From Prevotella sp. (GTDB lineage Bacteria; Bacteroidota; Bacteroidia; Bacteroidales; Bacteroidaceae): a stretch of DNA of 55,506 nt. Both the position numbers and the translations under genes were made by a program. Shown here piece by piece: positions 1-55,506 of the stretch. How positions within the stretch are numbered: position 1 is the first letter of the stretch; each line of letters begins with the position of its first letter. Where the stretch lies: positions 1 to 55,506 of the forward strand of contig JAFZRU010000050.1 in the NCBI GenBank assembly GCA_017619755.1, given 5' to 3'. The notes under the pieces are model-generated. The model was not told the DNA's origin, ran no database searches, and saw only the letters and a program-made list of their open reading frames with translations.

Positions 1-686
1 ATGTTGCACACGGTGATGCAGTTGTCGTAGCGGTCGCGCACCACCTCGTATTCTATCTCTTTCCATCCCCTGAGCGACTTCTCCACCAACACCTGCGGCG
101 AGAAGGAGAAGGCCTCTTCGGCACGAACGAGGAGTTCCTCTTCATTGTCGCAGAAACCCGAACCAAGGCCGCCAAGGGCGTAGGCGGCACGGAGGATCAG
201 CGGGTAGCCGAGCAGGGCGGCGGCGCTCTTCACCTCGGCGAGCGAGGAGCAGGCCTCGCTCTTGATGGTCTTCACGCCAATCTCGTCGAGGCGGCGCACG
301 AAAAGGTCGCGGTCCTCTGTGTCGATGATGGCTTGGATGGGAGTGCCAAGTACCTCGACACCAAACTTTTCCAACACACCGCGACGATGGAGTTCCACAC
401 CGCAGTTGAGTGCTGTTTGTCCGCCAAACGACAACAGGATGCCGTCGGGGCGTTCCTTTTCAATGATGCGCTCCACGAAGTCGGCTTGCACTGGTTGGAA
501 ATATACCGTGTCTGCTACCCCTTCCGAGGTCTGAACCGTGGCGATGTTGGGGTTGATGAGCACTGTCTCCATCCCCTCTTCCTTCAATGCCTTGAGGGCT
601 TGTGCACCGCTATAGTCAAACTCGCCCGCCTGGCCTATCTTCAGGGCTCCGCTGCCCAACAGCAGCACTTTTTTTATCTTCTTCAT
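1..686 (-). CDS. carB: Carbamoyl-phosphate synthase large subunit, N-terminal part (cut by window edge)
   Basis: The first 228 codons of the large subunit are present; the rest lies beyond base 1. CarB makes carbamoyl phosphate from bicarbonate, ATP and the ammonia delivered by CarA, feeding arginine and pyrimidine synthesis in the cytoplasm. The N-terminus has the family signature [20 protein letters not shown] (about residues 12-31), followed by [20 protein letters not shown] and [13 protein letters not shown], then the start of the first ATP-grasp domain. Its ATG overlaps the carA stop as ATGA (bases 686-683), so the two subunits are probably translationally coupled. It is the last visible gene of the leftward amt-pyrG-purF-like-carA-carB operon. 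The identification is secure; only length and C-terminal domains are unseen. Confidence 0.97.
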
Positions 687-1774
687 CTTAGCATGTTTAC
701 AAACTCATCAAACAGGAATTCAGTGTCCACGGGGCCGCTGCAGGCCTCGGGGTGAAATTGTGCAGACATCCATGGCCGCTCCTTGTGGCGGATGCCTTCG
801 TTGGAGCCGTCGTTCATGTTGACAAACAGCGGCGACCAATCCGCTGGTAGCGTGTCGGCATCCACTGCATAGCCGTGGTTCTGCGAGGTGATGAAACATT
901 GGGTGGAGCCCACACGTTGCACTGGCTGGTTGTGTGACCGGTGGCCATATTTCAACTTGTAGGTCTTGGCACCGGCCGCCCGGGCCAACAACTGGTTGCC
1001 AAGGCAGATGCCCATGCACGGCCTCACCCTGTCTTGATGGATGAACTGGCGGATATGAGCCACCGTCGCCTCGCAACGCTCCGGGTCGCCGGGGCCGTTG
1101 GCAAGGAAGAGACCGTCGAAGTCCATCTGGTTGAAGTCATAGTCCCATGGCACACGCACCACCTCCATGCCCCTTTTCAACAAGCACCGGATGATGTTGG
1201 CTTTCACACCGCAGTCCACAAGCACCACACGGTGACGCTTGCTTGCCGACGGCTGATAGGTGACTACTTCCTTGCAACTCACCTTTTCCACCCAGTTGAC
1301 ACTGCCATAGTCTTCGGCATTGTCGCCATCCTCCATCTCCATGGAGGGGGTGAGCCGCCCTCTCATCACACCACGCTCCCTGAGCAGCTTGGTGAGACGA
1401 CGGGTGTCCACGCCTGTCAGGCCTGGCACACCCTCCCGCTTCATCCAGGCGTCCAACGACTCTTGGGCGTTCCAGTGCGAATAGGTCTCGCTGTAGTCGG
1501 CCACTATCAGGGCTTTCACATGGATGCGCTCGCTCTCCATGAAAAGGGGCAGGCCGTTGTCTGACATCCCGGTACTGGGCACACCGTAGTTGCCCACCAA
1601 GGGATAGGTCATCACCAACATCTGTCCGGCGTAGCTCGGGTCGGTCAGACTCTCCGGGTAGCCTGTCATGGCGGTGTTGAACACCACCTCGCCCGTCGTC
1701 CATCGCTCCGCGCCAAACGACCAACCGTAAAATGCCGTGCCGTCCTCGAGCACCAAACTTGCTTGTCTCTTCAT
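683..1774 (-). CDS. carA: Carbamoyl-phosphate synthase small (glutaminase) subunit
   Basis: Releases ammonia from glutamine and channels it to CarB. The 363-residue product has the CarA N-terminal domain and a class I glutamine amidotransferase domain with nucleophile Cys257 (CMGICLGNQ), His341 and Glu343 (FHPEACSGP). The frame stays open 41 codons further upstream, but that stretch would lie inside the preceding gene. The start chosen ([12 protein letters not shown]) sits 2 bases after the purF-like stop and matches the normal CarA N-terminus. It overlaps carB by 4 bases. No substitutions are seen in the catalytic triad. Confidence 0.97.
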
Positions 1775-1776
1775 AA

Positions 1777-3516
1777 TTACAATTGCATTTTTAGGGTTTC
1801 CTCTACATAACTGACAAACGCATGGTTCACCATCCTGATGCCGCCGGGAGTGGGGTAATGACCCGTGAAATACCAGTCGCCGGCATAACCAGGACAAGCC
1901 TTGTGAAGACCTTCGATGCTTTGAAAGACCAAGGAAACGGAGGCTTGCATCCCCTTGGGGCGAAGCATCTCTACGATATTGCAGTTGAGCTCTTCAACGG
2001 TGAAGGGGGCGTAGATTTTCCTTACGTGGTTGGCCGCCAAAGGCTTGGTTTTGCAAGCATGGTAGATGTCGGAGATGAGCTTGTGCATGCCGCGCTCCTT
2101 GACCAAGGCCATGGCGGCACGAAAGGCGCAAAGTTCCTCAAGGTGGGCCATGTCAATGCCATAGTAGTCGGGATAGCGTATCTGTGGAGAACTCGACACC
2201 ATCACGATTTTTTTCGGATGGAGGCGGTCGAGTATTTTGAAGATGCTCTCTTTGAGAGTGGTGCCACGAACAATGCTGTCGTCGATGATGACGAGATTGT
2301 CCTCGTAAGGGACAAGCGAACCATATGTGATGTCATACACATGGGCGGCCAGGTCGTTGCGCTCCGGACCCTCGACGATGAACGTGCGGAGTTTGATGTC
2401 CTTCCACACCACCTTTTCTATGCGAACTTCGTGGTTGAGGCGGCGGACACCGTCGGTCATGCCGTAGAACGCCACCTCGGCGGTGTTGGGAATGTAAGAG
2501 AACACCGTGTGGGCCACATCGCCTCCGATGGCTGCCATGATGGCAGGAGTGAGTTGCTCGCCTAAACGCTTGCGCTCTTGGTAGATGCTTTGGTCGGAAC
2601 CGCGGCTGAAATAGATGCGTTCAAAGGAGCAGGATGAAGTCTTCGCGGCGGGGAGGATTTGTTGCAAGTGAACCTCGCCACTCTTGCGGACAATCAACGA
2701 CTGTCCGGGCTGCAACTCCACGATGGCCTCGGTGGGAAGGTCGAAGGTGGTTTGAAGCACGGGGCGCTCGCTGGCCACCACCACCAACTCGTCGTCTTGA
2801 TACCAGAATGCAGGGCGGATGCCCCACGGGTCGCGCATGGCGAACATCTCCCCTGAGCCCGTCAGGCCGCACATCACATAGCCGCCGTCGAAGTGAGGCA
2901 TGGTGCTTCTCAGCACATTCCCCATCTCCACGTGGGTGTCTATATAGTTGGTGATTTGGATTCCTTCCAAACCTTTCTCGCGTGCCTCATGGTAGAGGCG
3001 TTCCACCTCGCGGTCCAGGCGATGACCCATCAGTTCGAGTGTGATGTACGAGTCTCCGAGGATTCGTGGCGACTGTCCCTGTGAGGTCAGCAAGTGGAAT
3101 ACCTCGTCGATGTTGGTCATGTTGAAATTGCCGCACAAGCAGAGGTTCTTCGCTCGCCAGTTGTTGCGGCGCAGAAAGGGGTGGACGTATTGCAGGCCTC
3201 TCTTCCCCGTGGTGGAATAGCGGAGGTGACCCATATAGAGGTTTCCGGCAAAAGAGGTGTCGATACGACTGAATACTTCCGTGATGGCATCCTTGCCCTC
3301 CGACCTCTCGCGAAACATGTATTCTTCACCGGCAGGGGCGTCAAGGTTGACGCATGCCACGCCGGCACCCTCCTGACCACGGTTGTGCTGCTTCTCCATC
3401 ATCAGGTAAAGCTTGTCCAACCCATAGCGCCAAGTGCCGTATTTCTGCTCGTAGTATGACAAGGGCTTCAACAGGCGAATCATCGCCACACCGCACTCAT
3501 GCTTCAGTGGTTCCAT
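1777..3516 (-). CDS. Amidophosphoribosyltransferase-family protein (PurF-like paralogue)
   Basis: A 579-residue protein with an N-terminal class II glutamine amidotransferase fold and a C-terminal phosphoribosyltransferase fold. Cys8 (HECGVAMIRL) would become the N-terminal nucleophile after a 7-residue propeptide is removed. QHNRGQEGAG (about 43-52) and GHLRYSTTG (96-104, Arg99) match the glutaminase site, and VIIDDSIVRGTT (409-420) is the PRPP-binding loop. It is longer than ordinary PurF (about 470-510 residues). Where PurF normally reads HNGNLTN, this protein reads LCGNFNMTN (127-135), so the oxyanion-hole Asn appears to be Cys128. Its position between pyrG (20-base overlap) and carA suggests a role in glutamine or pyrimidine metabolism rather than in the purine operon. 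It may be a second glutamine-PRPP amidotransferase or a divergent enzyme; the exact reaction is not settled by sequence. Confidence 0.85.
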   Translation of the reverse strand: MEPLKHECGVAMIRLLKPLSYYEQKYGTWRYGLDKLYLMMEKQHNRGQEGAGVACVNLDAPAGEEYMFRERSEGKDAITEVFSRIDTSFAGNLYMGHLRYSTTGKRGLQYVHPFLRRNNWRAKNLCLCGNFNMTNIDEVFHLLTSQGQSPRILGDSYITLELMGHRLDREVERLYHEAREKGLEGIQITNYIDTHVEMGNVLRSTMPHFDGGYVMCGLTGSGEMFAMRDPWGIRPAFWYQDDELVVVASERPVLQTTFDLPTEAIVELQPGQSLIVRKSGEVHLQQILPAAKTSSCSFERIYFSRGSDQSIYQERKRLGEQLTPAIMAAIGGDVAHTVFSYIPNTAEVAFYGMTDGVRRLNHEVRIEKVVWKDIKLRTFIVEGPERNDLAAHVYDITYGSLVPYEDNLVIIDDSIVRGTTLKESIFKILDRLHPKKIVMVSSSPQIRYPDYYGIDMAHLEELCAFRAAMALVKERGMHKLISDIYHACKTKPLAANHVRKIYAPFTVEELNCNIVEMLRPKGMQASVSLVFQSIEGLHKACPGYAGDWYFTGHYPTPGGIRMVNHAFVSYVEETLKMQL

Positions 3517-5107
3517 CGATGCAGGCTTTTATGAATGACATGAACAAGGGGTGTGGGTGCAGCACGCTGGAGGAATATTCAGGATGGAACTGGGTGCCGA
3601 TGTACCACCGCTTGTCGGGTATTTCCACAATCTCCACCAAGTTGGCGGCAGGGTTGACACCTACGCATCGCATTCCCGCAGCCTCAAACTCCAACTGATA
3701 CTGGTTGTTGAACTCATATCGGTGACGATGACGCTCCTTGATATGCTTCTCGCCACCGTAGGCTTCAAAGGCATGGCTGCCTTCCACCAGTTGGCAGTCA
3801 TAGGCTCCCAACCGCATCGTGCCGCCCATCTGTGTGACGGACTTCTGCTCCTCCATCAGGTCGATGACGTTGTGCTTTGTCGTGCTGTCCATCTCACTGC
3901 TGTTGGCATCTTTGTAGCCCAGAATGTTCCGTGCAAACTCAACGACCATCATCTGCATGCCGAGACAGATGCCGAAGGTGGGCAGGTCATGGGTGCGACA
4001 GTATTCGGCAGCAATGATTTTTCCCTCGATACCACGTTGGCCGAACCCTGGACAGATAAGCACTCCTTTCATCCCTTCCAGCTTTTCGCACACATTTTTG
4101 GAGGTGATGTCCTCGCTGTTGATGAAGTGCAGCGTGGTCTTCACATCGTTATAGATGCCTGCCAGGTTCAGACTCTCGCGGATGCTCTTGTAAGCATCCT
4201 GTAGGTCGTACTTGCCCACCAAGCCGATGGGTATCTCACGACTGGCATGGCGCTGCTTGTCCAAAAAAACGTGCCATGGCTTCATGGCGGGTCTTTCACC
4301 CACGGGAATGCCAAACTTTCGCAGGATGGCGGCATCAACGCCCTGCTCTTGCATGCTCACCGGCACCTCGTAGATGCTCGGCATGTCCTCGCTTTGCACC
4401 ACGCATTCCAGGTCAACATTACAGAAAGAAGCCACCTTCAGACGCATGGCGTCGTCGAGGTGGCGTTCCGTGCGGAGCACGAGAATGTCGGGTTGGATGC
4501 CCAAGCCTTGCAATTCCTTTACGGAGTGCTGCGTGGGTTTGGTCTTCAATTCATCAGCAGCTTTCAAATATGGCACATACGTCAGGTGGACACACACGGC
4601 ATTACGACCCAGTTGCCAGCGCAATTGCCTGATGGCCTCCAAGAATGGCTGGCTCTCAATGTCGCCGATGGTGCCGCCTATTTCGGTGATGACGAAGTCC
4701 AAATCCTGTTTCGTGGCGTTGAGGAGTATCCTGCGCTTGATCTCGTCGGTGATGTGTGGCACCACCTGGATGGTCTTGCCCAAGTAGTCGCCACGACGCT
4801 CGCGCTCGATGACGCTGAGGTAGATGCGACCCGTAGTGACGCTGTTGTCGCACGTTGTTTCGATGCCCGTGAAACGCTCGTAGTGGCCAAGGTCTAAATC
4901 GGTCTCCATGCCGTCCGCCGTCACATAGCACTCGCCATGCTCGTAGGGATTGAGCGTGCCGGGGTCGATGTTGATGTACGGGTCGAATTTCTGTATGGTA
5001 ATCTTGTAGCCACGTGCTTGAAGCAACTTGCCTATGGATGAGGAGATGATGCCCTTGCCCAAGGAGGAGACCACGCCGCCCGTGATGAATATGTATCTGG
5101 TGTCCAT
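3497..5107 (-). CDS. pyrG: CTP synthase
   Basis: Converts UTP to CTP using ATP and glutamine. The 536-residue product has the N-terminal synthetase domain with FITGGVVSSLGKGI (8-20, P-loop) and FDPYINIDPGTLNPYEHGE, then a class I glutaminase domain with Cys381 (GICLGMQ), His508 and Glu510 (FHPEYSS). Length is normal for the family. It starts 3 bases after the amt stop, and its end overlaps the purF-like start by 20 bases, so it is co-transcribed with both. Grouping with amt and carAB puts several glutamine-dependent amidotransferases behind one ammonium-transport promoter. Confidence 0.97.
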   Translation of the reverse strand: MDTRYIFITGGVVSSLGKGIISSSIGKLLQARGYKITIQKFDPYINIDPGTLNPYEHGECYVTADGMETDLDLGHYERFTGIETTCDNSVTTGRIYLSVIERERRGDYLGKTIQVVPHITDEIKRRILLNATKQDLDFVITEIGGTIGDIESQPFLEAIRQLRWQLGRNAVCVHLTYVPYLKAADELKTKPTQHSVKELQGLGIQPDILVLRTERHLDDAMRLKVASFCNVDLECVVQSEDMPSIYEVPVSMQEQGVDAAILRKFGIPVGERPAMKPWHVFLDKQRHASREIPIGLVGKYDLQDAYKSIRESLNLAGIYNDVKTTLHFINSEDITSKNVCEKLEGMKGVLICPGFGQRGIEGKIIAAEYCRTHDLPTFGICLGMQMMVVEFARNILGYKDANSSEMDSTTKHNVIDLMEEQKSVTQMGGTMRLGAYDCQLVEGSHAFEAYGGEKHIKERHRHRYEFNNQYQLEFEAAGMRCVGVNPAANLVEIVEIPDKRWYIGTQFHPEYSSSVLHPHPLFMSFIKACIDGTTEA

Positions 5108-5110
5108 GGC

Positions 5111-6490
5111 TTATCTGTTCTTCTCCCTGAGGTGTTCCTCGTACTCTGCCAACTCGCGCTCACCGATATGGGCCAGACCGTAATGCTCGTCGTGCTGGGA
5201 AAAGTCGAGGCCTACCTTTTCACTATAGGTGGAGACGCGCATGGGGATGAGTTTGTCGATGACCTTGTAGCCCACCCAGCTCATGGCGAAGGTATAGGCA
5301 AACACGATGACGATGGCCAGCAGGTGGTAGAGGAATATCACAAAGCCGTCCCATGTGCCGGCAATGAGGCCTTCCTGGATGAAAATGCCGGTAAGCACCG
5401 TGCCGAAGATGCCACCCGTGCCGTGAGTGGGGAACACGTCGAGTGCGTCATCGATGCTGCTGCGTGAACGCCAATAGACCGCCACGTTGCAGATGAGCGT
5501 GATGACGAAAGCGATGAAGATGCTCTGGCCGACGGTGACATAGCCGGCCGACGGAGTGATGGCCACCAAACCTACCACGCAACCTACCGCTGCTCCCATG
5601 GCCGAGGGTTTGCGACCTCTGAGGCAGTCGAAGAATATCCATGTCATCATGGCCGTGGCTGAGGCTGTGTTGGTGTTCAGGAAGGCTTTCACGGCCTGAC
5701 CGTCGGCATGGAGTGAAGAACCGGCGTTGAAGCCGAACCACCCCAACCAAAGCAGGGCGGCACCCAACAAAACGAAGGGGATGTTGGCTGGCTCGCTCTT
5801 CTCCGTGCTTCGACGACCGAGAAAGATGGCGCCGGCAAGGGCGGCTATGCCTGAGGAGGCATGGACCACGATGCCGCCGGCGAAGTCCACCACACCCCAA
5901 CGCATGAACAGGCCTTCGGGATGCCATGTCATGTGGGCCAAGGGGCAGTAGATGAAAAAGAAGAAGAACATCATGAAAAACATGTAGGCGGAGAACCTGA
6001 CACGCTCTGCAAACGACCCCGTGATGAGCGAGGGGGTGATGATGGCAAATTTCATCTGGAACAGGGCGAACAAGGCCAAAGGAATGGTCGGACCGCCCAA
6101 GATGTTGCCGGACGGGGTGGTATAGACTGCCGCACCAACATGGCGAAACATCGGGAATGTCATAGGATTGCCTATCACGCCGTTGATGTCGTCGCCAAAG
6201 CACAAGGAGAAGCCGACAACCACCCATAGCACGGAAATCAATCCCATTGCTATGAAGGACTGGAGCATCGTGCTTATCACGTTCTTCGCACCAACCATGC
6301 CGCCATAGAAGAAAGACAGACCGGGGGTCATCATCAACACAAAAATAGTCGCCGTTATCAGCCAGGCAACATCCGCAGATGAAATCTTGTCCCAGTCGCA
6401 AGTAAACGACGGCTCAGAAACCAGCAATCCCGACAACGCGATAATGGTCATCGCAGCCATCAGGATTATCCAACGTCTTTTTACCTTCAT
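5111..6490 (-). CDS. amt: Ammonium transporter, Amt family
   Basis: A 459-residue inner-membrane channel that takes up ammonium/ammonia. It has an N-terminal hydrophobic, signal-like segment (MKVKRRWIILMAAMTIIAL), about eleven membrane segments, the signature SFFYGGMVGAKN (59-70), and the two pore histidines His210 (FAGGIVVHASSG) and His356 (DVFPTHGTGG). The acidic cytoplasmic tail ends in EEHLREKNR. It is the first gene of the leftward operon, and a consensus-like promoter lies 46 bases upstream of its start. amt is often followed by a PII gene (glnK), but here pyrG follows after 3 bases and no PII gene is visible in the window. Confidence 0.97.
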   Translation of the reverse strand: MKVKRRWIILMAAMTIIALSGLLVSEPSFTCDWDKISSADVAWLITATIFVLMMTPGLSFFYGGMVGAKNVISTMLQSFIAMGLISVLWVVVGFSLCFGDDINGVIGNPMTFPMFRHVGAAVYTTPSGNILGGPTIPLALFALFQMKFAIITPSLITGSFAERVRFSAYMFFMMFFFFFIYCPLAHMTWHPEGLFMRWGVVDFAGGIVVHASSGIAALAGAIFLGRRSTEKSEPANIPFVLLGAALLWLGWFGFNAGSSLHADGQAVKAFLNTNTASATAMMTWIFFDCLRGRKPSAMGAAVGCVVGLVAITPSAGYVTVGQSIFIAFVITLICNVAVYWRSRSSIDDALDVFPTHGTGGIFGTVLTGIFIQEGLIAGTWDGFVIFLYHLLAIVIVFAYTFAMSWVGYKVIDKLIPMRVSTYSEKVGLDFSQHDEHYGLAHIGERELAEYEEHLREKNR

Positions 6491-6535
6491 AATAATACTT
6501 ACTTATTAAATTAACATACTGTTTTAATCCGCGTG

Positions 6536-6569
6536 CAAAGGTAGTACATTATGACAGATTATCTGCAAA
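6536..6569 (-). promoter_or_regulatory. Promoter of the amt-pyrG-purF-like-carAB operon
   Basis: Read on the minus strand, TACCTTTG (6543-6536) matches the Bacteroidetes -7 consensus TAnnTTTG. TTTG (6569-6566) lies 22 bases upstream as a slightly distant -33 element. The predicted start is near 6529, giving a leader of about 40 nt before the amt ATG. Confidence 0.6.
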
Positions 6570-6609
6570 AATACTATCTAATTGTATCTAAAAATTTAAT
6601 ATCTTTGAC

Positions 6610-6649
6610 ATTTTGTAATCATTTTGATGTTCTTTGCGCCATTTTGATG
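6610..6649. promoter_or_regulatory. Spaced ATTTTG/ATTTTGATG direct repeats in the amt-gltB divergent promoter region
   Basis: ATTTTGATG occurs at 6621-6629 and again at 6641-6649, exactly 20 bases apart (about two helical turns). A third, shorter match, ATTTTG, begins at 6610, 11 bases before the first. They lie between the two divergent promoters, where an activator or repressor of both operons would bind. This is inference: the region is AT-rich and no known binding motif is recognised. The rest of 6491-6803 holds only the two promoters. Confidence 0.35.
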
Positions 6650-6730
6650 ACACCTTGTGTTAAAATCAAGGCGGATGATGACAAAAAGTAAGTTGGGGTG
6701 ATTTTCTATTTCAAAAAAGAAGGGATTTCT

Positions 6731-6761
6731 TTTGGAATGTTGTCAATATGTCATAACTTTG
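6731..6761 (+). promoter_or_regulatory. Promoter of the gltB-gltD-dapF-dapL-glnN operon
   Basis: TTTG (6731-6734), 19 bases, then TAACTTTG (6754-6761) match the Bacteroidetes -33/-7 consensus with ideal spacing. Transcription would start near 6768, which rules out the longer gltB reading frame start at 6732 and supports the ATG at 6804. Confidence 0.75.
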
Positions 6762-6803
6762 CACCGAAATTCAAACATTGTGATAAGTCAAAGTAAGGAT
6801 AAT

Positions 6804-9800
6804 ATGACGAAATGTAATTTTCAAAACAACCAGGGAGGACTTTACCAAGAAGCTTATGAGCATGATGCTTGCGGAGTGGGCATGGTGGTCAACATTCATG
6901 GTGGAAAGAGCCATGAACTGGTTGAAAACGCCCTGAAGGTGCTGGAAAACATGGAGCATCGAGGAGCGGAAACAAAGGACAAGACAGGTGACGGAGCAGG
7001 CATCATGGTGCAAATTCCTCATGAATTCATTCTCTTGCAGGGAATACCCGTGCCGGAGAAAGGCAGATACGGAACCGGTCTCGTCTTCCTGCCCCGAGGG
7101 GAAAGACAGCAGGAGATCCTAAGCGTGATGATAGAGGAAATCGAACGGGAGGGATTGCAGTTGATGCACCTGAGGGCCGTGCCTACCTGTCCGGAAGTGC
7201 TGGGAGATGCCGCTAAAGAGGTGGAGCCTGACATCAAACAGCTGTTTGTCACGGGAGTGAGTGAGGAACTGAGGGAGAATTTCGACAGAATATTATATAA
7301 GGTAAGGAAAAAGATTGAAAACCGCATCGACGACGAGGATTTCTACATCTGTTCGCTCAACAGCAAGAACATTGTTTACAAGGGGATGCTGACCAGCGCA
7401 CAACTGAGAAGGTATTTCCCCGACTTGTCGAACCCGTATTTCACCAGCGGTCTCGCATTGGTGCATTCACGCTTCTCCACCAACACCTTCCCCAAGTGGA
7501 AACTGGCACAGCCCTTCCGGTTGTTGGCCCACAATGGGGAAATCAACACCATCAGGGGCAACAGAGGTTGGATGAAGGCGAGGGAGAGCGTGCTCAGCAG
7601 CGAGGCTCTCGGAAACATCAAACCTTTGAGACCCATCGTGCAGGAGGGGATGAGCGATTCGGCAAGTCTCGACAATGTGTTCGAGTTTCTCATCATGAGC
7701 GGACTGTCGCTGCCACAGGCCATGGCCATACTCGTGCCGGAAAGTTTCAACGACAAAAATCCCATCAGCGACGACCTCAAGGCATTCTATGAGTATCACT
7801 CCATCTTGATGGAGCCGTGGGACGGACCGGCAGCACTGCTCTTTAGCGACGGAAGGTTTGCAGGGGGTATGCTTGACAGAAACGGCCTGCGCCCAAGCAG
7901 ATACACTATCACCAAGCAGGGAATGGTGGTCGTGGCAAGCGAGGTCGGTGTCATGGACTTCGAACCGGCCGACGTGGTGAGCAAGGGCAGGTTGCAGCCA
8001 GGAAAAATACTCCTCATCGACACGCAGGAGGGAAAGATTTATTATGACGGGGAAATCAAGGAGCAACTGGCCAAGGCGCATCCCTACCGTGAGTGGCTGT
8101 CCACCAACCGCATACAGCTCGAGAAACTGAAGAGCGGAAGGCATGTGAACAACTCCGTGGACGACCTTCAACGAAAATTGGTCTGTTTCGGATTTGGACA
8201 AGAGGATATCGACAAGACCATCATCCCCATGGCCACTACCGCACAGGAACCGGTGGCGGCGATGGGAAACGACACGCCGTTAGCCGTCATCAGCGACAAA
8301 CCGCAAATATTGTTCAACTATTTCAGACAGCAGTTCGCACAAGTCACCAACCCCGCCATTGACCCCATCAGGGAGGAGTTGGTCATGTCGCTCACTGAAT
8401 ACATCGGTGCCGTGGGCACCAGCATCCTCACGCCGGATGCTTCCAACTGCAAGATGGTGAGGCTGCCGCAACCCGTGCTTACCAATGCACAGCTCGACAT
8501 CTTGTGCAACATTAGATACAAGGGATTCAAGACACGCAAACTCACCATGTCTTTCTCCATCACCAAGGGCATGGGGCAAATGCCTGGTGGGAATGATGGA
8601 ACTCTTGCGGGAGAGGATTTGAGGAAAGCGCTCGAAAAACTATGCAAGGACGCAGAGGAAGCCGTTGACGACGGGTACAACTACGTCATCCTCACCGACA
8701 AGATGGACACCAACAACATCGGAAAAGGAGAGGGAAGCATGGCATTCATACCGTCGCTGCTCGCTGTCTCTGCCGTTCATCATCATCTCATCAACGTGGG
8801 AAAACGCGTACAAACGGCGCTCATCGTGGAGAGCGGGGAAATACGCGAGGTGATGCATGCTGCACTGCTCTTGGGATATGGCGCCAGTGCCATCTGCCCT
8901 TACTTGACTTTCGCCGTGCTCGACGACCTTGTCAAACGGCACAAAATCCAGGAAGAATATGCCACGGCGGAGGCTAACTACATCAAGGCGGTGGACAAAG
9001 GACTGAAGAAAGTCATGAGCAAGATGGGAATCTCCACCATACGCTCATACAGGGGAGCGAAAATCTTCGAGAGCATCGGACTGGACGAAAACCTGCTCAG
9101 GCAGTATTTCGGAACAGAGGTGAGCACCATCGGAGGCGTAGGACTTAAAGAGATAGCAAGGGATGCCATACGCTTGCAACAAATGAGTTGCGCATGCAGT
9201 GAGGAAGGTCGGGAGTTCCTGCCAAACAACGGGCAGTTTGCTTGGAGAAGAGACGGAATACTCCACGCATGGGATCCGGAGACCATCGCCAACTTGCAAC
9301 TTGCCACACGCACGGGCAACTACGAGAAATACAAACAGTGGGCCAAGGCTGTTGACAACAAGCAGAAACCCATCTTCCTGCGCGACTTCTTCAGATGGAA
9401 GAAGGCCGACAAGCCTACACCCATCGACGAGGTGGAGCCAGTGGAAAGCATCGTCAGGCATTTTGTTACAGGAGCCATGTCCTTCGGTGCTCTGAGCATT
9501 GAGGCGCACGAGGCATTGGCATTGGCCATGAACAAGCTTGGCACACGAAGCAACACCGGAGAGGGAGGCGAGGACAACGCACGGTACCATACCGAAGTGG
9601 ATGGCGTGAGCTTGAGCAGCAAGACAAAGCAAATCGCAAGCGGACGTTTCGGAGTGACTGCTGAATACTTGGTCAACGCAGAGGAGATACAAATCAAGGT
9701 GGCACAGGGTGCCAAGCCGGGTGAAGGAGGACAGTTGCCGGGCTTCAAGGTCAACGACATCATTGCCAAGACAAGAAACGCCATTCCGGGCATCTCGCTC

Positions 9801-11405
9801 ATCTCCCCACCGCCACACCACGACATCTACAGCATTGAGGATCTGGCGCAGCTCATCTTCGACCTCAAGAACATCAACCCTCATGCTGCCGTCAGTGTGA
9901 AACTCGTCGCTGAAAGCGGAGTGGGAACCATTGCGGCAGGAGTGGCCAAGGCAAAGGCTGACCTCATCGTCATCAGCGGGGCGGAGGGAGGCACTGGCGC
10001 GTCGCCGGCATCGTCTATGCGTTTCGCGGGCATCTCGCCGGAAATAGGACTGGCAGAGACGCAGCAGACTCTCGTCATCAACGGCTTGAGAAACCAAGTG
10101 AGGTTGCAGACCGATGGACAACTGAAGACGGCAAAGGATGTTGTCGTGATGGCCATGCTCGGAGCGGACGAGTTCGCTTTTGGTACGCTGCCGCTCATCG
10201 TGCTTGGATGCGTGATGATGAGAAAGTGCAACACGAACACATGCCCCATGGGCGTGGCTACACAGAACCCGGAGTTGAGAAAGCATTTCCAGGGAAAGTC
10301 GCAATACGTCATCAACTTCTTTGAGTTCCTCGCCATGCAGGTAAGGGAATATCTCGCTGAGATGGGCATGCACAGCCTAAAGGACATCATCGGACACACG
10401 GAACTCATAGAGGTCGCGATGCCCGGGGAGAACAACGGAACCATCGACGAAAGCCTCGGTGATGCCATGCAAAAATGGAGAACTATAGACTTCGCAAGGT
10501 TGTTGCACAAACCCACAACAGACAACAATCTTTACTGGGATAGAGGGGCGTTCACAAAGGTGGAAGGCGTGAAGGACGAGGAAATCATTCGTGCCGCCCA
10601 AATGGCCATCGAACAACGACATGAGGTCAACCTCGACTATGCCATCAGAAACACCGACCGGGCCGTCACCACCATGCTCTCTGGCATCATCGCAAGGAAA
10701 TACGGTGAAGAGGGCCTGCCGGAAGACACCATCAACATCAAGTTCAAAGGAGCTGCCGGGCAGTCATTCGGAGTTTTCGCTGTCAAGGGACTCAACCTCA
10801 GACTCGAAGGAGAGTGTAACGACTATTTTGGCAAGGGATTGGCAGGAGGGCGCATCAGCATACTGCCGCCAACACGCACCGGGGAGTTCTTCCATGCAGA
10901 GGAGAATATCATCGCTGGAAACACGGGGCTTTACGGAGCCACATCGGGAGAATTGTATGTCAACGGAATGGTGGGCGAGCGCTTCGCCGTACGCAACAGC
11001 GGTGCCATTGCCGTCATCGAGGGAGCGGGAGACCATTGCTGCGAGTACATGACAGGAGGACGGGTGGTCGTCTTGGGTAGTACCGGGCGCAACTTTGCCG
11101 CAGGTATGTCGGGAGGTCTGGCTTACGTCTATGACCCCAAACACAACTTCGACTATTTCTGCAACATGGACATGGTGGAACTCGGACTTGTAGAGGACAG
11201 CGGCTCACGAAAGGAACTTTTGGAACTCATACGACAGCACTACCTCCACACAGGATCGGCGCTTGCGGGAAGGATGCTTGACCAATGGCATCGATACGTG
11301 GACGACTTCATTCAGGTGGTGCCTATCGAGTACAAACGTGTCTTGCAAGAGGAGCAGATGAAAAAACTCCGTCAGAAGATTGCCGACATGCAGCGTGACT
11401 ATTAG
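6804..11405 (+). CDS. gltB: Glutamate synthase, large (glutaminase/FMN) subunit
   Basis: Makes two glutamates from glutamine and 2-oxoglutarate together with GltD. The 1533-residue protein has a short propeptide ending before Cys23 (YEHDACGVGM), the class II glutaminase nucleophile, then the central domain and the FMN/2-oxoglutarate synthase domain (GAKPGEGGQLPG, HHDIYSIEDLAQLI, SGAEGGTGASP). A 3Fe-4S cysteine set follows (CVMMRKCNTNTCPMG), and the C-terminal beta-helix domain (GEFFHAEENIIAGNTGLYGATSGELYVNG region). The frame is open 24 codons upstream, but those codons overlap the promoter, so the ATG at 6804 is preferred. gltD follows after 21 bases. Confidence 0.97.
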   Translation: MTKCNFQNNQGGLYQEAYEHDACGVGMVVNIHGGKSHELVENALKVLENMEHRGAETKDKTGDGAGIMVQIPHEFILLQGIPVPEKGRYGTGLVFLPRGERQQEILSVMIEEIEREGLQLMHLRAVPTCPEVLGDAAKEVEPDIKQLFVTGVSEELRENFDRILYKVRKKIENRIDDEDFYICSLNSKNIVYKGMLTSAQLRRYFPDLSNPYFTSGLALVHSRFSTNTFPKWKLAQPFRLLAHNGEINTIRGNRGWMKARESVLSSEALGNIKPLRPIVQEGMSDSASLDNVFEFLIMSGLSLPQAMAILVPESFNDKNPISDDLKAFYEYHSILMEPWDGPAALLFSDGRFAGGMLDRNGLRPSRYTITKQGMVVVASEVGVMDFEPADVVSKGRLQPGKILLIDTQEGKIYYDGEIKEQLAKAHPYREWLSTNRIQLEKLKSGRHVNNSVDDLQRKLVCFGFGQEDIDKTIIPMATTAQEPVAAMGNDTPLAVISDKPQILFNYFRQQFAQVTNPAIDPIREELVMSLTEYIGAVGTSILTPDASNCKMVRLPQPVLTNAQLDILCNIRYKGFKTRKLTMSFSITKGMGQMPGGNDGTLAGEDLRKALEKLCKDAEEAVDDGYNYVILTDKMDTNNIGKGEGSMAFIPSLLAVSAVHHHLINVGKRVQTALIVESGEIREVMHAALLLGYGASAICPYLTFAVLDDLVKRHKIQEEYATAEANYIKAVDKGLKKVMSKMGISTIRSYRGAKIFESIGLDENLLRQYFGTEVSTIGGVGLKEIARDAIRLQQMSCACSEEGREFLPNNGQFAWRRDGILHAWDPETIANLQLATRTGNYEKYKQWAKAVDNKQKPIFLRDFFRWKKADKPTPIDEVEPVESIVRHFVTGAMSFGALSIEAHEALALAMNKLGTRSNTGEGGEDNARYHTEVDGVSLSSKTKQIASGRFGVTAEYLVNAEEIQIKVAQGAKPGEGGQLPGFKVNDIIAKTRNAIPGISLISPPPHHDIYSIEDLAQLIFDLKNINPHAAVSVKLVAESGVGTIAAGVAKAKADLIVISGAEGGTGASPASSMRFAGISPEIGLAETQQTLVINGLRNQVRLQTDGQLKTAKDVVVMAMLGADEFAFGTLPLIVLGCVMMRKCNTNTCPMGVATQNPELRKHFQGKSQYVINFFEFLAMQVREYLAEMGMHSLKDIIGHTELIEVAMPGENNGTIDESLGDAMQKWRTIDFARLLHKPTTDNNLYWDRGAFTKVEGVKDEEIIRAAQMAIEQRHEVNLDYAIRNTDRAVTTMLSGIIARKYGEEGLPEDTINIKFKGAAGQSFGVFAVKGLNLRLEGECNDYFGKGLAGGRISILPPTRTGEFFHAEENIIAGNTGLYGATSGELYVNGMVGERFAVRNSGAIAVIEGAGDHCCEYMTGGRVVVLGSTGRNFAAGMSGGLAYVYDPKHNFDYFCNMDMVELGLVEDSGSRKELLELIRQHYLHTGSALAGRMLDQWHRYVDDFIQVVPIEYKRVLQEEQMKKLRQKIADMQRDY

Positions 11406-11426
11406 TAATTAAAAAATTGAAAGACA

Positions 11427-12785
11427 ATGGGAAATCCTAAAGCATTCTTGGAAATACACCGGCAGGAGGCTGGATACCGCCCCTTGCACGACCGCATTCA
11501 CGATTTTGGAGAGGTGGAGCAGACTCTCAACACACGCCAAAGGCGAGAGCAGGCATCGAGGTGCATGGACTGCGGCGTGCCATTCTGCCACTGGGCATGC
11601 CCCTTGGGAAACAAAGCCCCTGAATGGAACGACGCTCTCTACAAAGGCGACTGGGAACTGGCGTTCCGACTGTTGGCAAGCACCAACCCGTTCCCTGAGT
11701 TCACAGGGCGCATCTGCCCCGCATTGTGCGAAAAGGCTTGCGTGCTCAACAGATTCAACCACGAGCCTACAACCAATAGGGGAGATGAGTGTGCTATCAT
11801 TGAGGCGGCTTTCAGGGAGGGATACATCAAGCCACGAGTGCCTGTACGCAATGACAAGTGCGTGGCTGTCGTGGGAGCTGGACCTGCCGGACTTGCTTGC
11901 GCCGACGCGCTCAACCAGATGGGTTTCACCGTCACCGTTTTCGAGAAGAACGAGGCCGCCGGTGGGCTACTAAGATATGGCATACCCAACTTCAAACTCA
12001 ACAAGGCTATTGTTGACCGGCGCATCGACTTAATGGAGAAGGAAGGCATCGTCTTCAAGTACGGAGAGGAGATGAATGATGATGATTTGACAACGAAACT
12101 CGCCAAACAGTTCGATGCCGTCGTGGTGGCAACGGGTACGCCCACTGCTCGCGACCTGCGCGTTCCTGGAAGGGAACTCCGAGGCGTGCACTTCGCACTG
12201 GAACTGCTCAGTCAGCAAAACAGGGTGCTTTCTGGAATGGAGTTCGCCAAAGAGGAAAGAATCACTGCCAAAGGAAAGGACGTGTTGGTCATAGGAGGTG
12301 GAGACACCGGCAGCGACTGCATAGGAACTGCACACCGGCAAGGATGCAAGAGCGTCACGCAGATAGAAATCATGCCCAAACCCGTCGAAGGAAACGATGA
12401 CCCTCAGAACCCTTGGCCTAATTTCCCAAGAACGCTCAAGACAACCAGCAGCCACGAGGAGGGATGCACAAGGAGGTGGAACATCAACACCTTGGAATTC
12501 TTAGGTGAGAACGGAAAGCTCACAGGTGTCAAGGTGCAGGAAATAGATTGGCAGCCAAACCCACAAGGTGGAAGGCCGCTCATGGTGGAGAAGGGAAAGC
12601 CGGAGGTGTTGAAAGTTCAAATGGTGCTGCTGGCCATGGGATTCCTCAAGCCGGAGCATCCCCAGTATCCCGAGAACATCTTCATTTGCGGTGATGCAGC
12701 CAACGGTGCTTCATTGGTGGTAAGGGCCATGGCAAGTGGAAGGCAAATAGCACTCAATGTGAACAAATATTTGAAAACGAAATGA
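11427..12785 (+). CDS. gltD: Glutamate synthase, small (NADPH-oxidising) subunit
   Basis: A 452-residue flavoprotein passing electrons from NAD(P)H to GltB. The N-terminal cysteine clusters [16 protein letters not shown] and CPALCEKAC hold two 4Fe-4S centres. [15 protein letters not shown] is the FAD-binding motif and [13 protein letters not shown] the NAD(P)H-binding motif, with [13 protein letters not shown] near the C-terminus. Length is normal. It overlaps dapF by 4 bases (ATGA), so glutamate production and the glutamate-dependent DAP pathway are translationally linked. Confidence 0.97.
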
Positions 12786-13654
12786 AAACGACACCCTTCA
12801 CCAAAATGCATGGATGCGGAAACGACTACATCTATGTCAACACCATGCTGAACGACGTGCCCAACCCCTCGATGGCCGCCGTCAGATGGAGCGACAGGCA
12901 CAAAGGGGTGGGGGCGGACGGCCTCGTGCTTATTGGTAAAAGTCCCGTGCCGGAGGCGGACTTCTCCATGCGCATCTTCAACGCTGACGGCTCTGAGGCT
13001 ATGATGTGCGGAAATGCAAGCAGGTGTATCGCCAAATATCTTTTTGAACGACAACTGACCAACAAGAAGAAGATCAAATTGCTCACAAGGTCGGGGGTGA
13101 AGACATTGTGGCTGCAGGTGGAAAACGAGGTCGTGGAAAGCGTCACCGTCGACATGCTCAGTCCGATGCTTGAGGATGAAAAGTTGTTCATTCCCTCGCT
13201 CGACCCGGGTCAAGGAACTTTCGTCTCAATGGGCAATCCTCATTATGTCATCTTTACAGATGATGTGGACCAGGTGGAACGCATTGGGGCGCAACTGGAA
13301 AGGCATCCCGCTTTCCCGCAACGATGCAACATCGAGTTTGCCCATGTAGAGAGCGACGGGAGCATTCGAACACGTGTTTGGGAGAGGGGAAGCGGCATCA
13401 CACTCGCATGCGGAACGGGAGCATGCGCAACGGCTGTGGCTGCCGCCACCACAGGACGCTCCAACAGGAAGGCACGCATCGTCATGGACGGGGGAGAACT
13501 TTTCATCGACTGGGCTTTGAACGACGAGCTACCCATCAATCGGTGCAGCTCGGACAAGACAACACCCAACCACGTCTATATGACAGGAACGGCTAACTTC
13601 GTCTTCGATGGCTGCATCGAGACGGAAGACATCAAGGAAAACGGCAACCTATAA
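12782..13654 (+). CDS. dapF: Diaminopimelate epimerase
   Basis: Interconverts LL- and meso-diaminopimelate for lysine and peptidoglycan. The 290-residue protein starts with [13 protein letters not shown] and carries both catalytic cysteines: Cys76 (MMCGNASRC) and Cys210 ([12 protein letters not shown]). The start overlaps the gltD stop and dapL begins 11 bases downstream. The pairing with dapL makes the DAP branch part of the glutamate/glutamine operon; this is a known arrangement in Bacteroidales. Confidence 0.96.
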
Positions 13655-13665
13655 TATTTTGCATT

Positions 13666-14904
13666 ATGGCATTAGTAAACATACATTTCCTCAACTTGCA
13701 GAACAACTACCTCTTCGCTGACATCGCAAAGAAGGTGAATGCATTCAAGGTGACGCATCCAAAGGACAACATCGTCTCTCTCGGCATCGGGGATGTCACA
13801 CAACCGCTTTGTCCCGCTGTCATAGAGGCCATGCACAGGGCTGCCGACGAGATGGCAACAGCGACTGGATTCCATGGATACGGACCCGAACAGGGGTATG
13901 ACTTCCTCAAGGAGGCCATACTCAAAAACGATTTCCTCGCAAGAGGAATACACCTCGACATCGACGAAGTGTTCATCAACGACGGAGCAAAGTCCGACAC
14001 GGGCAACTTCCAGGAAATCCTACACTGGGACAACTTCATCGGAGTGACAGACCCCATCTACCCCGTTTACATCGACTCAAACGTGATGATTGGAAGGTGC
14101 GGGACTTTCGACAATGGGAGATGGTCCAACGTGGTGTACATGCCTTGCACGGCGGAGAATGGCTTCATTCCGGAAATTCCGAAAAACCGACACATGGATG
14201 TCATCTACCTGTGTTATCCCAACAACCCCACAGGGACGGTCGTCACCAAACAGGAATTGAGAAAGTGGGTCAACTATGCGCTGAAAAACGACGCGCTCAT
14301 CATGTTTGACGCCGCCTATCAGGCTTACATACAAGACCCGGAGATACCGCACAGCATCTACGAAATAAGAGGAGCCAGAAAATGCGCCGTGGAGTTTAGA
14401 AGCTTTTCCAAAACCGCAGGATTCACCGGCATCAGATGTGGATACACCATCGTGCCAAAAGACTTGACTTTGGCCAACTTTGAGGGGGAGCGCATTTCGG
14501 TCAACAAACTATGGAACAGAAGACAGTGCACCAAGTTCAATGGGGCGAGCTACATCTCCCAAAGGGCGGCGGAGGCCACCTACACCGAAGAGGGTAAAGC
14601 ACAAGTGAAGCAAACCATCGACTACTACATGCAAAACGCCCAAAAGATGCTGCAAACGCTGAGGAAATTGGGCTATGAGGCATACGGAGGGGAGAACGCA
14701 CCATACATCTGGATGAAAACACCCCATGGTTTGGGTTCTTGGCAGTTCTTCGAGCAATTGCTGTACGGTGCAAACGTGGTATGCACACCGGGCGTCGGCT
14801 TCGGGCCGTCGGGAGAGGGGTATGTGCGCTTCACTGCTTTCGGCAGCCACGAAACGACAGAGGAGGCACTGATGAGAATTGACAATTGGACAAAACAACA
14901 TTAA
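13666..14904 (+). CDS. dapL: LL-diaminopimelate aminotransferase
   Basis: Converts tetrahydrodipicolinate to LL-diaminopimelate in a single glutamate-dependent step, bypassing the acylated dapCDE route. The 412-residue fold-type I PLP enzyme shows CYPNNPTGTV (183-192), FDAAYQAY (214-221) and the PLP-binding Lys249 in RSFSKTAGFTGIRCGYT. Length is typical of DapL. It is followed after 17 bases by glnN. The one-step route fits the operon, since it needs glutamate made by GltBD. Confidence 0.95.
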   Translation: MALVNIHFLNLQNNYLFADIAKKVNAFKVTHPKDNIVSLGIGDVTQPLCPAVIEAMHRAADEMATATGFHGYGPEQGYDFLKEAILKNDFLARGIHLDIDEVFINDGAKSDTGNFQEILHWDNFIGVTDPIYPVYIDSNVMIGRCGTFDNGRWSNVVYMPCTAENGFIPEIPKNRHMDVIYLCYPNNPTGTVVTKQELRKWVNYALKNDALIMFDAAYQAYIQDPEIPHSIYEIRGARKCAVEFRSFSKTAGFTGIRCGYTIVPKDLTLANFEGERISVNKLWNRRQCTKFNGASYISQRAAEATYTEEGKAQVKQTIDYYMQNAQKMLQTLRKLGYEAYGGENAPYIWMKTPHGLGSWQFFEQLLYGANVVCTPGVGFGPSGEGYVRFTAFGSHETTEEALMRIDNWTKQH

Positions 14905-14921
14905 CAAATCACTACTTAATT

Positions 14922-17138
14922 ATGGAAGCATTAAGATTTCAAGTTGTAGGTGAGGCTTTCAAGAAGAAGCCTCTCGACGTAGAAGCACCAAGTGGGAGAC
15001 CGTGTGAATATTTCGGCAAGAAGGTCTTCAACAGAGAGAAAATGTACAAGTATCTGCCAAAGGATGTTTATGAGCAGATGATTGATGTGATGGACAACGG
15101 AGCAAGGCTCGACAGGCACATGGCCGACCATGTCGCTGCCGGCATGATGCAGTGGGCCAAGGAACAGGGTGTGACGCACTACACCCACTGGTTCCAACCG
15201 CTCACAGAGGGAACGGCAGAAAAGCATGACTCTTTCATCGAGCATGACGGAAAGGGAGGAATGATTGAGGAGTTCAGTGGAAAACTGCTCGCACAGCAGG
15301 AGCCTGATGCATCGTCTTTCCCAAGCGGAGGAATACGCTCCACTTTCGAGGCAAGGGGATACTCGGCATGGGACCCAACGTCGCCAGTGTTCATCATCGA
15401 CGACACCCTCTGCATTCCTACCATCTTCATTTCATACAGCGGCGAGGCTCTCGACTACAAAGCTCCGCTACTCAGGGCGCTAAAGGCCGTCAACGTCGCC
15501 GCTACGGAGGTGTGCCACTATTTCGACCCGGAGGTGAAGAAAGTGACTTCAAACCTCGGATGGGAGCAGGAATATTTCCTCGTGGACGAAGGACTGTACG
15601 CCGCCAGGCCAGACCTGTTGCTCACGGGTAGGACGCTCATGGGACATGACAGTGCGAAGAACCAGCAGATGGACGACCACTACTTCGGATCGATACCAGA
15701 GAGGGTGGCTGCGTTTATGCGAGATTTGGAAATTCAGGCGTTGGAGTTGGGAATACCTTGCAAGACGAGGCACAACGAGGTGGCGCCCAACCAGTTTGAA
15801 CTTGCACCCGTGTTCGAGGACACCAACCTTGCCGTTGACCACAATATGCTTCTCATGTCGCTCATGAAAAAGGTGGCAAGGAAACACAGTTTCAGGGTGT
15901 TGCTGCACGAAAAACCTTTTGCGGGAATCAACGGTTCGGGCAAACACAACAACTGGAGTTTGTCAACTGACAACGGAACGCTGCTGCATGCGCCGGGAAA
16001 GACACCGGTGCAGAACCTGCGCTTCGCAACCTTCATCGTGGAGACGCTCATGGGTGTCTATAAGCACAACGGACTGCTCAAGGCCAGCATCATGTCGGCA
16101 ACCAACGCGCATCGTCTGGGTGCCAACGAGGCTCCCCCTGCCATCGTCTCTTCATTCCTCGGAAAGCAACTCACCGAAATGCTCGACCACATAGAGAAGG
16201 CGGACAAGGACGACATCTTCTCCATGGACGGAAAGCAGGGAATGAAGATGGACATACCCGAAATACCTGAACTGCTCATCGACAATACCGACCGAAACAG
16301 GACTTCGCCTTTCGCTTTCACTGGAAACCGCTTCGAGTTCAGGGCGGTGGGAAGCGAGGCCAACTGTGCATCGGCCATGATTGCGCTCAACTCCGCCGTG
16401 GCAGAGGCTCTCTTCAACTTCAAGAAGCGGGTGGACGAGAGAATACCCGAATTTGCAAAGAAATACGAGGGAACTGGGCACAGCGGTGTCTTCCACGCCA
16501 TCATCGACGTGCTGAGGGAGGATATCAAGACTTGCAAACCCATCAGATTCGACGGAAACGGATATTCCGATGAATGGGTGAAGGAGGCGGAGAGAAGAGG
16601 ACTCGACGTGGAGAAGTCATGTCCCGTCATCTTTGAGAGATACCTCGACCCGGAGAGCATACAGATGTTTGAAAGCCTTGGAGTGATGAACAAAAAGGAA
16701 CTGGAGGCGAGAAACGAAGTGAAATGGGAAACCTACACCAAGAAAATACAGATAGAGGCAAGGGTGCTCGGTGACATCTCCATGAACCATATCATCCCGG
16801 TCGCTACGAAGTATCAGAGCCAGCTGCTCAAAAATGTGGGCAACATGGCTGCTGTCTTCCCCACAGAAACCGCAGACAAGCTATCCGCACGCAACAAGAA
16901 ACTCATCGAGGAAATCGCAGAGCGAACAAGTGCCATCGAGAGAATGGTGGAGGAACTCGTGGAGGCAAGAAGGAAGGCCAACGTCATCGAAGACGAGCAC
17001 CAGAAGGCTATCGCATATCACGACAACGTGGAGCCGAAATTCGACGACATCAGGTATGAAATCGACAAGCTCGAACTCATCGTGGACGATGCACTATGGC
17101 CTCTGCCGAAATATCGTGAATTACTCTTTATCAGATAA
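14922..17138 (+). CDS. glnN: Glutamine synthetase type III
   Basis: Makes glutamine from glutamate, ammonium and ATP. The 738-residue length and sequence are those of the GSIII family found in Bacteroides and Prevotella, about 270 residues longer than GSI. Recognisable segments are EVAPNQFELAPVFEDTN, GINGSGKHNNWSLST (glutamate/ATP site) and GNRFEFRAVGSEANCA. The C-terminal helical region (ARNKKLIEEIAERTSAIERM) is rich in charged residues. The open frame extends 12 codons upstream into dapL; the ATG at 14922 (MEALRFQVVGEAF) is the usual GSIII N-terminus. It is the last gene of the operon, and two hairpins follow it. Confidence 0.96.
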   Translation: MEALRFQVVGEAFKKKPLDVEAPSGRPCEYFGKKVFNREKMYKYLPKDVYEQMIDVMDNGARLDRHMADHVAAGMMQWAKEQGVTHYTHWFQPLTEGTAEKHDSFIEHDGKGGMIEEFSGKLLAQQEPDASSFPSGGIRSTFEARGYSAWDPTSPVFIIDDTLCIPTIFISYSGEALDYKAPLLRALKAVNVAATEVCHYFDPEVKKVTSNLGWEQEYFLVDEGLYAARPDLLLTGRTLMGHDSAKNQQMDDHYFGSIPERVAAFMRDLEIQALELGIPCKTRHNEVAPNQFELAPVFEDTNLAVDHNMLLMSLMKKVARKHSFRVLLHEKPFAGINGSGKHNNWSLSTDNGTLLHAPGKTPVQNLRFATFIVETLMGVYKHNGLLKASIMSATNAHRLGANEAPPAIVSSFLGKQLTEMLDHIEKADKDDIFSMDGKQGMKMDIPEIPELLIDNTDRNRTSPFAFTGNRFEFRAVGSEANCASAMIALNSAVAEALFNFKKRVDERIPEFAKKYEGTGHSGVFHAIIDVLREDIKTCKPIRFDGNGYSDEWVKEAERRGLDVEKSCPVIFERYLDPESIQMFESLGVMNKKELEARNEVKWETYTKKIQIEARVLGDISMNHIIPVATKYQSQLLKNVGNMAAVFPTETADKLSARNKKLIEEIAERTSAIERMVEELVEARRKANVIEDEHQKAIAYHDNVEPKFDDIRYEIDKLELIVDDALWPLPKYRELLFIR

Positions 17139-17182
17139 GGCTAATTATATATAGCATACTGTCAATTATCCGTTTAATTGAG

Positions 17183-17218
17183 GTTGGCGTCTCATTCATA
17201 CGGAATGAGACGACCAAC
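17183..17218 (+). terminator. Hairpin after glnN (first of two)
   Basis: GTTGGCGTCTCATTC pairs with GAATGAGACG-A-CCAAC, a stem of about 15 bp with one bulged A and an ATACG loop. It lies 44 bases after the glnN stop and probably ends or stabilises the 3' end of the operon mRNA. There is no strong T-run behind it. Confidence 0.6.
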
Positions 17219-17247
17219 TCTCTGGTTGTTTGAATTAATAAACAAGG

Positions 17248-17274
17248 GGCACGATGCTGTGACAGCATCGTGCC
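17248..17274 (+). terminator. Hairpin after glnN (second of two)
   Basis: GGCACGATGCTG and CAGCATCGTGCC form a perfect 12-bp stem with a TGA loop, followed by TGCTCTTGATG. Together with the preceding hairpin it most likely terminates the gltB-glnN transcript. Confidence 0.7.
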
Positions 17275-17300
17275 TGCTCTTGATGATAATGCGTGGCGTT

Positions 17301-17320
17301 ATTTGTTAAAATTAACAAAT
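17301..17320. promoter_or_regulatory. Palindrome upstream of the cysteine-hydrolase promoter
   Basis: ATTTGTTAA and TTAACAAAT are perfect 9-base arms separated by AA. The palindrome ends 4 bases before the putative -33 element of the next promoter, a position suited to a dimeric regulator. No regulator is identified. Confidence 0.35.
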
Positions 17321-17324
17321 GCTC

Positions 17325-17355
17325 TTTGAAATGTAGTAATATTTGTGTAATTTAG
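17325..17355 (+). promoter_or_regulatory. Putative promoter of the cysteine-hydrolase gene
   Basis: TTTG (17325-17328), 19 bases, then TAATTTAG (17348-17355), one mismatch from the -7 consensus TAnnTTTG. Transcription would start near 17362, about 50 nt before the original ATG at 17412. Confidence 0.5.
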
Positions 17356-17411
17356 CAGCCGCTTAGTTGTTGAGTTGATAACTTATTGTTTAACTATAAA
17401 AAGAATGAATA

Positions 17412-17444
17412 ATGAAGAAGTTTTTATTTGTTGCATAGTTGACC
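17412..17444 (+). other. Signal-peptide start of the cysteine hydrolase interrupted by an in-frame TAG
   Basis: From the ATG at 17412 the reading is MKKFLFVA, then TAG (17436-17438), then LTM and on in the same frame into AAVSLYAQSEYP of the downstream gene. The whole looks like one bacterial signal peptide (KK, hydrophobic core, AYAQ-like cleavage region) cut by a single amber codon. A one-base change from TTG, TCG, CAG or AAG would explain it. It may be a real nonsense mutation, strain polymorphism or a sequence error. Confidence 0.75.
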
Positions 17445-18071
17445 ATGGCGGCTGTTTCCTTATACGCACAGAGTGAGTATCCGACAGCACAGGTGGAAAA
17501 GCATGATGTTGCCATCTTGGTGATTGACATGCAGAATGATTTTGTAGAGCCAAATGGCAAATTATGTGTGGCTGGAGCCAAGGCCACTATTCCAGCGATC
17601 AATGAACTTCTCCAAGATGGTAGAAGTAAAAACTGGAAGGTGATATGGATCATACGTGAGCACAGAACTTCCGGTGTTGATGTTGATGCACCCCGTATTC
17701 CTTTGTTCATGGAAGGAAAGACCGGGTATTGCGTACCTGATACATGGGGTGTGGCCATCGTGGATGGACTGAAGCCGGCGAAGGACGATATCATCTCTCC
17801 AAAATATAGGAACTCAGGCTTCTTCAATACCAATCTTGACCTTATGCTCAGGCGGATGGGTGTGAAAACAGTGGTGTTGGCGGGAACTCAGTATCCCAAC
17901 TGCGTGAGAGGAACTGCATGTGATGCCATGAGTTATGATTACGAGACCGTGGTCTGTACGGACGCTTGCTCTGCCAAGACACCAGAGGTGGCAAAAGCCA
18001 ATATCTTTGACATGGTGAACATGGGCATCAAGTGCATTTCCTTGGACGAGGTGAAGAAAGCCTATAAGTAA
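17445..18071 (+). CDS. Isochorismatase-family cysteine hydrolase, secretion signal damaged
   Basis: A 208-residue cysteine hydrolase of the isochorismatase/nicotinamidase superfamily. The catalytic triad is present: Asp28 (LVIDMQNDF), Lys120 (SPKYRNSGFF) and Cys153 (TQYPNCVRGT). Substrate is not predictable; family members cleave nicotinamide, ureido or vinyl-ether groups. An in-frame TAG separates this ATG from the original signal-peptide start at 17412. If translation restarts at 17445, the product keeps AAVSLYAQ but loses the charged N-terminus and would probably stay in the cytoplasm. It has its own promoter region and a following hairpin, so it is a single-gene unit. It may be a recent pseudogene. 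Confidence 0.8.
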   Translation: MAAVSLYAQSEYPTAQVEKHDVAILVIDMQNDFVEPNGKLCVAGAKATIPAINELLQDGRSKNWKVIWIIREHRTSGVDVDAPRIPLFMEGKTGYCVPDTWGVAIVDGLKPAKDDIISPKYRNSGFFNTNLDLMLRRMGVKTVVLAGTQYPNCVRGTACDAMSYDYETVVCTDACSAKTPEVAKANIFDMVNMGIKCISLDEVKKAYK

Positions 18072-18074
18072 AGG

Positions 18075-18089
18075 AGGGGTAAAACCCCT
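18075..18089 (+). terminator. Short hairpin after the cysteine-hydrolase gene
   Basis: AGGGGT and ACCCCT form a 6-bp stem with an AAA loop, 4 bases after the stop codon. The following bases are only moderately T-rich, so termination strength is uncertain. The rest of 18090-18166 shows nothing else clear. Confidence 0.45.
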
Positions 18090-18166
18090 TGCACCTTTAT
18101 TTTCCTGTGCCCAAAAGCAATAATTTCACTTTTTCTCGTTATTGTAATTAAGGAGAAAAAGCAATT

Positions 18167-18805
18167 ATGAACGGTATCGGAAAGACATTCATTTTATGCA
18201 TCATTGCAGCTACCATGGTTGCAAGTGGTGCGTTGGCGCAGCAAAAGGCACAGTCGCAAGTGCTCAATCAAGCACAGGCACAACCGCAAGCGAAGCAAAT
18301 CCTCTTCAGGGGAATACCTCTCGGAGGAGAACTGACTACGTTCAAGCAATTGATGCTTGAAAGGGGCTTCGCTCTCAACGAATGTCATAACGACCAGGAA
18401 GGCACATGCTCTTTCACTGGAAAGTTCGCCGGAGATTTCGTGGATGTATGCTGTGCGTTCACGCCCTCTGAACAAAAGGTGGCTAAAGTGGAGGTGCTTT
18501 TCAAAAGGCAGACCGTTGACAACCAAGGGAAAGCAGGGGTTACAAAGCAGCAGCAGTTGGCAAAATTCAACGAACTATACAAGACCATCTCCAACAACTA
18601 TGGCAAGCCCGCGAGAGACGTAAGGGGAGCTGGAAAGGGGGTGGAGAGATTAGTGGGATGGACTGCCACGGGAGGTTCTGTGTGCCTCTTGCTGCAAAAC
18701 CTGAAAGGAAGATACACCGCCATGTCGGTCGTCTTTTACCACAATGATGCGATGCAGCGGATGAATGAGGAAAAACCGAAAAATGATAATTTGTCACAAA
18801 AATAA
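18167..18805 (+). CDS. Secreted protein of unknown function
   Basis: A 212-residue protein with a clear signal peptide (about 1-24, cleavage after GALA). A Gln/Ala-rich linker (25-45, repeats of QAQ) follows, then a compact domain beginning ILFRGIPLGGELTTF. Two short cysteine-bearing segments (ECHNDQEGTCSF and DVCCAF) could form disulfides in the periplasm. The C-terminus is charged and loses structure (MNEEKPKNDN). No family is recognised. It lies between the cysteine hydrolase and the leucine operon and seems independent of both. Its stop codon lies in the loop of the inverted repeat at 18787-18824. Confidence 0.8.
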   Translation: MNGIGKTFILCIIAATMVASGALAQQKAQSQVLNQAQAQPQAKQILFRGIPLGGELTTFKQLMLERGFALNECHNDQEGTCSFTGKFAGDFVDVCCAFTPSEQKVAKVEVLFKRQTVDNQGKAGVTKQQQLAKFNELYKTISNNYGKPARDVRGAGKGVERLVGWTATGGSVCLLLQNLKGRYTAMSVVFYHNDAMQRMNEEKPKNDNLSQK

Positions 18806-18824
18806 GCAAAAAAGTGACAAATTA
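18787..18824. repeat. Inverted repeat between the secreted-protein gene and the leucine promoter
   Basis: TAATTTGTCAC (18787-18797) and GTGACAAATTA (18814-18824) are perfect 11-base arms with a 16-base A-rich spacer. The left arm is the 3' end of the upstream gene and the right arm touches the -33 element of the leu promoter. It could terminate the upstream gene or be an operator for the leucine operon. Confidence 0.5.
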
Positions 18825-18856
18825 TTTGTTCGTGTCCGATAAAATGTCTAATTTTG
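18825..18856 (+). promoter_or_regulatory. Promoter of the leucine operon
   Basis: TTTG (18825-18828), 20 bases, then TAATTTTG (18849-18856) fit the Bacteroidetes consensus exactly. Transcription would begin near 18863, leaving a leader of about 230 nt before leuA that contains the leader peptide and attenuator. Confidence 0.75.
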
Positions 18857-18905
18857 CAGCCGAAATCCATGCCAGAGCTAAAAGCGAAGGCGAAAATTGA
18901 CGGAC

Positions 18906-18986
18906 ATGACATACTACGGAATTATCCTTGGCATCCTTAGCATCCTACTGCACAGAGCAGCTGGAAGTGATGAGGTGTGTACGTAG
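18906..18986 (+). CDS. Leucine operon leader peptide (Ile/Leu-rich)
   Basis: A 26-codon frame from ATG 18906 to TAG 18984-18986. Residues 6-15 read IILGILSILL, so eight of ten are isoleucine or leucine (four Ile, four Leu). The rest is ordinary (MTYYG before, HRAAGSDEVCT after). It lies about 45 nt downstream of the predicted transcription start and directly upstream of a terminator in front of leuA. This is the layout of a ribosome-controlled attenuation peptide: scarcity of charged leucyl- or isoleucyl-tRNA would stall the ribosome between bases 18921 and 18950. No function other than regulation is expected. Confidence 0.8.
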   Translation: MTYYGIILGILSILLHRAAGSDEVCT

Positions 18987-19046
18987 CATGATGCTTGCAA
19001 CAATATGGCAACCTTTCTCACTTCCACAGTGCGAAAGGTTTTTTTT
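18962..19046 (+). terminator. Attenuator in front of leuA (antiterminator and terminator helices)
   Basis: Terminator: AACCTTTC (19010-19017) pairs with GAAAGGTT (19033-19040), and inside it CACT (19019-19022) pairs with AGTG (19028-19031). Eight T residues follow (19039-19046). Antiterminator: TGGAAGTGA (18962-18970), inside the leader peptide, is fully complementary to TCACTTCCA (19018-19026). GAGGT (18972-18976) can extend the helix onto 19011-19015, with one G-T pair. The two helices use the same bases, so only one can form. A ribosome stalled on the Ile/Leu codons leaves 18962-18976 free (read-through). One that reaches the stop at 18984 covers it (termination). Confidence 0.8.
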
Positions 19047-19095
19047 GTAATATGACAACAAAACTTTTGCATCACAAAACATTGAAAAGAAAAAG

Positions 19096-20604
19096 ATGAA
19101 CGACAGGATTTACATCTTCGACACAACACTAAGGGATGGTGAACAAGTCCCGGGGTGTCAACTCAACACCGTGGAGAAAATTCAAGTGGCAAGGCAGCTC
19201 GAACTGCTCGGGGTGGATGTCATAGAGGCTGGATTCCCCATCTCAAGCCCGGGGGACTTCAACTCCGTCATTGAAATCTCCAAGGCCGTCACCTGGCCCA
19301 CCATCTGCGCACTCACAAGAGCCATGGAGAGGGACATTGATGTGGCAGCAGAGTCACTCAAGTATGCCAAAAGAAAAAGAATACACACAGGGATAGGCAC
19401 CAGCGACCTGCACATCAAGTACAAGTTCAACTCCAATAGGGAGGAAATCATTGAAAGGGCGGTCAGGGCGGTCAAGTACGCAAAAAAGTATGTCGAGGAT
19501 GTGGAGTTCTATGCCGAGGATGCCGGTCGGACAGACAACGAGTACCTCGCAAGGGTGGTGGAGGCAGTCATCAAGGCGGGAGCCACCGTCGTCAACATTC
19601 CCGACACTACGGGGTATTGTTTGCCAGAGGAATATGGACAGAAAATCAAGTACCTCGTCGAGCATATCGATGGAATACACAAGGCCGTCATTTCCACCCA
19701 CTGTCACAATGACCTGGGGGTGGCTACGGCAAACACCTTCGCGGGCGTCGTCAACGGGGCAAGGCAGGTGGAGGTCACCATCAACGGTATTGGGGAGAGG
19801 GCTGGAAACACCTCGCTTGAGGAAATTGCCATGATACTCAAGTGCCACAAGAACCTCAATTACGAAACCAACATCAACACCACGAAAATCTACCCCATCA
19901 GCCGAATGGTGTCGAGCCTCATGAACATGCCCGTGCAACCCAACAAGGCCATCGTGGGACGAAACGCCTTCGCTCACTCCAGCGGAATACACCAGGACGG
20001 AGTGCTGAAAAATGTCTCCACCTACGAAATCATAGACCCCAAGGACATCGGCCTCGACGACAACTCCATCGTTCTCACGGCACGTTCGGGAAGGGCGGCG
20101 CTCAAATATCGGCTGAATGTGCTTGGCGTCAACATTGACGATGAGAAGCGCATCGACAAAATATACGAGAAGTTCCTCAAACTGGCCGACCAGAAAAAGG
20201 AGGTCGGCGACCCCGACATCCTCATGCTCGCCGGGGCTGACACAGCAGAGGCGCATGCCGTCAAACTCGACTTCCTGCAAGTAACCACCGGGATGGGGGT
20301 CAGAAGCGTCGCAAGCATCGGACTCGACATCAGCGGACAGAAATTCGTGGAGGCTTCCACAGGAAACGGACCTGTCGATGCCGCCATCAACGCTCTCAAG
20401 AGAATCATACAGAAGAAAATGACGCTCAAGGAATTCACCATACAAGCCATCTCCAAAGGCTCCAACGACGTGGGCAAGGTACACATGCAGGTGGAGTATG
20501 ACGGAGGACTGTATTATGGCTTCGGGGCAAACACCGACATCGTCACCGCTTCTGTGGAGGCTTACATCGACTGTATCAACAAATTCAAGCAGAAACAACC
20601 ATGA
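19096..20604 (+). CDS. leuA: 2-Isopropylmalate synthase
   Basis: First committed step of leucine synthesis: acetyl-CoA plus 2-ketoisovalerate gives 2-isopropylmalate. The 502-residue protein has the catalytic barrel with [12 protein letters not shown] (9-20), the metal-binding [14 protein letters not shown], and [11 protein letters not shown]. The C-terminal LeuA dimer/regulatory domain carries [13 protein letters not shown] and would bind leucine for feedback inhibition. The start follows an A-rich stretch (AAAAGAAAAAG) after the attenuator. The stop overlaps leuC by 4 bases. It is the first structural gene of the operon, so it would be controlled by the attenuator. Confidence 0.96.
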
Positions 20605-22001
20605 ACACGCTTTTCGACAAAATCTGGGACCGACACGTCGTCCAAAACATCAAGGACGGCCCCACTCAACTATACATCGACAGGCTCTACTGCCACGAGG
20701 TCACCACGCCGCAGGCTTTTGATGGGCTAAGGGCGAGGGGACTGAAGTGCTTGAGGCCGCAGAAAATCTTCTGCATGTCAGACCACAACACACCCACGCA
20801 TGACCAGGACAAACCCATACAGGACCCCGTGTCAAGGGCGCAGGTGGAAACTCTTGAGCGAAATAGCAAGGAGTTCCATCTCAATCATTTCCCCGTCATG
20901 TCTCCTGACAATGGCATCATTCATGTCGTCGGGCCGGAGAAAGGACTGTCGCTGCCGGGGATGACCATCGTGTGCGGTGACTCCCACACCTCCACCCATG
21001 GGGCCATGGGGGCTGTTGCTTTCGGCATCGGAACGTCGGAAGTGGAAATGGTGCTTGCATCGCAGTGCATCCTCCAGCAGAAACCCAAGTCCATGCGCAT
21101 CAACATCAACGGAAAATTGGCTAAAGGGGTCACGCCAAAGGACGTGGCATTATACCTCATGGCGGAAATCACCACGTCGGGAGCCACTGGCTATTTCGTG
21201 GAATATGCCGGAGAGGTGGTGGAGCACATGTCCATGGAGGGTAGGCTTACACTGTGCAACCTCAGCATCGAGATGGGCGCAAGGGGGGGATTCGTCGCAC
21301 CTGATGACACGACTTTCCAATACCTCAAGGGAAGGGAGTATGCACCCAAGGGGGAGGAATGGGAAAAGGCAGTGGCATGGTGGAGAACACTGAAAAGCGG
21401 TGACGACGCCGTCATTGACAAGGAACTCACATTCGATGCTGCTGACATCGAACCGAGAATCACCTACGGCACCAACCCGGGAATGGGCATCGCCATCAAC
21501 GAGTGCGTTCCAACGACCCTACAAGTGTCGGAAAAAGGAAGGGCGGCTTTCAAGAAAGCACTCCAATACATGGGGTTCAAGGAGGGGGAGCCTCTCGTGG
21601 GACATCCCGTGGACTACGTCTTCCTCGGGGCTTGCACCAACGGGAGAATTGAGGATTTCCGTGCTTTCGCATCCATCGTCAAGGGGAGGAAAAAGGCCCC
21701 GGGGCTCACAGCTTGGCTCGTGCCGGGTAGTTGGGCCGTGGAAAAGCAAATCAGACAGGAGGGAATCGACCGCATCCTGAAAGAGGCGGGATTCGAGATA
21801 CGACAGCCGGGGTGCTCGGCATGCCTCGCCATGAACGATGACAAAGTGCCCCCCGGCAAATACTGCATGGCCACCAGCAACCGCAACTTTGAGGGAAGGC
21901 AGGGACCGGGGGCGAGGACCATCCTTGCAAGTCCGCTCACTGCAGCCGCCACGGCCGTCACAGGAGTGGTGACTGACCCGAGAACCCTTATGGAACCATG
22001 A
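20601..22001 (+). CDS. leuC: 3-Isopropylmalate dehydratase large subunit
   Basis: Isomerises 2- to 3-isopropylmalate with LeuD. The 466-residue aconitase-family protein shows DRHVVQNI near the start, [14 protein letters not shown], and the 4Fe-4S ligands in [13 protein letters not shown] and [10 protein letters not shown]. The C-terminus has [22 protein letters not shown]. Length is normal. ATGA overlaps connect it to leuA upstream and leuD downstream. Confidence 0.97.
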
Positions 22002-22618
22002 ACAACCGCCACTACAACATCATTGATATGAAAAAGAAATTCAACATCATCAGGTCAACTTGCGTCCCACTGCCTTTAGAGAATGTGGACACCGACCAAA
22101 TCATACCCGCACGCTTCCTGAAGGCTACGGACAAGAAGGGATTCGGAGACAACCTCTTCAGAGACTGGAGATACGACAAGGATGGTAAGCCCGTCAAGGA
22201 TTTCGTACTCAACAAGCCCGAATATGGAGGGTGCATCCTTGTGGTAGGCAAGAATTTCGGTTCCGGCTCGTCCAGGGAGCATGCCGCATGGGCCATCGCT
22301 GGATATGGCTTCAGGGTGGTTGTCAGTTCCTTCTTCGCTGACATACACATGAACAACGAACTCAATAATTTCGTCCTTCCCGTCATCGTCTCTGAACAGT
22401 TTCTCGCAGAACTCTTCCAGTCCATCGACGACAATCCAAAGACGGAGGTGGAGGTCGATTTGCCCAACCAGAGAATCACCAACCTCGCCAATGGGAAAAC
22501 CGAGCATTTCAACATCAATGCTTATAAAAAACACTGCCTCGTCAACGGACTTGACGACATCGACTTCCTGATGCAAAACACCGACAAGATAGAAGAATGG
22601 GAACGACGGAACAACTGA
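21998..22618 (+). CDS. leuD: 3-Isopropylmalate dehydratase small subunit
   Basis: Partner of LeuC. The 206-residue protein contains [31 protein letters not shown] and [12 protein letters not shown], all typical of the small subunit swivelling domain. The ATG at 21998 overlaps the leuC stop by 4 bases; a second ATG at 22028 ([15 protein letters not shown]) would give the more usual 196-residue length, so the first ten residues are uncertain. The stop overlaps the next gene's ATG (TGATG). Confidence 0.96.
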
Positions 22619-24174
22619 TGGAGGGGCGGTTGACACATCCGCTCATCGAAATCATGGACAGCACACTCCGCGACGGGGAACAGACAAGCGGAGTGTCCTT
22701 CCTGCCACATGAGAAACTCATGATCGCGAGAATGCTCATCGAGGACATCAACGTGGACAGAATCGAGGTGGCGTCTGCAAGGGTCTCCCAAACAGACAAG
22801 GAGGCTGTGAAACTCGTCTGCAGGTATGCAGAAAGGATTGGAATGCTCAACAAGGTGGAGGTGTTGGGATTCGTTGACGGGAACCTCTCGCTCGACTGGA
22901 TTGACAGCTGCGGATGCAAAAACATCAACCTCCTGGCAAAAGGCTCGCTCAGACACTGCAAGCTGCAACTCTACAAAACTCCTGACGAGCACGTGGAAGA
23001 CATCCTGAGGTCACTCGACTATGCCGACAAGCTCGGGATTGGGGTCAACATCTACCTCGAAGACTGGAGCAGCGGCATGCAGGACTCGCCGGAATACATC
23101 TACCATCTCATGGAAAGGCTTTCCAACACCAACATCAAGCGATTCATGCTCCCCGACACTCTCGGCATCACCAACCCCCTGCAGGTCATCGAGTTCTTCA
23201 GGAAAATGAGGAAGAGGTTTCCCGACGTGCATTTCGACTTCCACGCCCACAACGACTACGATCTGGCTGTCTCCAACTCCCTCGCTGCCGTGTTGTGCGG
23301 TGCCAAGGGCATCCATGTCACCGTCAACGGACTGGGGGAGCGCTGTGGAAACGCACCTCTCGCATCCGTGCAAGTCATTCTCAAGGACCAATTCCGGGCA
23401 AGGACCAACATCAAGGAGGACAAACTCAACGATGTCAGCAGGCTTGTCGAGGAATATAGTGGCATCGCCATCGCACCCAACCAACCCATCGTGGGTGACA
23501 ACGTCTTCACGCAGGTGGCTGGGGTACACGCCGACGGAGATAACAAGGACAACCTCTACTGTAACCCCCTCGTGCCGGAGAGGTTTGGAAGAAGCCGCGA
23601 GTATGCCTTGGGTAAAAACAGTGGAAAGGCCAACATCGCCCTCAACCTCCAGAAACTCGGTCTTGAACTCACCCCGGAACAAATGGCCAAGGTGACGCAG
23701 AGAATCACAGAACTGGGAGAGAGAAAGGAAATCGTCACACAGGACGACCTGCCCTATATCGTCAACGACGTGCTCAAGCACACCACCCCAGAGGAAAAGG
23801 TGAAACTCATCAGCTACATGGTCACCTCCACTTACGGGTTGAAACCCATAGCAAGCATCAAGGTGGAAATCGGGGGAAAGCAATATGCTTCCGAGTCCAC
23901 GGGCGATGGTCAATACGACGCCTTCGTCAAGGCACTGAGGAAAATCTACAAGAAATACCTCGACCGCACCTTCCCCATCCTCGCCAACTACGCCGTCACC
24001 ATACCACCGGGAGGGCGCACCGACGCCCTCGTACAGACGGTCATCACATGGAGAAACGGTGACAAGATGATACGCACAAGGGGGCTCGACGCCGACCAGA
24101 CGGAGGCCGCCATCAAGGCGACACTGCGCATGCTCAACATCTTCGAGGAGCAATCGTCACCATCAAGTCCCTAA
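22618..24174 (+). CDS. Second 2-isopropylmalate/citramalate synthase-type enzyme
   Basis: A 518-residue HMGL-like enzyme of the LeuA/CimA/homocitrate group. [15 protein letters not shown] is the catalytic loop, [15 protein letters not shown] the metal-binding HxH motif and [14 protein letters not shown] the third motif. A C-terminal LeuA-type regulatory domain carries [18 protein letters not shown]. It is clearly distinct from the leuA of the same operon. Given its place in the leu operon and its substitutions, the best guess is (R)-citramalate synthase, making isoleucine precursors from pyruvate with the shared leuCD-leuB enzymes; isopropylmalate synthase activity is the alternative. The start is taken at 22618 (overlapping TGATG); an ATG 7 codons earlier would overlap leuD by 22 bases. 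Its last codons lie in a 9-base repeat array. Confidence 0.85.
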
Positions 24175-24213
24175 AGTCCTTAAAGACCTTATCACCCTTA
24201 AAAACCCTCAAAA
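24160..24213. repeat. Degenerate 9-base tandem array between the cimA-like gene and leuB
   Basis: Six consecutive 9-base units: CCATCAAGT, CCCTAAAGT, CCTTAAAGA, CCTTATCAC, CCTTAAAAA, CCCTCAAAA. The array starts inside the C-terminal coding region of the cimA-like gene, whose TAA is in the second unit, and ends 10 bases before the leuB ATG. The consensus CCYTNAARN keeps CC at each start with drift elsewhere. It has no hairpin potential on this strand. Confidence 0.65.
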
Positions 24214-24223
24214 CCAAATAAAA

Positions 24224-25285
24224 ATGAAACTTAGCATAGCCGTCCTCTCTGGCGACGGGATAGGTCCAGAGATCATGCAACAAGGAGTGGCTGTCATGGA
24301 CGCCATAGCAAAGAAATTCAACCACCAAGTGACCTATCGGGAGGCCATCTGCGGGGCACAGGCCATCGACCTCGTGGGAGACCCTTTCCCCGAGGAGACT
24401 TTCAACACATGCTTGGAAGCCGACGCCGTGCTATTCGCCGCAGTGGGAGACCCGCGTTTCGACAACGACCCCACGGCAAAGGTGAGACCTGAGAACGGAC
24501 TGCTCGCCATGAGGAAGAAACTGGGGTTGTATGCCAACATCAGACCCGTACAGACTTTCGACTGCCTGTTGCACAAAAGTCCGCTCAAGACGGAACTTGT
24601 CAGGGGGGCTGACTTCGTATGTATTCGCGAACTCACTGGAGGCATGTATTTCGGAGAGAAATACCAGGACAACGACCGGGCATACGACACCAATCTTTAC
24701 ACAAGGCCGGAGGTGGAACGCATTCTCAAGGTGGGGTTTGAATATGCCATGAAAAGAAAGAAGCACCTCACGGTGGTCGATAAGGCCAACGTGTTGGCTT
24801 CCAGTAGGCTGTGGAGGCAGATAGCAAAGGAAATGGAACCGGCATGGCCCGAGGTCAATGTAGATTATATGTTCGTGGATAATGCCTCCATGCGCATGAT
24901 TGCTGAACCAACGTTCTTCGATGTCATCGTCACGGAGAACACCTTCGGAGACATCCTCACTGACGAGGGTAGTTGCATCTCAGGCTCCATGGGGTTGTTA
25001 CCTTCGGCCTCCACTGGAGTGTTCACGCCGCTCTTCGAACCCGTCCATGGCTCTTGGCCCCAGGCAGCCGGGAAAAACTTGGCCAACCCGCTTGCACAAA
25101 TCCTCTCCGTGGCCATGCTCTTCGAGCATTTCGGTCTCAACGAGGAGGGTGCGCTCGTGAGGAAGGCGGTCGATGCCAGCCTCGATGCGAATGTTCGCAC
25201 ACCGGAGATACAGGTGGAGGGTGGTGCCATGTATGGCACAAGAGAAGTTGGACAGTGGATTGTTGATTGGATCAACAAGCAATGA
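24224..25285 (+). CDS. leuB: 3-Isopropylmalate dehydrogenase
   Basis: NAD-dependent oxidative decarboxylation of 3-isopropylmalate to the leucine precursor. The 353-residue protein has [14 protein letters not shown] at the start, [47 protein letters not shown] and [18 protein letters not shown], all typical. If the cimA-like enzyme makes citramalate, LeuB would also process its methylmalate product. It ends in an ATGA overlap with the TPR-protein gene. Confidence 0.97.
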
Positions 25286-25953
25286 GAAGGCTATTTATCA
25301 TCGCCGCCATCGTCTACATGGCGGCGGCGAATGCACAGACTTACGAGCAGATGCGTGATTCCTTGGAGGAGGCTGCGGACATGGTCAGGAAATTCCCTGA
25401 AAACATCGACCTTCGGCTGAGAAAGGCGTCATGGAATATGCTGCTCGAACAATGGGAATATGCGAAAGCGGAATATGACGAGGTGCTAAAAAGAGACACG
25501 GCCAACGTGGCCGCGCTCTATTATAGGGCCTACACTTATGAGAGGCTTCATCGTTATGCTTTCGCAAGGAGGGACTATGAGAGGATGCTCAAAGTGGTGC
25601 CGGGCGACTTCAACGGGCAGTTGGGGTTGGCGTTGCTCAACCAAAAGGATATGCGATACACCGAGGCCATGAACATGGCCAACCACCTTGTCGAGCAATA
25701 TCCCGACAATGCATTGGCATACGCCGCAAGGGCCGGTATGGAGATGGAGAGGGAGATGCTCGACGTGGCTCTTTACGATTTCTCCAAGGCCATCCAACTC
25801 GACCCCGAAAACACTGACTACCTCATTTCGCGGGCAGACCTTCTCATCCGCATGGGAAGAAAGAAGGAGGCGAGTCAGGACCTCGACAAAGCTGTGAGCA
25901 AGGGTATTCCAAAACCTTCGCTCATAGACCTCTATAATCGATGCCGCGAGTGA
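25282..25953 (+). CDS. Secreted TPR-repeat protein
   Basis: A 223-residue protein with a signal peptide ([19 protein letters not shown]) followed by about five TPR-like helical pairs: [43 protein letters not shown], and [27 protein letters not shown] among others. It would be a periplasmic protein-protein interaction module. It overlaps leuB by 4 bases and so is the last gene of the leucine operon, though it has no evident metabolic role there. Partner unknown. Confidence 0.85.
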
Positions 25954-25956
25954 AAA

Positions 25957-26730
25957 CTATGTGAGGTTCTCCCGCCAGTGGTCGATGAGGCGGCGGGCGA
26001 TGGAGAGCTTTTCGGGGATGGTAGGGAGTGAGTCGGACTTGAACCAACCGCCGCGTGAGAGTTCGGAGCGTTGCAAGTGAATCTCGCCACCGGCGTATTC
26101 GGCGAAGAACCCCACCATCAGCCCGCAGGGGTAGGGCCAGGGCTGGCTGGCGAAATAGCGGATGTCACGGATGCGGATGCCCGTTTCTTCCAGCACCTCG
26201 CGCTCTACTGCCTCCTCCAAAGTCTCGCCCGTCTCCACGAAACCGGCCACCAAACCGTAGAAGTCGCTTTTGAAGTTGCGGGCGTGTACCAGCAGTGCTT
26301 CATCGCCGCGGCGTACAAGGCAGATTACCGCAGTGGCCAACTGCGGCCACACCTCCTTGCCGCAGCATGTGCAACGTTTGGAGATGTCGGTGTGCAGGCG
26401 CATGGGGCCGCCGCACACGCCGCAGAATTTCGTATTGCTGTCCCAATAGAGGATTTCGGCACACTTGCCGGCTTTCAAGTAGGTGTCGTATGGAAGCAGT
26501 TGGTAGGACTTCCGCAAACCTGTCATCTCATAACCGTCAATACCTGTCACCGGCTGCTCCACGCGGTAGGTTTTCACCGCCTCGCCGGAGAGGGCGGGGG
26601 TGATGTTGTGCACGGTTGTCCAGGGTTTCAGGGCCACTGGAGGTTCTTCTTGGAACGGTACGTTCCAGGAGCCGTCTGACTGCCGCTTCAGCAGCAAGTC
26701 ATCTTTGCAAAATACAAACCAGTAATTCAT
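25957..26730 (-). CDS. nudC: NAD(+) diphosphatase (NudC-type Nudix hydrolase)
   Basis: Splits NAD(H) into NMN(H) and AMP, and in other bacteria removes NAD caps from RNA. The 257-residue protein has a zinc ribbon with Cys103, Cys106, Cys120 and Cys123. The Nudix box begins GFVETGETLEEAVERE (about 163-178) and continues VLEETGI. The NudC-specific SQPWPYP motif (195-201) follows. Last gene of the leftward tamB-like / 5'-nucleotidase / nudC operon, overlapping the nucleotidase stop by 4 bases. It converges on the TPR gene with 3 bases between them. Confidence 0.95.
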   Translation of the reverse strand: MNYWFVFCKDDLLLKRQSDGSWNVPFQEEPPVALKPWTTVHNITPALSGEAVKTYRVEQPVTGIDGYEMTGLRKSYQLLPYDTYLKAGKCAEILYWDSNTKFCGVCGGPMRLHTDISKRCTCCGKEVWPQLATAVICLVRRGDEALLVHARNFKSDFYGLVAGFVETGETLEEAVEREVLEETGIRIRDIRYFASQPWPYPCGLMVGFFAEYAGGEIHLQRSELSRGGWFKSDSLPTIPEKLSIARRLIDHWRENLT

Positions 26731-28466
26731 TCTCTAAATAGCAGTTTGCGGTCGCGGGCGATGGCGGGAACGGCCCACTCTTCAGGCACGAAGCGCCAGT
26801 TGTGGTGGGGTTGGGGATTCAACCTCCCCATTTTTTTTATCTCTTCCGTCAGGTAATAGCGTTGGTCGTGTTCGCTCTGATAGATGATGCGGTTCTTCAG
26901 TTCCTCTTGGGGGATTCCGGCACCTTTGGTGAGTAACTCGCCGCCGCCGTTGCCGCGATAGCTGTTCACGGCCACGTTGTACCATTTCTCCGGATCGAAG
27001 GGCTCGCCGTTGCTCATCCTCAGGATGTGCACCTTTTCGCCATCGGGCTTGGTGACATCGACCTCGTAGTCGATGCCGCAGGCGCTGTCGAAATTGAAGG
27101 CCAGGTTTTTGAATAGATAACGTTGCTTGTCGTCTGTGCTGACATCACTGAGTTGCATGATGTGGTCGTCGGCGGATTGCATGGTGTTCACCCATAAGTC
27201 ATAGCTCATTTCCAAGTGTTTTCGAACCTCCTCGCCTGTCATGCGCAGGATGTAGAGTTGGTTCTCGTAACGGTAGAGGTTGAACATGTCGCTCATGTGC
27301 ACGGTGCCGGCCTTGATACAGGTGTTGAAAGATAGCGGGGCGTTCAGGGAGATGTCGGCGCCGGTGAGGCGCAGCTGCAAGTCGTGGATGAGGTCGCAGA
27401 AAGCGGAGTTGCCGAAATAGCTGTCGCGGATGTAGATGTCTTTCTCAAACTCGCCGATGGGGCGGTCCACGTATGCACGAACGCTGTCAATGGTGGCCTC
27501 GAAATGGGTCATGAAGTCCTCATCTACCGCCAGTTTGGTCATGCTCACCAAGTTCCCGTCCACCTTTTTGCTCACCACCTTGTGACGCTTGTTCAAGGTG
27601 AGGGTGATGGTGGCGTCGGCCACCATCAGTGCGTTGCTTGATGGGTCGAGGCAGAGTACGTCGCGGCCCTCCACGTTGCGCACCACGCTGCGGTTTTGCG
27701 TGTGGTCGTGGCCGAACATGACGAGGTCGAAGCCGGGAACCTCGCGGGCCACGCGAAGTGAGGCGTCCTCCTCGTATTCGGAAGTGGTGATGCCGCCCTC
27801 GCGGCCGGAGTGGAAGAGGCCCACCACCACGTCGGGATGCTCGTGCTTTTGCAAATGAGCCATCCATTTCTTGGCGCTGCTGACCATCTCTTCGAAACGA
27901 AGGCCGCGCCACAAATCCTCGTTCAGCCAGTTGGGGATGGCGGGTGTGAGCAGACCGAGGATGGCCACTTTCACTCCCTCGCGCTCAACGATGGTGTAGG
28001 GCTTCACGTAGGGCTGGCCGGTGGAGGTGTCTATGATGTTGGCCCCGAGTATGGGGCATTTCACTTCTTTTATCCATTTGTCATACACGGCATGTCCTGT
28101 TTCCACGTCGTGGTTGCCCATTGTCTCCGCGTCGTAGCGGAGGTGGTTCACCACTTCTGCTGCCACGTTGGGTATTTCCGGCTTCACGAAGTTGCAGTAG
28201 TAGCAGGTGGGTTGCCCTTGGAGGATGTCGCCGTTGTCGAGAAGGATGACGTTCCCACCATGTTCGCGGCGTAGTTGCTTCACGTAGGTGGAAACGCGGG
28301 CGAGGGTGCCTTGCAGTGGTTGGCGGTTGATGAAGTCGTAGGGGAAGAAGCAGCCGTGTACGTCGCTCGTCTCCACGATGTGCAGGGTCACCGTCTTGTT
28401 CTTTGCGGTTGTTGCCATAGGGGAAAGGATTAGGATGGCCGTCAGGATCCAGGTGGATGGTTTCAT
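26727..28466 (-). CDS. Secreted 5'-nucleotidase / cyclic phosphodiesterase family protein (UshA-like)
   Basis: A 579-residue periplasmic metallophosphatase. Signal peptide about 1-21 (MKPSTWILTAILILSPMATTA). Metal ligands: Asp35 and His37 (ETSDVHGCF), Asp80 (LLDNGDILQG), Asn118-His119-Asp120 (GNHDVETGH), the His in GLFHSGREG and MFGHDHTQNRS. The C-terminal 5'-nucleotidase domain contains YNVAVNSYRGNGGGE. It dephosphorylates external nucleotides or opens 2',3'-cyclic ones; which is uncertain. The frame is open 20 codons further upstream, but the ATG at 28466 overlaps the tamB-like stop (ATGA) and begins the signal peptide. Confidence 0.92.
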   Translation of the reverse strand: MKPSTWILTAILILSPMATTAKNKTVTLHIVETSDVHGCFFPYDFINRQPLQGTLARVSTYVKQLRREHGGNVILLDNGDILQGQPTCYYCNFVKPEIPNVAAEVVNHLRYDAETMGNHDVETGHAVYDKWIKEVKCPILGANIIDTSTGQPYVKPYTIVEREGVKVAILGLLTPAIPNWLNEDLWRGLRFEEMVSSAKKWMAHLQKHEHPDVVVGLFHSGREGGITTSEYEEDASLRVAREVPGFDLVMFGHDHTQNRSVVRNVEGRDVLCLDPSSNALMVADATITLTLNKRHKVVSKKVDGNLVSMTKLAVDEDFMTHFEATIDSVRAYVDRPIGEFEKDIYIRDSYFGNSAFCDLIHDLQLRLTGADISLNAPLSFNTCIKAGTVHMSDMFNLYRYENQLYILRMTGEEVRKHLEMSYDLWVNTMQSADDHIMQLSDVSTDDKQRYLFKNLAFNFDSACGIDYEVDVTKPDGEKVHILRMSNGEPFDPEKWYNVAVNSYRGNGGGELLTKGAGIPQEELKNRIIYQSEHDQRYYLTEEIKKMGRLNPQPHHNWRFVPEEWAVPAIARDRKLLFRE

Positions 28467-31400
28467 GGTTGTTGTTTCTTTTCTTTTTTTCGTTTTCGGT
28501 TGTCTAAGCCCACCAGTTCGCGCCACCCATTGAAGTCTTTCTTCATGATCAGACCGATGCCCTGTGTATTGAGGCTGTTCTTGATGAAGTAGCGGTCGTT
28601 GGTTTGGTTATAGACCTTCACGGCAAGGTTGCCGTTGGGGAAGAGGAGGTATTGGATGTCGAAGTCGCCGATGAAGCTGGTGGTGGCGTTGGGGTTGTCA
28701 CGGTAGCCGAACTGCCCGTTGAACTGCAAGCGGTTGTTGAGTAGTCGGCCGCTGAGAAGACCTTCGTACTCGGCGTTGTTCCATCCTTCGTCGCCAGTGG
28801 AGATGTTGGCTCCGAAATTCCAGTTGTTGCTCTTGATGACGTTGCTCAGCACGCTGTTGATTTGTTGGCTGATGGTGCCGCTGAGCAGGCTCTGCATGGC
28901 AAGGCTGGTCTGGCTCTGACCAGTTTCGTTCTCGGCATCGGCGTCTTGGTTGTAGAAACGGCCGATGGTGAGCAGATAGATGACTTGTTGGTTGAGTTCT
29001 TCCTCGCTGTTGATGACGCTGCGCACCATCTGCTCGGCGTCGCTGTTCACCGTGGGCATCTCCAAGTCGAAGTCCACGGTGGGCTGGTTGGGGGTGCCCT
29101 CGATGTTCATCACGCAGTTCACGCGGATGTTGTTGGTGCTGAAGCTGCGGCCGATGCTCAGGTCGGAGAGCGGGACGCTGTTGGCTACATAGACGGCTTT
29201 CAGGTGAAGGGCCGCGTCGTAGGGGTTGCCGCCGAAGGTGATGGTGCCGCCTTGTTGGAATTGGAACTCTTTCTTGATGACGTTCTGGATGGTGAGTTTG
29301 TAGGTGCCGTGGTCCACGAGATAGTTGCCGTAGAGGTTGAAGGCTCCCTTGTTGAAGTAGGAGGCGCGGAGAGTACCGCTACCAAATAGTGAGATGTAGT
29401 CGCCGCTGCCCTCGTCCATCAGAAGACGTAGGTTGGCATCGGGGGTGGCGGTGATGTTGAAGGTCATGCGCAGGTTGGAGGGGATGTCGGGCTCCACCGG
29501 ACGCTCTTTGGTGGTCGTGGCTTGTGGTGTCGTGGCTTGGCCGCTCGCCGTGGGCAGTTCCGAGAAGTCGAGGGCTTGGGGAGTGATGTCGTTCCAGGTG
29601 ATGAAATCTTGGTTGCTCAGGGCGTCGGGGCTGGCGGCGTTGTAATAGAAGACGGTGTTCTTGTCGGTGGTTGCATTCACCTCGATGGTGGTCTCGCCGC
29701 TCACACCCTTGATGTGGCAGTCGCCCGTGGCATGGACGGTGCCGCAGAAGGTGTTCTCGCCAAACTCTTTGAAATCATAGCACAGCAGGTTGTAGGAGCG
29801 AATGCCAAGGTCAAAGGTGAATCGACTCAGGTTGTGGTGGTCCACGCTGCCGGTGAGCAGGCCGCGATGCCCTTCAAGGTCGGCTATCGTGTCATTGAGG
29901 AAGATGATGTGGTCGGGTACCACCAACACTGTGTCGTCCATCATCGTGTAGTGGGTGTTGAGGCTCTTGAAACTTACGTCGCCGTTGGCCACCACCTTGC
30001 CTTCGAGGTTGACTCCGCTGAGGGGGCCGAAGACGCGCACGTGGCCGTCGATGCGGGCTTCTACGTTGTCGATGAACGAACCGACATAGCGTTCGAGGAA
30101 GTGGAGGGGGGTGCCGTCGGCCGCCACGTCGAGGTTGATTTCACCGGGCGAGAGATTGACGTAACCATCGATTTTCGTGCGTCCCTCCGTTCCGTCGAGG
30201 GCGAGGGCGTCGATGTCGATGCGGTTGTCACGAGCGTTCCAACGGGCTGTCACGTCCATGTCGCCCATCCTGCCGTCGTTGAAGGTAAAGTGGTCAATGA
30301 AGAGGAGGGCCTCCGCCGAAGGGGTGTCGAAGACGGAGGTGACGAAGGCGTCGCCGGAGATTTTGCCACCGAAGTCAAGGCCTTTGACATGGAGGATGCC
30401 GGAAAGGAAGGCGGCGTCGAGTTCCTTGAGGTTGGCGTGGATGGTGTCGGTGGCGTTGTCGGTGAGCGAGCCGCTGACGATGATGTGCTGTCCGGCGTTC
30501 TCGATGGTGAAGTGGTCGATGTGGATGTGGTTGCGGGCGAGGGTGAGGTGGGAGGGGGTGATGTTCCAGGCGATGTCGTTCAGATAGACCTGCGACGGGG
30601 TGGTGTTCACCATGGCGGTGAGACCGTTGGAGCCGTTGGCAAGGCGCGTGGTGGCGGCGACCATGCCATGGAGCCGCTGTTTGTTGCCGTGGGTGTCGAA
30701 GCCAAGGCGGGTGGACAACTGGTCGTCGTATGCCTCGGCTTGTAGGGCAAGGTCCAAGCGTTTGTCTTCGTCTTGTTGGCGGATGACGGCGGCGTTGGCG
30801 TGCAGCGTGTCGCCAAGGGTGAGCAATTGTAGTTCCGCGTCGTTGTAGGTGCTGCCGCCGTATTGGAGACTGGCGGACTGGGCGTTGAGTTCTATGTGGT
30901 TGAGTTTTTCATCGAGCATCCCTTCCACGTGGAGAGGGGCGTTGAGGGCGAGGTCGGTGTCGATGAACTGTCTCAGCCAGTCGGTGTGCTCGATGTCGGC
31001 ACTGAAGGAGAGACGGGTGTCGCCTGGTGTGGCGTGGTGGGGGAGAAGGTTGAGCGAGGGAAGGTGGTGGTGGATGATGTTGGTGAAGGCGTCGGCGAGG
31101 AGAGCATAGTCGTAGTGGCCGGAGAGCGTGGCTTGGCCGAAGTCGGTGTGCACGTCGAGATGTTGTGTGCCGTTTTGTTGACCGGTGTCGATGTGGAGGG
31201 AGGAGAGGTGCAGGTTCTTCCCAGGGCCTTCCACGTGAAGTTGCTCGATGTCGAGGGTGCCGGAGAGGTCGCTTAGCGTGGTGCCGGAGAGTTTGGCGCG
31301 GAGGTCGAAGTCGAGGGTCTGGCCGGCAAGGGAGGTGGTGAGGCCGAGGCCTTCGGGGTTGAAGTGGTGGGCGCTGGCTGTCAGTGTGCCGGAAGGGGTG

Positions 31401-32953
31401 GAGGCGAGGTGGAGTGTGCCGTCGAGGGTGAGTTGCCCGAAGGGGTCATCTAAGTCGAGGGTGCCTGTCAGTGTTTCTTGGTCGTAGCTGCCATCGACGT
31501 GGATGTTGTTGTAGGTGTGTCCGTTGAAGTCCAAACGGGTCACGTCACCCTTGGCGTTCAGCGTCATGGCTTTCGTCAGGGGGAGTTGGCCGTCAAGGTC
31601 GATGGCGGTGGACACCATGCCTAAGCGGGTGTCGTCAAGGAGGTTCCCAAGATGGAGGTCGTCGGTTTCCACGCGACCGCTGAAATGTTGGCCCTTGAGG
31701 TGGAGGGCGAGGGTGGCGGAGCCGTGGTCGGTGCCTAAGTCACCCATGATGGCGTGCTCGTCGCCCGTGGTGCCGAGGTCGCCGCTGTAGGTGATGTGAC
31801 CCATGCGGTTCACGATGGTGGGGAGGGTGGTCTTGCTGCCGAAGGCTCCAAGGAGGTGTTGCAGGGTCTCTGCATGGGTGTCGAGGTGGTTGACGTGGGC
31901 CAACCAATGGGGGTCCTTGTCGAGTGATGTGGCTTGGCCGCTCGCATTCAGCGTGAGTTGCTCGCCCATGCGCAGCTGAACGGTCTCCACGTCGAGAAGT
32001 TCGCGGCTGCCGCTGAGGCGGGTGGAGAGGTGGATGGGATTCTCCAAGTGGGCGAAAGCGGGATGGGCGAAGCGAAGGTCGGAGGGGGTGAGGTTCAGTT
32101 CGTTGAGGTGGATGCGATAACGCACCGTGGAGGGGTCGGGCTTCCCTTCCACAAGTGTGTAATGGGTTTCCAGTGTGTCGGCGTGCAGCACGCTCCCGGG
32201 AAGGGTGGCGTGAAGGCGGCTGATGGTGGTGTGCCGTTTGTCGGCGTCTAATTTCAGGGTGAGACGTTGGAGGTCGAGGCCGCTCACCTCGTGCAGCGAA
32301 AGGTCTTTTATTCGCAGGTGTGCTTCGTCGTCGGTGAGGTGGTCCAAGGCGAGGTGCCCGCTGATGTTGGTGAAGTGGAGATGGTGGGGGCTGAGGCGGC
32401 CGGGGGTGTGGGTGATGTCGCGGCGGTCGTAGCGCACGGTGCCGTGGCGGATGACGAGGGAGTGGATGTCAAGGTCGAGTGGGTGATGGGACGTGCTGTC
32501 AGAAGAAGCGAGGGAGTCGAGGGCGAACTGGATGTTGAGGGGACTGTCGCCATCGGTCTTGTAGAGCATGGCACGAAGGCCGAACACCTGGGCGGAGGTG
32601 ACGGAGACTTTACCGCGAAAAAGAGAGGGTAGGTTGACTTTCGCTGAAAGACGGGAAGCGCAGAGGGCTTCCTCGCCTGATTGGTCGTAGATGGACACGT
32701 CGTCGATAATCACACGGTTGAGGAAGCCGATGTCCACGCGGCCTACCTCCACCTCCGTACCGAGTTTCTCACCGATGGCACGGGCGGTATGCTCGCCTAT
32801 CTTGCGTTGCACGTAGGGAATGTGCAGCGAAGCATACACCAACACGGCGGTTCCCAAAAGGAGCCACAGGGTGATACTGATGAGGCGGCGGATGTGTTTG
32901 ATATTCTTCGGATTTTTAAATGATGTCGTGACAGAACTGCTGCCAAAATGCAA
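28463..32953 (-). CDS. TamB-like translocation/assembly module protein (AsmA/DUF490 family)
   Basis: A protein of about 1490 residues that spans the periplasm. One N-terminal membrane segment (about 27-45, LISITLWLLLGTAVLVYAS) is followed by IPYVQRKIGEHTARAIGEKLG typical of the family. A very long beta-strand repeat region (His- and Leu-rich, LDLDDPFGQLTLDG-like periods) follows, then the conserved C-terminal TamB domain (NPYDAALHLKAVYVAN, GTPNQPTVDFDLEMP, SVINSEEELNQQVIYLL). It should help outer-membrane protein or lipid transport. The only standard start codon ahead of the membrane segment is TTG at 32953, which lies inside a -7 promoter match, so the true N-terminus is uncertain. Codon use is unremarkable. 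Confidence 0.88.
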   Translation of the reverse strand: MHFGSSSVTTSFKNPKNIKHIRRLISITLWLLLGTAVLVYASLHIPYVQRKIGEHTARAIGEKLGTEVEVGRVDIGFLNRVIIDDVSIYDQSGEEALCASRLSAKVNLPSLFRGKVSVTSAQVFGLRAMLYKTDGDSPLNIQFALDSLASSDSTSHHPLDLDIHSLVIRHGTVRYDRRDITHTPGRLSPHHLHFTNISGHLALDHLTDDEAHLRIKDLSLHEVSGLDLQRLTLKLDADKRHTTISRLHATLPGSVLHADTLETHYTLVEGKPDPSTVRYRIHLNELNLTPSDLRFAHPAFAHLENPIHLSTRLSGSRELLDVETVQLRMGEQLTLNASGQATSLDKDPHWLAHVNHLDTHAETLQHLLGAFGSKTTLPTIVNRMGHITYSGDLGTTGDEHAIMGDLGTDHGSATLALHLKGQHFSGRVETDDLHLGNLLDDTRLGMVSTAIDLDGQLPLTKAMTLNAKGDVTRLDFNGHTYNNIHVDGSYDQETLTGTLDLDDPFGQLTLDGTLHLASTPSGTLTASAHHFNPEGLGLTTSLAGQTLDFDLRAKLSGTTLSDLSGTLDIEQLHVEGPGKNLHLSSLHIDTGQQNGTQHLDVHTDFGQATLSGHYDYALLADAFTNIIHHHLPSLNLLPHHATPGDTRLSFSADIEHTDWLRQFIDTDLALNAPLHVEGMLDEKLNHIELNAQSASLQYGGSTYNDAELQLLTLGDTLHANAAVIRQQDEDKRLDLALQAEAYDDQLSTRLGFDTHGNKQRLHGMVAATTRLANGSNGLTAMVNTTPSQVYLNDIAWNITPSHLTLARNHIHIDHFTIENAGQHIIVSGSLTDNATDTIHANLKELDAAFLSGILHVKGLDFGGKISGDAFVTSVFDTPSAEALLFIDHFTFNDGRMGDMDVTARWNARDNRIDIDALALDGTEGRTKIDGYVNLSPGEINLDVAADGTPLHFLERYVGSFIDNVEARIDGHVRVFGPLSGVNLEGKVVANGDVSFKSLNTHYTMMDDTVLVVPDHIIFLNDTIADLEGHRGLLTGSVDHHNLSRFTFDLGIRSYNLLCYDFKEFGENTFCGTVHATGDCHIKGVSGETTIEVNATTDKNTVFYYNAASPDALSNQDFITWNDITPQALDFSELPTASGQATTPQATTTKERPVEPDIPSNLRMTFNITATPDANLRLLMDEGSGDYISLFGSGTLRASYFNKGAFNLYGNYLVDHGTYKLTIQNVIKKEFQFQQGGTITFGGNPYDAALHLKAVYVANSVPLSDLSIGRSFSTNNIRVNCVMNIEGTPNQPTVDFDLEMPTVNSDAEQMVRSVINSEEELNQQVIYLLTIGRFYNQDADAENETGQSQTSLAMQSLLSGTISQQINSVLSNVIKSNNWNFGANISTGDEGWNNAEYEGLLSGRLLNNRLQFNGQFGYRDNPNATTSFIGDFDIQYLLFPNGNLAVKVYNQTNDRYFIKNSLNTQGIGLIMKKDFNGWRELVGLDNRKRKKEKKQQP

Positions 32954-32982
32954 AATTAAACATAAAATGCGAACTTCACAAC
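32951..32982 (-). promoter_or_regulatory. Putative promoter overlapping the tamB-like start
   Basis: On the minus strand TAATTTTG (32958-32951) is an exact -7 match, and GTTG (32982-32979) lies 20 bases upstream as a -33 element with one mismatch. The expected start of transcription near 32944 would be downstream of the TTG codon at 32953. Confidence 0.45.
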
Positions 32983-33093
32983 TTTTTCACACCTTTTTGC
33001 AATTCACCAATACAACCCAAGAGGTTAGTGCGCCCCTTTTGGAATTCTAACAAAATAGATTTGAAAGATTTGGATAGATATTATGCATAATTC

Positions 33094-33116
33094 CCCCAAC
33101 AGGCGTTCCGTTGGGG
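33094..33116 (-). terminator. Hairpin downstream of the secreted-protein operon
   Basis: CCCCAAC and GTTGGGG form a 7-bp stem with a 9-base loop, about 45 bases beyond the stop of the small acidic gene at 33163. It probably ends that leftward transcript. The rest of 32983-33162 is AT-rich and shows nothing else. Confidence 0.5.
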
Positions 33117-33162
33117 AAACGTCTGTCAGGGGATTTGCTTTGCTCACTTTTACGTCAAGAGG

Positions 33163-33348
33163 TTAGAAGCCGACCTCAAAGTGGTCCTTGGGGGTTCTGA
33201 CAATATAGCCTTCTTCTTCGTCTTCATCGAAGTCGAATGAGTTGACCAGCTGCCCGCCTTCGCCCACTTCGTCGTTGAGGCTCAGCATGATGGGGAGATA
33301 CAATTCGCCCTCGGCGCATTCCGTGATTGGTTTGATGTACTTTTTCAT
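33163..33348 (-). CDS. Small acidic protein following the secreted protein (MKKYI family, copy 1)
   Basis: A 61-residue protein, MKKYIKPITE at the start, LPIMLSLNDEVGEGG in the middle, then an acidic stretch (FDFDEDEEEG) and a mixed tail. No signal peptide. It starts 12 bases after the stop of the 686-residue secreted protein and is the last gene of that operon. It is similar to the 57-residue gene at 51563-51736: both share MKKYI-P-TE, PIM, an EGG motif and an acidic second half, and both sit just after a large secreted protein. Function unknown. Confidence 0.75.
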   Translation of the reverse strand: MKKYIKPITECAEGELYLPIMLSLNDEVGEGGQLVNSFDFDEDEEEGYIVRTPKDHFEVGF

Positions 33349-33360
33349 AGTGCTTGTTGT

Positions 33361-35421
33361 TTATTTGATGATTGATTTTTTTCCATTTCTTATATAAACC
33401 CCTTTCTGCAACAGGCTGTCGTCCACACGAATGCCCGTGAGGGTGTAGGTGCCGCCGTCAACAGAGTTGACTGTGTAGGAGGAACTGATGCCGTCAGTTT
33501 GCTCGAAGAACGGGAGACCGTTGGCGCCAGTGCTGTCGCCAGAATTGTCCGGCTCGCTTTCTACGGCCAAGTAGGCGCGGTGGCCTTGGTTGGTGATGCT
33601 GATGCCGCCTTCCACTTGATAGTAGAACCCGATGCTCTTGGCGTTTGTGCCTTTCACGGAGAGCATATAATATTTGTAGCCGGCTTCGCTGATTTCTGTG
33701 GTCTCGTCGGTACCTTTCAGGATATTCTCCACTGCAACTCCCGATTCGCTTGTCACGGCAAGGGTGTAGCTCTTGTTGGGGGTGCCTTCAAGCACCACGC
33801 CCGTACGGGCAGGGATTACGCTTCCCATATCGTTCAAGGTGGCCTTCTTGCCGTCAACGGTCACTCCGTAGGCCGTCAGACCCTCGGGAACAGCAAGGTT
33901 TCGGTCACTATAGTATAAGGTGGAATAGCCATACTGGCTGATGGTCACCTCTACAGGAGGAAGGTCGCCAGTGCGGGTCAAGTAAAGGTAGTCCAACTCT
34001 AGGTTGGAGTTGTATTCCGTGTTGTTGTTCAAGGCTATTCCATATCCCTCGGGGATGGCGACGTTTTCAATCGATTTCTCTGCTTGCTGTGCACTTGTCC
34101 ATTCCTCGAATGTCCCTAAGGATCCTTCCACGAGATTTCCATTGGCATCCACTAAGTAGAGGTCGAGTGTCGCTACTCTACTACTGTTGTTGCGCGCCCG
34201 CAAGGTCACGGTATAAACACCAGAGGTGAAAGCCTCTGTCTTCGCATAGGAGTTTTTGTAAAGGCGCTTGGCAGCTCCGTTGGAATAACGGTCGGGATAA
34301 CCACCATCTGCAGCCCAGGAACGGGATGGCTTGAGGTCTTCCGCCTCGCTGAACCATGTGATGTCGCTTGCGCTGTAGGTCTTGTTGATGGTTTGGCCGC
34401 CACTAATGGTAACGCCGTAATAGGGGTCTGTGGCATTTTGGGCAATCATATACCATTGACCATCCTTTTTCACCGCCTTGGTGTAGTAGGCGGTGGTGGA
34501 TTCGCCTTCGTAGAGTTCACCCTCTGCCACTACAGCCAATTCCGTGTTGTTGCCGTCAACTGCCACCACTTGATAGGGAAGTGGAACGGCCACTTTGTAG
34601 AAGATGGTCACCACGGTGGAGCCGTCTTCTTCTATCGTTTGGTCGGCGGCATCATCGCTAACATACTGGTAGGTCACGTCGTCGATGGTGAACATGGCCT
34701 TGTCCTCAGAGGTGAGGGTGGGGTGTGTGCCGCTGATTCCGCTGCGGACTTCGGCGGCTTTCAATTCCGTTGAACTGTTCTCAAGTACGAACTTCACGGT
34801 ATAGTCATAATAAGTGGTGCTTGGAACCTCCTCGGTAATTTGGATGGATTGGAGTATGGGGTTGATGCCGTAGTTCTCCTTGCCTGCTTTAAAATGACCA
34901 AATTCCACGTTGGTGATGGCGGTGTTGGAGGTGGCGTTGATAATGGCTGTGCCAATTTGGGCACTCACTTTGTGATTGATTTGGTCAATTTTGATGGTTA
35001 CGGTGTATGAACTGGCTCTGATGTAGGAGATGGACATTTCTGTCTCCTCACCGTCAATGTCCACCTTGGCTTTTTGGTCTTGTTCGTAGAAACGTATTGA
35101 AACACCACCCATTTTGATGTAGTCATAGCTGCCAAAGCGTCCGCCTGCCCCGCCTGTTTTCAAGTTGGCGGTCAGCGTCACTTCGGTACCCTCTGTCACA
35201 GCGATGGATTTGGTCAAAGTCCATCCCCCATTGATGGAAGAAACATTAAGTCCTTCGTAGATGGTGGGAGAACAATAACTGGCTGCCCAGTCGTTGAGGT
35301 CGGCGTCGCTCCACGCTGTGGTGTTGCCTCTCTCATAAATCACATCCTGTGCTTGGCCGGTTATGGCGACAAGGAGCATGGCCATTGTCAGTAGGCAGGA
35401 TTTAAAAGTAGTATGTTTCAT
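33361..35421 (-). CDS. Large secreted protein with Bacteroidetes C-terminal tail domain (copy 1)
   Basis: A 686-residue exported protein. Signal peptide about 1-24 (ending ITGQAQ). Residues about 25-195 form a beta-rich, lectin-like region. About 205-280 look like a MucBP-like repeat (YTVKFVLENSSTELK to STVVTIFYKV). About 390-490 resemble a carbohydrate-binding module (SGVYTVTLRARNNSSRVATLDLYL). The C-terminal 190 residues contain IPARTGVVLEGT, YKYYMLSVKG, GFYYQVEGG and HRAYLAV, then a tail YTLTGIRVDDSLLQKGVYI-RNGKK. The last part is homologous to the C-terminus of the protein at 51755-54709. Likely cell-surface or secreted, glycan-related by inference only. It starts 4 bases after the upstream membrane-protein gene. 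Confidence 0.82.
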   Translation of the reverse strand: MKHTTFKSCLLTMAMLLVAITGQAQDVIYERGNTTAWSDADLNDWAASYCSPTIYEGLNVSSINGGWTLTKSIAVTEGTEVTLTANLKTGGAGGRFGSYDYIKMGGVSIRFYEQDQKAKVDIDGEETEMSISYIRASSYTVTIKIDQINHKVSAQIGTAIINATSNTAITNVEFGHFKAGKENYGINPILQSIQITEEVPSTTYYDYTVKFVLENSSTELKAAEVRSGISGTHPTLTSEDKAMFTIDDVTYQYVSDDAADQTIEEDGSTVVTIFYKVAVPLPYQVVAVDGNNTELAVVAEGELYEGESTTAYYTKAVKKDGQWYMIAQNATDPYYGVTISGGQTINKTYSASDITWFSEAEDLKPSRSWAADGGYPDRYSNGAAKRLYKNSYAKTEAFTSGVYTVTLRARNNSSRVATLDLYLVDANGNLVEGSLGTFEEWTSAQQAEKSIENVAIPEGYGIALNNNTEYNSNLELDYLYLTRTGDLPPVEVTISQYGYSTLYYSDRNLAVPEGLTAYGVTVDGKKATLNDMGSVIPARTGVVLEGTPNKSYTLAVTSESGVAVENILKGTDETTEISEAGYKYYMLSVKGTNAKSIGFYYQVEGGISITNQGHRAYLAVESEPDNSGDSTGANGLPFFEQTDGISSSYTVNSVDGGTYTLTGIRVDDSLLQKGVYIRNGKKSIIK

Positions 35422-35425
35422 ATAT

Positions 35426-36112
35426 TTAATAATTTAGGTTTTCTTTTCTCATCACCCTCGGGCATCTCGTCCGGATGTAGTCATACACGAAGTCGAAATC
35501 CTCATCCTCCACATACACTTGGTTTCTGTAGAGCAGTTCATTCACCTTGATGAGGTTGCGTTTTCGGTATCTTTTCACGTTCCGCACACTCAGAAAGTCG
35601 GAGTAGCTTGAAGTCCTGTTGGCGACCGAAAGACCGAGACCAACGGTGCCGGGGCGCTTGGAGGCAAGGCCAGCGAGTACTGTGAGCCATCCTAATTTCT
35701 TCGTCTTTTCTACTCCTTTCTTCTGGGTGTGCAGCACACCTTCGTCGTCCATCTCAAATTCCACCACGTATTTCCCTCCAAGCATGGCTGCCAACAAAAA
35801 ATAGGAGAGAAAAACGCAGAGAAAGAAGATGCTAAAGCAAAGCACTGCATACTTCGATTTGTCCCACGTATGCTCCCACGTCTCGCCTATCAACAGCGGG
35901 TGTATAAGCATGAAATAGAAGGGAATGGCCATCAGCAAACCGAAAATCTTCAAAACAACAAACAAGATGGAGGGATTACGATACATGTTGAGCTCATAAG
36001 TCCAACGGTATTTCCCGTCAGGGCAATACTTGATGCTCTTCGAGGTGTAAACCTGCTCGGAGTAGGCCGGGCGGCCCCAAGATTGCTGGCTCTCTGTTTT
36101 CTTCTTTCCCAT
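35426..36112 (-). CDS. Membrane protein with two membrane segments, unknown function
   Basis: A 228-residue protein. An N-terminal hydrophilic part (MGKKKTESQQSWGRPAYSE) is followed by two membrane segments at about 49-70 (FVVLKIFGLLMAIPFYFMLI) and 87-110 (KYAVLCFSIFFLCVFLSYFLL). A cytoplasmic beta-rich domain follows (YVVEFEMDDEGVLHTQKKG to FDFVYDYIRTRCP) that could be PH-like. No family is certain. It has a good promoter 23 bases upstream and is the first gene of the operon with the secreted protein and the small acidic protein, which are 4 and 12 bases apart from their predecessors. Confidence 0.75.
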   Translation of the reverse strand: MGKKKTESQQSWGRPAYSEQVYTSKSIKYCPDGKYRWTYELNMYRNPSILFVVLKIFGLLMAIPFYFMLIHPLLIGETWEHTWDKSKYAVLCFSIFFLCVFLSYFLLAAMLGGKYVVEFEMDDEGVLHTQKKGVEKTKKLGWLTVLAGLASKRPGTVGLGLSVANRTSSYSDFLSVRNVKRYRKRNLIKVNELLYRNQVYVEDEDFDFVYDYIRTRCPRVMRKENLNY

Positions 36113-36134
36113 TGATTATTTTCGGTTTCAAATG

Positions 36135-36165
36135 CAAAAGTACATTTTTTCTTTAAAAATGCAAA
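36135..36165 (-). promoter_or_regulatory. Promoter of the membrane-protein / secreted-protein operon
   Basis: On the minus strand TTTG (36165-36162), 19 bases, then TACTTTTG (36142-36135), an exact consensus with ideal spacing. Transcription would start near 36128, about 16 nt before the ATG. Confidence 0.75.
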
Positions 36166-36267
36166 ATTTACAAGCCCTTTATTGCAAAAATTGTCCATTT
36201 CGCATACTTTTATGCCTTTTTCTGCATTTTTCAACACCATAAATGACGCTCTTTATCCTTTTTTTTA

Positions 36268-36275
36268 TACATTTG
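36268..36275 (+). promoter_or_regulatory. -7 element in front of the alpha-galactosidase gene
   Basis: TACATTTG matches TAnnTTTG and lies 30 bases before the ATG at 36306. No good -33 TTTG is seen at the right distance, so this is a weak or activator-dependent promoter candidate. Confidence 0.45.
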
Positions 36276-36305
36276 CATTGAAAGAAATGCCAATATTCAC
36301 CTAAT

Positions 36306-38495
36306 ATGAAAACAAAAACCTTACTTTCTGCTTTCGTGGCTTGTGCCACAATCCTCCACGCAGGACCCGTTTCCGTGGAGACGCCCAACATCTCTCTTGT
36401 TCTCGACATCGAAAAAGGAAAGGTGCCGCAATATGTCTATTTCGGAAATAAACTAAAGTCTGGCGACATCGCTCGCTTGCAAGCTCCCACAGGAGGACGC
36501 ATGGACGCCTATCCCGCATACGGACTCAACGCACCGGCAGAGGCGGCCATCGCCATGCGACACGCTGACGGCAACCTCTCCACGGCATTGCAAACGACAG
36601 GCGTCACTACGTCCCAAGAAGAACATGCCACACTGACGACCATCACCATGGAAGACCCCGCATACCCCGTCGTCGTCAAACTCAACTACCGCGCTTACAA
36701 CGACGTGGATATGATCGAGGTGTGGGCCGACATCACCAACAACGAGAAAGGTACCATCACCCTCACTACATTCGCTTCGGCCATGCTCCCCGTCAGAAGG
36801 GGCGACGTGTGGGTGAGCCATCTTCATGGCTCGTGGGCCAATGAGACCCGCTTGGTGGAAGAACCCCTGCAGCCCGGTGTCTTCATGATAAAAAACAAGG
36901 ACGGTTCGCGCAACTCTCACACCGACCATGCCGAGGTGATGCTGTCGCTCGATGGGAAGGCGAGGGAGAACCAGGGGGCCGTCATTGGTGCGGCACTGTG
37001 CTACTCCGGCAACTACCGCATCATGATCGACACCGACGACACGGAATACCACTACCTCTTCGCCGGCATCAACGAGGACAATTCGGAATACCACTTGAAG
37101 AAGGGAGAGACGTTCACAACGCCACCACTCGCACTCACTTTCAGCCAGGATGGTCTTTCGGGAGCATCGCGCAACTTCCACAAGTGGGGCAGAAAATACA
37201 AACTTATGCATGGGGACAAGGAGCGCAAGATACTGCTCAACAGCTGGGAGGGGGTGTATTTCGACATCAACCAGCAGGGAATGGACCAGATGATGGCCGA
37301 CATCGCTTCCATGGGTGGAGAACTCTTCGTTATGGATGACGGGTGGTTTGGAGACAAATATCCGAGAAAGACCGACAACTCGTCTCTTGGCGACTGGGTG
37401 GTGGACAAGCAAAAACTTCCTGATGGCATTGAGGGACTGCTTCGCGATGCCAAGAAAAATGGTGTCAAGTTTGGCATTTGGATTGAACCGGAGATGGGAA
37501 ACACCGTCAGCGAACTTTACGAGAAGCACCCGGAATGGATTATCAAGGCTCCAAGGCGCGATGCCGTACTCGGAAGGGGTGGCACGCAGGTCATCCTCGA
37601 CATGGCCAACCCGAAAGTCCAGGACTTCGTTTTCAGCATCGTGGACAACCTCCTCACCAAATACCCCGAAATCGACTACATCAAGTGGGATGCCAACATG
37701 CCCATTCTCAACCATGGAAGCCAGTACCTGAAGGCTGACGAGCAAAGCCACCTCTACATTGATTATCACAGGGGATTTGAAAAGGTCTGCCAGAGAGTGA
37801 GAGCCAAATTCCCCGATGTCACCATTCAGGCTTGCGCCAGTGGGGGAGGAAGGGCCAACTGGGGTGTTCTTCCTTATTTCGACGAGTTCTGGGTGAGCGA
37901 CAACACCGACGCTCTGCAGCGCATTTACATGCAGTGGGGCACCAGCTATTTCTTCCCGGCCATCGCCATGGCAAGCCACATCAGTGCCGTGCCTAATCAC
38001 ACCGTTTACCGCACCACCGCTCTCAAATACCGCATCGACGTGGCCATGAGCGGGAGGCTCGGAATGGAAATACAACCCAAGAACATGACCGATGAAGAGA
38101 AAAACCTGTGTAGAAATGCCATTGCTGAATACAAGGGCATAAGGCCCATCATACAGTTTGGAGACATCTACAGGCTGCTCTCACCCTATGATAGAAAAGG
38201 TCTCGCATCGCTCATGTATGTCAGCGAAAACAAGGAGAAGGCTGTCTTCTTCTGGTGGAAAACGGAGTCCTTCCAAAACGAACACCTCCCAAGGGTGAAA
38301 ATGGCTGGATTGAACCCCGACAAACTATACAAAGTCCATGAGCTCAACCGCATCGACGTAAAACCGCTCGACTGCGAGGGTAAGTCCTACAGTGGTGAAT
38401 ACCTCATGAGCCACGGCCTCGAAATCCCATATAGAAACAACGTGGAGTGGGGAAAGAAAAACGACTGGAGCAGCCGCGTCCTGCTCTTGGAGTAA
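36306..38495 (+). CDS. Alpha-galactosidase, glycoside hydrolase family 36
   Basis: A 729-residue exported enzyme releasing terminal alpha-galactose, for example from raffinose-type sugars or galactomannan. Signal peptide about 1-19 (MKTKTLLSAFVACATILHA). An N-terminal beta domain is followed by the catalytic barrel: NSWEGVYFD (312-320), VMDDGWFGDKYP (342-353), GIWIEPEMGN (390-399), nucleophile Asp462 (YIKWDANMP) and acid/base Asp532 (FWVSDNTDALQ). All expected residues are present. It stands alone between a divergent operon and a tRNA gene, with no SusC/D pair nearby. A long self-complementary repeat follows its stop. Confidence 0.94.
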   Translation: MKTKTLLSAFVACATILHAGPVSVETPNISLVLDIEKGKVPQYVYFGNKLKSGDIARLQAPTGGRMDAYPAYGLNAPAEAAIAMRHADGNLSTALQTTGVTTSQEEHATLTTITMEDPAYPVVVKLNYRAYNDVDMIEVWADITNNEKGTITLTTFASAMLPVRRGDVWVSHLHGSWANETRLVEEPLQPGVFMIKNKDGSRNSHTDHAEVMLSLDGKARENQGAVIGAALCYSGNYRIMIDTDDTEYHYLFAGINEDNSEYHLKKGETFTTPPLALTFSQDGLSGASRNFHKWGRKYKLMHGDKERKILLNSWEGVYFDINQQGMDQMMADIASMGGELFVMDDGWFGDKYPRKTDNSSLGDWVVDKQKLPDGIEGLLRDAKKNGVKFGIWIEPEMGNTVSELYEKHPEWIIKAPRRDAVLGRGGTQVILDMANPKVQDFVFSIVDNLLTKYPEIDYIKWDANMPILNHGSQYLKADEQSHLYIDYHRGFEKVCQRVRAKFPDVTIQACASGGGRANWGVLPYFDEFWVSDNTDALQRIYMQWGTSYFFPAIAMASHISAVPNHTVYRTTALKYRIDVAMSGRLGMEIQPKNMTDEEKNLCRNAIAEYKGIRPIIQFGDIYRLLSPYDRKGLASLMYVSENKEKAVFFWWKTESFQNEHLPRVKMAGLNPDKLYKVHELNRIDVKPLDCEGKSYSGEYLMSHGLEIPYRNNVEWGKKNDWSSRVLLLE

Positions 38496-38501
38496 TTTCA
38501 A

Positions 38502-38571
38502 GGGGGCTATGGCTCCTATAGGCTCTATAGTTTCTATAGCTACTATAGCCACTATAGTCGCCATAGCCCCC
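38502..38571. repeat. 9-base periodic, self-complementary array after the alpha-galactosidase gene
   Basis: Seven 9-base units run from 38507 to 38569: CTATGGCTC, CTATAGGCT, CTATAGTTT, CTATAGCTA, CTATAGCCA, CTATAGTCG, CCATAGCCC. The six-base core is palindromic (CTATAG), and the outer arms GGGGGCTATGGC (38502-38513) and GCCATAGCCCCC (38560-38571) are perfect 12-base complements. The whole can fold as one long imperfect hairpin or cruciform and may end the alpha-galactosidase transcript. Confidence 0.75.
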
Positions 38572-38606
38572 TCCCTCAAAAAATCAAAAAAAAAGTAGCA
38601 AAAACT

Positions 38607-38637
38607 TTTGGAGATTGGCAAAAAAGTGCTACCTTTG
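38607..38637 (+). promoter_or_regulatory. Promoter of the tRNA-Val gene
   Basis: TTTG (38607-38610), 19 bases, then TACCTTTG (38630-38637), an exact consensus with ideal spacing, 16 bases before the tRNA 5' end. Confidence 0.75.
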
Positions 38638-38653
38638 CACCGCAAAACAAAAA

Positions 38654-38728
38654 AGGAGCATAGCTCAGTTGGTTTAGAGCGCTTCAGTCACATTGAAGAG
38701 GTCATCGGTTCGAGTCCGATTGTTCCTA
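38654..38728 (+). tRNA. tRNA-Val, anticodon CAC
   Basis: Cloverleaf: acceptor AGGAGCA with TGTTCCT (one G-T pair), D-stem GCTC/GAGC, anticodon stem CTTCA/TGAAG around the loop GTCACAT (anticodon CAC, reading GUG valine). The T-stem is ATCGG/CCGAT with loop TTCGAGT, and the discriminator is A. The 3' CCA is not encoded, as usual in Bacteroidetes. Confidence 0.95.
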
Positions 38729-38735
38729 CACAGAG

Positions 38736-38762
38736 GCCAAGCTATGATGCTTGGCTTTTTTG
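38736..38762 (+). terminator. Rho-independent terminator of tRNA-Val
   Basis: GCCAAGC and GCTTGGC form a perfect 7-bp stem with a TATGAT loop, followed by six T residues. It lies 8 bases after the tRNA and 25 bases before the next ATG. Confidence 0.85.
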
Positions 38763-38786
38763 TTTCAAAAGGCAGTTTATGGAGGT

Positions 38787-39329
38787 ATGACCAGCGAGCA
38801 AAAACTTCAACTACGCGCCTTCGCAAGATGGGACGGCGCAAGGCTCGGAATGATGTGGGTGGCGAGCTTCGCATTGTTTGTCGCAAGCTTCTCATATCCT
38901 TTCTGCGGTATTTTGTGGATGGCGACGATGGTGGCAACCCCGTTCCTTGTCGCCTCTCTAACACGCGCTTACAGTGAGCAGACCCCCGAGAAGCATGTCT
39001 CCTATTCGATGGCATTCTCACACTCCTCACGAACCGTTTTCTATGCTTCGCTCATCTTGGCCATCGCGCAATGGGTCTATTTCCAGTTCATGGACAATGG
39101 CTTCCTGATCAACACCTACGCAGCCATTCTCACCGACAAGGAAAATGCCCAGCGCTTGGCGACCATGGGATATACCAAGGAAATGATTGGACAAATGCTC
39201 GATGCATTCAGGGCATTGCGACCCATCGACATTGTTCTCCAGATGATGTTTCTCAACATGGTGGCTGGACTCATCATCAGCATCACAACAGCTCTCTACG
39301 TCAGTTTCAGACATACAAAACAACGCTAA
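38787..39329 (+). CDS. DUF4199-type inner-membrane protein
   Basis: A 180-residue protein with four predicted membrane segments (about 18-35, 36-53, 76-97 and 148-170). A soluble stretch between the third and fourth contains AILTDKENAQRLATMGYTKEMIGQML. This layout and its position directly before a family 2 glycosyltransferase are typical of DUF4199 proteins in Bacteroidetes. The start at 38787 (GGAGGT shortly before ATG) is preferred; the 12 codons upstream overlap the tRNA terminator. Function unknown; 12 bases separate it from the glycosyltransferase. Confidence 0.85.
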   Translation: MTSEQKLQLRAFARWDGARLGMMWVASFALFVASFSYPFCGILWMATMVATPFLVASLTRAYSEQTPEKHVSYSMAFSHSSRTVFYASLILAIAQWVYFQFMDNGFLINTYAAILTDKENAQRLATMGYTKEMIGQMLDAFRALRPIDIVLQMMFLNMVAGLIISITTALYVSFRHTKQR

Positions 39330-39341
39330 CAACTACCATAT

Positions 39342-40304
39342 ATGGACATTTCAGTTGTCATACCACTTTATAATGAGGAAGAGTCGCTACCCGAGCTCAA
39401 TGCTTGGATTGCACGAGTAATGAACGAACATGCCTTCTCATACGAGGTGATTTTCATCAACGACGGTTCTACCGACGGCTCCTGGGACGTCATCGAAAAA
39501 CTCACTCAAGATTCTGACCACGTCAAGGGAATCAAGTTCCGTAGAAACTACGGCAAGAGTCCGGCGCTTTACTGCGGCTTCAAGGAGGCCAAGGGGGACG
39601 TCGTCATCACCATGGACGCCGACCTCCAGGACTCTCCCGACGAGATTCCCGAACTCTACCGAATGATCATGGTGGAGGGGTACGACCTCGTTTCGGGTTA
39701 CAAGCAGAAACGCTACGACCCGCTCTCCAAAACCATACCCACCAAACTCTTCAACGCCACCGTCAGGCGCATCAGTGGGATCAAGAACCTGCACGACTTC
39801 AACTGTGGACTGAAGGCATACAGAAAAGACGTGGTGAAAAACATCGAGGTGTATGGAGAGATGCACCGCTTCATTCCCTATTTGGCCAAAAATGCCGGCT
39901 TCGACAAGATAGGGGAGAAGGTGGTGCAACACCAGGCAAGGAAATACGGAAAGTCCAAATTCGGCCTCAACCGCTTCGTCAACGGGTACCTCGACCTGCT
40001 CACCCTGTGGTTCCTTGGCACCTTTGGACGCAAGCCCATGCACGTCTTTGGCTTCCTCGGCACCATCGTCTTCTTCATTGGCTTCCTCGCCGCCATCGTC
40101 ATCGGGGCTGACAAACTCATCGCTTTGGGAAGGGGAATACCTCAAAGGCTTGTCACGGACTCGCCCTATTTCTACATCTCGCTTACCATGATGATGATAG
40201 GTACGCAGTTGTTCCTCGCGGGATTTCTCGGCGACCTCATCAGCCGTTCGTCGAGCAACAGAAACGAATACCAAATAGAGAAGACCATCAGATGCGGAGA
40301 TTAG
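39342..40304 (+). CDS. Family 2 glycosyltransferase with two C-terminal membrane segments
   Basis: A 320-residue membrane-anchored glycosyltransferase of the polyprenyl-phosphate glycosyltransferase (DPM1/GtrB-like) type. The GT-A domain begins SVVIPLYNEEESLPEL and has INDGSTDGSWDVI and the metal-binding MDADLQDSPDEIP. Two membrane helices lie at about 236-258 (VFGFLGTIVFFIGFLAAIVIG) and 275-300. It likely transfers a sugar from a nucleotide donor to a lipid-phosphate carrier on the cytoplasmic face. The sugar is not predictable. It overlaps the following lipoprotein gene by 13 bases. Confidence 0.92.
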   Translation: MDISVVIPLYNEEESLPELNAWIARVMNEHAFSYEVIFINDGSTDGSWDVIEKLTQDSDHVKGIKFRRNYGKSPALYCGFKEAKGDVVITMDADLQDSPDEIPELYRMIMVEGYDLVSGYKQKRYDPLSKTIPTKLFNATVRRISGIKNLHDFNCGLKAYRKDVVKNIEVYGEMHRFIPYLAKNAGFDKIGEKVVQHQARKYGKSKFGLNRFVNGYLDLLTLWFLGTFGRKPMHVFGFLGTIVFFIGFLAAIVIGADKLIALGRGIPQRLVTDSPYFYISLTMMMIGTQLFLAGFLGDLISRSSSNRNEYQIEKTIRCGD

Positions 40305-40765
40305 GAATTGTCCTCATCGCTGCCCTGCTCGTGGCGGCTTGCTCTTCCGTCGATTGTCCGCTATACAAAACGGTGGAGGCCAGATACAAACTCACCGGAG
40401 TGGTGGACACGCTTCACGACTCGCTCACCGTCACCTCCGTCAAGGTTGATGGGGCTGACGTGGTGCTCAACCGACTCACCCAGGCTACTGAGTTCGTCTT
40501 GCAAATGAGCTACAACCAGCCTTCCGACATCCTTGTCTTCGCTTTCAAAGACACGACGGACACTACCGTAAAAGACACCGTCACCATAGAGAAAACAAAT
40601 GCTCCTCATTTCGAGTCGGTGGACTGCCCGCCAGCCTTCTTCCACGAAATCACCCACGTGGAGTGGACATCCAACGTTATCGACTCCATAGCCATCTCAA
40701 ATGCACAAGTCAACTATGACAACTCTAAAGGCAATCTCATCCTGTATCTCAAGCCTGGTCATTAG
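40292..40765 (+). CDS. DUF6452-type lipoprotein
   Basis: A 157-residue protein with a lipoprotein signal peptide (MRRLGIVLIAALLVAACSS, lipobox cysteine at 17) and a beta-rich domain that keeps a second cysteine in VDCPLYK and another in VDCPPAFF. It matches the DUF6452 proteins that sit next to DUF6048 genes in Bacteroidales. Overlaps the glycosyltransferase upstream (13 bases) and the DUF6048 gene downstream (50 bases). Function unknown, envelope-located. Confidence 0.75.
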   Translation: MRRLGIVLIAALLVAACSSVDCPLYKTVEARYKLTGVVDTLHDSLTVTSVKVDGADVVLNRLTQATEFVLQMSYNQPSDILVFAFKDTTDTTVKDTVTIEKTNAPHFESVDCPPAFFHEITHVEWTSNVIDSIAISNAQVNYDNSKGNLILYLKPGH

Positions 40766-41408
40766 CCTCGCATTGGCCTTGCCGGCAGGGGCACAGGAGA
40801 TGAATGACATCATCGCCCCGCCTGACACCATCAAAAACAACAGGTGGTTCGACGGGTTCGCACTGTCTGTGGACCTCGCAGGGGTGATACAGAGGGCTGT
40901 CAGCGACTACGGACAATACGAGGCGGCTCTGCGCATCAACATCGACGACACATGGTTCCCCATCGTCGAAGTCGGGTTGGGAAGCGCCAAGCACGACGAC
41001 GTCGTCACCCAAATTTCTTACAAGTCGTCAGCTCCCTATTTTAGACTTGGGGCCGACCACAACTTCCTCAAGGACAAGCACGACATTTACAGGGTGTATG
41101 GAGGGGCGAGATACGCTTTCTCCTATTACAGCTACGATGTCTCTCATCCGGGCGTGGAAGACCCCGTGTGGGGAGAGGTGGTGCCATACGACGAGAAGGG
41201 AGTGAAATGCAACGCTCACTGGCTCGAATTTGCCGCAGGGGTGGATGCGAAAATCTGGGGACCCGTGCATATCGGGTGGTCCGTCAGATACCGGCGGCGC
41301 CTCTTCTCCGACAATGGGAAGTTGGGCAATGTGTGGTACGTACCGGGCTTCGGCAAGGCGGGAAGGACGCGCCTCGGAGGCACTTTCAACGTGGGTATCG
41401 ACCTATAA
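40716..41408 (+). CDS. DUF6048-type outer-membrane-like protein
   Basis: A 230-residue exported protein: signal peptide MTTLKAISSCISSLVISLAL with cleavage after PAGA, then alternating beta strands (FALSVDLAGVIQRAV, EAALRINIDDTWFPIVEVGLG, YRVYGGARYAFSYYSYDV, VHIGWSVRYRRRLF) ending GGTFNVGIDL. The strand pattern and final aromatic/Leu end suggest a small beta barrel. An upstream ATG at 40701 is possible. The large overlap with the DUF6452 gene suggests the pair work together, perhaps as lipoprotein plus barrel. Confidence 0.78.
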   Translation: MTTLKAISSCISSLVISLALALPAGAQEMNDIIAPPDTIKNNRWFDGFALSVDLAGVIQRAVSDYGQYEAALRINIDDTWFPIVEVGLGSAKHDDVVTQISYKSSAPYFRLGADHNFLKDKHDIYRVYGGARYAFSYYSYDVSHPGVEDPVWGEVVPYDEKGVKCNAHWLEFAAGVDAKIWGPVHIGWSVRYRRRLFSDNGKLGNVWYVPGFGKAGRTRLGGTFNVGIDL

Positions 41409-41419
41409 CAATTACGACC

Positions 41420-42445
41420 ATGGACAAACGTAAAAAACTCATCTGGCAACTGCCTTTCCTGCTCTTGCTCATCGTGGGCACCGTGCTCATCATCTATCAG
41501 CAGCAAAACATGCCCTACCGCAAGTGCGAGGGCCCCATCTTCGGCACGATATACCATGTGACCTACCAAAGCGACAAGGACTTGCAAGGAGAAATTGAAG
41601 AGGCGCTCAAAAGGGTCGATGCTTCGCTCTCTCCTTTCAACCCCAATTCCGTCATCACCAAGGTGAACAACAACGAGGATGTCGTCGTGGACAAACTTTT
41701 CGCCGATGTCTTCAGAATAGCGCTTCAGGTGTCGAAAGAGACCGACGGGGCTTTCGACATCACCGTGGCGCCGCTCGTCAACCTCTGGGGCTTCGGCTTC
41801 AAGGAGGAGGAGAAGCCGTCCTCACAGGCCATCGACAGCATCAGACAGTTCGTGGGGTACCAGAAAGTGAAGCTGGGGGGTGACGACAGGGTGAGAAAGG
41901 AGGACAAAAGGGTGCAACTCGACTGCAGCGCCGTGGCCAAGGGCTACGGAAGCGATGTCGTGGCGGCCGTCCTCAGAATGCACGATGTGAACAACTACAT
42001 GGTGGAAATAGGCGGGGAAATCGTCACCAAGGGGGTGAACGAAAACCGTCTGCCTTGGAGAATAGGGGTCAACAAACCTTCGGACGATCCGATGCAACAG
42101 TCGCAGGAACTGCAAACCATCCTCAATGTCACAGACAAGGCCATGGCCACCAGCGGGAACTACAGGAATTTCTACTACCTCGACGGGAAGAAGGTGGCTC
42201 ACACCATCGACCCCAAGAGTGGGAGGCCCGTGCAGCACAGCCTGCTTTCGGCCACCGTCTTGACTGCCAACTGCGCCACGGCTGACGCATACGCCACCTC
42301 GTTTATGGTCATGGGTATGGAGAAAGCCAAGAAGGTGCTTGAAAGGCATCCGGAACTGATGGCGTATTTCATCTACGGGGGGGAGAACGGCGATTACCAG
42401 GTGTGGTACTCTCCGTCGCTGCGCGACAAGATTGTGGACGACTGA
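41420..42445 (+). CDS. apbE: FAD:protein FMN transferase
   Basis: A 341-residue protein with one N-terminal membrane segment (about 8-28, IWQLPFLLLLIVGTVLIIY). The ApbE domain follows: FGTIYHVTY, DASLSPFNPNSVITKVN, GAFDITVAPLVNLWGFG, LDCSAVAKGYGSDVVA, YMVEIGGEIVTKG, HTIDPKSGRPVQHSLLSATV and CATADAYATSFMVMG. It attaches FMN covalently to threonine in exported or membrane flavoproteins such as Nqr/Rnf subunits. The open frame reaches far upstream, but the ATG at 41420 starts the membrane anchor. It overlaps the Crp/Fnr gene by one base (TGATG). Confidence 0.95.
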   Translation: MDKRKKLIWQLPFLLLLIVGTVLIIYQQQNMPYRKCEGPIFGTIYHVTYQSDKDLQGEIEEALKRVDASLSPFNPNSVITKVNNNEDVVVDKLFADVFRIALQVSKETDGAFDITVAPLVNLWGFGFKEEEKPSSQAIDSIRQFVGYQKVKLGGDDRVRKEDKRVQLDCSAVAKGYGSDVVAAVLRMHDVNNYMVEIGGEIVTKGVNENRLPWRIGVNKPSDDPMQQSQELQTILNVTDKAMATSGNYRNFYYLDGKKVAHTIDPKSGRPVQHSLLSATVLTANCATADAYATSFMVMGMEKAKKVLERHPELMAYFIYGGENGDYQVWYSPSLRDKIVDD

Positions 42446-43125
42446 TGGACCTCGCCAACCTCAACATGTATGACACCTTGCTCCAATTGCCTTTGTTCCA
42501 AGGCATGGGGCGCGACGACTTGGTGCAAGTGGTGGGGCATACGCGTTTTGCTTTCTCAAGGCACCGTGTCTATGAGGTGGTGGCAAGGGAGGGGGAGAGA
42601 TGCCAGGCATTGCTTTTTCTCATCAGGGGAACGCTCCATGCGGTGACAGCTGCCGATGACAAGAGGATGGAAATGGAGGAAACGGTTTATGCTCCCGACA
42701 TCCTGCAGCCAGAGCATCTCTTCGGACTGACGCAGAGATACAGCATGACCTTCGAGGTGACATCGCAGCAATGTGATATCCTCTCCCTCGGAAAAGGGGA
42801 AGTCAACAGGCTTCTGGGTGATTTTGAAATCTTCAGAACCAATTTCCTCAACATCGTCTCCGCCAAGACGCAGAGACTGTCAAGAACGCCATGGAAAACA
42901 CGACCGCGCTCCATCAGGGAGAAACTCGCACGCTTCTTCGTCAATCATTGCCGCTATCCCGCTGGCGAGAAGATTTGCCACATCACCATGCAGACCCTCG
43001 CCAACGAAATAGGGGAGAGCCGCCTCAATGTCTCAAAAGAACTTCATCAACTCGAAAAGGAAAACCTCATCGTGCTCGCCCGGGAGCGCGTTTGCATACC
43101 CCGTCTTGAAAATCTATTCATGTAA
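42445..43125 (+). CDS. Crp/Fnr-family transcription regulator
   Basis: A 226-residue protein with an N-terminal cyclic-nucleotide-binding-like barrel (LPLFQGMGRDDLVQVV to NRLLGDFEIF). A linker helix and a C-terminal winged helix follow, with recognition region MQTLANEIGESRLNVSKELHQLE. It lacks the cysteine cluster of oxygen-sensing Fnr, so the effector is unknown. Start by TGATG overlap with apbE; an ATG at 42466 is a possible alternative. Coupling to apbE hints at control of flavin-dependent respiration, which is inference. Confidence 0.9.
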   Translation: MDLANLNMYDTLLQLPLFQGMGRDDLVQVVGHTRFAFSRHRVYEVVAREGERCQALLFLIRGTLHAVTAADDKRMEMEETVYAPDILQPEHLFGLTQRYSMTFEVTSQQCDILSLGKGEVNRLLGDFEIFRTNFLNIVSAKTQRLSRTPWKTRPRSIREKLARFFVNHCRYPAGEKICHITMQTLANEIGESRLNVSKELHQLEKENLIVLARERVCIPRLENLFM

Positions 43126-43267
43126 TTCCTCGCCGTTTATCACCGCAAGCCGTGTAAGGTGGGCGAAGCCCATAGAAAATCGCAACTTTGTTGCGTAAGC
43201 AATGATGCCGCACCTTTGATGGTGCGAGCATACCTTAATGACAGAGCGCCGAGTAGGCGCGGTTGAG

Positions 43268-43367
43268 CCCCCTCCCGATGTCGGGAGGGGGACGGGGGGA
43301 GGGTAGGTACCCCTCCTTAGGATAAGGAGGGGGCGGGGTGGTTGTGAAAACTCCTTAGGATAAGGAG
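43268..43367. repeat. Hairpin-rich repeats between the converging crp/fnr and addB genes
   Basis: Three perfect hairpins. CCCCCTCCCGA/TCGGGAGGGGG (43268-43291) has an 11-bp stem and TG loop. CCCTCCTTA/TAAGGAGGG (43311-43331) and CTCCTTA/TAAGGAG (43351-43367) both have a GGA loop. The last two also share a downstream GTGGTTGTGAA, so they are copies of one unit about 40 bases long. The second copy overlaps the last codons and TAA stop of addB. Probably bidirectional termination. The rest of 43126-43267 holds two weaker stems (near 43210 and 43250). Confidence 0.6.
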
Positions 43368-46312
43368 GTGTGGTTGTGAACTTTCCCACAAAAATGCCTG
43401 TAAGGGCATTTCTGACACGTCTTCTTGTCCTTCGTCGGTTCAAAGGGAACTGTTGGCTCCAGCATCCTCGATACGACCTGTGACAGCCCCTCCTCAAATG
43501 CTTCCGCATGCTCGCGGATGTCGAGGATGGGCGTTTTCCCGAACTGTAGCAGCGGACTGTATTCCTCACCGCCGGCATGCTGGATGAACAGCAATGCGGG
43601 GCGGACAGGCAAACCCTCGGGGTTGGCCTCCTTGTCGCGACTCACGAGCAAGGCGTAGAGCATCGCCTGGAGATAATAGTCGCTGTGGTTGGGGATGTTT
43701 GCCGGGTCGAAGATGTCGTTCACGCCTCCCAACCATTTTTCTATCGCCTTGCCGCCCGTCTTGTAATCCACCACGCGGATGTGCCGCCCGTCGGCGTCGC
43801 ACACCTCGTCCAAGCGGTCGATGCGCCCGCCCACCAACACCTCGCGTATTCCCTCCGTCGTCGTGATGGTGAGCGGCGCATATATGGCACCCTCCAAACC
43901 ACGGATGGTGAAGGGGGCCAGCCGCTGGTCGATGCGCAGCAACTGGTGCAGGTAGTGGGCGATGACACGACGGTTGATGAGCTGCAGTCCGTTGAAGTCG
44001 GGATGGGCTTTGGGGTCGTCGTTCTTGAAGAGATGCTTGGCGAAGGCGCGGTCCAAGTTCCGTTCCACCACCGTGCTGTCCTTCAAGGCATGTTTTAGCA
44101 TTTCGACACTCACCGTATGGCCGGCGTGGGCGAAGGGATGCGCCTCGTCGATGCTGTCGCGGTCCACGCCCGTCAACTCGTCGTAGATGAACATCGAGGC
44201 GTCGTGGAAGATGTCGCCGAAGAGACGGTTGTCTATCTCGTCGCCTGTGGCGTCAGGCTCCTTGATGCCCGCCACGTGGTTGTAGAAATATTGCAGTTCG
44301 CACCGCAGGAAACGGTTGATGGACGAGGGGGAGATGGTGGTCAGTGCGTTCAGGTGCTCCATCACCCTCTCCGTCTTCTCGATGGGCAAACGCTCGCGCA
44401 TGAAAGGTTGCTGCTGCGTGGTGAGGGCCTTGCAGTTGATGACGTGGGGACTTTCCACCATCATCTGTAGCATGAAGCGGCTCTTCTCGCCCGTGTTCTT
44501 TTCATCGGCGGCATTGCCATACATGATGGTGATGTCGCTGGCCCGTTGGAGCAGGCGGAAGAAATAGTAGGCGTAAATCCCCACACGGGTGTCGATGGTG
44601 GTCAGCCCGAAGGCACGGCGGATGCTCTGGGGGATGAACGAGGGGTTGTCGGAGTCCTTGGGCATGCTGCCCTCGTTGCATGAGAGGATGAGCAGGTGGT
44701 CGAAGTCCAAGTTGCGCGTCTCCAACACGCCCATCACTTGGAGACCCACCGCCGGCTCGCCGTGGAAAGGCACCGTGGTGCCGCGCATCAACTCGTTCAA
44801 CAGACGCTGGTAGGTGGTGGTATCGACTCGCAGGTCGCCGCTTTCGATGAGGCCCTGCAGGCGGTTGAGCAGCGTGTAGGTGCGGAAGAGGGCCTCGTGG
44901 GTGAGCGGCTCATCGACGCACACCACACGGGCGGAGGAGGCCACATGGCGCACCACGTCGAGCATCCAATGGTTCACCTCGCGCACGGCATCGTACTCTC
45001 GCGACGGCTCGCCCGACGTCGTCGTGTCGCGGAAGAGGAGGCGTGTGCCGTCGTCCACCACCAACTCCTCCCGTGTAGGATAGTAGCGGTGGAGTGTGGT
45101 GAGTTGGGTGCAGAGGTTGGAGGCCTCGGGAGTGATGTGTTCGGAGTAGGGATGGCGTAGCACGGCGAGTACCTGCCGCTGTCGGTAGCGACCCTTCCCG
45201 GCGCCGCCTTGGAAGGCCAGTTCGGCGAGAAGTGTCGCGAGAGAGGCGGCGGCGGTGTGCAGCAAAGGGAAGCCGGTGGTGATGTTCACCTCGCCCACGC
45301 TGCTGGGGATGCTGTGCAGCACGGTGGGGAGCAGGCTCTCGTCGCACAGCACCACGGCGCTGCGGTTGCCGGCTTTCACACGTTCGGCATCGGCGAGCCA
45401 TTGGCTCACATAGCGGCCTTGCATGCTGCCGGTGGGGGCGCCGATGAAGGTGATGTCCTTCGCCTCGGAGAAATGGTCGTAGATGGGGGAGGCGTTGTCG
45501 AACTCGTTGGGGAATTCCTTGAGGAGGCGGGAGACCATCTCGCCGGCCTCCGTCGCCACACTTTTCTCCGGGAGGTAGTAATGGTCGAAGTCCCAGTAAA
45601 ACAAGGCCTGGCCCGACTGCTTCAGGCGGCGGAAGAGGCGGCGTTCCACCTCCTGCAAGGCGTTGAAACCCACGAAGACGTAGGTGTCGGAACCGAAGTC
45701 GAGCGTCTCGTCCTCCACCACCTCGCGGTAGAGAGCCCCCTCGTAGGTCAACCCTCTGTCGCTCAGACGGCGGCGGTAGTCGGTGTAGATGTCGCCGAAG
45801 CGGCTCCACAGTTGCAGGAATTTCTTGCGCAGCAGACTTGTGTGGTCGTCGCCGAAGTCGCGGAAGAAATGGCGGAGCACCTCGCGTTGCCGCTCGCTGA
45901 GGTAGTCAGCGGTGTCGTAGGAGTGCAGGTCGCCGAGGTTGGAGAACACGCCCTGTGCGTTGGCCATGCTCTTGTCGATGTCGTCGAAGTCCGACAGCAA
46001 TACGCTTCCCCAGCCGTAAAAGTGGTCGAGCGTCTCGGTGCTCCCCGTGCAGGAGGTGAAACTGCGCCACAACTCGCAGATGAGCAGGATGTCGTCGGCC
46101 ACGGAGAGGGGGGAGTGGGAGCGGAACAGTTCGCTGATGGTGGTGTGGCGCGGACACCACAGGGGGCGGTCGCTGAGGTGCGACAGGTGTTCGTTGAGGA
46201 AGAGCGAGGCGCGCTTGTTGGGGAACACGATGGTGAGATGCGACAAGTCGTCGCCGTGGCGGTGGTGCAGGTCGCGGGCCACGTGTTCCAAGAAGGTGGT
46301 GGTGTGGGGCAT
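43355..46312 (-). CDS. addB: AddB-like helicase-nuclease subunit
   Basis: A 985-residue PD-(D/E)XK nuclease protein, partner of AddA in processing double-strand breaks for recombination. The N-terminal helicase-like region lacks a Walker A motif (IVFPNKRASLFLNEHL instead). The C-terminal nuclease domain has VVDYKTGGKAIEKW and YLQAMLYALLVSR. Four cysteines typical of the AddB iron-sulfur cluster are present: one in FLRCELQYFYNHV and three in CQKCPYRHFCG near the C-terminus. It starts 10 bases after addA. Its last residues are encoded by a hairpin repeat shared with the downstream intergenic region. Confidence 0.88.
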   Translation of the reverse strand: MPHTTTFLEHVARDLHHRHGDDLSHLTIVFPNKRASLFLNEHLSHLSDRPLWCPRHTTISELFRSHSPLSVADDILLICELWRSFTSCTGSTETLDHFYGWGSVLLSDFDDIDKSMANAQGVFSNLGDLHSYDTADYLSERQREVLRHFFRDFGDDHTSLLRKKFLQLWSRFGDIYTDYRRRLSDRGLTYEGALYREVVEDETLDFGSDTYVFVGFNALQEVERRLFRRLKQSGQALFYWDFDHYYLPEKSVATEAGEMVSRLLKEFPNEFDNASPIYDHFSEAKDITFIGAPTGSMQGRYVSQWLADAERVKAGNRSAVVLCDESLLPTVLHSIPSSVGEVNITTGFPLLHTAAASLATLLAELAFQGGAGKGRYRQRQVLAVLRHPYSEHITPEASNLCTQLTTLHRYYPTREELVVDDGTRLLFRDTTTSGEPSREYDAVREVNHWMLDVVRHVASSARVVCVDEPLTHEALFRTYTLLNRLQGLIESGDLRVDTTTYQRLLNELMRGTTVPFHGEPAVGLQVMGVLETRNLDFDHLLILSCNEGSMPKDSDNPSFIPQSIRRAFGLTTIDTRVGIYAYYFFRLLQRASDITIMYGNAADEKNTGEKSRFMLQMMVESPHVINCKALTTQQQPFMRERLPIEKTERVMEHLNALTTISPSSINRFLRCELQYFYNHVAGIKEPDATGDEIDNRLFGDIFHDASMFIYDELTGVDRDSIDEAHPFAHAGHTVSVEMLKHALKDSTVVERNLDRAFAKHLFKNDDPKAHPDFNGLQLINRRVIAHYLHQLLRIDQRLAPFTIRGLEGAIYAPLTITTTEGIREVLVGGRIDRLDEVCDADGRHIRVVDYKTGGKAIEKWLGGVNDIFDPANIPNHSDYYLQAMLYALLVSRDKEANPEGLPVRPALLFIQHAGGEEYSPLLQFGKTPILDIREHAEAFEEGLSQVVSRMLEPTVPFEPTKDKKTCQKCPYRHFCGKVHNHTSLS

Positions 46313-46322
46313 GGCGGTGTGA

Positions 46323-49300
46323 TTATGGGGAGACGACAGGTACGACAGTGTTGCGAAGGACGTACCAGAGGTACCCCTCCACCGCCGTGTGGCCCATCAG
46401 GGTGAGTTGGTGCATGTAGCGTGCCACTTGCTCGTGATGCTCGGGGCGGGGCGCGCCAAACTTGAAATCAACGACGATGGTGCGGTGGCCGTCGCTCATC
46501 ACACGGTCGGGGCGAAGCTCCATGGGGCGGCCCTTGTCGTCGCGGTAGAGGATGGGACATTCGGTGTGCAGCGTCCAGCGGGGAGAGAACCAGTCGCGCA
46601 CCTGGGATGATGACAAGGCTCGCTCCAACAGGCGGCGAAGCTCGTCGGGGCTGGTCTCGTCATACAACACGCCGTCGTGCTCTAATTGCTGCAACACCCG
46701 TGGCATGTCGTCCATCGTCCTCAGGCGGGAGAAGACGTGGTGGAGCAGGTTGCCGCGCTCGATGTAACGGGAGCGGCGGCCGTCGTCTTCATCGTCGGTG
46801 AAGGCGAGGCTGTCGTTGCTCTGGCGGAACCGGGCGCGAGTGGCGTGGGATTGGAGGATGAAGGGTGTCGGCGCATCGCCTTGGAGGAAGATGTTCTCGC
46901 TGGTTCGCTTCTCCTTTTCCTTTGCCGACACCTCGTCAAAGCAGTGGCCGTAGTCGAGCATGACGGTGCTTTCGGTGGTCGTGAGGGTGGCGTCGAGGCC
47001 GGGAAGGGTGGCGACGTCGCCGTCGGGATGCTGCACTTCGACGGGGTGGAGCAGCAGGGGAAGGGTGAGTTCAATCAGGCGGCTGCGGTGGGAGTGGGTG
47101 GGGCCGTCCTTGCTCTTTGAACTTTTCTTCTCGCCAAAGATGAAGAGGCGTGACTTGGCACGGGTGAAGGCCACATAGAGCAGGTTGAGGTTGTCCACGC
47201 TGTTCTGCAGGTGCTCGTGCAGGTAACTCTTTTCGTAGGCGGTGCCGAGCATCTTCCCGGAGCCGTAGTCGATGGGAAGCAACGGCAGTTCGTTAAAGGG
47301 TGGCTCGTCCGTCCTACACCAGATGATGGTGTCTTTCGTGCGCTCCATCTGCCAGTTGCAGAAAGGGAGGATGAGGTTGTCATATTCCAACCCCTTGCTC
47401 TTGTGTATCGTCACCATCCTCACGCCATCTACTTTGTCGCCGTGGATGGTCTTCTTGTGGTAGTTCTCGTCCCAGGCTTCGAGGAAATGGCTGATGTCCG
47501 AGGTGTGCTCGCCAAGATGCTCGGCTATGCAGTCGTGAAACGTACAGAGGTAGGCGTCCTGGCCTTCCACGAGGTCAAGGTGGAATAGGTGGTGGAGGCG
47601 TTCCACCATGTCGGTGAGGGGGAGGGAGCGCAGGCGGCTGTGGTCCTCCGTCGTGCGGAAGCCCTCGGGGAGCCAACTGGAATAGGGGTGCCCGGTCTCC
47701 GGGGTGTCGCCGGAGAGGGCCAGCGTGGCGTCGGGCAGGTCGAGGCCCAGGATGGTGTTCTGGTAGGTCTTCGCAAGGGTGAAGAGGGAGAGGCGGTCGT
47801 CGGGGTCGCTCAGCACACGGAGGGCGGTGACAATCACGCCCACGGAGGGGGAGGAGGACAGACGGAAGGCCTCGTCGGAGACGATGCTTACGTCGGGGAC
47901 GTGCTTTTGGAAATAGTCGGCGGTCAGTTCTATTTCGGAGTTGTTGCGGGCGAGGATGGCGATGTCGCGCTGGGGGATGCCGTGGGCGAGCAACTCGTGG
48001 ATGGTGGCCGCCACGCGCTCAAGCACCACCTCTTTGAAGTCCTTCCCGGGGAGCAGTTCCACATGCACATAACCGCCGTCGCCGCGCCAGGGGGGGAGGC
48101 TCTGTGCCACGTCGGAGTATGCCTTGCGAAGTTGCTCGGCCTCCTCGCCCACGTAGCCAAGCAGACGCTCGTATTCCAACTTGCTGGCGGAGAGGAAGAA
48201 ATGGTTATTGAACTCCACTACCTTGCGGCTCGAACGGTAGTTGGTGTCGAGTCGCTCCACCCTTACCATCGACGGATTGTGGCCGAACTCCCCGGTGATG
48301 TTGTTCAGCAGGCGCCAGTCGCCGGACCGCCAGCGGTAGATGCTCTGCTTCACGTCGCCCACGATGAGGTTGCTCGTGCCTTGGTGCATCACGTCGCTCA
48401 GCAAGACCTTGAAATTCTTCCATTGGACGATGCCGGTGTCCTGGAACTCGTCAATCATGATGTGCTGCAACGGTGCGCCGATTTTCTCGAAGATGAAAGG
48501 GGTGTCGCTGTTGTCGATGAGGGCGTGGAGCATGCCTTGGGTGTCGCTCAGGAGGAAGCGGTTGGCGTCGCTGTTCATCTCGCGCACCTTCTGCTCGATG
48601 TTGTTCAGCAGGCGCAACTGGTCCAAGTGCTGACGGGTGAGCGTGGCGGAGCGGGAGACGTGCTGGCTCTCCAACACGGAGCGAAGGAGGGGGAGGAGGC
48701 GGGTGGAGGTTAATTCCGTCACGGTGGCACGGCGGGGACTTTTCGACGCCCAATGCTCCGGGCCTTCAAAGGCGGCCCTCACGTAGGAGTTGGGTGGGGT
48801 GAGGGGATTGGCCTCCAACTTGTTGAAGAAGCCATATACGCCCTTGCTGCCTTGGTAGAAGTCCTTGGCCTCCAAGCCGGCGGTGGCTTCGCGGAAGGTG
48901 GTGGCATGGCGGAGAATGGCGGCTTTCTGCTCCTGTTCCATCTGCCACAGTCGCCGCTTGTAGTCGTCGAAGAAACGGGGGCGGGCGAGGATGTCTTGAA
49001 GACGCGCCCGCTCTTCCTTGTAGGTGTCCTTGAAGATGTTTTGACCGAACTCCTTTACCTGGTCGATGATGTTCCAACGTTTGTTGTCGTCGATGGTCTG
49101 CAGGATGTATTCCATGATCCAACCCAGCACCACGTCGTGGCTGCCAAGGGAGTCGATGAGCGTATCGACGGCAAGGGCTTCTATTTCCTTGTCGCGCAAC
49201 TCAATGCGAAGGTTGGCGGTGAGGTCGAGCTCACGGGCGAGGTTGCGCAACACGCGCTGGAAGAACTTGTCGATGGTCTCCACGCGGAAATAGGTGTAGT

Positions 49301-49604
49301 GGTGGACAAGGCTCTCCAAGGCACGGTGGGCACGGGAACGGACAAACGCCTCATCGACTTGCAACTCATCGGTGATTTTCTTCAGGTAGTCGCGGGAGTC
49401 GGCATAGCCGTTGGCCAAGCCGTGCAACTGGCTCACAATGCGTTGCTTCATCTCCTCCGTCGCCTTGTTGGTGAATGTCACGGCCAATATCGAGCGGTAG
49501 CTCTCAGGGTCTTTCACTAACAGTTTGATATATTCCACCGCCAACGTGAAGGTCTTCCCGCTGCCGGCACTCGCCTTATACACTTTCAGAGGTACGTCTT
49601 TCAT
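46323..49604 (-). CDS. addA: AddA/RecB-like UvrD-family helicase-nuclease subunit
   Basis: A 1093-residue ATP-dependent DNA helicase with a C-terminal nuclease, acting with AddB at broken DNA ends. Walker A ASAGSGKT at 11-18; motif Ia AVTFTNKATEEMKQRI; Walker B IMIDEFQDTG; motif III VGDVKQSIYRWRSGD; GVRMVTIHKSKGLEYDNLILPF; VAFTRAKSRLFIFG. The C-terminal VVDFKFGAPRPEHHEQVARY is the PD-(D/E)XK nuclease core. First gene of a two-gene operon. A promoter match ends only 4 bases before the ATG, so the mRNA may be leaderless. Confidence 0.93.
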   Translation of the reverse strand: MKDVPLKVYKASAGSGKTFTLAVEYIKLLVKDPESYRSILAVTFTNKATEEMKQRIVSQLHGLANGYADSRDYLKKITDELQVDEAFVRSRAHRALESLVHHYTYFRVETIDKFFQRVLRNLARELDLTANLRIELRDKEIEALAVDTLIDSLGSHDVVLGWIMEYILQTIDDNKRWNIIDQVKEFGQNIFKDTYKEERARLQDILARPRFFDDYKRRLWQMEQEQKAAILRHATTFREATAGLEAKDFYQGSKGVYGFFNKLEANPLTPPNSYVRAAFEGPEHWASKSPRRATVTELTSTRLLPLLRSVLESQHVSRSATLTRQHLDQLRLLNNIEQKVREMNSDANRFLLSDTQGMLHALIDNSDTPFIFEKIGAPLQHIMIDEFQDTGIVQWKNFKVLLSDVMHQGTSNLIVGDVKQSIYRWRSGDWRLLNNITGEFGHNPSMVRVERLDTNYRSSRKVVEFNNHFFLSASKLEYERLLGYVGEEAEQLRKAYSDVAQSLPPWRGDGGYVHVELLPGKDFKEVVLERVAATIHELLAHGIPQRDIAILARNNSEIELTADYFQKHVPDVSIVSDEAFRLSSSPSVGVIVTALRVLSDPDDRLSLFTLAKTYQNTILGLDLPDATLALSGDTPETGHPYSSWLPEGFRTTEDHSRLRSLPLTDMVERLHHLFHLDLVEGQDAYLCTFHDCIAEHLGEHTSDISHFLEAWDENYHKKTIHGDKVDGVRMVTIHKSKGLEYDNLILPFCNWQMERTKDTIIWCRTDEPPFNELPLLPIDYGSGKMLGTAYEKSYLHEHLQNSVDNLNLLYVAFTRAKSRLFIFGEKKSSKSKDGPTHSHRSRLIELTLPLLLHPVEVQHPDGDVATLPGLDATLTTTESTVMLDYGHCFDEVSAKEKEKRTSENIFLQGDAPTPFILQSHATRARFRQSNDSLAFTDDEDDGRRSRYIERGNLLHHVFSRLRTMDDMPRVLQQLEHDGVLYDETSPDELRRLLERALSSSQVRDWFSPRWTLHTECPILYRDDKGRPMELRPDRVMSDGHRTIVVDFKFGAPRPEHHEQVARYMHQLTLMGHTAVEGYLWYVLRNTVVPVVSP

Positions 49605-49608
49605 GCCT

Positions 49609-49640
49609 CAAAGATACGGCTTTCATTTCATTCCCACAAA
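49609..49640 (-). promoter_or_regulatory. Promoter of addA-addB, nearly leaderless
   Basis: On the minus strand TTTG (49640-49637), 20 bases, then TATCTTTG (49616-49609). Only AGGC separates this -7 box from the ATG at 49604, so transcription is expected to start at or within a few bases of the start codon. Confidence 0.7.
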
Positions 49641-49664
49641 TTTCCCCAAAGAAAAATCAAAATA

Positions 49665-49956
49665 GTGCGGCTGTAGGGGCGGACTTTATGTCCGTCCGTT
49701 CGCCCGAAGGGCGAAATCCCCCACATGGATGTCGGTGCAACTGTACGAAATCCCCACATAGACATCGGTGCAACTGTACGAAATCCCTCATGGGCATTGG
49801 TGCAACTGTAGGGGCGGACTTTATGTCCGTCCGCTCGCCCGGTAGGGCGAATGTCCCCTACATAGAGGTCGGTGCGACTGTACGAAATCCCCTATGGGCA
49901 TCGGTGCGGCTGTAGGGGCGGACTTTATGTCCGTCCGCTCGCCCGGTAGGGCGAAT
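49665..49956 (+). repeat. Mosaic array of long and short REP-like units
   Basis: Six units share GGTGCRRCTGTA as a left part and CGAA plus a C-rich end as a right part, joined by CATGGGCATC-like linkers. Three are long (about 49665-49720, 49799-49856, 49903-49956). They contain a core running from GGGGCGGACTTTATGTCCG to a hairpin of the form TCGCCC/GGGCGA. Three are short (49734-49755, 49767-49787, 49871-49892) and read CTGTACGAAATCCC, exactly the long unit without the core (36 bases in the first long unit). The order is long, short, short, long, short, long. This accounts for nearly all of 49605-49981; no gene is present there. Confidence 0.85.
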
Positions 49957-49981
49957 GTTTCAAATAACCGTCATAGATTCT

Positions 49982-50515
49982 TCACTCCAAACTTTTCACG
50001 TGTTTCATTATTTCATCACATTTCATATCATGGTGTGGATTGATGCTGTCCATGTTCCATCGTGATGGATTCATATATATGTAATTTGATATGAAATCAT
50101 ATGATTGTTGGTTGAGAATGATGTGTTCATAATAATTTCGTTGCCACAGTTTGAAATGAAATCTTTGCCATCCTTTGTTGTTCACTCCATCTATGTAAAG
50201 GTGAGTAGTGTAACTCTTAAATTTCCTTACGACTTCACTCAATGATATTTCGCTTAAATTGGTGAAAATGAAATGTATATGATTTGGCATAACAATATGA
50301 ATGGGAACCTGGCAACCGTGATGCCTCGTTTGAAGACCTCTTAATGCTGTGTCTATGGCTATACCGGCTTCATTGAGAACCATTTCCCCATCCACTACTT
50401 CTCCAAATAAACAGATGCGGTCTTGAACAACTATGGTGACAAAATAATGAGCACAACTGGTATAGTCAAAACCCTCCATCCTCATTTTTTTGCGTTGCGG
50501 TAAATCCTCTTCCAT
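49982..50515 (-). CDS. REP-associated tyrosine transposase (RAYT, Y1/HUH family)
   Basis: A 177-residue single-strand transposase-like enzyme of the IS200/IS605-related RAYT group. HYFVTIVVQDRICLFG is the first strand pair, PIHIVMPNHIHFIF carries the HUH metal site (His-Ile-His), FKLWQRNYYEHIIL contains the candidate catalytic Tyr, and NYIYMNPSRW closes the domain. Such enzymes cut and join at REP hairpins. REP copies flank it on both sides (array at 49665-49956; inverted copy at 50551-50602). The reading frame continues upstream through the REP copy (giving MSVRSP), which is not likely to be coding; the ATG at 50515 (MEEDLPQRKK) is preferred. No terminal inverted repeats of an autonomous insertion sequence are seen. 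Confidence 0.9.
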   Translation of the reverse strand: MEEDLPQRKKMRMEGFDYTSCAHYFVTIVVQDRICLFGEVVDGEMVLNEAGIAIDTALRGLQTRHHGCQVPIHIVMPNHIHFIFTNLSEISLSEVVRKFKSYTTHLYIDGVNNKGWQRFHFKLWQRNYYEHIILNQQSYDFISNYIYMNPSRWNMDSINPHHDMKCDEIMKHVKSLE

Positions 50516-50550
50516 TGATTGTATTATTGATGATGTTAATGTTGGAAGGT

Positions 50551-50602
50551 TTCGCCCTACGGGCGAGCGGACGGACATAAAGTCCGCCCCTACAGCCGCA
50601 CC
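50551..50602 (-). repeat. REP-like element upstream of the RAYT gene
   Basis: Inverted relative to the array at 49665. It contains the hairpin TTCGCCC-TAC-GGGCGA, then the segment GCGGACGGACATAAAGTCCG and CCCCTACAGCCGCACC. It lies 35 bases upstream of the RAYT start, the usual place for a REP of a RAYT locus. 50603-50695 shows nothing further. Confidence 0.8.
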
Positions 50603-50695
50603 AGGTTATTGAGAAACCACGAATTAGACTGCCCCAAGCGTATCATCATCAAGCCTGATATAGCGATGGCAGTCCTTCAAATGTGGCTGAAAGAA

Positions 50696-50971
50696 CTATT
50701 TGTCGTTATAGTGTTCCTCTGTTTGAACTATCAGTACCGTCACACAATCATCGTAAATATCGTAGATAATACGATCATGGGCCGTGATGTGTCGAGAATA
50801 GGTTACATCATTGCCACCAACCAAAGCTTCAGGATGTCCTAATCCCGTACGTGGGTGTTGCATGATGTCCATCAGGATTTTCGTTGCTTTCTTAAACAGA
50901 GTAGGGTTAGATTTCTTCCACTTGCGTAGTGTCTTATCTGCCTCTTTTGAATACTCAATCGTGTACGTCAT
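50696..50971 (-). CDS. YoeB-type toxin (mRNA interferase)
   Basis: A 91-residue RelE-fold toxin that cuts mRNA on the ribosome. TIEYSKEADKTLRKWKKSNP at the start, GLGHPEALVGGNDVTYSRHI in the middle, RIIYDIYDDCVTVLIVQ, and the terminal His-Tyr (EEHYNDK) of the catalytic site match YoeB. It overlaps its upstream partner by 4 bases (ATGA), the usual antitoxin-then-toxin order. Confidence 0.9.
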   Translation of the reverse strand: MTYTIEYSKEADKTLRKWKKSNPTLFKKATKILMDIMQHPRTGLGHPEALVGGNDVTYSRHITAHDRIIYDIYDDCVTVLIVQTEEHYNDK

Positions 50972-51222
50972 AAATTGTCGAAATAGCGTTGCATCTCTTC
51001 AGGAGTACTACATGAAATGGTTTCGCCATTTGCATACTCGCGACGTGCCTTGTTGATAGAGCGGCGCATAGCGGGCGTAATGGTCTTGTCGTCGTTGATG
51101 GTGGCCACACGCACCGATGCCACACCACGTATCAGTTTCAGAGCCTTTTTGATGTCGGCTATGAGTGCATTGTCTTCCAGCGTGATAATCATCTGTAAAG
51201 GTTTGGAATTTGGAGTTGTCAT
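50968..51222 (-). CDS. Antitoxin partner of the YoeB-type toxin
   Basis: An 84-residue protein starting MTTPNSKPLQMIITLEDNAL, with an N-terminal part predicted alpha/beta (DIKKALKLIRGVASVRVATI) and a helical C-terminal toxin-binding part (RRSINKARREYANGETISC, STPEEMQRYFDNL). It does not look like the Phd/YefM antitoxin that usually accompanies YoeB. The open frame runs 23 codons further upstream, across the promoter, so the ATG at 51222 is used. Confidence 0.82.
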   Translation of the reverse strand: MTTPNSKPLQMIITLEDNALIADIKKALKLIRGVASVRVATINDDKTITPAMRRSINKARREYANGETISCSTPEEMQRYFDNL

Positions 51223-51251
51223 ATCATTACTGTTTAATTGTTCTTTGGCTG

Positions 51252-51259
51252 CAAAGATA
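51252..51259 (-). promoter_or_regulatory. -7 element of the toxin-antitoxin operon
   Basis: TATCTTTG on the minus strand, an exact TAnnTTTG match 29 bases before the antitoxin ATG. The -33 region is T-rich but without TTTG at the ideal distance. Further on, 51330-51347 forms the small hairpin AGCCAAA/TTTGGCT with loop GATA. Confidence 0.55.
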
Positions 51260-51403
51260 CGAAAAAACGAGTAAAAAGGAAAGAAAAACAAGCTTTTCTT
51301 TCCTTTTCGAGTGCAAGTAGTTTCGGCGAAGCCAAAGATATTTGGCTCTGCTCATTAGGCTTAATCAAATGGTTCTAACTATGAGCTCTTTGTCAAACGG
51401 CCT

Positions 51404-51450
51404 GTTGCGGCTGTAGGGGCGGACATAAAGTCCGCCCCTACAGCCGCAAC
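51404..51450. repeat. Perfect-palindrome REP copy
   Basis: Two 21-base perfectly complementary arms (each containing GGCTGTAGGGGCGGAC or its complement) around the loop ATAAA. AACGG and CCGTT just outside extend the stem after a small internal loop. It differs from the other REP copies in having the same half on both sides, without the TTCGCCC hairpin. Confidence 0.85.
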
Positions 51451-51524
51451 AACCGTTTAATGTTATAAGCCTTTCGGGCGAACATAACAGCTGCACCGAC
51501 TATTTTATGATTGGATCCTATCAA

Positions 51525-51556
51525 AATAAAGGGGCGCCTATCGGCGTCCCTTTATT
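51525..51556 (-). terminator. Terminator of the second secreted-protein operon
   Basis: AATAAAGGGGCGCC and GGCGTCCCTTTATT form a 14-bp stem with one G-T pair and a 4-base loop. On the minus strand it is followed by TTGATAGG and lies 7 bases after the stop of the small acidic gene. Confidence 0.75.
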
Positions 51557-51562
51557 ATCATT

Positions 51563-51736
51563 TTAGTCATCCCAAAGCGACTTATGGTTGTCGAATTCAG
51601 CACTCACGTCCTCCTCGAACGTGTTGCGGTTACCAAACTCATCCGAGCCTCCTTCGGTATTACTTACGCCGAATTCCATGATAGGCTCGGCTGAGACCGC
51701 AATGATTTCTGTTTCGGGACAAATATATTTTTTCAT
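51563..51736 (-). CDS. Small acidic protein following the secreted protein (MKKYI family, copy 2)
   Basis: A 57-residue protein, MKKYICPETEIIAVSAEPIM at the start, then GVSNTEGGSDEFGN and an acidic tail (FEEDVSAEFDNHKSLWDD). No signal peptide or membrane segment. It starts 18 bases after the 984-residue secreted protein and ends just before a strong terminator, so it is the second gene of that operon. It aligns with the 61-residue gene at 33163-33348 (shared MKKYI-P-TE, PIM, EGG, acidic end), which has the same position in its own operon. Function unknown. Confidence 0.75.
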   Translation of the reverse strand: MKKYICPETEIIAVSAEPIMEFGVSNTEGGSDEFGNRNTFEEDVSAEFDNHKSLWDD

Positions 51737-51754
51737 TTTCTTTTCCTCATTCCT

Positions 51755-54709
51755 TTATTTGATGACCTTCTTTTTACCATTCACGATATAGATGCCCTTG
51801 GGCAACTGCTTGCCGTCCATGCGCACGCCGGAGAGGCTATAGACGTCCTCTGTTTCCGTACCCTCTACTTCTGCATTCACGCTGTAGATGCCGGTGGCAT
51901 CGCCATCGAAGAAGTATGCGGAAGCGCTTGGGTTACTGCCATCCTGTGGCACTGCCAAAAATGCTTGGTGTCCCGCGTGGTATTCAAATGCTGCACCATT
52001 TGCGGCACCCCAGTAGAAGCCTACACTATTAGCCTCATCGCTCTTGTTAAGAGACAGTTTGTAGAACTTGTAATTTGCTTCATTGAGGGGGGCGGCTGCC
52101 ATTTCAGTAGCAGTGAGGTTTCCTTCACCTGTGCTGTAGAGCATGTTATTTCCATTCAAGTTAATCTCGGTTTCTGGCTTGACACCGTAGAAGGTATAAG
52201 TGTTTGCCTTTTCTTTGGCACACTTCACCAAGTATGCGCCATCGCCTGGAATGATAGGATATGGCCCAGCCAATTGAATCTTACCGTTTACGACAGCTAC
52301 AGTCATCACTTCCACGTTTTCATCCGCTTTGAAGTAACCTTTTCCTAAATTGGAAATAGTGGCATAGCAAGACTCGCCGTCAGTAGCTCTTGGGTAGATG
52401 GTGAAGGTGAATTCTGGTACGACGCGCTTGTAGAATGCAAATGTCTGGTTTGCGATGTTGGTAGAGGTGGAGGTGTAGCATCTCCAATCATCAGAGTTGT
52501 AAATTCCAACGTATCTTTCTGTCGCTTCATTGTACAAATATCCATCTGATAATGTAAACACACTATTATCGGCAGTACCTGCTCCCACATACACACCTTT
52601 ATTCGTAGATTTATCTTTTAAATATAGCCACTTCTCTGTGTCACCGTTGGGATAGAACGTATAGCCATCAGTAGCATTACCGCTGATGTTCCATTTGATG
52701 TTTTCGGTTACTGGAGTTGTTATTTTATCGTTAATAACAACTACAAGAACTGCATCTGGGGGAGTTGTCCCTTTGTCGTTAGACATGGCGTAGTTATCAC
52801 CATTGTTACCCACAATCACGAAGATGTCATCCGAGGTGAGGTCTGCCAGGTCGGTTTTCACCCATTCTTCGACGTTTGGCTCAGGTATCTCACTCACTGT
52901 GCATGCCACCGTCACGTTGCTGCTTGGCATAATGAATGTCCAAGAAATGCCTTCTTCTTCTTCCGTCAGTGTTACGGCTTGTCCTTCACTATCGGTAACG
53001 GTGACGCTCTCAATTTGATAACCCTCGAAGGCAGATACAGAAACCAATACCTCAGAATTAGCCAACACCTCGCCACCGTTTTCAATTTCAGGATAGTTGT
53101 TATCTGGGTCGTTATAGAATACAAAGATTTCGGCATTATCATTTTTCGTGATGGTCAGCGTATATGGCTGGGGAGCCTCATATTTTTCAAGCTTGATGTT
53201 GCCCAAAGCCACATTGCCGCTGGTCCTACTTTTGTAAAGCCATTTGATGTATCTTACATTCTTGTCCAAGTTGGTGAATTCCTCAGACTTGAGTGTGCTA
53301 CCTAATGTAGTATAACTCTTCAAGTCGGTGTAATTCTCACCGTCCGCTGAGGTCTGAACAACGAACTCACCCACGATTGATGAGTAGCCGCTGGCTGGAT
53401 TGCCCTTGATGTCGTATGTAAGTTTCCCTGGTTGCTCATCGAAATGAAGGATGAGCGCATTATTTGCAGTGCCAAATTTCAGGTAAGGAGAACCGCTATA
53501 ATCTGTGCCAAGACCAGTTGTTGTCAGACCAGGTGTACCCTCAATAGCACTTCTTCCGCCATCAAACTCAAATGGCAGTTTGGCAACGTCGGAGACAAAG
53601 TTACCGAGGACAAGTGTCATATCCTCTGGGTCGAATTCAAGAGTCCAATATGATTTTTTATTGGAAAGGTTCATATAGAAGTTGTTGCCACCATTCTCTG
53701 TTGTCAACGAGAGTTCTTCGCCGACCAAACTTTCCTCAACATAGAAATCGCCATCGCTTATAGCGCCAATCCATTTTTCTTCGCTGCCACGAATGCCATA
53801 AATCTTGAACTTTTGTCCTAATGTGATTGGCTTATTTAGGGTATATTTTGCCCCTACCTCGCTAAACTTGTAGGAATCGACAATTTCCCAGTTGTTGAAA
53901 TCACCCTTCAAGTAGTATTCCCACTCAGGCCAGCCGTCAACAGTAAGTGTCGGTGTGCTGCCAGTTGGGTCAACAATAATAGTCCATGTTCCTGCGATAT
54001 CAATATAGAAGTTTTTGCTACCATTCAACGAAATGTTGGTGTGATTGTCGATAGTAACCCAATATTTATCGTTGGCATCTCCACCATACCATACGAGGTC
54101 TGATGAACCTTCAGCAACTTTGACAATCTTAAATTCTGCTCCTGCTGCCAACCCCTGATTTGCTAACGTAAAAGTGCCGTCTGCGTTTTTGGTCATCTCA
54201 ATCTTGTTGGTTTGCCAGTCTGTCCAGCTACCAGCTACATAGTATTTGTCACCACCTTTCTTGTAAATCTTGATAGAGGTTATCTGAGCATTGTAGTTAG
54301 AAGTAACTTTAAGTGTGTACTGTGTTCCAGCTGTTTGATAATTAGAACCTATTACATAGGTATTTGTACCTTGGGAACCTGTAGTTTCTGTACTGACAGC
54401 ATTATTATCAACAAAAATATTCATTTTTGTATAAGCTGAAGCGCCACTATTCCCTACAACTTCTATTTTCTCCACATCAAAGTCATAGATAGGAAAGTTG
54501 ATGTAAGCTCCATTCTTCCCCATCATAAAATAGCCACTGTTAACTTTGAAATTGTCTCCTCTACCAGTAAAAGTGGAAGTTCCATTAGTAAGGCTGTTAC
54601 CTGAAACTGACCAACCACTGGTGAAATCATAGGTGATCTCTTGTCCCCACGCCGCACTGCACACCGCGCATAGCAGCGTCATCATGAATAGTCGTAATTT
54701 TTGTTTCAT
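51755..54709 (-). CDS. Large secreted protein with SusE/F-like modules and Bacteroidetes tail (copy 2)
   Basis: A 984-residue exported protein. Signal peptide about 1-22 (ending SAAWG). Residues about 25-150 are a beta-sandwich-like domain. Two starch-binding-like (SusE/SusF type) modules lie at about 155-257 (YYVAGSWTDWQTNKIEM) and 263-370 (YYLKGDFNNWEIVDSYKF). Further beta domains include an InlB-like repeat (NGGEVLANSEVLVSVSAFEG to WTFIMPSSNVTVACTV). The C-terminal domain (YKFYKLSLNKS, GFYWGAANGAAF, GHQAFLAVPQ) and tail DVYSLSGVRMDGKQLPKGIY-IVNGKK are homologous to those of the 686-residue protein at 33361. Glycan binding on the surface is inferred from the modules. It has a strong promoter about 140 bases upstream. 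Confidence 0.85.
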   Translation of the reverse strand: MKQKLRLFMMTLLCAVCSAAWGQEITYDFTSGWSVSGNSLTNGTSTFTGRGDNFKVNSGYFMMGKNGAYINFPIYDFDVEKIEVVGNSGASAYTKMNIFVDNNAVSTETTGSQGTNTYVIGSNYQTAGTQYTLKVTSNYNAQITSIKIYKKGGDKYYVAGSWTDWQTNKIEMTKNADGTFTLANQGLAAGAEFKIVKVAEGSSDLVWYGGDANDKYWVTIDNHTNISLNGSKNFYIDIAGTWTIIVDPTGSTPTLTVDGWPEWEYYLKGDFNNWEIVDSYKFSEVGAKYTLNKPITLGQKFKIYGIRGSEEKWIGAISDGDFYVEESLVGEELSLTTENGGNNFYMNLSNKKSYWTLEFDPEDMTLVLGNFVSDVAKLPFEFDGGRSAIEGTPGLTTTGLGTDYSGSPYLKFGTANNALILHFDEQPGKLTYDIKGNPASGYSSIVGEFVVQTSADGENYTDLKSYTTLGSTLKSEEFTNLDKNVRYIKWLYKSRTSGNVALGNIKLEKYEAPQPYTLTITKNDNAEIFVFYNDPDNNYPEIENGGEVLANSEVLVSVSAFEGYQIESVTVTDSEGQAVTLTEEEEGISWTFIMPSSNVTVACTVSEIPEPNVEEWVKTDLADLTSDDIFVIVGNNGDNYAMSNDKGTTPPDAVLVVVINDKITTPVTENIKWNISGNATDGYTFYPNGDTEKWLYLKDKSTNKGVYVGAGTADNSVFTLSDGYLYNEATERYVGIYNSDDWRCYTSTSTNIANQTFAFYKRVVPEFTFTIYPRATDGESCYATISNLGKGYFKADENVEVMTVAVVNGKIQLAGPYPIIPGDGAYLVKCAKEKANTYTFYGVKPETEINLNGNNMLYSTGEGNLTATEMAAAPLNEANYKFYKLSLNKSDEANSVGFYWGAANGAAFEYHAGHQAFLAVPQDGSNPSASAYFFDGDATGIYSVNAEVEGTETEDVYSLSGVRMDGKQLPKGIYIVNGKKKVIK

Positions 54710-54848
54710 AATTTTATAATTTTAGTTGTTGATATTTTGCTGATGTAGTGTTAGTTGGGTGGGGGATGCCAGTCAGGTTTTTAGGCCTGGAATAAAGGTT
54801 CCCGGATGCATATTTAGCGCGTTCAACGCGTTTTGTCCAATTACGGCA

Positions 54849-54879
54849 CAAAATTAGTAAAAGTTGTAGAATGTTCAAA
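54849..54879 (-). promoter_or_regulatory. Promoter of the second secreted-protein operon
   Basis: On the minus strand TTTG (54879-54876), 19 bases, then TAATTTTG (54856-54849), an exact consensus. The leader before the ATG at 54709 is about 130 nt and contains only a small CGCGT/ACGCG hairpin near 54818. Confidence 0.75.
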
Positions 54880-55030
54880 GTCTTTTCCCATTTTTTTTCG
54901 CCCATGTCGATTTTTTGTCACATCAGCGAAAAATATTTAAACATATAATGACCATATAATTAGTCATAAATTGCTCAATTCCATCATCTTCTTTGTTGAA
55001 GATTTGTAAGATTTGGAAAGAGGTTGGTGC

Positions 55031-55108
55031 AACCGTTTGGCGTTAGGTGTTTTTTCCCCCTTTTTGTTCCCGCCTTTAGGCGTTTTCCCAAGCGTCCAGT
55101 GTTTTGGA
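55031..55108. repeat. 78-base direct repeat, copy 1
   Basis: Begins AACCGTTTGGCGTTAGG and ends with GCGTCCAGTGTTTTGGA. It matches 55237-55314 with a few substitutions. The segment includes CCGCCTTTAGGCG, a small hairpin. 54910-55030 around it is AT-rich with no gene. Confidence 0.8.
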
Positions 55109-55178
55109 CAAAGCAAGTTCGCTTGATTTGTTAGATTTGAACAGATTTGTATGATTTGACTACGTCGACCGTTGGTTC

Positions 55179-55235
55179 TGCCCGTTAGGGCACTCCATAA
55201 GCGGACGGACATAAAGTCCGCCCCTACAGCCGCAC
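55179..55235 (-). repeat. REP-like element, degenerate hairpin end
   Basis: GCGGACGGACATAAAGTCCG plus CCCCTACAGCCGCAC match the other copies, but the TTCGCCC hairpin is replaced by GCCCGTTAGGGC. It lies between the two 78-base direct repeats. Confidence 0.75.
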
Positions 55236-55236
55236 T

Positions 55237-55314
55237 AACCGTTTGACGTTAGGAGTTTTTTTCCCCTTTTTGTTCCCGCCTTTAGGCGTTTTCCCAAGCG
55301 TCCAGCGTTTTGGA
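55237..55314. repeat. 78-base direct repeat, copy 2
   Basis: Begins AACCGTTTGACGTTAGG and ends GCGTCCAGCGTTTTGGA, the second copy of 55031-55108, 206 bases further on. The two copies bracket the REP element at 55179-55235. Confidence 0.8.
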
Positions 55315-55428
55315 TTTGTTGACGATAAATTTTTATCCCTTTTATATTTTTTTATTAGCGACCAAGCGGTTTTTTTTCTTCTTGTTTATATAATCCTACC
55401 ACGATGCCGATGCTCACGTAGGGAATTG

Positions 55429-55467
55429 CTTGATACAATTCCTCACGCCAAGAGGTAGTGTATCAAT
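55429..55467. repeat. Extended imperfect hairpin near the window end
   Basis: TTGATACA (55430-55437) pairs with TGTATCAA (55460-55467), with CCTC/GAGG pairing inside. A competing stem GGAATTG/CAATTCC (55422-55442) shares part of it. It could be a terminator of a gene beyond the edge or a small structured RNA; no gene is visible in 55315-55506. Confidence 0.4.
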
Positions 55468-55469
55468 CA

Positions 55470-55506
55470 TTCGCCCTACGGGCGAGCGGACGGACATAAA
55501 GTCCGC
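55470..55506 (-). repeat. REP-like element, cut by window edge
   Basis: TTCGCCC-TAC-GGGCGA hairpin followed by GCGGACGGACATAAAGTCCG, the same orientation as the copy at 50551-50602. The right half lies beyond the window. Confidence 0.8.

Follow-up and report, generated by a model that had tools for sequence, protein, structure and literature searches.

A conserved leader-peptide attenuator predicted upstream of leuA in Prevotella and other Bacteroidales

The leader upstream of leuA in the analysed window (the whole stretch of 55,506 nucleotides, contig JAFZRU010000050.1 of the Prevotella sp. assembly GCA_017619755.1) is, judged from its sequence, a real, complete and conserved attenuator of the classical type and is best read as sensing isoleucine and leucine. 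Very probably, it is a ribosome-mediated attenuator which responds to charged tRNA-Ile and tRNA-Leu and controls the operon leuA-leuC-leuD-cimA-leuB. The leader ORF, its control codons and their spacing, three helices and the terminator emerged from sequence comparison. Attenuation of leuA by a leader peptide had been proposed from the letters of the window (the sequence-only reading) and is supported by an ORF at 82 of 105 loci, by the codon spacing, by the helices and by a folding model.

Elements of the leader and genes of the operon

The leader contains the following elements.

18825..18856, + strand: Bacteroidota-type promoter TTTG-N20-TAATTTTG, with TTTG at 18825-18828, 20 nt and TAATTTTG at 18849-18856; exact fit to TTTG-N18-22-TAnnTTTG
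18906..18986, + strand: leader peptide ORF, MTYYGIILGILSILLHRAAGSDEVCT and stop, 26 codons, ATG to TAG, checked letter by letter
18921..18950, + strand: control codons 6-15 (Ile Ile Leu Gly Ile Leu Ser Ile Leu Leu), eight of ten being Ile/Leu
18943..18965, + strand: 1:2 protector hairpin, TCC 18943-18945 with GGA 18963-18965 and CTGC 18948-18951 with GCAG 18957-18960; from folding and alignment
18962..18975, + strand: antiterminator 5' arm (segment 2), TGGAAGTGA 18962-18970 and GAGG 18972-18975
18976..18977, + strand: putative pause-like site (Y-1 G+1 with G-10), inferred, 11 nt 3' of the protector hairpin
19012..19026, + strand: antiterminator 3' arm (segment 3), CCTT 19012-19015 and TCACTTCCA 19018-19026
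19010..19046, + strand: intrinsic terminator (segments 3:4), hairpin 19010-19040 and T8 19039-19046

The sequence-only reading had already placed the promoter, which is of the Bacteroidota type (TTTG-N18-22-TAnnTTTG is what we take to be the motif of this phylum), and the ORF with eight Ile/Leu in codons 6-15, the coordinates of which are right. It was also correct that TGGAAGTGA is perfectly complementary to a part of the terminator, being the exact reverse complement of TCACTTCCA, that antiterminator and terminator share bases (segment 3 is common to both), and that the terminator hairpin has 8+4 bp, separated by a 1x1 mismatch, before eight T. The terminator sits between the leader ORF and leuA, the first gene of the operon. 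Its region (19005-19051) folds with -13.6 kcal/mol (z -3.4) and was the sole standout among the leader pieces folded. Taken as a whole, the leader has an inconspicuous minimum free energy (z -0.66), which would not be surprising in a switch. When 18858-19095 was dinucleotide-shuffled 2000 times, no ORF with at least eight Ile/Leu in ten codons occurred, three shuffles held one with at least seven, and a comparable terminator arose once. A generic scan for sigma-70 sites and simple stems, the rules of which do not fit the promoter and terminator of the window, reported neither of them; its weak sigma-70-like site at 18897-18925 was not credited as a promoter.

With Rfam 15, a single tRNA reached the gathering score in the whole window and no family matched the leader. 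Between 18780 and 19120, eight matches up to E 10 were found, none of which reaches the gathering score; the strongest (E 0.08) is on the opposite strand. The covariance models Leu_leader, T-box (presumably RF00512 and RF00230) and Bacteroid-trp gave no match to the leader at the gathering score or at E 10 in 18780-19120.

Five genes follow in the order leuA-leuC-leuD-cimA-like-leuB.

19096..20604, + strand: leuA, 2-isopropylmalate synthase; NCBIfam TIGR00973 and NF002086 above cut-off
20601..22001, + strand: leuC; TIGR00170 above cut-off
21998..22618, + strand: leuD; TIGR00171 above cut-off
22597..24174, + strand: cimA-like gene (citramalate synthase, Leptospira type); best NCBIfam match NF042433, solved structure 3ble
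24224..25285, + strand: leuB; TIGR00169 above cut-off

The fourth gene is named cimA-like because its best match, NF042433, scores 615 bits and thus lies under the curated cut-off of 950 bits. Among solved structures, a citramalate synthase (3ble, E 5e-113) is its nearest relative, ahead of a homocitrate synthase (1e-58) and the best isopropylmalate synthase (1e-46). LeuCD and LeuB also act in the citramalate pathway, which leads to 2-oxobutyrate, a precursor of isoleucine. In passages of a gut-genome survey, CimA can take the first step in place of IlvA (PMC9026213). With its putative citramalate synthase, the operon plausibly supplies leucine as well as isoleucine, the synthesis of an isoleucine precursor being suggested by the cimA-like gene. 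This gene can explain why both amino acids would be sensed, and it agrees with the earlier suggestion that mixed Ile and Leu codons fit an operon which may supply both.

Conservation of the leader, its codons and its helices

Upstream regions were collected from the best 80 of 586 close LeuA relatives (the named loci) and from a search of 100 genomes of the genus, of which 78 had a match, a few of these only to the weaker cimA-type paralogue; the best 30 places gave 29 loci. Together with the window locus and after removal of five duplicates, 105 distinct regions remained, four of them shorter than 260 nt. The closest named relative among the matches listed was L003 from a MAG of an 'uncultured Prevotellaceae bacterium', with 97% identical LeuA. 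An Ile/Leu-rich leader ORF (ATG start, at least six Ile/Leu in ten codons) was present upstream of leuA at 82 of the 105 loci, the window included. Among the 23 loci lacking such an ORF, four are near misses (L020, L064, L067 and L089) and L021 is truncated yet has both arms. By eye, about 18 loci seem to be without the attenuator, counting L031 and L066 with very short flanks as well as L060 and L095, which kept terminator-like hairpins. Seventy-eight of the 82 ORF loci pass the two-arm anchor rule and are referred to as anchored; at 75 of these the TTTG/TAnnTTTG promoter pattern lies ahead of the leader start. Segatella copri, with locus L047, is among the species that carry the leader.

A covariance model, R1, was built from the leader. 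It matched 106 of 201 genomes and 20 of 30 genera of the family, 43 of 198 genomes and 36 of 151 genera of the order, and nine of 198 genomes of the class, six of which belong to the order; these searches used stricter filters, by which weak matches are lost. In the window's own genome R1 matched the leuA site (E 7e-20) and revealed no second attenuator of this scaffold, all remaining matches having E > 1. The predicted attenuator is thus conserved across genus, family and order. The comparison with relatives that had been proposed for the reading frame and for the complementarity of 18962-18970 with 19018-19026 did not refute either, with the ORF at 82 of 105 loci and the antiterminator 89.4% paired.

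The codon content is specific to the frame of the ORF. Up to the arm at the 78 loci, Ile/Leu codons made up 609 of 1271 in the ORF frame, and the two other frames had 328 of 1201 and 46 of 1193; stops were absent from the ORF frame and numbered 73 and 75 in the other two. The ORF of L026 stops 12 nt before the arm, just beyond the counted stretch. Ile codons number 3-7 and Leu codons 1-6 in every one of the 78 leaders; the control codons always end in Leu (CTG in 54), and 33 leaders are free of Val before the arm. CTA accounts for 30.9% of Leu codons in the leaders versus 1.6% in leuA of the named anchored loci, and ATT for 86% of Ile codons in the leaders versus 32% in leuA.

The R1 searches of family and order gave 178 distinct matches besides the window, of which 97 were read (57 with a locus, L117-L173, and 40 chosen). 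Downstream, the first ORF was leuA in 64 cases and ilvD in 29, the latter identified from its N-terminal motif; the others were trpB (one, by eye), a cimA homologue (one) and two without a name. Val codons were counted in the best 12-codon window of 142 leuA leaders (78 anchored and 64 further ones, the two sets having no leader ORF in common) and of the 29 ilvD leaders. Val was absent in 129 of 142 leuA leaders and none had three or more, while at least three occurred in 23 of 29 ilvD leaders and none in two; INLAVLHIIRVVVV (L182) and VLVVVVVVV (L173) are examples. The difference gave 1e-25 in a Mann-Whitney test that ignores relatedness. The core GTGAGAAAGG and CCTTTCTCAC also occur in many ilvD leaders of Bacteroidales. 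The ilvD leaders are therefore a natural specificity control at the sequence level, in which the codon content of the predicted attenuator follows the pathway. Up to 420 nt upstream of ilvD in the window's own genome, short ORFs were found without a comparable Ile/Leu/Val run. A trp leader was rejected as part of the same design, as the hairpin sequences of L191 differ and the core is absent.

Where 2350 nt or more of downstream sequence is available, a cimA match follows leuD at 55 of 57 anchored named loci; three further ones have too short a flank for this count. At the exceptions, L006 and L035, the leuD match starts later and the flank ends too soon to show cimA. Since the match is also present at 17 of the 20 named loci that are not anchored, cimA does not track the attenuator itself. 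Among 46 genomes (chosen from the genomes matched by R1, plus G065), 44 have a cimA-like gene with at least 53% identity. G065 and G150 have none, and their leader-like ORFs L089 and L202 still hold Ile codons; nearly all loci carry cimA, so a comparison for loss of Ile in its absence has no usable contrast.

For the helices, 77 anchored sequences were aligned (L026 was left out); in 15 of them the left arm is one base shorter and was aligned ungapped, by which some pairs are misread. Besides the terminator, RNAalifold returned, unprompted, a hairpin in which the last control codons pair with the beginning of the arm. The protector (7 pairs) is paired in 93.5% of cells (slid versions up to 59.4%) and shows changes on both sides in 22 cells; the shuffles average 5.3 and none of 500 reaches 22, counts that are not probabilities given the fact that the sequences are related. 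Three of its pairs show a change on both sides, a number reached in 116 of 500 shuffles. The terminator (13 pairs) is paired in 93.4% of cells (slid versions up to 64.9%), with 45 cells changed on both sides versus a mean of 14.3 and 0 of 500 shuffles reaching this value. For the antiterminator (13 pairs), 89.4% of cells are paired (slid versions up to 59.2%), three pairs changed on both sides versus a shuffle mean of 3.5, and the covariation score was reached by 7 of 500; covariation barely tests this helix, as its core is nearly invariant. Only a flanking pair covaries clearly, with C-G 38, U-A 10, U-G 3 and others 17 among the 68 sequences that have letters on both sides.

A conserved and covarying 1:2 protector hairpin overlapping the control codons is thus present in the aligned leaders, the window included. 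This contradicts the sequence-only reading, which had seen no obvious third (1:2) helix and had proposed a special two-state form based on occlusion only. On comparative grounds, the attenuator is of ordinary three-helix design, complete and classical.

Spacing, switching and the proposed mechanism

The distance from the last Ile/Leu codon to GGAAG of the arm is exactly 12 nt at 68 of the 78 anchored loci, 13 nt at seven, and 6, 7 and 9 nt at one locus each. The arm lies in the frame of the leader ORF at 70 loci and is shifted by one at eight, to which all seven loci with 13-nt spacing belong. As the arm is read in another frame at these eight loci, the tail is kept as RNA and not as peptide. 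As the leading edge of a ribosome reaches some 11 nt beyond the A-site codon, stalling on the last Leu codon would leave the arm just free in the model and, one codon on, the ribosome would cover its start. The leader stop codon lies 21 nt past the first G of the arm at 49 of 78 loci, 5 nt past it at seven and at +27 at ten. Given the footprint above, the arm would be mostly or fully covered by a ribosome terminating at the +21 or +5 stops, and less so at +27.

Switching was modelled by equilibrium folding of the RNA ahead of the ribosome at each codon, RNA behind the ribosome being ignored. For the window, the terminator had a probability of 0.95 without a ribosome. With the A site at codons 9-15 the antiterminator was favoured (0.92-1.00), and from codon 16 onward the terminator (0.95-0.98); codons 6-8 were weak (antiterminator 0.27, 0.06 and 0.49). 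When the leading edge was shifted by -2 to +4 nt, the borders of switching moved by one codon, and the last Leu codon stopped working at +2 nt or more (at least 15 nt past the first A-site base).

Across the loci with the arm in frame (69-70 per position), the mean antiterminator probability was 0.40-0.47 at positions -30 to -18, 0.32 at -15 and 0.00 from -12. It exceeded 0.5 at some stall position between -33 and -15 at 41 of the 78 loci, and at -15 in 25. At the remaining 37 loci the antiterminator is not favoured by the equilibrium model alone, and kinetics must matter there. Before arm 4 is made, the antiterminator formed at 77 of 78 loci with the A site at -15 (mean 0.97), and with the A site at -12 a partly masked arm still paired (mean 0.86). 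Sequence and model agree in that the antiterminator would exclude the terminator and is sited such that a stalled ribosome would leave it free.

Beyond the arm a block, GGTGTG, is conserved, all of which is used by no helix. A polymerase pause has the consensus G-10, Y-1, G+1. Of 77 sequences, 54 have this pattern 11 nt 3' of the protector and 54 have it at 13 nt; because G-10 falls within the nearly invariant arm in both cases, only the Y-G step is informative. A hairpin-linked pause near 18976 is suggested by this arrangement.

In the mechanism that we infer, including transcription start, translation of the leader, stalling, pausing and the response to starvation, RNA polymerase would start just past 18856; as a ribosome begins the leader peptide, the polymerase may pause near 18976, behind the 1:2 hairpin. 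With ample isoleucine and leucine, the ribosome would clear the run and cover segment 2, and the 3:4 terminator would form before leuA. If Ile-tRNA or Leu-tRNA is short, it would stall in the run, where codons 9-15 should weigh most, break the 1:2 hairpin and halt just short of segment 2. The free segment 2 would then pair with segment 3 and the operon would be transcribed. Without translation, 1:2 and 3:4 would form and transcription would end.

Alternative readings and relation to known systems

The same attenuator could in practice sense leucine only, with the Ile codons as filler or constrained by the RNA. Leu as the last control codon at all 78 loci (CTG in 54) fits this, as do the rare CTA codons, which are the strongly enriched ones, and the Ile codons being mostly ATT, which may partly reflect RNA constraints. 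Still, it is rather unlikely: all 78 leaders keep at least three Ile codons, a stall at Ile10 or Ile13 brings the antiterminator probability near 1 in the window model, and codon content goes with the pathway, as seen in the ilvD leaders. The cimA-like gene in the operon also speaks against it, although this gene follows leuD at 17 of 20 non-anchored loci as well as at 55 of 57 anchored ones.

Other readings do without control codons altogether. Both the sequence and the pairing of terminator and antiterminator are conserved, as they would be if a protein or small molecule switched the hairpins and the short ORF were incidental; this is very improbable in view of the frame-specific Ile/Leu codons (no stops in the ORF frame versus 73 and 75), the 12-nt spacing at 68 of 78 loci, control codons that vary with the downstream pathway and the absence of any Rfam riboswitch or T-box match. 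Slightly less credible again is an arrest by the nascent peptide, not by its codons. A GSDKVC-like tail recurs at many loci, but at the eight loci with the arm in the other frame the tail peptide changes while the RNA is kept; moreover, Ile and Leu replace one another in the runs, and the codons preferred are rare ones. That a hydrophobic short ORF lies beside an ordinary terminator by chance is suggested by nothing except the smallness of the element and can practically be dismissed, considering the shuffles (ORF 0 of 2000, terminator 1 of 2000) and the conservation in genus, family and order. Attenuation by a ribosome reading Ile and Leu codons is hence the preferred reading.

The classical amino-acid attenuators of Proteobacteria are the trp, his, leu and ilvGMEDA leaders of E. 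coli, and E. coli leuL contains rare CTA Leu codons. The window element resembles them in its leader ORF with control codons, its 1:2 protector, 2:3 antiterminator and 3:4 terminator, its rare CTA codons and the match of codons to pathway. It differs in having a Bacteroidota promoter and no Rfam Leu_leader match, in the location of segment 2 inside the leader ORF, in using Ile and Leu without Val, and in an operon that includes a cimA-like gene.

Within Bacteroidetes, Bacteroid-trp RNA (RF01692) is given as likely cis-regulatory in a table of Weinberg et al. 2010 (PMC2864571), and the window element is likewise a candidate cis-regulatory RNA of this group. In the window's own genome, RF01692 matches weakly (37.2 bits against a gathering score of 49) at a site 76 nt upstream of an ORF that looks TrpD-like by eye, with the leader MKENGYFAWWWRYSRP. 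Trp codons are found there, in contrast to the window leader peptide, which has no Trp residue, and the window has no RF01692 match. Leader peptide attenuation was suggested before amino-acid operons for 5' regions of F. psychrophilum (PMC9723704), and candidate leader peptides among small ORFs of B. thetaiotaomicron (PMC7366714); the passages seen of these two papers hold no leuA element, helices or test. The actinobacterial LEU element has a Leu codon run upstream of leuA as in the window, but is described, in the part consulted, as a pseudoknot with the leuA Shine-Dalgarno box (PMC1262725), while the window has an intrinsic terminator. A 2010 survey that adds a case in Firmicutes states, in the passage seen, that it knew of no earlier demonstration of leader-peptide attenuation beyond Proteobacteria and Actinobacteria (PMC2965389).

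In the open literature searched, judged from titles and abstract starts, no leuA or ilvD attenuator in Bacteroidales was found, and attenuators of Bacteroidota appeared as predictions only. A comparative study of attenuation by Lopatovskaya et al. from 2010 reportedly exists and may cover Bacteroidetes. Within the databases and the open literature searched, the leuA leader is new as a described element, while its mechanism is ordinary.

Leader peptide attenuation is textbook knowledge in Proteobacteria and is also known from Actinobacteria, and translation in Bacteroidota initiates largely without Shine-Dalgarno pairing. The conserved and precisely spaced attenuator of Prevotella and other Bacteroidales would allow a direct test of ribosome-polymerase coupling in Bacteroidota, and R1 could serve as an annotation rule for the control of branched-chain amino acids across Bacteroidales. 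The leader itself would be a natural two-amino-acid sensor tied to a leucine and citramalate operon. A wider reading, for and against which we see equal weight, is that Bacteroidales share one attenuator chassis (GTGAnAAAGGTGTG ... CCTTTCTCAC ... GTGAGAAAGG) carrying Ile and Leu runs before leuA-leuCD-cimA-leuB and Val, Ile and Leu runs before ilvD, timed by a hairpin-linked pause and a fixed 12-nt ruler from codon to arm. If this chassis works as drawn, transcription and translation would be tightly coupled in Bacteroidota, and one leader would integrate two amino acids for a shared leucine/citramalate pathway.

Leader conservation and exceptions among leuA loci

The block GGTGTGYATGTA (window 18974-18986), which lies 3' of the antiterminator arm, was conserved across the leuA leaders and in part across the ilvD leaders. 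Its conservation exceeds what the helices require. At locus L192 (G129:C6), the leader MITSNLILVGIILLVLVE was found with the same hairpins as the leuA leaders. The gene order is rearranged there, since the first ORF after the leader is a cimA homologue and leuA lies on the same strand several kb farther downstream.

A leader attenuator appears to be absent from the leuA relatives L011, L013, L030, L032, L042, L048, L063, L076, L079, L087, L103, L105, L111 and others. Judged by eye, a Bacteroidota-type promoter is present near leuA in these relatives. These loci may be natural losses or may use other promoters.

The ilvD locus and a trp-type candidate in the same genome

In the window's own genome (G000:C43, locus L222), no short ORF within the 420 nt that precede ilvD carries a comparable Ile/Leu/Val run. 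This locus differs from the 29 ilvD loci of other genomes that were found with R1, the covariance model of the leuA leader, and that do have such a leader.

A second candidate for a leader-peptide attenuator was observed in the same genome (locus L223). It comprises the leader MKENGYFAWWWRYSRP, a hairpin and a T-rich tail, and an ORF named by eye as TrpD-like begins 76 nt past it. The Rfam model RF01692 (Bacteroid-trp) scored 37.2 bits here, below its gathering score of 49. Within the window, the sole Rfam match at gathering score was a tRNA gene.

Rfam-related features
G000:C27:72574-72693, minus strand, candidate trp-type attenuator (L223)
Window 38654-38728, plus strand, tRNA gene

Leaders in class-level genomes

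The R1 matches in class-level genomes include leaders whose codons fit the downstream gene.

Class-level R1 matches (genes named by eye)
L214: HHHH leader upstream of a hisG-like gene
L216: Thr/Ile leader upstream of an aspartokinase-like gene
L218: Ile-run leader upstream of a threonine-dehydratase-like gene
L215/L221: tandem pair of Ile-rich leaders upstream of an acetolactate synthase small-subunit-like gene
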